Shown: positions 1-33,224 of the stretch, in pieces | How the letters are laid out: every line of letters begins with the position of its first letter | Numbering within the stretch: the first letter of the stretch is position 1 | NCBI RefSeq assembly: GCF_000341265.1 | Contig: NZ_ANAE01000101.1 | Span: 1-33,224 of the forward strand | Direction: 5' to 3' | Length of the DNA: 33,224 nucleotides | Origin: Nocardiopsis prasina DSM 43845 | Lineage (GTDB): Bacteria > Actinomycetota > Actinomycetes > Streptosporangiales > Streptosporangiaceae | The notes under the pieces: model-generated | What the model was told of the DNA's origin: nothing | The model's database searches: none | What the model saw: only the letters and a program-made list of their open reading frames with translations | Made by a program: the position numbers and the translations under genes

Positions 1-89
1 CGCCTCAGGGTGAGGAGCCCGTGGGCCTTGCCGCCCAACAGTTCCGGGCCCTGCTCGACCCGTGCCGAGAGCGGATGGGTCCACGTCAT
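1..89 (-). CDS. PEP/pyruvate-binding protein, pyruvate phosphate dikinase-like (5' end only)
   Basis: Only the first 29 codons lie in the window; the gene runs off the left edge on the minus strand. The visible peptide begins MTWTHPLSARVEQ and continues ELLGGKAHGLLTL. The block G-G-K-A-x-G-L-x-x-L at about residues 19-28 is the N-terminal signature of the ATP-grasp (PEP/pyruvate-binding) domain of pyruvate phosphate dikinase and PEP synthase. The ATG at 87-89 has a GGAAAGG ribosome-binding site about 7 bases upstream and starts 23 bp after the stop of the MarR-like gene, so the two form one transcription unit. Whether it is a full dikinase, a PEP synthase or a rifampin phosphotransferase-like protein cannot be judged from this fragment. 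Confidence 0.7.
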   Translation of the reverse strand, partial: MTWTHPLSARVEQGPELLGGKAHGLLTLR

Positions 90-112
90 CGCGATCGCCT
101 TTCCTGGGTCCG

Positions 113-745
113 TCAGTACCGGGGGATGCCGAGGGTGGCCAGAAGATCCTCGTGGAGCTGGGCCCACACCGCGTGGTAGGAGGTCGTGCCGTCCGCGACC
201 TGGTCAAGGGCCCCCGCCCGGGCACGGGTGAGCGCGCCGGAGAGCCGGCCCCGGTAGCGGCCGAAGCGGACCAGGCGCGCGGACAGGTCGGCGCAGACGG
301 TCGTGAGGCGCTGGTCGAGGTCGGAGAACAGGTCGAGGACCCGGGCGTCGTGGCCCGCGTCGGTGTGGTCGTTCGCGGTCGGTACGCCGTCCACGAGCCG
401 TAGCTGCCAGGCCGTGCAGAGGTCGAGCAGCTCCGGGTTGAGTTCGATGAAGCCCTCGTGGGCGCGTTCCACGAGGGGGCGGGTGCCGGTGGTGCCCAGT
501 TCGGCGGCGATCCGTGTGGCGCCCTCCGCGCGTCCGGCCTCGCTCAGTCCCCAGCCGCCGAAGGTCCCTCCGGTGCGGGTGACCAGTCCTGAGAGGGCCA
601 GGTCGATCAGCTCGGACTCGACCTCGTCCTCGCTGAGACCGGTCGCCTCGGCGAGCCGTGTGGTGCCGGAGAACCCGGCGCAGCGCAGGGCGTGCAGGAC
701 CAGCAGGTCCGCCTCGGTGGTGTGCGGTGTGGTCTCGGGCTCCAT
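113..745 (-). CDS. MarR-like winged-helix regulator
   Basis: A 210-residue soluble protein. Residues about 11-65 look like a winged helix-turn-helix: LLVLHALRCAGFSG, then LAEATGLSEDEVESELIDLA, then a wing (TRTGGTFGGWGLSEAGRAE). The remaining ~140 residues are helical, with many Leu and Arg, and could be a dimerisation or ligand domain. It is longer than a typical MarR protein (~150 residues). The ATG is preceded by a GGAAGGGAAGG ribosome-binding site. The gene lies directly ahead of the PEP/pyruvate-binding gene, so it probably controls that gene and itself; a partial inverted repeat upstream (769-792) is a possible operator. The ligand is unknown, and the MarR label rests on the fold pattern only. 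Confidence 0.75.
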   Translation of the reverse strand: MEPETTPHTTEADLLVLHALRCAGFSGTTRLAEATGLSEDEVESELIDLALSGLVTRTGGTFGGWGLSEAGRAEGATRIAAELGTTGTRPLVERAHEGFIELNPELLDLCTAWQLRLVDGVPTANDHTDAGHDARVLDLFSDLDQRLTTVCADLSARLVRFGRYRGRLSGALTRARAGALDQVADGTTSYHAVWAQLHEDLLATLGIPRY

Positions 746-768
746 GGCCTTCCCTTCCGAGTTCTCGA

Positions 769-792
769 TTCAAGATACTGTAATCATCTGAA
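769..792. promoter_or_regulatory. Possible operator of the MarR-like gene
   Basis: An AT-rich imperfect inverted repeat just upstream of the MarR-like gene: TTCAAGAT on the left and ATCTGAA on the right, separated by 9 bases, with one base inserted in the left arm. It stands out in otherwise very GC-rich DNA and lies 24-47 bp before the start codon. MarR-type proteins usually bind such repeats over their own promoters. No clear -35/-10 pair was recognised. Confidence 0.35.
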
Positions 793-871
793 TGGTGAGA
801 ACATGTGAAATCGAGGCCTGGTGCCCGCCGTGGCGGGGTCCACCGTGCGGGGGTGTTTGGGTGTTCGCCCA

Positions 872-903
872 GGGGTGCGTCCCTCCGAGAGGGGACGCAC
901 CCC
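872..903 (-). terminator. Hairpin terminator after the YCII gene
   Basis: A perfect 12-bp stem, GGGGTGCGTCCC (872-883) with GGGACGCACCCC (892-903), around an 8-base loop. It begins 16 bp past the stop of the minus-strand YCII gene and has no U-tract, as is common in high-GC actinomycetes. Confidence 0.65.
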
Positions 904-918
904 CGCGGGTGTCCGGGG

Positions 919-1215
919 TCAGAACTCCTTGGCGAGCGGGCCCAGGACTGGGATCCACTCCCGCACCGAGACGTCGGCGACCAGGCCTTCGATGCGGAAC
1001 GGGTCGGGCTCGGTGCGGGTCAGGGCCTCCTGGGCGGAATCCGCCCGGAAGAGCAACAGGGCGCCGGGGGCGTCGTCGGGGCCGAAGGGGCCCGAGCAGA
1101 GGTTGACGTCCTGCTGGGAGAGCTCGTCCAGGTAGGCGCGGTGTGCGGGACGGTGCTGGTCGCGCGCCTCGGTGCTGTTCTCGGCGTAGGTGTAGGTGAC
1201 GGCGTAGACGGCCAT
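919..1215 (-). CDS. YCII-related (YciI-like) small protein
   Basis: A 98-residue protein with the compact ferredoxin-like YCII layout: an N-terminal strand (MAVYAVTYTYAE), the helix block DQHRPAHRAYLDEL with His21 and His25, a central LCSGPFGPDDAPGALLLFRA strand-turn-strand, and a late EPDPFRIEGLV segment with the conserved Asp-Pro. YciI-family proteins are small cytosolic proteins with a pocket often lined by a His-Asp pair, but their reactions are mostly unknown. The ATG has a strong AGGAGG site 7 bases upstream. It is a single gene followed by its own terminator and shows no operon link to its neighbours. Confidence 0.85.
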   Translation of the reverse strand: MAVYAVTYTYAENSTEARDQHRPAHRAYLDELSQQDVNLCSGPFGPDDAPGALLLFRADSAQEALTRTEPDPFRIEGLVADVSVREWIPVLGPLAKEF

Positions 1216-1440
1216 GGCGGGTGCCTCCTGTCGGGCTGCCCGGGGGCAGGGTGGTCGGTTCGGAGCCAGGATGTCAGGTCCCGTGCTGGTGGGGTCGGGG
1301 CCGGGGTGTTCGCACTGGCCAGATCGGCGTCAGGGGAGTCCGTGCTCACCCGCACCCTGAGAATCCCCCCGTGCCTTCAACACCGTCTCCGCCGCGCTCA
1401 CCGTCGCCGGGATCGCCCGCCCCGCCGAACGCACCCGCCC

Positions 1441-3510
1441 TCAGGACCGGTCCAGGGCCTGATCCATCCGCGTGCCCAGGGATTCGGCGAGCAACCGGGC
1501 GTAGGTCTCGGTGAGGTGGTGCGAGTCCCGGTAGACCACCACGTTCCCCACGACGGCCGGACAGGAGTCGTCCGTGCAGATCAGGTCGTTGAGGTTGACC
1601 AGTTCGGCCCCCTCGACCTCCGTCACCGCCAGCTCCTGGGGGTCGTCCAGCTCCAGCGCGGCCGACGCCGGCCGGTCACAGGCGGCGAGGTCGTCCGCGT
1701 ACTTGGCGAGGCAGTCGAGCACGTCCGAGGTCGTGCGGGGGGTGTCCCGGATCGCGATGATCGGGGTGTCCGGCCCGGAGACCTCCTCCCACAGCTCGGC
1801 CATTCCCTCCGCCATGGCGTCCCGCGCCTCCGGGCCGGACTCGAAGCCGTACGGGAGACCGGCAGCCGAGGAACTGGTCACCACCAGGTCCGGCCCCATT
1901 TCCTCGATCTCGTCGACCACCGCCCGGTTCCACTCCTGGCACTCCTCGTAGGGAGCCCCCTCGCGGCCCATCTCGGCGGCCGTGAACGCGCAGGCCGACT
2001 TGTTGAACACCACCAGGCGCCACCCCCGCTCCTGTGCCAGCGAGTCCAGGGCGGGGAACCACTGGGTGCTGTGGGAGTCCCCGGTGAGCGCCACCGTGGT
2101 CTCCGCGTCGTCGGAGCCGTAGACACACGGATCCGAGGGGTCGCGTTTGTCGAAGCCCGCGTGGCATCCGTCGTCGTACGCCTCGGGGGTGTCATCCTCC
2201 GCGCCGATCGGTGAGGGGTACATCCACGCCCCCTCGGGAGAGGGCAGTCCGATCCCCTTCGGCCCCACATGCACGGTCGGGTCGAAGTCGCTCGCCTGGA
2301 AGCGCTCCACGCGCAGCAGACCCGCGGCGGAGACCGCGGCCACGGAGAGGACGCCCGCCAGGGCCACGGCCAACGCGCCGCGACCGGTGCGCACCAGGCC
2401 CTGCCGGGCCACCGGGTCCTCCACCCACAGCTTGGTCAGCCACGCCAACAGGACCGACGAGGCCGCGACCGCCGCGATCCCCAGCGGTCCCAGGGTCTGC
2501 CTCTCCAGTACGACCAGGGCGAACACGATCAGCGGCCAGTGCCACAGGTACAGGGCGTAGGAGATGTCACCGACGAACCTCGCCGGTCCCGTGCTCAGCA
2601 CCATCGCCGCGGAGGGGCCCTCCGGGCTTTCGGCGGCGATCACGGCCACGCACCCCAGCACGGGCAGCAGCGCCGCGTACCCGGGGAAGGGGGTGTCGGA
2701 GTCGTAGAGCACCGCGGAGGCGACCACGGCGGCCAATCCCGCCCACCCCAACGGCAGCCGCAGCGCACGCGGCAGTCCCCGGTCGGCCAGGTACACCGCC
2801 AGGAGCCCGCCCGCCGCCAGTTCCCAGGCCCGGGTGGTGGGCAGGAAGTAGGCGGAGGGGTCGCCACTCGCGGTCATCGCCACCGAGCACACCAACGAGG
2901 CGGCGAACACCGAGGCCAGCACCACCGTGAGCACCCGGAGCCCACCGGAGCGCCCACGCAGGAAGAGCGCCCACAGCACGAACAGCAGCGGCCAGAGCAC
3001 GTAGAACTGCTCCTCCACCGACAGCGACCAGAAGTGCTGCACCGGGCTGGGAGCCGTCTCCGCCGCCAGGTAGTCCAGAGTCTGGTTGGCCAGGTACAGG
3101 TTCTCCACGTACGCGGCGGAGGCCAGCGTCTGCCAGGCGGCGTCGCCCAGCCGGGTCACCGGCAGGAGCACCAGGGCGGCGGCCCCCGTCGTCAGGAGCA
3201 CAACGGTCGCGGCAGGGAGCAGGCGCCTGACCCGTCGCACGTAGAACCCGGCCAGCGACACCCGGCCGTGCTCCCGCACCTCGCGTAGGAGCAGCGAGGT
3301 GATGAGGAAGCCGGAGATCACGAAGAACACGTCGACGCCCACGTAGCCGCCCGGCAGCAGATCCGGGTTCAGGTGGTAGACGAGCACGAGCAGCACGGCG
3401 ACGGCGCGCAGCCCCTGCACCTCGGGTCGGAAGCGGCTCCCACGACCCCGGGGCCCGGTCCGCTCCGAGGCGGATCGGACCTGCGGCGAAGTGAAGTCGG
3501 GTGATCGCAT
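1441..3510 (-). CDS. Acyltransferase-3 / SGNH fusion membrane protein (OafA-like O-acetyltransferase)
   Basis: A 689-residue integral membrane protein. The first ~380 residues form an acyltransferase-3 domain with about ten TM helices and the family blocks RPEVQGLRAVAVLLVLVYH, GGYVGVDVFFVISGFLIT, FWSLSVEEQFYVLWPLL and SYALYLWHWPLIVF. The rest is an extracytoplasmic SGNH hydrolase-like domain with the nucleophile block ALTGDSHSTQW and the catalytic Asp-x-x-His in YRDSHHLTETYA near the C-terminus. Such fusions transfer acyl (usually acetyl) groups from the cytosol to cell-surface glycans such as cell-wall polymers, exopolysaccharide or peptidoglycan. The frame stays open to 3717, but the extra 69 residues are low-complexity and lack a family match, so the ATG at 3508-3510 was chosen although its ribosome-binding site is weak. 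The acceptor is unknown. Confidence 0.9.
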   Translation of the reverse strand: MRSPDFTSPQVRSASERTGPRGRGSRFRPEVQGLRAVAVLLVLVYHLNPDLLPGGYVGVDVFFVISGFLITSLLLREVREHGRVSLAGFYVRRVRRLLPAATVVLLTTGAAALVLLPVTRLGDAAWQTLASAAYVENLYLANQTLDYLAAETAPSPVQHFWSLSVEEQFYVLWPLLFVLWALFLRGRSGGLRVLTVVLASVFAASLVCSVAMTASGDPSAYFLPTTRAWELAAGGLLAVYLADRGLPRALRLPLGWAGLAAVVASAVLYDSDTPFPGYAALLPVLGCVAVIAAESPEGPSAAMVLSTGPARFVGDISYALYLWHWPLIVFALVVLERQTLGPLGIAAVAASSVLLAWLTKLWVEDPVARQGLVRTGRGALAVALAGVLSVAAVSAAGLLRVERFQASDFDPTVHVGPKGIGLPSPEGAWMYPSPIGAEDDTPEAYDDGCHAGFDKRDPSDPCVYGSDDAETTVALTGDSHSTQWFPALDSLAQERGWRLVVFNKSACAFTAAEMGREGAPYEECQEWNRAVVDEIEEMGPDLVVTSSSAAGLPYGFESGPEARDAMAEGMAELWEEVSGPDTPIIAIRDTPRTTSDVLDCLAKYADDLAACDRPASAALELDDPQELAVTEVEGAELVNLNDLICTDDSCPAVVGNVVVYRDSHHLTETYARLLAESLGTRMDQALDRS

Positions 3511-3674
3511 GCCGTCATACTGCGCCTCGTCGGAGCTCTTGGGGAGCGAACTCGGGAGACCTTTCGCCAGTGTTTCCTGAGTTTTCGCCCTCCCGAGGGA
3601 CACCGCTACGACCACGTTGCCCCGGGACCCTCCGGCGACCCCACCGGGCGGCGCCGGAACCGATCCGCGCGAGG

Positions 3675-3709
3675 GTTTCCCGTTTCCCCTGGGAAAGACT
3701 GCGGGAAAC
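3675..3709. repeat. Four GTTTCCC boxes in two inverted pairs
   Basis: Two head-to-tail copies of GTTTCCC (3675-3681 and 3682-3688) are followed by two inverted copies: GGGAAAG (3691-3697, one mismatch) and GGGAAAC (3703-3709). The outer arms also pair as GTTTCCCG/CGGGAAAC. The whole is a nested palindrome that could be a cooperative operator or an RNA hairpin. It sits roughly midway between the divergent acyltransferase and TIR genes. Confidence 0.5.
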
Positions 3710-3782
3710 AAGCCCAACGGCCTTTCTGGATCGACGGTTTGGGCACATTATCGGAGCGCTGGCAAAAGAGGGAGGCGGCTAT

Positions 3783-3809
3783 ATGGGACGCCGTCATAAT
3801 CCCTTCTGA
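3783..3809 (+). CDS. Possible eight-residue leader peptide upstream of the TIR gene
   Basis: ATG at 3783 starts a frame of eight codons (MGRRHNPF, then TGA). A clean GGGAGG lies 8 bases upstream, a better ribosome-binding site than many full genes here. The frame ends 51 bp before the TIR start. It could be a translated leader affecting TIR operon expression, or chance. Nothing in the peptide suggests a classical amino-acid attenuator beyond two adjacent Arg codons. Confidence 0.2.
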   Translation: MGRRHNPF

Positions 3810-3860
3810 TTGCCAGTCGAGTCAGGTGATGAAGATGTCGTTGAGCGCGGAGGAATGTCC

Positions 3861-4625
3861 ATGCACGGCTGTTTCGTGAACTATCGAACCGGCGACGGAG
3901 AGCAGGTCGCGGCACTCATCGGCCGAGAACTCTCCCAGCGGTTCGGTGAGGACGAGGTGTTTAGGGCCAGTGATTCGATTCCGGCCGGAGCCGACTTCGA
4001 ACAGCGGCTTCGAAAAGCTGTGCGAGCGTGCGAGGTGCTGTTGGCGATCGTCGGTCCCCGATGGCTGGAGAAGCGAGAAAGCGACGGGTTGAGGGCGATC
4101 GACGACCCGCGCGACTGGACGCGCTGGGAGATCGCCGCGGCCTTCGAAGCGGGGGTGACGGTGATCCCCGTGCTGAGCGAGTCCACCCCGCGTCTACGTG
4201 CCGCAGACCTGCCCGACGAACTCGCCCCGCTCGCCCGCTGCCAGTACCGGCGGCTGCGTCACCGGAACAGCGGCACCGACCTCGACGAGATCGCCGAGGC
4301 CGTTCTCGTCGCCGCCCCTGAGCTGGAGGAACGAGTGCGCGCCCGCGAAGAGGAACGGGCCACGCAGGAGAGGACAGCGACCGGCACGGGCAACACCATG
4401 GGCGATGTCAGGGGGATCGCTATCCAGGCCAGGGACTACCGAAACGACGGAGTGGTCGTCAACGGCGAACACGCGACCACCCACACCGGAACTGGGGACA
4501 TCAACCAGAACTCCACCGTGAACCACGTCGCGGGAGACCACAACTCGACCGTCAACAACGTGTCCGGTGACCAGCGGGTCAGGGACCAGATCTCCGGCCG
4601 CGTCGACAGGCGGGGGCGCGAGTGA
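3861..4625 (+). CDS. TIR-domain protein with C-terminal amyloid-like adaptor module
   Basis: A 254-residue protein. Residues 1-150 form a TIR domain: first strand GCFVNYRTGDGE, BB-loop-like FRASDSIPAGADF (34-46), a LLAIVGPRWL strand (60-69), DWTRWEIAAAFEAGVTVIPVL (85-105) in which Glu90 is the best candidate for the NAD-cleaving glutamate, and a final helix near 140-150. A charged helical linker (153-171) follows. Next come GDVRGIAIQARDY (181-193) and an Asn/Thr/Gly/Val-rich module (200-234) that recurs in the next protein. Bacterial TIR domains often cleave NAD+ or make cyclic ADP-ribose signals after clustering; that activity here is inferred. The ATG at 3861 was chosen because GGAGG lies 7 bases upstream and TIR strand 1 starts at once; the ATG at 3855 is too close to it. 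The stop overlaps the next start (GTGA). Confidence 0.85.
   Translation: MHGCFVNYRTGDGEQVAALIGRELSQRFGEDEVFRASDSIPAGADFEQRLRKAVRACEVLLAIVGPRWLEKRESDGLRAIDDPRDWTRWEIAAAFEAGVTVIPVLSESTPRLRAADLPDELAPLARCQYRRLRHRNSGTDLDEIAEAVLVAAPELEERVRAREEERATQERTATGTGNTMGDVRGIAIQARDYRNDGVVVNGEHATTHTGTGDINQNSTVNHVAGDHNSTVNNVSGDQRVRDQISGRVDRRGRE
4458..4562 (+). repeat. Shared adaptor module, copy 1 (C-terminus of the TIR protein)
   Basis: Encodes TIR-protein residues 200-234, starting VNGEHATTHTGTGD and continuing INQNSTVNHVAGDHNS. By direct alignment 25 of 35 residues match copy 2 in the next gene, and the DNA is also visibly similar, pointing to duplication or continued exchange. Within the copy there is a rough internal periodicity of N-S-T-V-N and G-D elements, as in short beta-arch or amyloid-forming motifs. 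Confidence 0.8.
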
Positions 4626-6733
4626 CGACCCAGGAGACCGAACGCCCGCAGGGGGAGGCGGGCACGTCCGTGAACGGCGAGCATGCCACCACCCACGCCG
4701 GAACGGGCGACGTCAACCGGGACTCGACCGTCAACCGCGTCGCCGGCGACTGGAACTCCCAGACCAACTACTACCTCAGTCATTCCGACGTCGGCTCCTA
4801 CTCGGCGCGCCTCAGCCTCGATGCCGAAGGCCGGGTGCGCTACGTCAAGGAACGCAGGGTCGTCCCCGGGGACCGGTTGGTCACCCTCCGAGGGCGGTTC
4901 GTCGCGCCGGACGGTTTCCAGGAGGAGGAGTGCCGCGCCGACATCGTCCGCCACGGGGCGGTCGTCCTCAGCGCCTCACCCGGTGACGGAGCCAGGTCCG
5001 CTGCTCTGATGATCCTGGCCCCCAGAAACGCTGAGTCGGACCAGGACGTCCGGGACGATCTCGTCGAGACCGGCGCCGATGGTCGGCCGGTTCTTGGCGT
5101 GGAACCGCTTGAGGACGGGGGCCGCCTGCTCGTCGACCTCACCAGGGAGAGCGGGGTCTCTCCGTTTTCTGTGCGCGATGAGCTGGAGAGGCTGCGGGTA
5201 CGGGGTCACCGCTCGGCAGCCTCCCTCGTGGTGCTGGTGGAGCGCGGGGACGAGGAGGGACTTCCCGAGTCCCTGAAGGACCGGGTGGTGCCCCTCAACC
5301 GTCCCGATCCGCTCGCCGTGTTGGATCGGCACCTCGGCTCCCGGGACGTGCCCGGGTTCTTCCCCGACCGCGCCGCGCACGACGTCCGGGTGTGGGCCGG
5401 CACCGCCTCCATGGGCGAGATTGAGAGGGTTGCCAGGCGCGCGGCGGCCGCTCGCAGGGAAGCCGCGGGCGCCGGGACGATCGACGACTGGCTGAGAGAG
5501 GCCCTGGAGACCGGGGGACCGCCCCCGCCGGAGAACCTGGAGGACACCAAGGGGAGGGCCCGGGCTATTCTGCTCGCCGCCTCACTGATGGAGGGGGCAC
5601 TGGTCGAGCACCTGGCCGTCGGTGTGGAGTCCCTGCTCTCCCAGATCTCCTTCCCCGAAGATGAGACGCCGCTGCTCAACCGCCCGGGATTCCAGGAGGA
5701 GTTGCGCCTCGCCGGGATCGTGGTGGGGCCTGAACGGAGGGTGCGCTTCTCACGCCCGGGGCGCGGGAGAGCGCTGCGCTCGGCGCTCTGGGACGCCCAC
5801 CCCCGACTCCACTCCGCGTTTGGCCAGTGGGTGGACACCCTCATGGCCGCCGAGCCCCTGTCGCACGCGGATCGGGACCGGGTCGCGAAGCGGTGGGCCG
5901 ACCAGACGCTGCGGATCGCGGACCCCGGGGCGGTCTTCCTCCGCGCCGAGTTCTGGTCCGTCCAGCAAAGACGGAGTGCCCCGCAGGCAGCCCTGTTGCT
6001 CACGAAGGTGCTGAGGCACGAGAAGTACGGGCGTGCTGGTCGCCAGTTCCTCTACACGAAGGCGCAGAGCGCGACGCTCACGCCGGGCTGGGGGGAGGTG
6101 CTCGTCGCGGTGTGCGCGCAGGAGTTGGCCGAGACCCATCCGGGGCAGGCCGTCACCAGACTGCACCTGCTCGCACGGAACAAGGAAACGGCGGTGGCCG
6201 ACGCGGCCCGCGCCGAACTGGGCACCCTGGCGATGAAGGCCCCCTTGTACCTCCAACTCCTCCGCAGGGTCTGCGAGCGTCTCCATGACCACGGCTCCAA
6301 GCCGGACTGGCAACACGACACGGAACGGGACCTGCTCTGGGACCTGGCCGATCCTGATCGGATAGCCGACGTCCAGCGAGGCCGACACGACAGCTGCGAA
6401 GTGCGGCGGTGGCTCACCGAGGGGTTGGGTGCCCTCTTCCGCCGTGAACGCGCCTTGACGAAGACCTACGCGGCCCGGTGGATCGGGTCCGGGCGGCCGC
6501 TGATGGAGGTCCTCGTGGACGCCTCCGTCCTCGCGGGGACGCTCCCGCCGCTCTACACCGCCGGGCTGCGCTGGGCCGACGGGGCGGCGACCCCGGAACA
6601 ACGAGAGCTCCACCGGGCGGACGGCGAACTCCTCGTTCGTATGGTCGACGCCGCCGAGGGCCTGGGCGGTCGTGAGTCATCGGTGGCGGGCACCTCGACC
6701 CCGGCTGGAACACCGAGGAGGGAGAACGGATGA
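4622..6733 (+). CDS. Large partner protein with adaptor module and decayed P-loop-like segment (STAND-like, unassigned)
   Basis: A 703-residue protein of no family I can name with certainty. Residues 17-51 carry the module shared with the TIR protein. Residues ~57-112 look like a small beta-rich segment. The stretch 112-132 (HGAVVLSASPGDGARSAALMI) sits where a Walker A strand-loop-helix would be, but lacks the GxxxxGK[ST] signature. RLLVDLT (168-174) and SLVVLVER (201-208) could be the following core strands. From ~260 onward the protein is mainly helical with repeated Leu/Ala/Arg patterns, suggesting a sensor or scaffold. There is no signal peptide or TM segment. The GTG start at 4622 overlaps the TIR stop by 4 bases and its own stop overlaps the next start, so all three genes are probably translationally coupled. 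A sensor/scaffold role for TIR activation is inferred from context. Confidence 0.8.
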   Translation: MTTQETERPQGEAGTSVNGEHATTHAGTGDVNRDSTVNRVAGDWNSQTNYYLSHSDVGSYSARLSLDAEGRVRYVKERRVVPGDRLVTLRGRFVAPDGFQEEECRADIVRHGAVVLSASPGDGARSAALMILAPRNAESDQDVRDDLVETGADGRPVLGVEPLEDGGRLLVDLTRESGVSPFSVRDELERLRVRGHRSAASLVVLVERGDEEGLPESLKDRVVPLNRPDPLAVLDRHLGSRDVPGFFPDRAAHDVRVWAGTASMGEIERVARRAAAARREAAGAGTIDDWLREALETGGPPPPENLEDTKGRARAILLAASLMEGALVEHLAVGVESLLSQISFPEDETPLLNRPGFQEELRLAGIVVGPERRVRFSRPGRGRALRSALWDAHPRLHSAFGQWVDTLMAAEPLSHADRDRVAKRWADQTLRIADPGAVFLRAEFWSVQQRRSAPQAALLLTKVLRHEKYGRAGRQFLYTKAQSATLTPGWGEVLVAVCAQELAETHPGQAVTRLHLLARNKETAVADAARAELGTLAMKAPLYLQLLRRVCERLHDHGSKPDWQHDTERDLLWDLADPDRIADVQRGRHDSCEVRRWLTEGLGALFRRERALTKTYAARWIGSGRPLMEVLVDASVLAGTLPPLYTAGLRWADGAATPEQRELHRADGELLVRMVDAAEGLGGRESSVAGTSTPAGTPRRENG
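4670..4774 (+). repeat. Shared adaptor module, copy 2 (N-terminus of the partner protein)
   Basis: Encodes residues 17-51 of the 703-residue protein, starting VNGEHATTHAGTGD and continuing VNRDSTVNRVAGDWNS. It is the counterpart of the TIR C-terminal copy. The arrangement, with the module at the effector's C-terminus and at the partner's N-terminus in adjacent genes, is the one used by known bacterial amyloid signalling motifs. Confidence 0.8.
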
Positions 6734-7911
6734 GTCCCGCACAGCGACGTGCCGCGATCCTGACGGCGGCGTTGGTCTCGTTGGGAGTGGTCCTGTACCT
6801 GACCATCGACTGGTGGGCCCTGGTGTTGGCGCCGCCTCTGCTGCTCATCGGGGTGCTCGCCCTCATGGTCAACAGCACCAAGGCGGCGACTCCCGGGGAG
6901 ACGGTTCGCCCACCCGACCCGTTCGTGGAGAGCGGACCGAAGAACACCCGGATCAAGGCGGCCCTGGCACCCAGCCAGGACAGGGAGTACCCGTTCGTCC
7001 TCTCCGCCATGGTCTGGTGGAAGTGGGTGGGGGAGCCGGACCACCGGTTGCGCAACCCCGAGGGCCTGGCAAGACAGCTCGTTGTGGAACAGGCCCGACG
7101 GGTGAGCGAGGGGTACCAACCCGAGCAGCACGACATGGCGCTCCACCAGGTCGCGGCGACACTGGGAGTGGCGTCCCACGGGTTCGGCGGAGCCGTGGAG
7201 GTGTGGGCGGAGGACGTCACGCTCGCACTCTCCGAGGAGGACGAGACCCGGCTGGCCCGCATCGCCAAGGCTCGGAAGGAGAGCGTCCTCTGGGAGGTGG
7301 AGCGCTCGGTGGAGTCCGCGAAACGCAGGTACTACGCGGATGACGTGCTGGCGACCCCCGGCAGCGCGATCGTGTGGGACCTGGTGCGAGGGGACGCCGA
7401 CGTCGACCGGACCCATGGACTGATCGAGGTGCTCACCCGGGTCGCGGAGGCCTCGAAGGGTGTTGACTCCGCTGATCTCCTGGATCGGCTGAGGGCGGCC
7501 TCCCCGGAGTCGTTCTCCTTCCTCAACGGGACCGGACTCGCGGGCCGGTTACCGGACGGTTCCGTGTGGGAGTGGCCGGAGGGCCGGGACTGGGCGGACG
7601 AGGTGACGGTCGCCCGGACCTCCGGCGGCGGGGCGTCCACGAGCGCCGAGGGTGTTCTCGACGGAGCGGTCGGAAGGCTCATGGACGAGATCGAGGGCAT
7701 GGAGAACGAGGACCTGCGAGTCCAGCTCGTGGACAGGCTGATCAAGGATTTCGAGTTGGCTTCCCTGACCGGGATCGCGGAGATGATCCGTCGCCGCCAT
7801 CCTCTTGAGCCCGAGCGTGAAGCAGACGGTGACGAGTCGCCCCTGATCGGCCTCACGTATCTCGCCCCGGAAGCCGTTCCCTCTCCCAACGGCAACGGCG
7901 TGCCCCTCTGA
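6730..7911 (+). CDS. Two-TM membrane protein of the TIR operon (paralogue A)
   Basis: A 393-residue protein with two N-terminal TM helices (about 9-26 and 29-48), a short linker and a large soluble part that is probably cytoplasmic. Conserved blocks shared with the gene at 9648-10697 are YPFVLSAMVWWKW...LRNPEGLA, GGAVEVWAEDVTLAL and a following EDETRLARIAKARKESVLWEVE. A later YYADDVLATPGSAIVWDLV block and acidic helices at ~310-355 have no clear counterpart. I have a memory of similar 'LRKDxxLW' membrane proteins in actinomycetes but no function for them. The ATG overlaps the stop of the 703-residue gene (ATGA), placing it as the third gene of the TIR operon. It may tether the complex to the membrane or monitor the envelope; this is inference. 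Confidence 0.75.
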   Translation: MSPAQRRAAILTAALVSLGVVLYLTIDWWALVLAPPLLLIGVLALMVNSTKAATPGETVRPPDPFVESGPKNTRIKAALAPSQDREYPFVLSAMVWWKWVGEPDHRLRNPEGLARQLVVEQARRVSEGYQPEQHDMALHQVAATLGVASHGFGGAVEVWAEDVTLALSEEDETRLARIAKARKESVLWEVERSVESAKRRYYADDVLATPGSAIVWDLVRGDADVDRTHGLIEVLTRVAEASKGVDSADLLDRLRAASPESFSFLNGTGLAGRLPDGSVWEWPEGRDWADEVTVARTSGGGASTSAEGVLDGAVGRLMDEIEGMENEDLRVQLVDRLIKDFELASLTGIAEMIRRRHPLEPEREADGDESPLIGLTYLAPEAVPSPNGNGVPL

Positions 7912-7946
7912 CCAGCGACCCCCGCACCGGAGTGTGAACAGGGGTC

Positions 7947-7981
7947 GGGGCCGTGCCCGAGACCACCTCGGGCACGGCCCC
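7947..7981. terminator. Bidirectional hairpin terminator, TIR operon / XRE gene
   Basis: A perfect 15-bp stem, GGGGCCGTGCCCGAG (7947-7961) with CTCGGGCACGGCCCC (7967-7981), loop ACCAC. It lies between the convergent TIR operon (ends 7911) and XRE gene (ends 8015), so it can serve both. Confidence 0.8.
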
Positions 7982-8014
7982 GCTCAGCGTTCCTGGAACC
8001 GCCCCCCGCACCGC

Positions 8015-9331
8015 TCAGACGGTGCTCAGAGCGGTGACCAGCGTAGGGGAGAGCTCACGCACCGACCGGTGGCCGTGGTGACGCGCCAGGGTCTGGTGCA
8101 GGCGGCGCAGGTCCAGACGCACGGTGGCCGAGTCGACCCCCGACACCTCGGTCAGGAGTTCGGTGGCGACCGCGCAGGAGTTCTCCACCTCCCCCGCCAG
8201 GGCGTGGGCGAGCGCCCGGCGAACCCCGAACCTGGTCCGGGCCCGGATCGCGCTCCCCGGGAGCGACGCGCACTCCCGGTCCAGGATCGCGGCGGCCTCC
8301 TCCACACGGCCCAGATCGACGAGGCACCACCCCCGGGTCACCCCCACCGGATCACTGACGTTCCGCGACCCGAGGATTTCCGGCCCTCCCGCTTCGGAGT
8401 CGCCACGGGTGGCCCGGTCGGCCGCCAGGTGCTCCCGGGCCCGCTCCAGGGCTCTCTCGCAGGACACCAGATCGCCGACCAGGGCGTGGCCCTGTGCCTC
8501 GCGCTTGGCGGCGAGCCCGAGGACCCGGGGAGAGCTCGCCCGGCCCCGTTGCGCGCGCTGGGCCAGAGCGACGGTCTGCGGCCCGTCGTGCGCGTACATG
8601 GTCATCAGGGCCCGCCGCACCAGCGCGTACTCGCCCATCTCGGCGTCGTCACCGGCACCGGCCAGTGACACGGCGGTGTCGGTCCACCACAGGGCCCGCT
8701 GCTCCGATCCGCTCTCCTGAGCCATCCACCCCGCGTACTCGGCGAACCGGGCGGCCAGCCGCAGTGCGGCGCTCCGCTGTGCCGGGGAAGCGGACCTGGC
8801 CAGTTGGCGGAGCGCGTTGGTCTGGACGGCGGCGATCGGGAACACCATCGACGGGGCGACGTGCTGCCCCATGTTCCTCAGCTCGCCCAACTGGACGCGG
8901 AAACTGGCGAGCGCGGGTTCGGCGTCGCCGCCTCCGTCCCGGCCCGGGCGGTCCGGTGCGGCGCCGTTCCCGAGCCCGGCCCCCAGCACGCCCAGCGCGC
9001 TGAGGGAGAGGGCGGTGCGGCGGTCCATTCCGGCGAAACCCGTCTCTCCGTTCGGGGTCATACTCATGAGCCATACCTCCTGGTCGACGCTGGGAGGCTC
9101 CGCCTGGTCGGCCTGGCCGGCCCGTTCCGCGGTGGTGCCCGGGGCGAGTGCGGCCAGCCGCCCGTCGGCTCCCAGAGCCGCGTCGCAGGCCCGCACCAGG
9201 TCCTGGGAGGGGTTCTTCGCCCCGGTCTCCACCTTGCTCAGGTGACTCTTGCTGAAGTGCACCCTCCGGGTCAGCTCATCGAGGGTCATCCCGGCTTCCT
9301 GCCGACGTCGGCGGAGCTCGGCACCGAACAT
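8015..9331 (-). CDS. XRE-family regulator with long helical C-terminal domain
   Basis: A 438-residue protein. Residues 4-58 are a canonical XRE helix-turn-helix (FGAELRRRRQEAGMTLDELT, then HFSKSHLSKVETGAKNPS). The rest is mostly helical with TPR-like Ala/Leu spacing, typical of large actinomycete regulators that sense a ligand or peptide. A Met-Asp-Arg-Arg-Thr-Ala segment followed by a short Leu/Gly-rich run just after residue 100 resembles a twin-arginine motif but is internal, so export is unlikely. The ATG at 9329-9331 was preferred over one 16 codons upstream because AAAGGTGA lies just before it and the HTH begins immediately. The gene lies between the two membrane-protein paralogues and may regulate them. 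Confidence 0.85.
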   Translation of the reverse strand: MFGAELRRRRQEAGMTLDELTRRVHFSKSHLSKVETGAKNPSQDLVRACDAALGADGRLAALAPGTTAERAGQADQAEPPSVDQEVWLMSMTPNGETGFAGMDRRTALSLSALGVLGAGLGNGAAPDRPGRDGGGDAEPALASFRVQLGELRNMGQHVAPSMVFPIAAVQTNALRQLARSASPAQRSAALRLAARFAEYAGWMAQESGSEQRALWWTDTAVSLAGAGDDAEMGEYALVRRALMTMYAHDGPQTVALAQRAQRGRASSPRVLGLAAKREAQGHALVGDLVSCERALERAREHLAADRATRGDSEAGGPEILGSRNVSDPVGVTRGWCLVDLGRVEEAAAILDRECASLPGSAIRARTRFGVRRALAHALAGEVENSCAVATELLTEVSGVDSATVRLDLRRLHQTLARHHGHRSVRELSPTLVTALSTV

Positions 9332-9647
9332 TCTTGTCACCTTTCGGGGGGTGGAGCGGGGGTGTTCCGGTGCCGTCACCAGAGGCGGAGGGAAACGCGT
9401 CGGGGGCGGGTGCTCGGGGGCACCGGTCGGGCACTGGGGTCATATCCGGCCCGTCGAGCGGGGAAACGGGGACCGGGTCCAGGGCGCCCCTGCGGGGACA
9501 GGGGGCCCGGAGGGGGAGAAAGCGGGCCCTGAGCGGGATCCGAGTGGGGTCTGACTCGGCGTTGGTGGCGCGTTCACGCCGGTCTTCGGGCACACTGGCC
9601 TGAGGAACCTTCCTTCCGAACCCCTGCCCCGCACGAGGAGACACCCC
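9332..9647. other. Divergent intergenic region, XRE gene / membrane protein B
   Basis: This 316-bp region is extremely G-rich on the plus strand and was searched for genes without result. An inverted repeat CCGAGT-8-ACTCGG (9540-9559) lies about 90 bp before the membrane-protein start and could be a regulator site. A minus-strand TATGAC hexamer near 9440 might be an XRE-gene -10 element, without a recognisable -35. Confidence 0.4.
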
Positions 9648-10697
9648 GTGGCCACCTTCGCCCGTATCCGCCTGGCGGCGGTCATCGTGGTGTTGATCGT
9701 CCCGGCGGTGCTGTTTCCGCTGGCCGGAGGATGGACGCTGCTCTGGTTGCCCGGCGCGATGGCGCTGCTGGGCCTGGCCCTGGCGCGTCCGCAGCTGCTC
9801 GCGGCCGCGCTGGAGTCGGTGACGGGCGGTGGCGGGGCCGACGAGGGCGAGCAGCGGGAGGAGACCGACGTGCGAGGTTCTCGGGACGAACTCCGGGACC
9901 GCTCGGATCAGGGGGACGAGCCCGCGCCCGTCGAGGCACCCCGCGGCCAGAGCGGGACCCGCGGTGTCCGCACGCGTCGGATCGAGCTTCCGAGCGCTCT
10001 GGACGACTACACCTTCGGCTTCTCCGCGCTGGTTCACTGGCGGTGGGCCCACCGGGTCGACCTGAGTCTGCGCAACCCGGCGGGCCCGGCGGTCCGCTCG
10101 GTCGTGCTGCGCGCCCGTGAGATCCTGCGCGACGCGCGCCCCGGGGAGCGGGCGCTGGCCGAGAGTGAACTCGAGTCGGTGTTCGCGGTGGAGGAGCCGG
10201 TCGCCGGGGGCACCATCCAGGTGTGGGCGGAGAACGTCCGCCTGGAACTGGACGACGAGGACGAGGAACGCCTGGGCCGCATGGCGCACCTGCGCAAGGA
10301 CCGTGCGCTGTGGGTCGCGGAGCAGGAGGCCGCGCGGGTCCGCGAGTCGCTGTCCGACGATCCCGGGCTCGAACTCGACCTGGAACCGGAACCTCGTTTC
10401 CCCCTTCCGGCGCACGACCTGTCCGACCTGTTGGAGGAGCCCGAGCCCGCCGTTCCCACCGCTGGCAGCGGGGTGGACGAGGAGGGCTACGAGAGCTACT
10501 GGTGGCCCGCCGAGCAGGACGCGGAGGAGGGCGGCATGGAGCAGGACGTCCAGGTCGCCATCCTGCGCGGGCTCATCGACTCCGTCGAGGGGGAGAGCGA
10601 ACGCGCGGCGTTCGTCCGCGAGCAGGTGGAGATCCTGGAGCGGAGCGGCTTCCCCGACGTCGCCGAACGCATCCAGTCCGTCTACCCCGAGCGGTAG
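9648..10697 (+). CDS. Two-TM membrane protein (paralogue B)
   Basis: A 349-residue protein with two N-terminal TM helices (about 8-26 and 29-47), a disordered acidic linker (~58-110) and a soluble domain. It shares three blocks with the TIR-operon membrane protein: YTFGFSALVHWRW...LRNPAGPA, GGTIQVWAENVRLEL and DEDEERLGRMAHLRKDRALW. An EQDVQVAILRGLIDSVEG helix near the C-terminus parallels the acidic C-terminal helices of paralogue A. Start: GTG at 9648 with GAGGAG 7 bases upstream. It stands alone rather than in an operon and faces the divergent XRE gene. The last codon is 10 bp from the end of the convergent SMR gene. Function unknown. Confidence 0.75.
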   Translation: MATFARIRLAAVIVVLIVPAVLFPLAGGWTLLWLPGAMALLGLALARPQLLAAALESVTGGGGADEGEQREETDVRGSRDELRDRSDQGDEPAPVEAPRGQSGTRGVRTRRIELPSALDDYTFGFSALVHWRWAHRVDLSLRNPAGPAVRSVVLRAREILRDARPGERALAESELESVFAVEEPVAGGTIQVWAENVRLELDDEDEERLGRMAHLRKDRALWVAEQEAARVRESLSDDPGLELDLEPEPRFPLPAHDLSDLLEEPEPAVPTAGSGVDEEGYESYWWPAEQDAEEGGMEQDVQVAILRGLIDSVEGESERAAFVREQVEILERSGFPDVAERIQSVYPER

Positions 10698-10707
10698 GCT
10701 TCGCTCC

Positions 10708-11031
10708 TCAACCGCCGAGCTGGAGCGCCAGGACCCCGGCCACGGTCAGCGCGACCCCGGCGACCTGGACGCGCGTGATCCGGTCGCGCAGCGCGAACAC
10801 CCCGATGAGGGTGACGGCCACGATGCCCACGGCCGCCCACACGGCGTAGGCCACACCCAGCCCCAGCCCCTCCTCCAGGGCCAGGGCGAACAGGTAGTAG
10901 GCGCCGACGATGGTCACCACGGTGACCGCGGTGGGGACGGGGCGGGTGAACCCGTCCGAGTACCGGCTGGCGATCGCACCCGCGACCTCCAGGGTGATCG
11001 TTCCGGCAAGGAAGAGATAGGCGAGGGACAC
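10708..11031 (-). CDS. SMR-family multidrug/cation efflux protein (first of a divergent pair)
   Basis: A 107-residue protein with the four TM helices of the small multidrug resistance family. The essential membrane-embedded glutamate is in TM1 (Glu15 in TLEVAGAIASRYSDGFTR), and the TM3 signature is GVAYAVWAAVGIV. SMR proteins exchange protons for quaternary ammonium compounds, guanidinium or polyamines as dimers in the inner membrane. The GTG at 11029-11031 has AGGAGG 6 bases upstream and gives the usual family length; an upstream start would add nine residues unlike the family. It is divergent from a second SMR gene and shares its control region. Confidence 0.9.
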   Translation of the reverse strand: MSLAYLFLAGTITLEVAGAIASRYSDGFTRPVPTAVTVVTIVGAYYLFALALEEGLGLGVAYAVWAAVGIVAVTLIGVFALRDRITRVQVAGVALTVAGVLALQLGG

Positions 11032-11061
11032 GCGTCCTCCTGAAGGTCTCTGACACACAAG

Positions 11062-11083
11062 TACTTGAACGATGGTTCAAGTA
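11062..11083. promoter_or_regulatory. TetR-type operator 1
   Basis: A perfect inverted repeat with 9-bp arms, TACTTGAAC-GATG-GTTCAAGTA. It overlaps the predicted -35 box (TTGAAC, 11065-11070) of the promoter for the rightward SMR gene and lies in the leader of the leftward one. It matches operator 2 in its GAAC-GATR-GTTC core. The likely binder is the TetR protein encoded downstream. Confidence 0.7.
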
Positions 11084-11093
11084 GATCTACGAT
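11065..11093 (+). promoter_or_regulatory. Candidate promoter of SMR gene 2
   Basis: TTGAAC (11065-11070), a 17-base spacer and TACGAT (11088-11093). Each hexamer matches four of six consensus bases. Transcription would begin near 11100, leaving a leader of about 70 bases. Confidence 0.4.
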
Positions 11094-11096
11094 CAG

Positions 11097-11125
11097 AGTA
11101 CACACCTATCTGAACGATAGTTCAA
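11097..11125 (-). promoter_or_regulatory. Candidate promoter of SMR gene 1
   Basis: On the minus strand TTGAAC (11125-11120), a 17-base spacer and TGTACT (11102-11097). It is interleaved with the plus-strand promoter, so the two RNA polymerases would face each other and both would be covered by the two operators. Confidence 0.4.
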
Positions 11126-11127
11126 GT
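11108..11127. promoter_or_regulatory. TetR-type operator 2
   Basis: The GAAC-GATA-GTTC core (TGAAC/GTTCA arms) repeats the layout of operator 1, with a weaker left arm. Centre-to-centre distance to operator 1 is 45 bp. The outer flanks of the two sites form a perfect 13-bp inverted repeat: CAAGTACTTGAAC at 11058-11070 and GTTCAAGTACTTG at 11120-11132. It covers the -35 box of the leftward promoter. Confidence 0.6.
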
Positions 11128-11169
11128 ACTTGGTCGCGCAGGAGCGGCCGACGACCGAGGGGAACGAAC

Positions 11170-11535
11170 ATGGCCTGGCTCTACCTTGCGGCGGCGCTCG
11201 CGTCCGAGATGATCGGTGCCACCGCCACCGGGCTCTCCGAGGGCTTCACCCGCCCGATCGCGGTCCTGGTGGCGGTTCCGGCCGTCCTCGTCGCCTACTT
11301 CCTGCTCGCCCTCGCCCTCAGGCGCGGCATGGCCGTGGGCGTCGCCTACGGGGTGTGGACCGCCTCCGGAGTGGCGATCGTCGCCCTCCTCGGGGTGGTC
11401 CTGCTCGGCGACGAGCTCACTCCGGTACAGGTCGGTGGCCTGGCCCTGGTGATGGCCGGCGCACTCGCCATGGAACTGGGCCGGGCCCGCGCGAACGAGG
11501 AGCCCGAGGCCCCAAGGGAGCGCGTCCGGGCCTGA
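11170..11535 (+). CDS. SMR-family multidrug/cation efflux protein (second of a divergent pair)
   Basis: A 121-residue SMR protein with four TM helices, the TM1 glutamate at Glu13 (ASEMIGATATGLSEGFTR) and the TM3 block GVAYGVWTASGVAIV. It has a charged C-terminal tail of about 17 residues that the first SMR protein lacks. The ATG at 11170 follows AGGGGAAC at good spacing. The two proteins differ in tail and loop charge, as expected for subunits of a heterodimeric SMR pump, but homodimers are equally possible. The tetR gene begins 40 bp downstream and probably belongs to the same transcript, giving negative feedback. Confidence 0.9.
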   Translation: MAWLYLAAALASEMIGATATGLSEGFTRPIAVLVAVPAVLVAYFLLALALRRGMAVGVAYGVWTASGVAIVALLGVVLLGDELTPVQVGGLALVMAGALAMELGRARANEEPEAPRERVRA

Positions 11536-11575
11536 ACCCGCTGGTATCGTCGCCGCCAGAACGACGGGAGAGATC

Positions 11576-12148
11576 GTGAGCGGCACGACGGAGCGGGTCG
11601 ACGGACGTCGGGCCCGGGGCGAACGCAGGCGTGAGGAGATCATCGCCGCCACGCTCCGGGTCGTGGAACGCGACGGCGTCGCCGGGGTCACCCACCGGGC
11701 GGTCGCCCGGGAGGCGGACGTACCGGCCAGCTCCGCCGTCTACTACTTCAAGACCATGGACGACCTTTTGGTCGCCGCGCTGACAGCCGCCTCGGACGCC
11801 TACATCGATCAGCTCGCCATTCTGCGGGAACCCGGTCGGGGCGCCGAGGAGGCCGTGGCGGGGCTGGCCCGTGTGATCGCCGGGGCCGGTGGCGAGGGCC
11901 GCGCACGCGCCCTGGCCGAACGGGAACTCAACCTGCTGGCCGCCCGCCGTCCGGCCCTGCGCCCAGTGGCGCGGAGATGGCGTGAGGCGGTGTCGGAGTT
12001 GGCCAGGGGGCAGGGCGTCGACGAGTTGACCGTCCGCCGCTTCGCCGCCACCGCCGACGGCCTGTGCGCCAGGATCCTGCTCGGGGACGAGGACCTCGAC
12101 GAGGCCCGGGTCGCGCAGACCCTCCGCCACGCGCTGCGCGAGGACTGA
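11576..12148 (+). CDS. TetR-family repressor of the SMR pair
   Basis: A 190-residue TetR protein. The DNA-binding domain (about 15-63) contains RRREEIIAATLRVVERDG, the turn GVTHRAVAREADVPASSAVYYF and the KTMDDLLVAAL transition into the ligand domain. The remaining ~125 residues are a helical ligand/dimer domain. The GTG at 11576 has GGGAG 5 bases upstream. Its position after SMR gene 2 and the two TetR-like palindromes between the SMR genes make it the likely local repressor, released by a cationic drug or metabolite. It meets the minus-strand ROK gene head-on 44 bp downstream, with no obvious terminator between. Confidence 0.88.
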   Translation: MSGTTERVDGRRARGERRREEIIAATLRVVERDGVAGVTHRAVAREADVPASSAVYYFKTMDDLLVAALTAASDAYIDQLAILREPGRGAEEAVAGLARVIAGAGGEGRARALAERELNLLAARRPALRPVARRWREAVSELARGQGVDELTVRRFAATADGLCARILLGDEDLDEARVAQTLRHALRED

Positions 12149-12192
12149 TCCCAGGGACGCCGGCAAGCCCGTACCCACGCCCCCGCGCGGAC

Positions 12193-13401
12193 TCACACGC
12201 TGGTGAACTCGGGTGCGTACGCCGAGTGCAGCACCAGCGCGGCCGCTCCGATGGCGCCGACGTCCTCGCCGATGCGCGACGTCTCCACCCGCACCCGCCG
12301 CATGGAACGGGCGATCGAGCGCCCGGACACGGCTTCGAGCAGTGCGGCGCCGTACAGGTCCCCGACGTGCGACATGCCCCAGCCGCCGAGCACCACCAGT
12401 GGCACGTCGACCAGGTTGAGCAGGGTGGTCGCGGCCTGGCCGAGGCGGCGTCCGGCGGCGGACACCACCTCCAGGGCCACGGCGTCGCCCGCGTGCGCCT
12501 CACGGCACACCCTGCGGTACGCCGCGACCGTGCGGGCCTGCCCGCGCTCGAAGTCCGCCGGGCCCTCCCCGCGCAGCCTGGCCGCGTCCGAGGCGACCGC
12601 GTGCGGTGCGACGTAGGTCTCCAGGCAGCCCCGGTTGCCGCAGGGGCACGCCGGTCCGCTCGGGTCCACCGTCACGTGGCCGATCTCGGCGGCATTCAGG
12701 GTGGCCCCACGGTAGACGCGTCCGTCCAGGACGAGCCCTCCGCCCACTCCGGTCCCCACGTAGACGAAGGCCATGTCCGAGGAGCGTTCCTCGCCGCCCG
12801 ACCACCGTTCGCCGATGGTGGCGGCGGTGGCGTCGTTGTCGATGACCACCTTCAGCCCGGTGCCCTCGGCCAGGGCCTCCCGCAGCGGTACCGATCTCCA
12901 GCCGGGCAGGTGGGGCGGGGTCACCGCGCCGCCCTCGGTGTCCAGCGGACCCGGTGTGGCCACCCCGAGTCCCAGGATGCGGTCCGAGACGCTCGACTCC
13001 GCGACGATGGCGCGCACCGAGCGGCTGAGGGCGTCGATCACCCGCTGCGGACCCTGGGACGCGGGGGTGCGTCGACGGCTCCGCGCCACGACCCGCCCGG
13101 CCAGGTCCGTGACGACCAGCGTGGTGGACGCGGGGTCGATGTGCATGCCGACCGCGTAGTAGGCGCCCGCGTTGAGCCGGAGCACCGTCGCCGGTTTGCC
13201 GCCGCGCGAGTTGGCCCGCCCGTCCTCCAGAACCAGACCGTCCTCCAGGAGTCTGCGCACGATGTTGGACACGGTCTGGGCGGTCAGGCCGGTCTGCTCG
13301 GCCAGTTCCACCCGGCTGATCCCGTCGGAGCGGCGCACGGCGTCGAGCACCCTGCTCTGGTTGAGCCCGCCCAGCCACAGCAGGTTGGTGCTTGTGCGCA
13401 T
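12193..13401 (-). CDS. ROK-family transcriptional regulator (NagC/XylR type)
   Basis: A 402-residue protein. Residues ~12-75 are a MarR-like winged helix (NQSRVLDAVRRSDGISRVEL, then GLTAQTVSNIVRRLLEDGLV). Residues ~80-400 form a ROK sugar-kinase-like fold with GLGVATPGPLD, VIDNDATAATIGERW, FVYVGTGVGGGLVLDGRVYRG and the zinc motif C-P-C-G-N-R-G-C-L-E (252-261). ROK regulators sense free or phosphorylated sugars and release DNA. It is divergent from the sugar-binding protein gene, so control of that importer, and perhaps of the mannosidase, is likely. The start has GGAGGGAA upstream. The effector is unknown; mannose or a manno-oligosaccharide is a guess from context. Confidence 0.9.
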   Translation of the reverse strand: MRTSTNLLWLGGLNQSRVLDAVRRSDGISRVELAEQTGLTAQTVSNIVRRLLEDGLVLEDGRANSRGGKPATVLRLNAGAYYAVGMHIDPASTTLVVTDLAGRVVARSRRRTPASQGPQRVIDALSRSVRAIVAESSVSDRILGLGVATPGPLDTEGGAVTPPHLPGWRSVPLREALAEGTGLKVVIDNDATAATIGERWSGGEERSSDMAFVYVGTGVGGGLVLDGRVYRGATLNAAEIGHVTVDPSGPACPCGNRGCLETYVAPHAVASDAARLRGEGPADFERGQARTVAAYRRVCREAHAGDAVALEVVSAAGRRLGQAATTLLNLVDVPLVVLGGWGMSHVGDLYGAALLEAVSGRSIARSMRRVRVETSRIGEDVGAIGAAALVLHSAYAPEFTSV

Positions 13402-13575
13402 ACGCCGATTCCCTCCGCCCGATCAGGCCGCCGACTGACCACATGAGGGTAACCGCCCCGGAAGAGCCCACTTCACCCATTGTCTTTATCCAAGGTTTTT
13501 AGTAAGCAAGTGATGTGAGTCACGTGTCGGGGGCCTTCGGGTGCCCCGGCACCCACTTCTGCGCGAGGGGCCACG
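13402..13575. promoter_or_regulatory. Divergent control region, ROK regulator / sugar importer
   Basis: 174 bp, with a striking AT-rich core at about 13479-13515. It contains CTTTATCC, a run of five T and TTAGTAAGC. The outer CTT...AAG ends suggest a loose dyad compatible with a ROK operator, but no perfect palindrome is present. TTGTCT (13480-13485) is a possible -35 for the importer with no convincing -10. Confidence 0.35.
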
Positions 13576-14940
13576 ATGAGGAGAATCCGACGGAACACCA
13601 TCCGTGCGGCGGTCGCCGTCCCGCTCCTGGCGCTGGTCGCCTCGGGCTGCTCGACCGCCGCGGACCGGGACGAGGACACGGTCCGCGTCGTCTACCAGAA
13701 GTTCGGCACCTTCATCGCGATGGACTCGCTGATGCGCCAGGTCAAGGAGGAGTTCGAGGACGCCAACCCCGGTGTCACCGTCGAACTCCACGCCATCGAG
13801 GCGCAGGCCGAGGACTACCAGACGCAGGTCAACCTCATGAACGGTTCGCCCAGCGAAGCGCCGGACCTGATCTACCAGGACACGTTCACCATCAACCAGG
13901 ACGCCGACGCCGGGTACCTGATGCCGCTCGACGACCACTTCGACGCCTGGGACGAACGCGACCAGTACAGCGACCAGGAGGCGGTCGCGGTCACCTCGCT
14001 GGACGGTCAGCGCTACGGAGTGATGCTCGGCACCGACGTGCGCGGCCTCTGGTACAACACCGAACTGCTGGAGCAGGCCGGGATCGACACCCCGTGGGCG
14101 CCCACCACCTGGGAGGACGTCCTCGACACGGCCCGCACCATCCGCGCCGAACTCGGTGACGACGTGGTCCCGCTCAACGTCTACTCCGGCACCCCCGCCG
14201 GTGAGATGGCCTCCCTCCAGGGCTTCCAGATGCTGCTCAGCGGCACTGAGGGCGCCCTCTTCGACGACGAGTCGGAACAGTGGGTCACCGGAAGCACCGG
14301 GTTCACCGACTCCCTGGACTTCCTCCGCACCCTCTACGACGAGGACCTCACCCTCGACCCCCAGGACGCCCTCGACGCCAACGTCGGCACGGTCAACAAC
14401 GAGGAGCGCATCCCCTCCGGAGGGATGGCGATCAGCCTGGAGGGTTCCTGGGCCACCCAGTCCTGGATCGAGGAGGCCAACCAGCCCTGGCCCGAGTGGG
14501 AGGAGGTCATGGACTTCGCCCCGATGCCCACCCAGAACGGCCAGGGCGCCGGAGCCACCAGCATGTCCGGTGGCTGGGCCCTCTCCATGGGCGCCAACGC
14601 CACCGATCCCGACCTCGCCTGGGAGGTCATGACGTACGCGCTCAACCAGGAGAACGGGGTCAAGTTCGCCGTCGAGGGCGGCCAGATCCCGGTCCGCGCG
14701 GACGTCGCCGAGGACCCGGCCTTCCTGGAGGACTCGCCCAAGGCCGAGGAGTTCGCCGCCCTGGTCGACATCACCGGCTTCCGCCCCGCCTACAGCGAGT
14801 ACCCGAGGATCTCGTTGGCGGTCCAGGAGGCCATGGAGAGCGTGATGCTCGAACAGGCCACCCCGGAGGAGGCCGCCCAGGTCTACGCCGAAGAGGTGGA
14901 GGGCGTCGTCGGGCCCGACAACGTCACGACGGGTTCCTGA
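13576..14940 (+). CDS. Sugar ABC transporter substrate-binding lipoprotein
   Basis: A 454-residue family-1 extracellular solute-binding protein. A basic N-terminus (MRRIRRNTIR), hydrophobic core and lipobox-like LVASGC indicate a lipoprotein anchored at the outer face of the membrane. Family features include the domain-1 block LMRQVKEEFEDANPGVTVEL, the hinge YGVMLGTDVRGLWYNTELLEQAG and the late GGWALSMGANATDPDLAWEV. It delivers an oligosaccharide to the two downstream permeases. The ATG has GAGGGG upstream. It is first in a three-gene operon: the first permease starts 3 bp after its stop. Given the GH38 alpha-mannosidase beyond, the substrate may be a mannose-containing oligosaccharide, but nothing in the protein itself proves this. 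Confidence 0.9.
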   Translation: MRRIRRNTIRAAVAVPLLALVASGCSTAADRDEDTVRVVYQKFGTFIAMDSLMRQVKEEFEDANPGVTVELHAIEAQAEDYQTQVNLMNGSPSEAPDLIYQDTFTINQDADAGYLMPLDDHFDAWDERDQYSDQEAVAVTSLDGQRYGVMLGTDVRGLWYNTELLEQAGIDTPWAPTTWEDVLDTARTIRAELGDDVVPLNVYSGTPAGEMASLQGFQMLLSGTEGALFDDESEQWVTGSTGFTDSLDFLRTLYDEDLTLDPQDALDANVGTVNNEERIPSGGMAISLEGSWATQSWIEEANQPWPEWEEVMDFAPMPTQNGQGAGATSMSGGWALSMGANATDPDLAWEVMTYALNQENGVKFAVEGGQIPVRADVAEDPAFLEDSPKAEEFAALVDITGFRPAYSEYPRISLAVQEAMESVMLEQATPEEAAQVYAEEVEGVVGPDNVTTGS

Positions 14941-14943
14941 CCG

Positions 14944-15837
14944 GTGGCCACCGTCCGGTCCCGTCGACCCCTGGCCGGGGCGGCGCGGTGGGCCGTTCCG
15001 ATGGCCCCGGCCCTGTTCCTGCTCCTCGCCTTCTTCGCGGGGCCCATCCTGTGGACGGTCTGGGCCTCCCTCACCAACGCGGCCCTGACCGGCGCGCAGG
15101 CCGCCCAGACCGATTTCGTGGGGCTCGACAACTTCACCGAACTGCTCTCCGACCCCCGATTCCGCACCGCGACCGTCCTCACCGTGCTCTTCCTGGTGGG
15201 CTGCGTGTTCGGGCAGACGGTGCTGGGCCTGACCCTGGCCCTGCTGCTCCAGAACCGCAACGGCGCGGTCCGGGCCACGGTGGGGGCGATCGTGGTCGGC
15301 GCGTGGGTGGTCCCCGAGGTCGTGGCGGGGTTCGTCTGGTACGCCTTCCTGGAACGGGAGGGCACCCTCAACACGGTCCTGGGCTGGTTCGGTACCGGTC
15401 CCCAGAACTGGCTGTTCGCGGCCCCGCTCCTGGCGGTGGTGCTGGCCAACGTCTGGAAGGGGACCGCCTTCTCGATGATGACCTACTCGGCGGGGCTGTC
15501 CGAGGTCCCCGAGGACCTCAAGGAGGCGGCGCGGGTGGATGGCGCCTCCGCCTTCCAGGTGCTGTGGCACGTCGTGATCCCGCTCCTGCGCCGGACCCTG
15601 GCCACCACCCTGCTGCTCATCACGCTCCAGACGGTGCAGGTCTTCACCCTGATCTTCGTGATGACCTCGGGCGGGCCGGGCTCCCGCAGCACCACGCTCC
15701 CGCTGTTGATGTACCAGGAGGCGCTGCGCATGGGCGACCTGGGCTACGGCACCGCCATCGCGTTGGCGCTGCTCGTGGTCGCCGGGCTGTTCTCGATCGT
15801 CTACGTGTGGATGCTCCGGAAGGAGGAGGACCGGTGA
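14944..15837 (+). CDS. ABC sugar permease, MalF/UgpA type
   Basis: A 297-residue inner-membrane permease with six TM helices and the EAA loop EDLKEAARVDGASAFQVLWHVVIPLL, which docks to the ATPase. The N-terminal helix MAPALFLLLAFFAGPILWTVWAS and the following GLDNFTELL are typical of the MalF-like half of carbohydrate importers. Start: GTG at 14944, 3 bp after the binding-protein stop. Its stop overlaps the next gene's GTG by 4 bases. No ATPase gene is present, so it probably shares a genome-wide MsiK-type ATPase, as is usual for actinomycete sugar importers. Confidence 0.9.
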   Translation: MATVRSRRPLAGAARWAVPMAPALFLLLAFFAGPILWTVWASLTNAALTGAQAAQTDFVGLDNFTELLSDPRFRTATVLTVLFLVGCVFGQTVLGLTLALLLQNRNGAVRATVGAIVVGAWVVPEVVAGFVWYAFLEREGTLNTVLGWFGTGPQNWLFAAPLLAVVLANVWKGTAFSMMTYSAGLSEVPEDLKEAARVDGASAFQVLWHVVIPLLRRTLATTLLLITLQTVQVFTLIFVMTSGGPGSRSTTLPLLMYQEALRMGDLGYGTAIALALLVVAGLFSIVYVWMLRKEEDR

Positions 15838-16742
15838 GCGACGAAAACAGCCGCGGGCAGGAGCCCGGTAGGAGGTCCGCCGACGCGGGGCGGAGGCGGG
15901 CGCGCGCCGTGGTCAGCGCCCCGAGCCGGGCCGCGGGCGGCTTCCTCGCCTACCTGGTCCTCGGCGTGCTCGCGGTGCTGTTCCTGGTGCCGATGCTGTG
16001 GATGGTGTTCGCGTCGGTGGACCCGGAGCCCTCGCTGCGCGCCAGCCCGCCCTCGGGGTTCACCCTGGACCACTTCACGGCCATCATGATCCCGGAGATC
16101 GTCTACCTGCCGATCTGGAACAGCATCCTGACCTGTGGGGGAGCCGCGCTCATCACGGCCGTGTGCTCGATGCTGGCCGCCTACCCGCTCTCCCGGTACA
16201 ACCTCCGGTTCAGGAAGCCGTTCCTGTACACGGTGCTGTTCGCCACGGGCCTGCCCGTCACCGCCATCATGGTTCCGGTCTACGGGATGTTCGTGCAGGC
16301 CAACCTGCTGAACTCCCTGGTCGCGACCACGCTGTTCCTGGCCGCCAGCACGCTGCCCTTCGGGATCTGGCTCACCAAGAACTTCATCGACGGCATCCCC
16401 CTCTCCCTGGAGGAGGCCGCCTGGGTGGACGGGGCCTCGGCCTGGCAGTCGATCCGCTACCTGGTGGCCCCGCTGCTCGCACCGGGGCTGGCGGTGGTCG
16501 CGATCTTCACCCTCGTCACCACCTGGGGCAACTTCTTCGTCCCGTTCATCCTGCTCACGAGCCCGGAGAAGATGCCGGCGGCGGTCCGCGTGTTCACCTT
16601 CTTCGGCCAGTACGGATCGGTTCGCTACGGCGAACTGGCCGCGTACTCACTGCTCTACACCGTTCCCGTGGTCGTGCTGTACATGGCCGTGTCACGAGCC
16701 CTGGGCGGCCGGTTCGCGCTGGGCGGCGCGATCAAGGGGTAG
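15834..16742 (+). CDS. ABC sugar permease, MalG/UgpE type
   Basis: A 302-residue permease. After a polar, Arg-rich N-terminus (~35 residues) come six TM helices, an NSILTCGGAALITAVCSMLAAYPLSRY core and the EAA loop ending EEAAWVDGASAWQSIRYLVAPLL. The C-terminus (SRALGGRFALGGAIKG) is the classic MalG-family ending. The GTG at 15834 overlaps the previous stop and has an AAGGAGGAGGA ribosome-binding site. It partners the preceding permease. A much longer frame is open upstream but only shadows the two preceding genes. Transcription ends at the hairpin at 16772-16809. Confidence 0.92.
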   Translation: MSDENSRGQEPGRRSADAGRRRARAVVSAPSRAAGGFLAYLVLGVLAVLFLVPMLWMVFASVDPEPSLRASPPSGFTLDHFTAIMIPEIVYLPIWNSILTCGGAALITAVCSMLAAYPLSRYNLRFRKPFLYTVLFATGLPVTAIMVPVYGMFVQANLLNSLVATTLFLAASTLPFGIWLTKNFIDGIPLSLEEAAWVDGASAWQSIRYLVAPLLAPGLAVVAIFTLVTTWGNFFVPFILLTSPEKMPAAVRVFTFFGQYGSVRYGELAAYSLLYTVPVVVLYMAVSRALGGRFALGGAIKG

Positions 16743-16771
16743 CCCACCGCGGCGACCCCCGAGGGGCGGGG

Positions 16772-16809
16772 CCGGGGTCCGGACTCGGGACGGCGAGCCC
16801 GGACCCCGG
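16772..16809. terminator. Bidirectional hairpin terminator, importer operon / mannosidase
   Basis: An 11-bp perfect outer stem, CCGGGGTCCGG (16772-16782) with CCGGACCCCGG (16799-16809), plus an inner CTCG/CGAG stem and a six-base loop GGACGG. It lies between two convergent genes. Confidence 0.75.
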
Positions 16810-16816
16810 GGTCGGA

Positions 16817-19800
16817 TCAGCGCTCGAAGCGCAGGGTCAGGATCTGGAAGGGGCGCAGGGAGACCGACACCCGGCCGGGACCGTGGCCGTCGGCCCCGGA
16901 GTCACCGGCCGAGAGCAGTTCCGGGGCCTCCGCGTAGTCCTCCTCCAGCAGGTTCACCGCGCGCACCCCCGAGACGGGGAAGCCGGGGCTCACCGATGTG
17001 CGGGCACGCCCGCCACGGGCCTCGTACAGGCGCACCACCACGTCGCCGGAGCGGTCGTCGGCGAGCTTGACCGACTCCACCACCACACCGGGGTCGTCCA
17101 CCGTCACAAACGGCTCCACCACGGCGTCGCCCGGCAGCTCCCGGACCGGGAGGTTGATCCGGTAGCCCTCGCGGACGGCGTCCTCGATCTCCGCGCCCGG
17201 GGCCAGGGCGTACCGGAACCGGTGTTCGCCCTGGTCGGTGTCGGGGTCGGGGAACCGCGGCGCCCGCAGCAGGGACAGACGGACCGTGGTCGTGGTGCCG
17301 CCGTCGCCTCGTACGTCACGCGTCACGTCGTGCCCGTAGGTGGAGTCGTTGAGGACCGCCACGCCGTAGCCGGGTTCGGCGACGTGCACCCAGCGGTGGG
17401 CGCAGATCTCGAACTTGGCCGAGTCCCAGGAGGTGTTGGTGTGCGCGGGCCGCCTGACATGGCCGAACTGGATCTCCGACGACGACTCGTGCGCGCGCAC
17501 GTCCAGGGGGAAGGCGGCCTTGAGGAACTTCTCCCGCTCGTGCCAGTCCACGACCGTCTCCACGTCCAGACGCCGGGCCCCGGCTGCCAGGGAGAGCACC
17601 TGGACCACCGAGGAGTCCCCGAAGGAGCGGGTGACCCTCAGCGCGGCGGTTCCCGAACCCGCCGGTTCGGGTTCGACGCCGTCGGCCTCGGTGAGGTCCT
17701 CGGTGGTGTTGCGGTAGAACTCGTCCACGTCCCAGGCGTCCCACTGGTTGGGCAGGTCCTGGTGTACCTGGAGCAGGTTCCCCGGCTGTCCCGGAGCGAG
17801 CACCTCGCGGCCCGGCGCCCCCTCTCCCCGGTCCAGGACCGAGGTGACCAGGCCCCGCTCGTCCACCCGGACCGTCAGGAGCCCGTTGTCCAGCACGAAG
17901 CCCCCCGGGGTCTCCGGGTCCGGGCTGAGGGAGGCCTGCCCCACTTCCGCCGTGCGCGCACGGGGGAGGGCGCCCAGGGCGGGGACACCGTCGCGTTCGT
18001 GCGGGGTCGGGTTGAAGACCACACCGCCCGAGCCCCCGTCCCCGACGTCACCGGCCAGCGCCTCCTGCGCGTGCCGGATGATCTCCCCGAGCTCCTCCGC
18101 GACCCGGGCGTAGGCCAGCGCGGCCTCCCGGTGCACCCAGGCGATGGAACTGCCCGGCAGGATGTCGTGGAACTGGTTGAGCAGGACCGTCCGCCAGACC
18201 TCCTCGATCCGCTCGTACGGGTAGGGGGCGCCCACCCGCACGGCGGCCGTGGCGGCCCACAGTTCGGCCTCGCGCAGCAGGTGCTCCGAACGCCGGTTGC
18301 CCTGCTTGGTGGCGGTCTGGCTGGTGTACGTCCCCCGGTGGAACTCCAGGTAGAGTTCCCCCAACCACACCGGGGCGTCCGGGTACTCCTCGTGCGCCTT
18401 GGCGAAGAACCGCTCCGGGTGCTCGATCTCCACCGTCGGCGAACCCTCCAGGTCGCGCAGGCGCGCCGCCCGGGCCAGCATCTCGCGGGTGGGGCCGCCG
18501 CCCCCGTCCCCGTGGCCGAACGGCACGAGGGAACGCGACGCACCGCCCTTGTCCCGGAAGTTGCGCGAGGCGTGCGCGAGTTCGGCGCCGGTCAGTTCGG
18601 AGTTGTAGGTGTCCACCGGGGGGAAGTGCGTGAACACGCGGGTGCCGTCCAGTCCCTCCCACCAGAAGGTGTGGTGCGGGAACTGGTTGACCTGGCTCCA
18701 GGAGATCTTCTGGGTGAGGAACCAGCGCGACCCGGACAGCCGCACCAGCTGGGGGAGGGCGGCCGAGTAGCCGAAGGAGTCGGGCAGCCACACCTCCTGG
18801 GTGTCCACCCCGAGTTCGTCGCGGAAGAAGCGCTTGCCGAAGACGAACTGGCGGGCCAGGGCCTCCGAACCGGGCATGTTGGTGTCGGACTCCACCCACA
18901 TGCCCCCGACCGGGACGAACCGTCCCGCTTCGGCTGCCCGGACGACCCGCGAGAACACGTCCGGACGGTGTTCCTTGAGCCAGGCCCACTGCTGGGCCTG
19001 CGACATCGCGAACACGAACTCCGGGTGGTCGTCCATCAGCGCCACCACGTTCGCGCTGGTCCGCGCCACCTTGCGGACGGTCTCACGCAGCGGCCAGAGC
19101 CACGCGGAGTCGATGTGGGCGTGTCCGACCGCGGAGATCCGGTGGGCGCTGGCCGAGGCCGGGGAGTCCAGCGCCGGGGCCAGAACGCCCCGTGCCCGCT
19201 CCGCCGTTCCGGGGACGTCCTGGAGGTCGAGGGCGTCCAGGGTCCGGCCCAGGGTGCGCAGAAGCTCCCAGCGGCGGGGGTCCCCGGTGTCGAGTTCACG
19301 CATGAGACCGCCCGCCACCTCCAGGTCGATGGCCAGCTCCCACACCTCGCGTTCGAAGACCGCCAGGTCCGCGCGGGCCAGCCGGTACAGGGGCCGGTCC
19401 TCGGGCCCGAGCCCGGAGCCCAGTTCGGTGGGCTGGAACGGGGGGTCGCCGAGGATGACCGGGTTGGCGGCCGCCTCCACGTGGAACTCGACGGTCTCGC
19501 CGCCGCTCGCGGGGGCGCCGACCGGAATCCACGCGTTGCGGGGGTTGAGGCCCTTGACCACACTGCCGTCGGCGAGGTGCACCAGTCCTTCGCACTGGAA
19601 GCCCGGCATGGCGTCGTCGAAGCCGAGGTCGACCACCGCCTCCACGGTCCGGCCCGACCACTCGGCGGGTACCCGACCGCGCAGCCGGAACCAGGTGGTG
19701 CCCCAGGCGGGCCCCCAGGAGTCGCCCACGCGCGCGGGTTCGTGGGGCGCGCCGATGCCCTCCTCGGCCGGGACCGGTTCTCCCGGCACGTCCCAGCGGG

Positions 19801-19900
19801 CCACCTCCAGGGGGATCGACGTCGTGTACACCGCGGGCCATACGCGTTCCCTCAGGACGCGGTCCAGTCGTGCCTCGGTCAGCCGCCGGTCGTCGTGCAC
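16817..19900 (-). CDS. GH38 alpha-mannosidase
   Basis: A 1027-residue cytosolic glycoside hydrolase of family 38, with no signal peptide. The N-terminal ~230 residues form the accessory beta domain. The catalytic barrel starts with GHAHIDSAWLWPLRETVRK, where His262 and Asp264 correspond to zinc ligands, and includes GGMWVESDTNMPGSEALARQF and WLPDSFGYSAALPQL with the predicted nucleophile Asp374. Glycine-rich PFGHGDGGGGPT and large C-terminal beta domains follow, a normal layout for the ~1000-residue bacterial type. It removes alpha-mannosyl residues from imported oligosaccharides. The GTG at 19898-19900 follows GGAG by 7 bases; the frame is open 91 codons further but that part is unrelated to the family. 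A palindrome overlaps its -35 box. Confidence 0.92.
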   Translation of the reverse strand: MHDDRRLTEARLDRVLRERVWPAVYTTSIPLEVARWDVPGEPVPAEEGIGAPHEPARVGDSWGPAWGTTWFRLRGRVPAEWSGRTVEAVVDLGFDDAMPGFQCEGLVHLADGSVVKGLNPRNAWIPVGAPASGGETVEFHVEAAANPVILGDPPFQPTELGSGLGPEDRPLYRLARADLAVFEREVWELAIDLEVAGGLMRELDTGDPRRWELLRTLGRTLDALDLQDVPGTAERARGVLAPALDSPASASAHRISAVGHAHIDSAWLWPLRETVRKVARTSANVVALMDDHPEFVFAMSQAQQWAWLKEHRPDVFSRVVRAAEAGRFVPVGGMWVESDTNMPGSEALARQFVFGKRFFRDELGVDTQEVWLPDSFGYSAALPQLVRLSGSRWFLTQKISWSQVNQFPHHTFWWEGLDGTRVFTHFPPVDTYNSELTGAELAHASRNFRDKGGASRSLVPFGHGDGGGGPTREMLARAARLRDLEGSPTVEIEHPERFFAKAHEEYPDAPVWLGELYLEFHRGTYTSQTATKQGNRRSEHLLREAELWAATAAVRVGAPYPYERIEEVWRTVLLNQFHDILPGSSIAWVHREAALAYARVAEELGEIIRHAQEALAGDVGDGGSGGVVFNPTPHERDGVPALGALPRARTAEVGQASLSPDPETPGGFVLDNGLLTVRVDERGLVTSVLDRGEGAPGREVLAPGQPGNLLQVHQDLPNQWDAWDVDEFYRNTTEDLTEADGVEPEPAGSGTAALRVTRSFGDSSVVQVLSLAAGARRLDVETVVDWHEREKFLKAAFPLDVRAHESSSEIQFGHVRRPAHTNTSWDSAKFEICAHRWVHVAEPGYGVAVLNDSTYGHDVTRDVRGDGGTTTTVRLSLLRAPRFPDPDTDQGEHRFRYALAPGAEIEDAVREGYRINLPVRELPGDAVVEPFVTVDDPGVVVESVKLADDRSGDVVVRLYEARGGRARTSVSPGFPVSGVRAVNLLEEDYAEAPELLSAGDSGADGHGPGRVSVSLRPFQILTLRFER

Positions 19901-19940
19901 GGTGGGTCTCCGTTCGGTCGTCCCCTGGCAGATGCCGCGT

Positions 19941-19969
19941 ACATTGCCAGCGTGATGCCACTTCGTCAA
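19941..19969 (-). promoter_or_regulatory. Candidate alpha-mannosidase promoter
   Basis: On the minus strand TTGACG (19969-19964), a 17-base spacer ending in TGG (extended -10 feature) and CAATGT (19946-19941). The -35 matches five of six consensus bases; the -10 is weak. The leader would be about 35 bases. Confidence 0.4.
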
Positions 19970-19985
19970 TGCTTTGGACGAAGTG
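19959..19985. promoter_or_regulatory. Operator-like palindrome at the mannosidase promoter
   Basis: Perfect 9-bp arms CACTTCGTC (19959-19967) and GACGAAGTG (19977-19985) around nine bases. The left arm overlaps the TTGACG -35 box, so a bound repressor would block the mannosidase. It does not resemble the AT-rich region in front of the sugar importer, so the two units may have different direct regulators. The GntR protein encoded to the right is another candidate binder. Confidence 0.55.
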
Positions 19986-20214
19986 CGTTCCTCCGGTGTC
20001 GGAGGAGGGGCGGGGTGAGCCCCTCCGATCCTGGTCAGTGGCGGTTCGGCGGGTCCGCTGCGGCGTCGGTTCGGGGGTGCCGACCCCCCCGTGACCTCCG
20101 AGTCGCACTTCCCACTCTTTCCGTCCGCGTCCGGACGGGCATTGCGAGCGGGTCGGCCCCGGGCGCGTGGCATCCTTGGGAGCTACGCAGCCCGGTCGAG
20201 GAGGACAACAGCAC

Positions 20215-20907
20215 ATGAGCATCGACGCGTCGCGCGACCGGTCGCGGCCGGTCCTCCGTTCGCTCACCGAGCACGCGAGCCTGCGCGCCCGGGTGACCGA
20301 CGTCCTGCGTGAGGCCATGATCGCCGGTGAGCTCGAGCCCGGTGTCGTCTACTCGGCCCCCGTCCTGGCCGAACGCCTCGGCGTCTCCGCGACCCCGGTG
20401 CGCGAGGCCATGATGGAGCTGACCCAGGAGGGACTGGTCGAGACCCTCCGCCACCGCGGCTACCGCGTGGTGGAGTTCAGCGACGTCGCCCTGGACGAAC
20501 TCATCGAGCTCCGCGCGCTCATCGAGGTGCCCACGGTCGGCCGCGTCGCCGCGACCGCCACCGCCGGGCAGATCGCCGCGCTGCGTCCGCTCGCGGACCG
20601 GCTGACCGAGACCGCCGAGAACGGGCAGCTGCGCGAGTTCATCGCCAACGACATGGCGTTCCACCTCCGGCTGCTGTCCATCGCGGGCAACCAGAGGCTG
20701 GTCGACGAGGTGCGAAGGCTCCGGGGGATGTCGCGGCTGTCAGCGCTGCGGGGGCTGTACGAGGAGGGCCGTCTGGTCGACACCGCAGAGGAGCACCACG
20801 CCCTGCTGGACCGCCTCGAAGCCGGTGACACAGCGGGTTCCGAGGCCCTCATGCGACATCACCTCGGTCATGTCCGAGGGGTCTGGGCGGGTCGCGCGGA
20901 GATCTGA
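20215..20907 (+). CDS. GntR-family regulator with FCD domain
   Basis: A 230-residue protein. The winged helix (about 20-87) reads LRARVTDVLREAMIAGELEPG, AERLGVSATPVREAMMELTQEGLV, then RHRGYRVVEF. The FCD effector domain (about 93-225) has the metal- and acid-binding pattern in NDMAFHLRLL, EEHHALLDRL and MRHHLGHV. FCD regulators usually sense organic or amino acids. The ATG at 20215 has GGAGGACAA upstream; the frame is open 16 codons further without a ribosome-binding site. It precedes an MHS symporter and an ornithine-cyclodeaminase-like gene on the same strand and is their likely regulator. Confidence 0.9.
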   Translation: MSIDASRDRSRPVLRSLTEHASLRARVTDVLREAMIAGELEPGVVYSAPVLAERLGVSATPVREAMMELTQEGLVETLRHRGYRVVEFSDVALDELIELRALIEVPTVGRVAATATAGQIAALRPLADRLTETAENGQLREFIANDMAFHLRLLSIAGNQRLVDEVRRLRGMSRLSALRGLYEEGRLVDTAEEHHALLDRLEAGDTAGSEALMRHHLGHVRGVWAGRAEI

Positions 20908-20966
20908 CGGAGGACGCTGCCGAACACGAAACAGGTACCTGAGCTGCTTCGATTCGGTCACGGGCC

Positions 20967-20999
20967 TTGATTCGGGCGAGGTGCGATTGTACGTTGCAC
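20967..20999 (+). promoter_or_regulatory. Candidate promoter and regulator site before the symporter
   Basis: TTGATT (20967-20972), a 17-base spacer and TACGTT (20990-20995). The -10 lies in GTGCGATTGTACGTTGCAC (20981-20999), whose ends GTGC and GCAC pair; this could be a GntR/FCD site. It is AT-richer than its surroundings and lies about 60 bp before the symporter start. Confidence 0.35.
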
Positions 21000-21052
21000 T
21001 GGTTCCCATCGTGAAGCCCCTCTTCATCGGGCCCTGATCCGAGGAGTTGTGA

Positions 21053-22405
21053 GTGGCCTCGCAGCACTCGGTGGTCGGTAAACCGGCCACCAACCGCCGT
21101 GTACTCTTTGGCAGCCTCAGCGGCAGCGCGATCGAGTGGTTCGATTTCTTCCTGTACGCCACCGCCGCGGCGCTCATCTTCGACAAGCAGTTCTTCCCCA
21201 ACGACGATCCCGTGATCTCGTTGATGCTGTCGTACCTGACCCTGTCGCTCACCTTCTTCATCCGGCCGTTCGGCGGGATCGTCTTCTCCCACATCGGTGA
21301 CCGGATCGGGCGCAAGAAGACCCTCGTCATCACCCTGTCGCTCATGGGCGGCGCCACCGTGGCGATCGGTCTGCTGCCCACCTACGAGCAGGTCGGCCTC
21401 CTGGCCCCGGTGCTGCTGATCCTGTGCCGGATCATCCAGGGCCTCGCGATCGGCGGCGAGTGGGGCGGCGCCCTGCTGCTGGCCTACGAGTACGCCCCCG
21501 AGAACCGACGCGGCTTCTTCGGCTCGGTGCCCCAGACCGGCATCACCATCGGCATGCTCATGTCGACGGTCGCCTTCGGCCTGGTCAGCCTCCTCCCGGA
21601 CGGTGCCTTCGAGTCCTGGGGCTGGCGCCTCCCGTTCATCGCCAGCATCGTCCTCGTCTTCGTCGGCCTGTGGATCCGCAAGGGCCTGGCCGAGACTCCC
21701 GCCTTCCGCGAGGCCAAGGAGAGCGGCGACGTCGCCAAGCTGCCCATCCGGGACACGCTCCGCGACCACTGGCGCTCCGTGCTCGTGGCCGTCGGCGCCA
21801 AGGTCGTCGAGACCGCGCCGTTCTACATCTTCGCGACCTTCGTCGTCAGCTACGCCACCGGCACGCTCGACATCCAGCAGTCGGTGGTCCTCAACGCGGT
21901 CAGCGCGGGCGCACTGGTCAGCACCTTCGGCATCCTGCTCATGGGTGCGCTCTCCGACCGCGTCGGCCGCCCGAAGGTCTACCTCGGCGGCACCCTGCTC
22001 ATCGCCCTGTTCGCAGCGCCCTTCTTCATGCTGCTGGACCTCCAGATGAGCTGGGCCGTGTACGCGGCCGTCGTGATCGCCCTCGGTGTGGCCTGGCCCC
22101 CGGTCACCGCCACCCTCGGCACCCTCACCTCCGAGATCTTCACGACCCGGGTGCGCTACACCGGCGTGACGCTCGGCTACCAGATCGGCGCCGCCCTCGC
22201 CGGCGGCACCGCCCCGCTGCTCGCCACCTGGCTGCTGGCCCGCTTCGACGGAGCCTGGTGGCCGATCGCCACCTACCTGGTGATCCTCGCCGTCATCTCC
22301 TTCGCCGCCGTCGCCGCGTCCGGCCGGGTGGTGCGCAAGGAGAGCGCCCTGATCGCGGCCCGTGAAGAGGCCGAGCGCAACGAGAAGTCCGAGGTTTCCG
22401 CATGA
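21053..22405 (+). CDS. MFS transporter, metabolite:H+ symporter (MHS) family
   Basis: A 450-residue inner-membrane transporter with twelve predicted TM helices. MHS-family blocks are SGSAIEWFDFFLYATAAAL near the N-terminus, FFIRPFGGIVFSHIGDRIGRKK in loop 2-3, RIIQGLAIGGEWGGALLLAYE, and a second-half GALSDRVGRPKVYLGG. The family imports organic acids and compatible solutes such as alpha-ketoglutarate, shikimate, citrate or proline/betaine with protons. The GTG at 21053 has GAGGAG 6 bases upstream. The next gene overlaps its stop (ATGA), so transporter and ornithine-cyclodeaminase-like enzyme are coupled. The substrate is not deducible; an amino or imino acid would fit the partner. Confidence 0.9.
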   Translation: MASQHSVVGKPATNRRVLFGSLSGSAIEWFDFFLYATAAALIFDKQFFPNDDPVISLMLSYLTLSLTFFIRPFGGIVFSHIGDRIGRKKTLVITLSLMGGATVAIGLLPTYEQVGLLAPVLLILCRIIQGLAIGGEWGGALLLAYEYAPENRRGFFGSVPQTGITIGMLMSTVAFGLVSLLPDGAFESWGWRLPFIASIVLVFVGLWIRKGLAETPAFREAKESGDVAKLPIRDTLRDHWRSVLVAVGAKVVETAPFYIFATFVVSYATGTLDIQQSVVLNAVSAGALVSTFGILLMGALSDRVGRPKVYLGGTLLIALFAAPFFMLLDLQMSWAVYAAVVIALGVAWPPVTATLGTLTSEIFTTRVRYTGVTLGYQIGAALAGGTAPLLATWLLARFDGAWWPIATYLVILAVISFAAVAASGRVVRKESALIAAREEAERNEKSEVSA

Positions 22406-23334
22406 CCCAGACACCCACCGGCCTGCCCTTCGTCAGCGCGGAGGAAGTCCGTGAGCGGATCGGGCCCAAGCGGGCCTTCGAACTGATCGAGCGTGCCCTG
22501 CTCGACGGATTCGATCCCTCACAGGACCCGGCGCGGTCCCACGCGGGGGCCGGGGACGGCCACCTGCTGCTCATGCCCTCGACCCTGGGCGACTGGGTCG
22601 GCGTCAAGGTCGCGTCCGTGTCCCCGGACAACCCCGCGCGCGACCTGCCCCGCATCCAGGCCGTCTACCTGCTGATGGACGCCCGGACCCTCACCCCGAG
22701 GCTGATGGTCGACGGTGTCACGCTCACCTCGCTGCGCACTCCGGCCACCTCCGCCGTGGCGGCGGACCGGCTGGCCGCCCCGGAGGCCTCCCGCCTCGTG
22801 GTGTTCGGCAGCGGTCCGCAGGCGGTCGAGCACGTCGTCGCCGTGGCGGGTATCCGTGAGCTCACGAGCGTTCGGATGGTGGGCCGCACTCCGCACCGGG
22901 TGGAGGCCGCCATCAGCGAGCTCGCCGGGCGCGGGATCACCGCCGAGACGGGCACCGTGGCCGACGTCGCCGAGGCCGACATCGTTGTGTGCGCCACCTC
23001 CACCAAGGACCCGCTCTTCGACGGATCCCTGGTCCGTGACGGCGCCTGCGTGGTCGCCATCGGTTCGCACGAGGCCGATCGACGCGAACTCGACGCCGCC
23101 CTGATGGGCCGCTCCCTCGTGGTGGTGGAGGAGAGCGACGCCGCCCTGCGCGAGTGCGGGGACGTCGTCATCGCCATCGACGAGGGCACCCTCACCAAGG
23201 CCGACCTCGTCGGCATCGCCCCGCTGGTCCGGGGCGAGGTGACCCGCCGCACCGACCGCCCCAACGTCTTCAAGGGCTCCGGCATGTCGTGGGAGGACCT
23301 GGCCGTCGCCGTGGGTGTCGCGCCCACTCTCTGA
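22402..23334 (+). CDS. Ornithine cyclodeaminase / mu-crystallin family enzyme
   Basis: A 310-residue cytosolic enzyme. It has the substrate-domain elements HLLLMPS (54-60) and VGVKVASV (66-73), the conserved TSLRTPATSAVAADRLA (109-125) and a Rossmann domain beginning VVFGSGPQAVEHV (133-145). Later AVAIGSHEADRRELDA-type blocks are typical of the family. Members act as ornithine or lysine cyclodeaminase, alanine or ketimine dehydrogenase/reductase, or N-(carboxyalkyl)amino-acid synthase. The ATG overlaps the symporter stop. The pair suggests uptake and NAD(P)-dependent processing of an amino or imino acid under GntR control. Sequence alone does not separate the family activities. Confidence 0.88.
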   Translation: MTQTPTGLPFVSAEEVRERIGPKRAFELIERALLDGFDPSQDPARSHAGAGDGHLLLMPSTLGDWVGVKVASVSPDNPARDLPRIQAVYLLMDARTLTPRLMVDGVTLTSLRTPATSAVAADRLAAPEASRLVVFGSGPQAVEHVVAVAGIRELTSVRMVGRTPHRVEAAISELAGRGITAETGTVADVAEADIVVCATSTKDPLFDGSLVRDGACVVAIGSHEADRRELDAALMGRSLVVVEESDAALRECGDVVIAIDEGTLTKADLVGIAPLVRGEVTRRTDRPNVFKGSGMSWEDLAVAVGVAPTL

Positions 23335-23392
23335 CCGGTCCTTGGGCGGACCAGTCGCCCGGGCCGGTCCGTCCTGTCGGCCCGTGTGACAC

Positions 23393-23435
23393 AGGGGTTG
23401 CGCACCGCGAGTCCCTCGCGGTGCGCAACCCCTTT
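23393..23435 (+). terminator. Rho-independent terminator of the GntR/symporter unit
   Basis: A perfect 19-bp stem, AGGGGTTGCGCACCGCGAG (23393-23411) with its complement at 23415-23433, a three-base loop, then TTTCT. It is one of the longest perfect hairpins in the window. Confidence 0.88.
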
Positions 23436-23635
23436 CTCGTGCCCGGCCCCGTGACGGGTTCCTCGTCCGGTGGAGAGGTCCGCTCAGCCGCGGGCCGCTG
23501 TCGACCACCGGCCACGGATTCCGATCCTGGCCACCGGCGACTTCGGCACCCCCGGCGGGGTACCCCGTGAAGGCTTCGCGTTCGCGCCCCGGCCCTGCTC
23601 CGGGGTGGTCACGGAGGCGAACCGACCACACGGGA

Positions 23636-23667
23636 CCCGCCCGTGCCCTGCTCCGGGCACGGGCGGG
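23636..23667 (-). terminator. Terminator of the tctCBA operon
   Basis: A perfect 13-bp stem, CCCGCCCGTGCCC (23636-23648) with GGGCACGGGCGGG (23655-23667), loop TGCTCC. It starts 5 bp past the tctA stop on the minus strand. Confidence 0.8.
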
Positions 23668-23672
23668 CTGGT

Positions 23673-25226
23673 TCACGCCGTCGGGTTGGTCTCCCGCTCC
23701 GCCGGGGCCGCAGGGCGCCGGGCCGCGCGTATCCGGGCGACCACGACGATGCCGACAGCCAGCAGGATGACGGCGTAGATGCCCAGGGTGATGGGGCCCG
23801 TGAACATCACTCCGACGTCCCCCTGGCCGATCGCCAGTCCGCGACGCAGTTCGGTCTCCGCGAGGGGGCCGAGGATGACGGCGATCAGTACCGGGGCGAC
23901 CGGGATCGCGTACCTGCGCATCATGAACCCCAACAGCCCGAGGAGGATCAGCAGCCACAGGTCGGTGACCGAGTAGGAGGAGGCGTAGACACCGAGCACC
24001 GCGAAGCCGGTGATCCCCGCGTACAGGTACCTCTTGGGGATGAGCAGCAGCTTCGCCCACAGAGGGGCGAAGGGCAGGTTGAGGATCAGCAGCATCACGC
24101 TGCCCACGAAGAGGCTGGCCAGGAGCGCCCACACGAGGTCCGCGTTGCGCTCGAACAACAGGGGACCGGGCTGCATGCCGTACTGCTGGAACGCGGCGAG
24201 CATGATCGCCGCCGTGGCAGACGTCGGCAGCCCCAGCCCGAGGAGCGCGCCCATCGCGGTGCCCGCTGTCGCGCTGGCGGCGGCCTCCGGAGCCGCCACG
24301 CCCTCGATGGCGCCCTTGCCGAACTCGTCGGGGCGTTTGCCGCGCCGGGCCCGTAGCTGGGAGAGCTTGCGTTCCGTCCCGTAGGCCAGGAAGGTCGGGA
24401 TCTCCGAACCCCCGGCCGGGATGGTGCCGAACGGAAGGCCGAAGCCCAGTCCGCGCACCCAGGCGGGGATGGCCCGGCGCAGGTCACCGGGCTTGAGCCA
24501 GAGGGATCCGCCGGTTCGGACCAGCTGGGCGTCGTCCCGCTGCCGGTGGATCCGCGAGGCCACGTGGAGCACCTCGCCCAGGGCCAGCAGCCCGACGGTC
24601 ACAGTCACGATGCCGATCCCCTCGAAGAGCGAGGGCACACCGAGGGTGAACCGCGCGGCGCCGCTCTGCGCGTCGATGCCGACCATCGCGATCGCCAGGC
24701 CCAGGGAGAGGGCGATGAGACCGCGGATCATGGACTGGGCGACGACGGCCGAGGTCGCCACGAAGGCGAAGACCGCCAGGGCGAAGTACTCGGCGGGGCC
24801 GAACCGCAGGGCGATGTCGATGATGACACCGGAGAAGAACGCGACCACGGCCGTGGAGACCACCGCGCCGAGGAACGCCCCGATCGCCGAGGTCGCCAGT
24901 GCCTGGGAGGCCTTGCCGCGCAGCGCCATCTTGTGGCCCTCGATCGCGGTGGCGATGGCCGAGCTGTTGCCCGGCGTGTTCATGAGGATGGACGTGGTGG
25001 AGTCGCCGAAGAGTCCGCCGTAGTAGACGGCGGTGAACATGATGAAGGCGCCCGTGGGGTCGAGCTTGAACGTGACCGGGAGCAGAAGCGCCACGGCCAT
25101 CGCCGAGCCCAGGCCGGGGAGAACACCGACAGCCGTGCCCAGGACCACGCCGACGAAGGCCCACAGCAGGTTCTCGGGGGTCAGGGCGGCGGCGAACCCG
25201 CCGCCGAGGAGTACGAGCGTGTCCAT
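23673..25226 (-). CDS. tctA: Tripartite tricarboxylate transporter, large permease TctA
   Basis: A 517-residue membrane protein with about eleven or twelve TM helices. The N-terminal [20 protein letters not shown] and the [19 protein letters not shown] block are the hallmark of TctA, as is the second-half [19 protein letters not shown] and [19 protein letters not shown]. It forms the channel subunit that takes substrate from the periplasmic-type binding protein TctC and couples uptake to an ion gradient. The ATG lies 1 bp after the tctB stop, so it is last in the operon and is followed directly by a terminator. The substrate is a citrate-like di- or tricarboxylate by family. Confidence 0.92.
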
Positions 25227-25227
25227 G

Positions 25228-25830
25228 TCAGAGCACCCCGCCCAGGATCCCCGAGGGGAGGTTCAGGCCCAGGCCCGCGACGAACGCGAGTTGCACGACC
25301 GCCGAGTAGACCAGCGCGACCGCCGCCTCGAACAGCGAGCGCCTGCCTCCGAACGCCGTGCTGACACCGAAGAACAGCAGGGCTCCGGACAGCAGCCAGC
25401 CCAGGGGTTGCAGCAGCAGGGTGAAGGCGATGACCGAACCCAGCACGAGACCGACCGTGCGCCAGTCGCTGTGGGTCGCGGTGCGCCGGGTCTCCTGGCC
25501 CTCGACCAGGTCACCGACGATCCCCGCGCTCTCCGTGCCGGTGTCGCCGTTCGCCGGAGGGACGGCCGGGGCGCGGGAGACCTGGACGACCAACAGCGCT
25601 CCGAGCACCACCATCAGTCCGGACACCAGCCCCGGGAAGAGCTGGGGGCCGGGCCCGGTGGAGGTGTCCGGGACGTGCATGGCCGTGGTCTGCGCGGCAA
25701 GGAAGACACCGACCCCGACGACGAGCAGGCCCACGAAGACCTCGCTGCGCCCCCGCAACCAGGAACGGGCCGGGTGGGAGGTGGCCGACCCCGGTGACGC
25801 GGGTGGCGCTGGTTCTCTCAGTGGGTTCAT
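25228..25830 (-). CDS. tctB: Tripartite tricarboxylate transporter, small permease TctB
   Basis: A 200-residue membrane protein with four predicted TM helices (about 31-48, 63-82, 122-150 and 165-190) and a polar loop at 85-120. TctB proteins are poorly conserved in sequence; the call rests on the four-helix pattern, TGPGPQLFPGLVSGLMVVLGAL near TM2 and its place between tctC and tctA. The ATG overlaps the tctC stop (ATGA). A Pro-rich, polar N-terminus of ~28 residues is longer than usual. It assists TctA; the exact role of TctB in this family is unclear. Confidence 0.88.
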   Translation of the reverse strand: MNPLREPAPPASPGSATSHPARSWLRGRSEVFVGLLVVGVGVFLAAQTTAMHVPDTSTGPGPQLFPGLVSGLMVVLGALLVVQVSRAPAVPPANGDTGTESAGIVGDLVEGQETRRTATHSDWRTVGLVLGSVIAFTLLLQPLGWLLSGALLFFGVSTAFGGRRSLFEAAVALVYSAVVQLAFVAGLGLNLPSGILGGVL

Positions 25831-26819
25831 GACAGCCCCAGGTCCTTGGTGACTTCGGTGATACGGGTGATCTCTTCCTTGAGGAAGGCCTCGAACTCAG
25901 GACCGGACTGGAAGGTGTCGTCCCACCGGTTGCGTTCGAGGGTGTCCTGCCACTCGGGGGTGGCGACCATCTCCTCGACGATGGCCGTCAGCTCGGCACG
26001 CTCCTCCTCGGTGATCCCGGGCGGCGCCATGAAGCCCCGCCAGTTGGGGAGCACGGCGTCCACGCCCTGTTCGGGGAGGGTGGGGTGCTCTTCCAGGCCG
26101 GTGACCCGTTCGTGGGCGGAGACGCCGAGGACCCGAAGACTCCCCGTCTCCACCTGGTCGCTGAACTCGTTGTAACCCGAGACACCCACGTCGATGCTGC
26201 CCGAGAGCAGGGAGGTGAGCGCCTGGGCGCCGCCCGCGAAGGGGATGTAGTTGACGTCGGTTGGACGCAGGCCCTGTGACTGGGCGGCGAGCCCGGCGAG
26301 CAGGTGGTCGGTGCCCCCGAGCGAACCGCCGCCCACGGCCACCGCTCCGGGGTCGTCCTCCCAGGCCTCGATCAGGTCGTTCATGTCCTGGAGCGGTGAG
26401 TCGTCACGGACCACGAAGACCTCGTAGTCGTCCGCCACCCGGGCGATGGGCACGACGTCCTCCAGCGTCTGGGCGGAGTCGTTGACGATGATGCCGCCGA
26501 TCATGACGGTCCCGGTGGTCATCAGGGTGGTCGCCTCGCCCTCGCGCCGCACCGTCTGGGCGAGGCCGATCGTGCCCCCTGCCCCGGGCAGGTTCACGAC
26601 CTGGGTGTTGGCCACGATGTCGTTCAGACGCATCGCGTGCTGTGCCTCCCGGGCGACGAGGTCCCAGCCGCCGCCCGGGTCGGCGGGCACCACGATGTCC
26701 ACCCGGGCGCGGGCCTCGGAGTCGTGCGTCTGCGAGAGCGCGGCGTTCGCCGCGGCGGCACCCACGACGAGGGTCGCGCACACGGCCCCCACCGCACGCA
26801 GGGTGCGCTGCTTGTCCAT
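25827..26819 (-). CDS. tctC: Tripartite tricarboxylate transporter substrate-binding protein TctC
   Basis: A 330-residue Bug/TctC-type binding protein. A signal-like N-terminus (MDKQRTLRAVGAVCATLVVG) is followed by the first strand VDIVVPADPGGGWD, then VNLPGAGGTIGLAQTV and YIPFAGGAQALTSLLSGSIDVGVSG, all family signatures for carboxylate binding. Unusually for a Gram-positive binding protein there is no good lipobox: Cys14 follows Gly-Ala-Val. It may be released, or held by an uncleaved N-terminal helix. The ATG at 26817-26819 was preferred over a TTG-type frame opening at 26849 because GAGGGAG lies 5 bases upstream. It is first in the operon, under an IclR-type operator at 26844-26858. Confidence 0.9.
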   Translation of the reverse strand: MDKQRTLRAVGAVCATLVVGAAAANAALSQTHDSEARARVDIVVPADPGGGWDLVAREAQHAMRLNDIVANTQVVNLPGAGGTIGLAQTVRREGEATTLMTTGTVMIGGIIVNDSAQTLEDVVPIARVADDYEVFVVRDDSPLQDMNDLIEAWEDDPGAVAVGGGSLGGTDHLLAGLAAQSQGLRPTDVNYIPFAGGAQALTSLLSGSIDVGVSGYNEFSDQVETGSLRVLGVSAHERVTGLEEHPTLPEQGVDAVLPNWRGFMAPPGITEEERAELTAIVEEMVATPEWQDTLERNRWDDTFQSGPEFEAFLKEEITRITEVTKDLGLS

Positions 26820-26843
26820 CTTCACTCCCTCTCGACCCCACTG

Positions 26844-26858
26844 GTCCACCAGGTGGAC
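26844..26858. promoter_or_regulatory. IclR-type operator in front of tctC
   Basis: A perfect palindrome GTCCACCAGGTGGAC centred on one base. It lies in the predicted tct leader, downstream of the promoter at 26886-26914. The same 15 bases recur upstream of iclR at 27079-27093. The similarity extends to 24 bp (26842-26865 against the reverse complement of 27072-27095) with 22 identities, oriented the same way relative to each gene. Confidence 0.75.
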
Positions 26859-26885
26859 TCAATGGGCCGCTGATTGGTTCAGAGA

Positions 26886-26914
26886 ATGATGCAAATCACT
26901 CGGGGGTGTGTCAA
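26886..26914 (-). promoter_or_regulatory. Predicted promoter of tctCBA
   Basis: On the minus strand a perfect TTGACA (26914-26909), a 17-base spacer and CATCAT (26891-26886, four of six). Transcription would start near 26880, leaving the IclR operator about 20-35 bases into the transcript, where a bound protein would block elongation or initiation. Confidence 0.6.
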
Positions 26915-27038
26915 TGCGTCCGGGAAATCTTTCCTTAACGAAGTCGTCACGTGCGCTGGGGTGTGTCCTGCCTGGGCAGAGGTTCTGTGTTGGGCGGACC
27001 GGTTGCCGGGTGCCCCTGGCGGTTCCTGCGTCCGTGGG

Positions 27039-27068
27039 TTAGCCTGACCCCCAGTAAGACCATCTAGT
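27039..27068 (+). promoter_or_regulatory. Weak candidate promoter of iclR
   Basis: TTAGCC (27039-27044), an 18-base spacer and TCTAGT (27063-27068). The matches are modest. The operator at 27079-27093 would lie at or just after the transcription start, as expected for autorepression. Confidence 0.3.
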
Positions 27069-27078
27069 AGTCCAATGA

Positions 27079-27093
27079 GTCCACCAGGTGGAC
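27079..27093. promoter_or_regulatory. IclR-type operator in front of iclR
   Basis: The same perfect 15-bp palindrome GTCCACCAGGTGGAC as before tctC, ending 15 bp before the iclR start. It contains an in-frame GTG that would otherwise be the most upstream start of iclR, another reason to use the later ATG. Confidence 0.75.
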
Positions 27094-27108
27094 CACGACG
27101 GGAGTGTG

Positions 27109-27903
27109 ATGGCCGGGGACACCGAAGGGGGAGTGCGCAGCGTGGTGCGCGCGCTCGACCTGCTGGACCTCTACGACGAGAGGAACCAGCGCTACACCAC
27201 ACGTGAGCTGGTGGAACTGACCGGGCTGGCCAAGACCACCGTGCTCCGCCTGGTCGGCACCCTCGAACAACGCGGGTTGCTCTGGTCCGGTTCGGACGGC
27301 CGGGTCGGAGCCGGACCGGGACTGCTCCGCTGGGCGCGCCTGGCCCACGCCGTCTGGCAGGTGCCCGAGTCGATCCGCGTGATCATGCGGGACCTCACCG
27401 TCGAGACCTCCGAGACGGTCAACCTCTACGTGCGCGCGGACACCGTTCGTGTCTGCGTCGCCCAGGAGGAGGGTCCCCAACGGCTCCGCCACGTCGTGAA
27501 CACCGGTGACGAGATGCCCCTCTGGGGCGGGGCGGCCAGCAAGGTGCTCCTGGGCGGAGCCCCGGAGTCGGTGGTCCGGAGGGTCGCCGCGGCCTCCCCC
27601 CACGGACCGCAGTACCTCGACCGCCTGCTCACCGAGATCGCCGAGGCCCGGAGCCAGGGGTACTCGGTCAGCCACGGAGAACGCGAACACGGCGCCTCCG
27701 GGGTCGCGGCTCCCGTCCACGGGGCCGCCGGAGGTCCCGCGCCCGTCGCCGCACTCGCGGTCGGCGGGCCCACCGCCCGCTTCACCGAGGCCTCCGTCCG
27801 CGCCTTCAGCGGTGCGGTACGAGAGGCGGCGGAACGCATCGGCCGGATCGGGTTCGACCCGGGGTCGGAGAACGTGGCGAGCGACGACAAGGAGAACGGA
27901 TGA
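27109..27903 (+). CDS. IclR-family regulator of the carboxylate locus
   Basis: A 264-residue IclR protein. The N-terminal winged helix (about 8-70) reads VRSVVRALDLLDLYDERNQR, then LVELTGLAKTTVLRLVGTLEQRGLL. The C-terminal effector domain contains VNLYVRADTVRVCVAQEEGPQ, the PLWGGAASKVLLG block and a late QGYSVSHGEREHGASGVAAPV segment, all typical. IclR proteins bind small acids. The ATG at 27109 has GGGAG 4 bases upstream; a GTG at 27106 is an alternative. Its stop overlaps the CoA-transferase start. With matching operators on both sides it probably controls its own operon and tctCBA in response to the transported acid or its CoA product. Confidence 0.9.
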   Translation: MAGDTEGGVRSVVRALDLLDLYDERNQRYTTRELVELTGLAKTTVLRLVGTLEQRGLLWSGSDGRVGAGPGLLRWARLAHAVWQVPESIRVIMRDLTVETSETVNLYVRADTVRVCVAQEEGPQRLRHVVNTGDEMPLWGGAASKVLLGGAPESVVRRVAAASPHGPQYLDRLLTEIAEARSQGYSVSHGEREHGASGVAAPVHGAAGGPAPVAALAVGGPTARFTEASVRAFSGAVREAAERIGRIGFDPGSENVASDDKENG

Positions 27904-29126
27904 GCCCCGCGACAGCCGCGCGTGACGCCCTCCCCCTGGCAGGGGTCCGCGTCCTGGACCTGACCAATGTGCTGGCCGGACCCTACGCCGGGTACCAGCT
28001 CTCCCTGATGGGGGCGGACGTCGTCAAGGTGGAGGTGCCCGGCGCGGGCGACCTCGCACGACAGCTCGGAGCCTCCTCGGAACTCAACGACGAGCGTGTG
28101 GGGGCGTCCTTCCTCGCCCAGAACGCGGGGAAGCGGTCACTGACCCTGAACCTCAAGTCGGACGCGGGGCGCGAGGTCATGCGCACCCTGGTGAGCGACT
28201 CGGACGTGTTGCTGGAGAACTTCCGCCCGGGGGTCATGGAACGCCTGGGCTTCGACTGGGAGACCCTGCGCGAACTCAACCCCGGCCTGGTGTACTGCGC
28301 CGTGTCCGGGTTCGGCTCCGACGGTCCGCTGAGCGACCGGCCCGCCTACGACCAGATCATCCAGGGGCTGTCCGGCATGATGGACGCCACCGGGACCGAG
28401 GAGACCGGTCCCCTCCGAGCCGGGTTCCCCATCGCCGACGTCCTGGGCGGACTGGCCGCCGCGTTCGCGGTCGGCAGCGCCCTGGTGCGACGTGAACGCA
28501 CGGGTGAGGGCACCCGTCTCGACGTCTCGATGCTGGAGACCGCCATCACGGCCATGGGCTGGGGGGTCTCCAACTACCTCTCGGCGGGAGTGGAACCCTC
28601 ACGCATCGGCAACGAGAACGCCACCGCCGCCCCGTCCGGCACCTTCACCACCGGCGAGGGCACGCTCAACATCGCGGCCAACAAGCAGGAACAGTTCGAG
28701 ACCCTGTGCCGCCTCCTCCAGGCATCCGAACTCGTGGCCGACCCCCGCTTCGCCACGCGGGAGGACCGCAAGGCCAACCGGGTCGCGCTGCGCGGTGAAC
28801 TCGAGGAGCGCCTGGCGGGCCGGAGCGCGGCGGACTGGGAGGCGGTCCTCTCCGCCGCCGGGGTGCCCGCGGCCCGTGTGCTCAGCGTCCGCGAAGCCCT
28901 CGAACTCGAACACGTCGAGCACCGGGGCCTGGTCCGCACGCTTGCCTTCCCCGGCCGGGACGACCGTGAACTGCACGTCCTTGGCAGCGGTGTGCACGTG
29001 GACGGAACCTCCCTGGGGCCCGACCGCTCCCCACCCCTCCTGGGCGAACACACCGACCAGGTCCTCCAGGAAGCCGGATACGAACAGAGCGAGGTCAACG
29101 CGCTCAGAGAGGCGGGTGTGGTGTGA
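27900..29126 (+). CDS. Class III CoA-transferase (CaiB/BaiF family)
   Basis: A 408-residue enzyme. The N-terminal block LAGVRVLDLTNVLAGPYAGYQLSLMGADVVKVE and the LLENFRPGVMERLGFDW and VYCAVSGFGSDGPLSDRPAYD blocks are family signatures. The catalytic aspartate is Asp151 in AYDQIIQGLSGMM. It moves CoA between carboxylic acids, or within a CoA-ester, through an aspartyl-CoA mixed anhydride. The ATG overlaps the iclR stop and its own stop overlaps the citryl-CoA-lyase-like gene (GTGA), so CoA activation and cleavage are tightly coupled. The likely acceptor is the acid imported by TctCBA; donor and acceptor cannot be read from sequence. Confidence 0.92.
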   Translation: MSPATAARDALPLAGVRVLDLTNVLAGPYAGYQLSLMGADVVKVEVPGAGDLARQLGASSELNDERVGASFLAQNAGKRSLTLNLKSDAGREVMRTLVSDSDVLLENFRPGVMERLGFDWETLRELNPGLVYCAVSGFGSDGPLSDRPAYDQIIQGLSGMMDATGTEETGPLRAGFPIADVLGGLAAAFAVGSALVRRERTGEGTRLDVSMLETAITAMGWGVSNYLSAGVEPSRIGNENATAAPSGTFTTGEGTLNIAANKQEQFETLCRLLQASELVADPRFATREDRKANRVALRGELEERLAGRSAADWEAVLSAAGVPAARVLSVREALELEHVEHRGLVRTLAFPGRDDRELHVLGSGVHVDGTSLGPDRSPPLLGEHTDQVLQEAGYEQSEVNALREAGVV

Positions 29127-29968
29127 GCGCTCCTGACACCCCGAGCATGACCCACGAGGAGATCGGCGACTGGTGGTCGACCTCCCTGACACGTATCGCC
29201 CCCGGAGAGATCGAGCTGCGCGGATACCCCGTGCAGGACGTCATCGGCCGCCACGGCTTCGTCGAGGTGGTCTGGCTCATGCTCAGGGGGGAGCTGCCCG
29301 AGCCCGCCCAGGCCCGCATGCTCGAGTCCGCGCTGGTGGCCGGGGTCGACCACGGCCCACAGGCGCCCTCCATCGCGGCCGCGCGGATGGCCGCCACCTG
29401 CGGGCTGGGGCTCAACAACGCGGTCGCCAGCGGCGTGAACCTCCTGGGGGACGTGCACGGGGGCGCGGGGCAGCAGTGCGTCACCCTCCTGCACCGGATG
29501 GCCGAACTGCGCTCCGACGGCACCGGCGCCGACGACGCGGCCGAGGCGATCGTGGCCGAGTACCGGGACAGAGGCGGTTACGTCCCCGGGTTCGGGCACC
29601 GCTTCCACCCCAGGGACCCGCGACGGGACCCCCTCCTGGGCATGGTGCGGGACGCGGTGCGCGACGGGATCGTCGACGCCGGTCCGCTGGAGTCCGCGCT
29701 CGCACTGGAGAAGGCCCTCGAGGGACGCAGGGGCAGGCGCGTGCCCATGAACATCGACGGCGCCACGGCCGTCGTCTACGCCTGCCTCGGCTTCGACGCC
29801 GAACTGGCGCGCGGGCTCTTCGTCCTCTCGCGGTCGGTCGGCATCCTGGCCCACGCCTGGGAGGAGAGCAACAGCGGCGCGAGGATCAAGGGCCCCCTCC
29901 CGCGTACGGTCCTCGCCGGTTACACCGGTCCGTCGACCCGCCTACCGGGCGAGGTCCACGACGACTGA
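29123..29968 (+). CDS. Citryl-CoA-lyase-like protein (citrate synthase superfamily)
   Basis: A 281-residue protein, much shorter than citrate synthase (~380-430) but with the catalytic triad retained: His112 in LLGDVHGGAG, His159 in VPGFGHRFHPRDPR, and Asp212 in PMNIDGATA. An N-terminal SLTRIAPGEIELRGYPVQDVIG segment is also typical. Short stand-alone members of this superfamily act as citryl-CoA lyases, splitting (S)-citryl-CoA or related 3-hydroxy-3-carboxyacyl-CoA into acetyl-CoA (or homologue) and an oxo-acid. The GTG at 29123 overlaps the CoA-transferase stop. Together the two enzymes could replace multi-subunit citrate lyase. The real substrate could also be a methylated or citramalate-like acid. 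Confidence 0.87.
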   Translation: MSAPDTPSMTHEEIGDWWSTSLTRIAPGEIELRGYPVQDVIGRHGFVEVVWLMLRGELPEPAQARMLESALVAGVDHGPQAPSIAAARMAATCGLGLNNAVASGVNLLGDVHGGAGQQCVTLLHRMAELRSDGTGADDAAEAIVAEYRDRGGYVPGFGHRFHPRDPRRDPLLGMVRDAVRDGIVDAGPLESALALEKALEGRRGRRVPMNIDGATAVVYACLGFDAELARGLFVLSRSVGILAHAWEESNSGARIKGPLPRTVLAGYTGPSTRLPGEVHDD

Positions 29969-29980
29969 GCCGGTCGCGGG

Positions 29981-30016
29981 CGTCCCGGCCGGTGCGAGCG
30001 CGCACCGGCCGGGACG
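29981..30016. terminator. Bidirectional terminator, carboxylate operon / DinB gene
   Basis: A perfect 16-bp stem, CGTCCCGGCCGGTGCG (29981-29996) with CGCACCGGCCGGGACG (30001-30016), loop AGCG. It lies between two convergent units. Confidence 0.85.
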
Positions 30017-30042
30017 AGGGCCGTTCCCGTTCCGGAAGGGGA

Positions 30043-30531
30043 TCAGCGGCCGGTCTGGCCGTCGATCCTCTCGCGGAGGATGTCGAGGTGTCCGGCGTGA
30101 CGACCGGTCTCCTCGATCATGTGCGCCAGAGCCCACCGCATCGACGGCGCGGGCCCGCCGCGGCGGCCGTCGTGCGCGGGTCGGCCGAGGTCCTCGCAGG
30201 CGGCGATAGCTCTGTTCGCGGCGGCGACGGCGTCGCGGTAGGCCTGGAGTACCTCCTCGGTGCTACGGTCCGGACCGGCACGGAACGTCGCCGCCCAGTC
30301 GGTGGTCTCCTCACCGAGGAACACGCGGCGCTCGACGCGGGTCAGGTGCGCGATCAGGCCGAGAAGGTTGGTCCCCGAGGCCACGCCAGGGGTGCGCACG
30401 TGTTCCTCCGGCGCCCCCTCGACCTTGGCCAGGGCGCTTTCGCGCAGGTAGTCCAGGAATCCGGTGAGGACCTCCTTCTCACCGGGCCCGGTCCTGGGCG
30501 GTGGGCGGTCGCGTCGTGATCGGGCGGACAT
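30043..30531 (-). CDS. DinB / DUF664-family protein
   Basis: A 162-residue four-helix-bundle protein of the DinB superfamily. The metal-site pattern is complete: His62 in LIAHLTRVERRVFLG, and His145 and His148 in HMIEETGRHAGHLDILRERIDG, the last block being the hallmark of DUF664. Some relatives are thiol-dependent (mycothiol or bacillithiol) transferases or hydrolases, so a detoxification role in an actinomycete is plausible but unproven. The ATG at 30529-30531 has AAGGGAG 5 bases upstream. It follows the methyltransferase gene by 28 bp and is the last gene of that unit; a longer open frame upstream only shadows the methyltransferase. Confidence 0.87.
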   Translation of the reverse strand: MSARSRRDRPPPRTGPGEKEVLTGFLDYLRESALAKVEGAPEEHVRTPGVASGTNLLGLIAHLTRVERRVFLGEETTDWAATFRAGPDRSTEEVLQAYRDAVAAANRAIAACEDLGRPAHDGRRGGPAPSMRWALAHMIEETGRHAGHLDILRERIDGQTGR

Positions 30532-30559
30532 GGTGCTCCCTTCGTGGCGGTGCGGGCGA

Positions 30560-31258
30560 TCAGAGCCGTTCGGTCCCCGGAGTCGTCCCCGGTTGGCGGC
30601 GTGCCGCCACCACGTTGTCGACCACCGTCGCGGAGCGGCCTTCGGGTCCGTGCGCGAGTCGTGTGCGTTGTTCGACCACGACGGCGGTCCACTCCGGCCC
30701 GAGGCCGAGCGAGCGCCACAGGTCGTCCGCGGTCGGATGGTCGTCGTGCCGGTTCCATGACCAGGGCGCGCTCGAACCGTGGTCGACGACGAGCAGGATT
30801 CCCTCGTCGCGGACCGACCGCGCGGACGCGCGCAGGACCTCGTCTCTGGCGAGGCCGGTCGTGGTGTGGAAGTAGTTGGCGTAGACGAGGTCGACGGGGC
30901 CGGTGTCGGGCGCGGAGGACGCCAGGTCGTGGGCTTCCAGGTCGAGGTGCTCCTCGACCCCGGCCAGCCTGGACCGCTCGGCCAGGACGTCGAGCACGTG
31001 TGCCGAGACGTCCACCGCCGTGACCCGCCACCCGCGTGCGGCCAACCACAGGGCGTCCCCGCCGCGTCCGCACGCGAGTTCGAGGGCCCGGGGCGCTCTT
31101 CGGCGCGGAGCCGGTACGAGCGCCAGTTCTCCCGCGAGCGCGACGAAGGCCGCGTTGGGCGGGGGAGGGGATGTCGAGGGATTCTCGTCGCTGTACTGCT
31201 GGTCCCAGAACTCCCGGGCGGGAGAGGGGACCCCGGTTTCGGATCGCATGACGCCCAT
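30560..31258 (-). CDS. Class I SAM-dependent methyltransferase
   Basis: A 232-residue enzyme. Motif I is ALELACGRGGDALWLAARGW and motif II VTAVDVSAHVLDVLAE, followed by VDLVYANYFHTT at the motif-IV position, with Asp at the end of strand 4. A DEGILLVVDHGSSAPWSWN block and an RSATVVDNVVAARR C-terminus follow. It resembles TehB-like small-molecule methyltransferases, but the substrate is unknown. The start is uncertain: ATG 31258 was used; ATG 31249 and a TTG at 31306, 18 bp after the XRE-cupin stop, are alternatives and none has a good ribosome-binding site. A run of four Pro lies near the N-terminus. It sits between the regulator and the DinB gene on one strand. Confidence 0.85.
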   Translation of the reverse strand: MGVMRSETGVPSPAREFWDQQYSDENPSTSPPPPNAAFVALAGELALVPAPRRRAPRALELACGRGGDALWLAARGWRVTAVDVSAHVLDVLAERSRLAGVEEHLDLEAHDLASSAPDTGPVDLVYANYFHTTTGLARDEVLRASARSVRDEGILLVVDHGSSAPWSWNRHDDHPTADDLWRSLGLGPEWTAVVVEQRTRLAHGPEGRSATVVDNVVAARRQPGTTPGTERL

Positions 31259-31324
31259 GCTGGGCGGCGGGGGCGGTTCCGTGCACGGTTCCGTGCGGAT
31301 CTGCAACGGCGTGTGCGCGGGGCC

Positions 31325-31909
31325 TCAGCCCCCGTGCAGGTGGATGCGTTCGCCCTGGGTCCCGAAGATCGCGATGACCTCGGCCACCGCCCGCTCGGCG
31401 GGGTTGCCGATCCAGTGCGGGGTCCGGGTGTCGAACTCGGCCGCCTCCCCGGCGTGCAGCAGTACGTCCTGTTCGGAACCGAGGACCAGCCGTACGGTTC
31501 CCGAGAGCACGTAGAACCACTCGTGGCCATCGTGCGTGCGCAGCTCGGGCGCTGGGAGGGCTCGGGACGGCGGATAGACCACCTTGTACGCCTGGACCCC
31601 GCCCGCGCGCTGTGTGAGCGGGACGAACGTCAGACCGAAGCGGCGCACCGGATGCAGGTGGACGCGCGGGTCACCCACCCTGGGCGCGTCGACGAGCTCG
31701 TCGATCGGCACCCGGTAGGCGCGGGAGAGGGGGAGCAGCTGCCCCAGGGTGGGCTGGAGCCGTCCGGTCTCCAGACGCGAGAGCGTGCTCGGTGAGATCC
31801 CCGTGTGTTCCGACAGCTTGTTGAGGGTCAGCCCCACACGGCCACGCAGCCGCCGCAGCCGGGCGCCCACGGCACGGAGCACCTCGGCGTCGGGATCGTT
31901 GCCTTCCAT
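31325..31909 (-). CDS. XRE-cupin regulator
   Basis: A 194-residue protein. The XRE helix-turn-helix (about 10-70) contains VGARLRRLRGRVGLTLNKLSEH, then GISPSTLSRLETGRLQPTLGQLLPLSRAY. The C-terminal cupin (about 95-190) has THDGHEWFYVLSGTVRLVLGS and a later EFDTRTPHWIGN strand, normally the small-molecule pocket. It probably controls the methyltransferase and DinB genes that follow on the same strand. The ATG has no ribosome-binding site, but TAGGTT ends 6 bases before it, matching the spacing of a -10 box for a leaderless transcript. This is a common arrangement for actinomycete regulators. Confidence 0.9.
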   Translation of the reverse strand: MEGNDPDAEVLRAVGARLRRLRGRVGLTLNKLSEHTGISPSTLSRLETGRLQPTLGQLLPLSRAYRVPIDELVDAPRVGDPRVHLHPVRRFGLTFVPLTQRAGGVQAYKVVYPPSRALPAPELRTHDGHEWFYVLSGTVRLVLGSEQDVLLHAGEAAEFDTRTPHWIGNPAERAVAEVIAIFGTQGERIHLHGG

Positions 31910-32234
31910 GTTCGCAACCTATCTCTTGGTGCGGTCCCGATCCGGGGAGCGGTGGAGCGGTCGAACGCCTTCGATTTTCGGTTCGAAACGATCCCTGTTT
32001 TGGTTGTCGCCGGATGAGTGGAGGCGGAAAACGAAGGCGCTCCCGGCCCCGGGAGCGGCCTCCCGTGGCCCTCGTTTGTCTTGTGGGGTAATGGTGGTTT
32101 TGGTCCGCGTATATATCCCCGTTGTTTGTCTGGTGCGGTGTGAATTTGGTAAATTCCTCTTAGTTGAAGGCGTGGCACGATGCCTCGTCGGAATTGCTTT
32201 CGGTCGTAGTTGGAATGTGTAGGCACTAACCGTA
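31910..32234. other. AT-richer divergent region with structured element
   Basis: 325 bp between the divergent XRE-cupin gene and the secreted-protein gene. Left end: TAGGTT (minus, 31921-31916), a -10 box for a leaderless XRE transcript. Middle: a compound hairpin at 32029-32077. Right: TTGTCT (32126-32131), 18 bases, TAAATT (32150-32155), a candidate promoter for the secreted protein with a ~70-base leader that contains a small AGGC/GCCT hairpin. Base composition is clearly less GC-rich than the rest of the window. Confidence 0.5.
32029..32077. other. Compound hairpin in a promoter region
   Basis: The outer arms AAACGA (32029-32034) and TCGTTT (32072-32077) enclose an inner near-perfect palindrome GCTCCCGG-CC-CCGGGAGC (32039-32056). 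A U-rich GTTTGTCTT follows on the plus strand. It looks like a terminator but lies upstream of both divergent genes, so it may end a short RNA or act as a protein-binding or leader structure. Confidence 0.4.
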
Positions 32235-33224
32235 ATGCGTCGTACCCTGACCCGCGCGACGGCGGCCTGTGCGACCTATGCCCTGGTTCTCTCGCTGGGG
32301 GTGGGCGCCCCCGCCGCTGCTGACGAGAAGCCCCCCGCTGTCGAGGGAAGTACTCCGGACTCCAGTGTCTTCGGTGCCGCCCCCGCCATGGGAGAATCGC
32401 GCGACCGGAGCGGTGTCACCTCCGCTGTGAAGCCTTCCGAAACCGCGCACGACGACGGTGGTCGAATTGAGGCCGGAAGTTCGCTGTGGACCCATGTGGA
32501 CCGCGCGTTTCCGGACCAACCTTCCAGTGGGGCCGAAACCGGAAGCGTGGGTACCGGGCGGCTCGCCTGGGACCGTGTCTACACGCGCCGGGCCCTTTTC
32601 CGTTTCCCGGTGGAACTCGGTTCCGATTCCCCGCTGGAATCCGCCGTCCTGCGTACCGAGGTGGCGTGGTCCTACGACTGTGAAAGCGACTCCGCCGTGG
32701 AGTTGCACCGGGTCGACCCGTTCGACGAGGACACCACCTGGAACGATCAGCCGGACTCCCAGGGGCTGCTCGACACCCGGAACCTGCGGGGCGGGCACGC
32801 GGCCTGCCCGCTGCACGGCGGCGTCGAGTTCGACGTGACCGAGGCCTACCAGCAGGCCCTGGACAACGGGGAACACCACCTCCACCTGAGGCTCGGGTCC
32901 GCGGACGAGTCCGGGAACACCGCCTGGCGCCGCTTCGACGTCGAGGACACCCCACCGGTACTGGTGGTCGACCACGGCCCCGCACCGGCACGGGACCTCA
33001 CTTCCATCGCGCCCTCCCAGACGGCGGCGCCCCTCGACGACGTCACCCTCCCGGGCGACGAACCCTCGAGCCCCGCACAGCCTCCCACCGTCCCGGTGGG
33101 AACCACGGACCTCCTCATCCCAGGCCCCCTGCCCGACGACCCGACCGGGAGCGGCGGCGAGCGGATCCGTGCCCCGTGGGCGGAACGGGTGGACCGCACG
33201 ACCGGTGACCATCGGCGGGGGGGC
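32235..33224 (+). CDS. Secreted DNRLRE-like protein, N-terminal part (runs off window)
   Basis: 330 codons are visible with no stop before the right edge. A Sec signal peptide (MRRTLTRATAACATYALVLS..., cleavage expected after Ala-Ala-Ala at ~29) is followed by a polar, disordered region to about 85. A beta-rich domain at ~115-240 reads RRALFRFPVELGSDSPLESAVL and later VELHRVDPFDEDTTWND and FDVTEAYQQALDNGEHHLHL. This is the DNRLRE-type carbohydrate-binding-like fold seen at the N-terminus of secreted LamG, RHS/YD-repeat and polymorphic-toxin proteins. After ~245 the sequence is Pro/Asp-rich linker. The ATG at 32235 lacks a good ribosome-binding site; an in-frame stop at 32220-32222 excludes an upstream start. 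What follows the linker is outside the window. Confidence 0.75.
   Translation, partial: MRRTLTRATAACATYALVLSLGVGAPAAADEKPPAVEGSTPDSSVFGAAPAMGESRDRSGVTSAVKPSETAHDDGGRIEAGSSLWTHVDRAFPDQPSSGAETGSVGTGRLAWDRVYTRRALFRFPVELGSDSPLESAVLRTEVAWSYDCESDSAVELHRVDPFDEDTTWNDQPDSQGLLDTRNLRGGHAACPLHGGVEFDVTEAYQQALDNGEHHLHLRLGSADESGNTAWRRFDVEDTPPVLVVDHGPAPARDLTSIAPSQTAAPLDDVTLPGDEPSSPAQPPTVPVGTTDLLIPGPLPDDPTGSGGERIRAPWAERVDRTTGDHRRGG

Follow-up and report, generated by a model that had tools for sequence, protein, structure and literature searches.

The window analysed here, 33,224 nucleotides of Nocardiopsis prasina DSM 43845, contains a gene for a TIR protein that overlaps the gene of a larger protein, and the question arises of how the two products might be coupled. 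The TIR gene (3861..4625, + strand; an alternative start at an in-frame ATG, 3855, is possible) encodes 254 aa with the TIR domain at residues 5-135. The protein matched Pfam TIR_2 in a profile search (4.4e-10), and the SARM1 TIR was among its matches (best 9.4e-5). Glu 90, which is of the catalytic type, was invariant in the alignment (14/14), and a pattern search found the catalytic glutamate of the TIR NADase motif in 60/60 TIRs. Judged by these features, the protein is a likely NAD-cutting enzyme and is treated here as a candidate NADase. Assignment to Thoeris was rejected (NCBIfam ThcB4, 22.7 bits against a cut-off of 220; PADLOC ThsB, E 0.048, no cut-off given), as was an FxsC-type TIR (18.9 bits against 130).

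The partner gene (4622..6733, + strand, 703 aa) shares 4 bases with the TIR gene (GTGA, 4622-4625), an overlap that an earlier note on this DNA had reported and that was found again. Its product has an N-terminus of low model confidence (residues 1-77), a degenerate NTPase domain (~78-300) and then, by secondary structure, a winged-helix-like part and a helical solenoid (~394-680). The structure model has an AAA+/STAND NTPase fold with superstructure repeats; FtsH was the best structure match, and the anti-phage STANDs Avs3 and Avs5 were also among the matches, with low TM-score, in VIA-align lists that consist mainly of AAA+ and SPFH rows and barely cover the rest of the models. The partner had been said to lack an intact NTPase signature, and indeed the Walker A segment SASPGDGARSAA (residues 117-128; 4970..5005, + strand) is degenerate, with the P-loop letters SASPGDGARS. 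In 35 family members the Walker A Lys column holds R 24, A 7, L 3 and K 1 and, therefore, we class the partner by its sequence only as a degenerate relative of STAND NTPases; since the lysine is lost in 34/35, an ATP-driven switch is doubtful. The nSTAND3 model (PF20720) matched 23/35 family members with E values of up to 0.5 (best 1.9e-6) and gave no match with the partner encoded in the window.

The two proteins carry a common module. TIR residues 200-234 (4458..4562, + strand) and partner residues 17-51 (4670..4774, + strand) are identical at 25/35 positions without a gap, exactly as the earlier note had it, and form the top ungapped 35-mer match between both proteins. The Smith-Waterman score of TIR and partner was 141; when the partner was shuffled 1000 times, scores reached at most 78, and when the two modules alone were shuffled 2000 times, at most 56. 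The likeness is thus not explained by composition. A 48-residue module query against the genome (240 contigs) gave two matches only (E 8.1e-26 and 9.5e-12) and no further copy up to E 10, so that a multi-copy linker is unsupported. The module is short and, by eye, G/N/T-rich, and since confidence is low in this region of the partner model, the region is probably disordered. Just upstream of the module, the TIR tail carries a second segment, NTMGDVRGIAIQARDY (residues 178-193; 4392..4439, + strand), which is conserved in alignments and which the partner does not have; a loose pattern for it matched 32/60 TIR tails versus 1/60 partner N-termini. A resembling segment was also seen in the tail of a different effector, adjoining an NB-ARC-like gene (L175).

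The arrangement was followed in named actinomycete genomes through the best 80 of 255 TIR relatives, a sample in which weaker relatives are unrepresented. The partner lay directly 3' of the TIR gene in 61/80 loci and, taking the longest frame, started at -4 relative to the TIR end in 55/61. The 35-residue form of the module belongs to Nocardiopsis; in other genera the shared core comprises ~12-15 residues (by eye). TIR homologues without module or partner had been named in the earlier note as the case against a coupling, and here the result went the other way: the core was found in 59/60 TIR tails with a partner versus 0/19 without one (L155 left out). The corresponding Fisher p of 2e-17 overstates independence because many of the 80 loci are closely related. 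The core pattern matched 59/60 tails and 60/60 N-termini (shuffled rates 0.38 and 0.15), and a stricter pattern 59/60 and 54/60 (0.10 and 0.03). The layout of effector C-terminus and STAND N-terminus in overlapping genes is supported.

Besides, the module is more alike in own pairs. The pair test used 59 loci and the window (L139 and L155 were dropped for an unclear downstream reading), and in 30 non-redundant loci own pairs scored 62.9 versus 44.6 for other pairs (0/20000 permutations). The excess was also found among 17 Streptomycetaceae loci (4/20000), in 8 Nocardiopsis loci (0/20000) and, once Nocardiopsis was left out, in the remaining 22 loci (0/20000); two control regions had none. Composition shuffles were beaten at 1% or better by 27/30 pairs, the remaining three being L098, L101, whose TIR tail is apparently out of frame, and L153. 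Specificity is relative, since the own partner was the single best match in just 6/30 loci, with a median rank of 4.5. In related loci, the motif changes along with the effector or the sensor. A related TIR (~50% identical) adjoining an NB-ARC-TPR protein has another motif in common with that protein (0/1000 shuffles), and two partner relatives adjoining other effectors have other motifs common to each pair (0/500 shuffles each); the effector-sensor neighbours in L034 and L037 had no significant common motif (32/500 and 163/500 shuffles).

The own-pair excess is compatible with any homotypic interface, so the module might be a soluble docking motif by which, as with effector-associated domains (EADs), the STAND protein holds or presents the TIR protein without a cross-beta stack. 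The EAD principle, as excerpted from PMC7159879, has the identical layout, with adjacent copies closest to each other. Besides, the module does not significantly resemble published amyloid peptides: for those at hand, one BASS3 and one BASS3-like peptide included, likeness was mostly at chance level, and of 30 TIR tails/30 N-termini, 2/4 matched sigma, 2/1 sigma-like, 0/3 BASS3 and 0/1 BASS3-like peptides at the 1% level. The amyloid likeness therefore rests on layout, not letters. The letters look like the fungal sigma motif (NACHT_sigma, PF17106), a candidate that was rejected: 0/296 genomes passed the cut-off, and two of seven typed segments matched weakly (E 0.0037 and 0.019; 17.8 and 15.5 bits versus 27.6). 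Against plain docking, a segment so short, of such composition and modelled with such low confidence is unlike a folded domain, and published amyloid signalosomes have this layout as well; neither argument settles the matter, and we regard docking without stacking as rather unlikely.

The unit extends beyond TIR and partner to ~9379. An SPFH-fold gene follows the partner in 60/61 partner loci of the sample; in the window (6730..7911, + strand) it overlaps the partner gene by 4 bases (ATGA) and encodes a 393-aa membrane protein in which two N-terminal TM-like helices (3-25, 29-51) adjoin an SPFH-fold domain (~70-205). The SPFH Pfam models gave no match at E 0.5 with 26 members of this SPFH-type family. 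Of 20 further partner loci, 19 have the SPFH-type gene next to the partner and 14 of these the TIR, showing that the SPFH gene travels with the STAND; six distant partner relatives (L032-L037) had neither a TIR nor an SPFH gene nearby. A single TIR-SPFH fusion was seen (L147). The window unit is completed by a gene for an NsdA-family HTH regulator (8015..9379, - strand; NCBIfam NsdA_fam_reg, 157 bits against a cut-off of 75). A second SPFH-like paralogue (9648..10697, + strand, 349 aa) flanks the unit and is excluded from it; all 40 genomes examined from the genus contain a match to it, with best E values no weaker than 5e-32. Full-length TIR was found in 11/40 genomes of the genus, and the distribution of the unit there is patchy, with an empty site: in L173, a genome that lacks the unit, the paralogue gene directly adjoins an acyltransferase gene. 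A phage or plasmid home was rejected (no phage match for the partner; plasmid records, all partial, 1 for the partner and 5 for the TIR).

An NsdA-like gene was present in 59/61 partner loci of the sample, in 49 of the 61 upstream of the TIR and on its strand, and an NsdA protein is reported, in an excerpt of PMC12243394, to regulate antibiotic biosynthesis negatively. Together with the SPFH membrane protein, this would suit a developmental or stress switch instead of anti-phage immunity, a reading made doubtful by the patchy distribution with its empty site and by a TIR that adjoins a STAND with Avs-type matches. Still less probable is that a membrane-anchored SPFH cage houses a TIR-STAND NADase signalosome whose STAND protein, having abandoned ATP hydrolysis, acts as a one-way motif-templating trigger, with specificity kept by co-evolving short tags; such a cage would resemble the vault in its parts (an SPFH-containing shell; STAND and a TIR-like NADase in TEP1) and also HflK/C-FtsH. 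Least probable is that tandem duplication and gene conversion between the overlapping genes are the main cause of the likeness and that the module has no role in binding: the copies are adjacent, 77/105 bases of their DNA are identical and own pairs have a small excess of identical codons, but this excess could come from same-genome codon bias, the layout is kept across genera, partnerless loci have no core, and other effector-sensor pairs have other common motifs at the same positions. Codon identity at identical residues (L101 left out, window added) was 0.57 in own pairs versus 0.51 (51/5000), and this slightly higher value leaves room for some gene conversion between the copies.

Module match, gene set, own-pair excess, STAND fold and co-changing motifs support a homotypic adaptor between an NLR-like sensor and a TIR effector, and we consider it probable that the locus encodes a compact signalosome of the NLR type. 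In this model, the STAND protein would sense a trigger, probably via its helical solenoid, and oligomerise on the AAA+-like domain; its flexible N-terminal module would then template the matching module at the TIR C-terminus. The templated modules would stack, probably in a cross-beta (amyloid-type) manner, and thereby cluster the TIR domains and switch on NAD+ cleavage, leading to growth stop or death of the infected cell, an immune function that may include phage defence. At the membrane, the SPFH protein may anchor or cage the assembly, and expression of the unit may be under the control of the NsdA-like regulator. The unit makes a testable case: it recurs with conserved gene order in Streptomyces and Nocardiopsis that can be cultured, the predicted activity of its effector (NAD+ loss) can be measured, natural module pairs, matched and mismatched, provide internal controls, and its sensor lacks the Walker A lysine. 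It also sets an SPFH-fold membrane protein next to an NLR-like sensor. As the earlier note had supposed, no description of the TIR/STAND/SPFH/NsdA-like set was found in the literature searched, among the matches listed, nor was there a precedent among them for an SPFH-fold protein beside an NLR-like sensor; the top-ranked match for such a link names SPFH just in its reference list. What is new is the combination of degenerate-P-loop STAND, SPFH protein and NsdA-like regulator.

Thoeris and the present unit, a putative defence system, both have a TIR protein, but the ThsB/ThcB4 profiles match weakly here and the adjacent partner is a STAND. Comparable in layout are the two-gene signalosomes of NLRs with a bacterial amyloid signalling sequence (BASS) of Dyrka et al. 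(2020) which, according to excerpts of PMC7889193, PMC8086366, PMC12261475 and PMC9815663, place one motif at the C-terminus of the effector and at the N-terminus of the sensor, the two genes being neighbours or overlapping; TIR is reported there as a less frequent effector type, and the BASS families were defined from Bell-domain effectors. Unlike these, the present unit, compared by description, joins a TIR to a degenerate-P-loop STAND and has in addition an NsdA-like regulator and a membrane gene with an SPFH fold. A 2021 review (PMC7889193, in excerpt) still left open what predicted amyloid signalling leads to in filamentous bacteria. The inactive STANDs iSTAND/iSTAND2 and the EAD principle (excerpts of PMC7159879 and PMC8195603) share a degenerate STAND as proposed sensor and one adaptor on a neighbouring-gene sensor and effector, but iSTAND and iSTAND2 are part of MoxR-vWA ternary systems and have folded EAD or Death-like domains, whereas the motif here is short and probably disordered. 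HflK/C-FtsH and the vault with TEP1 (PMC13174449, a preprint, in excerpt) likewise bring SPFH folds together with AAA+ or TIR-like partners, as the present unit has an SPFH fold next to a TIR domain and to an AAA+-fold protein with FtsH as best structure match; the resemblance is taken as one of parts, not as homology of the assemblies. Avs-type STANDs (Avs3; Avs5 with nSTAND3, PMC12931631, in excerpt) combine a STAND NTPase with a repeat-type C-terminus, a likeness based on structure matches of low TM-score, and Avs5 has an NAD-targeting effector in Sir2 (same excerpt); in the present unit, unlike in these, the effector is a separate protein joined via the common motif, the Walker A lysine is lost and the neighbour is of the SPFH type.

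The TIR protein (254 residues; 3861-4625, plus strand) was matched by Pfam TIR_2 (4.4e-10), and the partner (703 residues; 4622-6733, plus strand) starts within the end of the TIR gene, so that these coordinates bear out the 4-base overlap claimed in the earlier note. The module alignment claimed there, between TIR residues 200-234 and partner residues 17-51, was exact: 25 of 35 residues are identical, and this is the top ungapped 35-mer match of the two proteins. The Smith-Waterman score of TIR against partner was 141 (maximum with shuffled partner 78; shuffled maximum for the modules alone 56), and a 48-residue module query matched only these two copies in the source genome, up to E 10. The SPFH-type third gene of the unit lies at 6730-7911; an SPFH-like paralogue flanking the unit (9648-10697) is its possible source. 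Further along, inspection by eye shows two divergently oriented genes of the small multidrug resistance (SMR) type at 10708-11535, with a TetR-type regulator next to them, an ordinary arrangement.

A TIR-alignment scan of named genomes gave 255 relatives, of which the best 80, including Nocardiopsis, Streptomyces, Kitasatospora, Actinomadura, Planomonospora, Lentzea and others, were kept. Among these 80 loci, the partner family is encoded directly 3' of the TIR in 61, followed by the third gene in 60/61 (exception L094) and accompanied by an NsdA-like gene in 59/61 (exceptions L094 and L133), all exceptions being contig ends. This regulator lies upstream of the TIR on the same strand in 49 loci, in 48 of them at most 400 bases away, and on the opposite strand in 10. 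Among the 19 partner-less loci, the third gene was absent from the stretches examined in 18; the exception, L147 of Streptomyces benahoarensis, encodes a direct fusion of a TIR domain with the SPFH-type domain of the third gene (L147:5122-6762). Two partner-less Kitasatospora loci, L105 and L112, have an NsdA-like gene directly upstream of short TIRs ending without the module; no partner was found there. Across the class, 36 of 394 genomes and 13 of 137 genera had a match to the partner family, with weak partial ones counted. In 20 of its loci read closer, a TIR was present in 14 and an SPFH-type gene adjoined the partner in 19; six more distant relatives (L032-L037) had neither nearby.

The module core xTGxG was found in 59/60 TIR tails with a partner, in 60/60 partner N-termini and in 0/19 TIRs without a partner (shuffled rates 0.38, 0.15 and 0.13, respectively). 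A stricter core pattern gave 59/60, 54/60 and 0/19 (shuffled rates 0.10, 0.03 and 0.03). The p value for the association of core and partner presence, 2e-17, is too strong since the loci are related. The catalytic-type glutamate is kept in 60/60 TIRs. Another C-terminal domain is borne by 14 of the 19 partner-less TIRs (nine Lentzea, three Kibdelosporangium, Actinosynnema and Rhodococcus), the rest being three short Kitasatospora TIRs, L128 and L147. In the Lentzea loci (L110, L111, L114, L115, L118, L135, L136, L142 and L154) and relatives, an uncharacterised domain of ~300 residues replaces the module tail.

Every TIR tail was scored against every partner N-terminus. Own pairs, from the same locus, scored 66.5 versus 46.1 for other pairs among 60 pairs and 62.9 versus 44.6 among 30 non-redundant pairs, an excess reached by 0/20000 permutations. 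It was reached by none within Nocardiopsis (8 loci) or in the loci without Nocardiopsis (22) and by 4/20000 within Streptomycetaceae (17 loci). After an ancient duplication followed by independent divergence, own pairs would be expected to be no more alike than others. The own partner was the single top match in just 6/30 loci (median rank 4.5). The own-pair effect was absent with TIR residues 81-150 against the partner N-terminus and with the TIR tail against partner residues 76-150. Composition shuffles were exceeded at 1% or better by 27/30 own pairs, the others being L098, L153 and L101. Own pairs also use the same codon at identical residues slightly more often (0.57 versus 0.51; 51/5000), so gene conversion in part, or codon bias, may contribute to the likeness.

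Natural changes of effector or sensor together with the motif were also found. The Actinophytocola locus L128 (3429-6573) encodes a TIR ~50% identical to that of the window but with a different, VYQAGRD-type tail motif, which has its counterpart at the N-terminus of the NB-ARC-TPR protein encoded upstream (77 versus 23.8, 0/1000); the P-loop of that protein, GMAGIGKT, looks intact. Two other effectors beside partner relatives (L074:5122-5913, minus strand; L085:5695-6795, plus strand) have a common DVKDFS/DIKDFS start and are cyclase-like by eye, without a match in a Pfam search; each has a private motif in common with its sensor's N-terminus (0/500 each). In Nocardiopsis locus L175, a small effector (7565-8158, minus strand) and the P-loop protein of the next gene (NB-ARC-like by eye) are linked by yet another motif, DHVDQRGAQARRDVIG (0/1000), and the effector tail also carries a segment resembling residues 178-193 of the window TIR, which precede the module there. 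For L034 and L037, the match of effector and sensor motifs was not significant, and no assignable effector was found at other distant partner loci.

The full-length window TIR was matched (E below 1e-100) in 11 of 40 Nocardiopsis genomes and its tail only in two further ones; the SPFH-like paralogue had matches, not established orthologues, in 40/40. In L173, whose genome lacks the unit, this paralogue is the direct neighbour of the acyltransferase gene, and in L172, from a second such genome, a leftover frame resembles the NsdA start by eye, with no tblastn match at 1e-5. From these neighbours, this possible remnant and the patchy TIR versus the paralogue matched in all 40 genomes, TIR, partner, SPFH gene and regulator seem to be gained and lost as a single block. 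In the window and nine relatives, the module is present in 10/10 TIRs and 10/10 partners, with no change in the 4-base overlap at which the partner gene begins. In Nocardiopsis eucommiae (L025/L088), frame breaks, from either decay or sequencing indels, split each of the genes for the partner, the regulator and the acyltransferase.

Dyrka et al. reportedly treated NLR amyloid signalosomes in 2020. The computation shows the layout, the excess in own pairs, the folds and the changes of motif, and their simplest reading is a system of this type, as modelled in published work (PMC7889193, PMC8086366 including section 13, PMC12261475, PMC9815663), for which we infer a trigger, templating, amyloid and NADase activity. 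The sensor would oligomerise and present its module, which would template the effector module and thereby cluster the TIR domains; a possible role of the SPFH protein is to anchor or cage this assembly. In their letters, the modules mostly resembled published amyloid peptides no more than expected by chance. The shell of the vault has an SPFH-like shoulder, which fits the structure comparison in this analysis. According to a preprint (PMC13174449), TEP1, a TIR-like NADase, resides inside that shell, a parallel to the SPFH and TIR parts here that says nothing of homology.

No description of this gene set was found among the literature matches listed, mostly open-access texts. In PADLOC, neither the partner nor the SPFH-type proteins had a match, and the window TIR had a weak one to ThsB only. 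We file the unit as a variant of NLR/BASS-type signalling, to which it adds, as new features, the SPFH-fold protein, the degenerate P-loop and the NsdA-like regulator.
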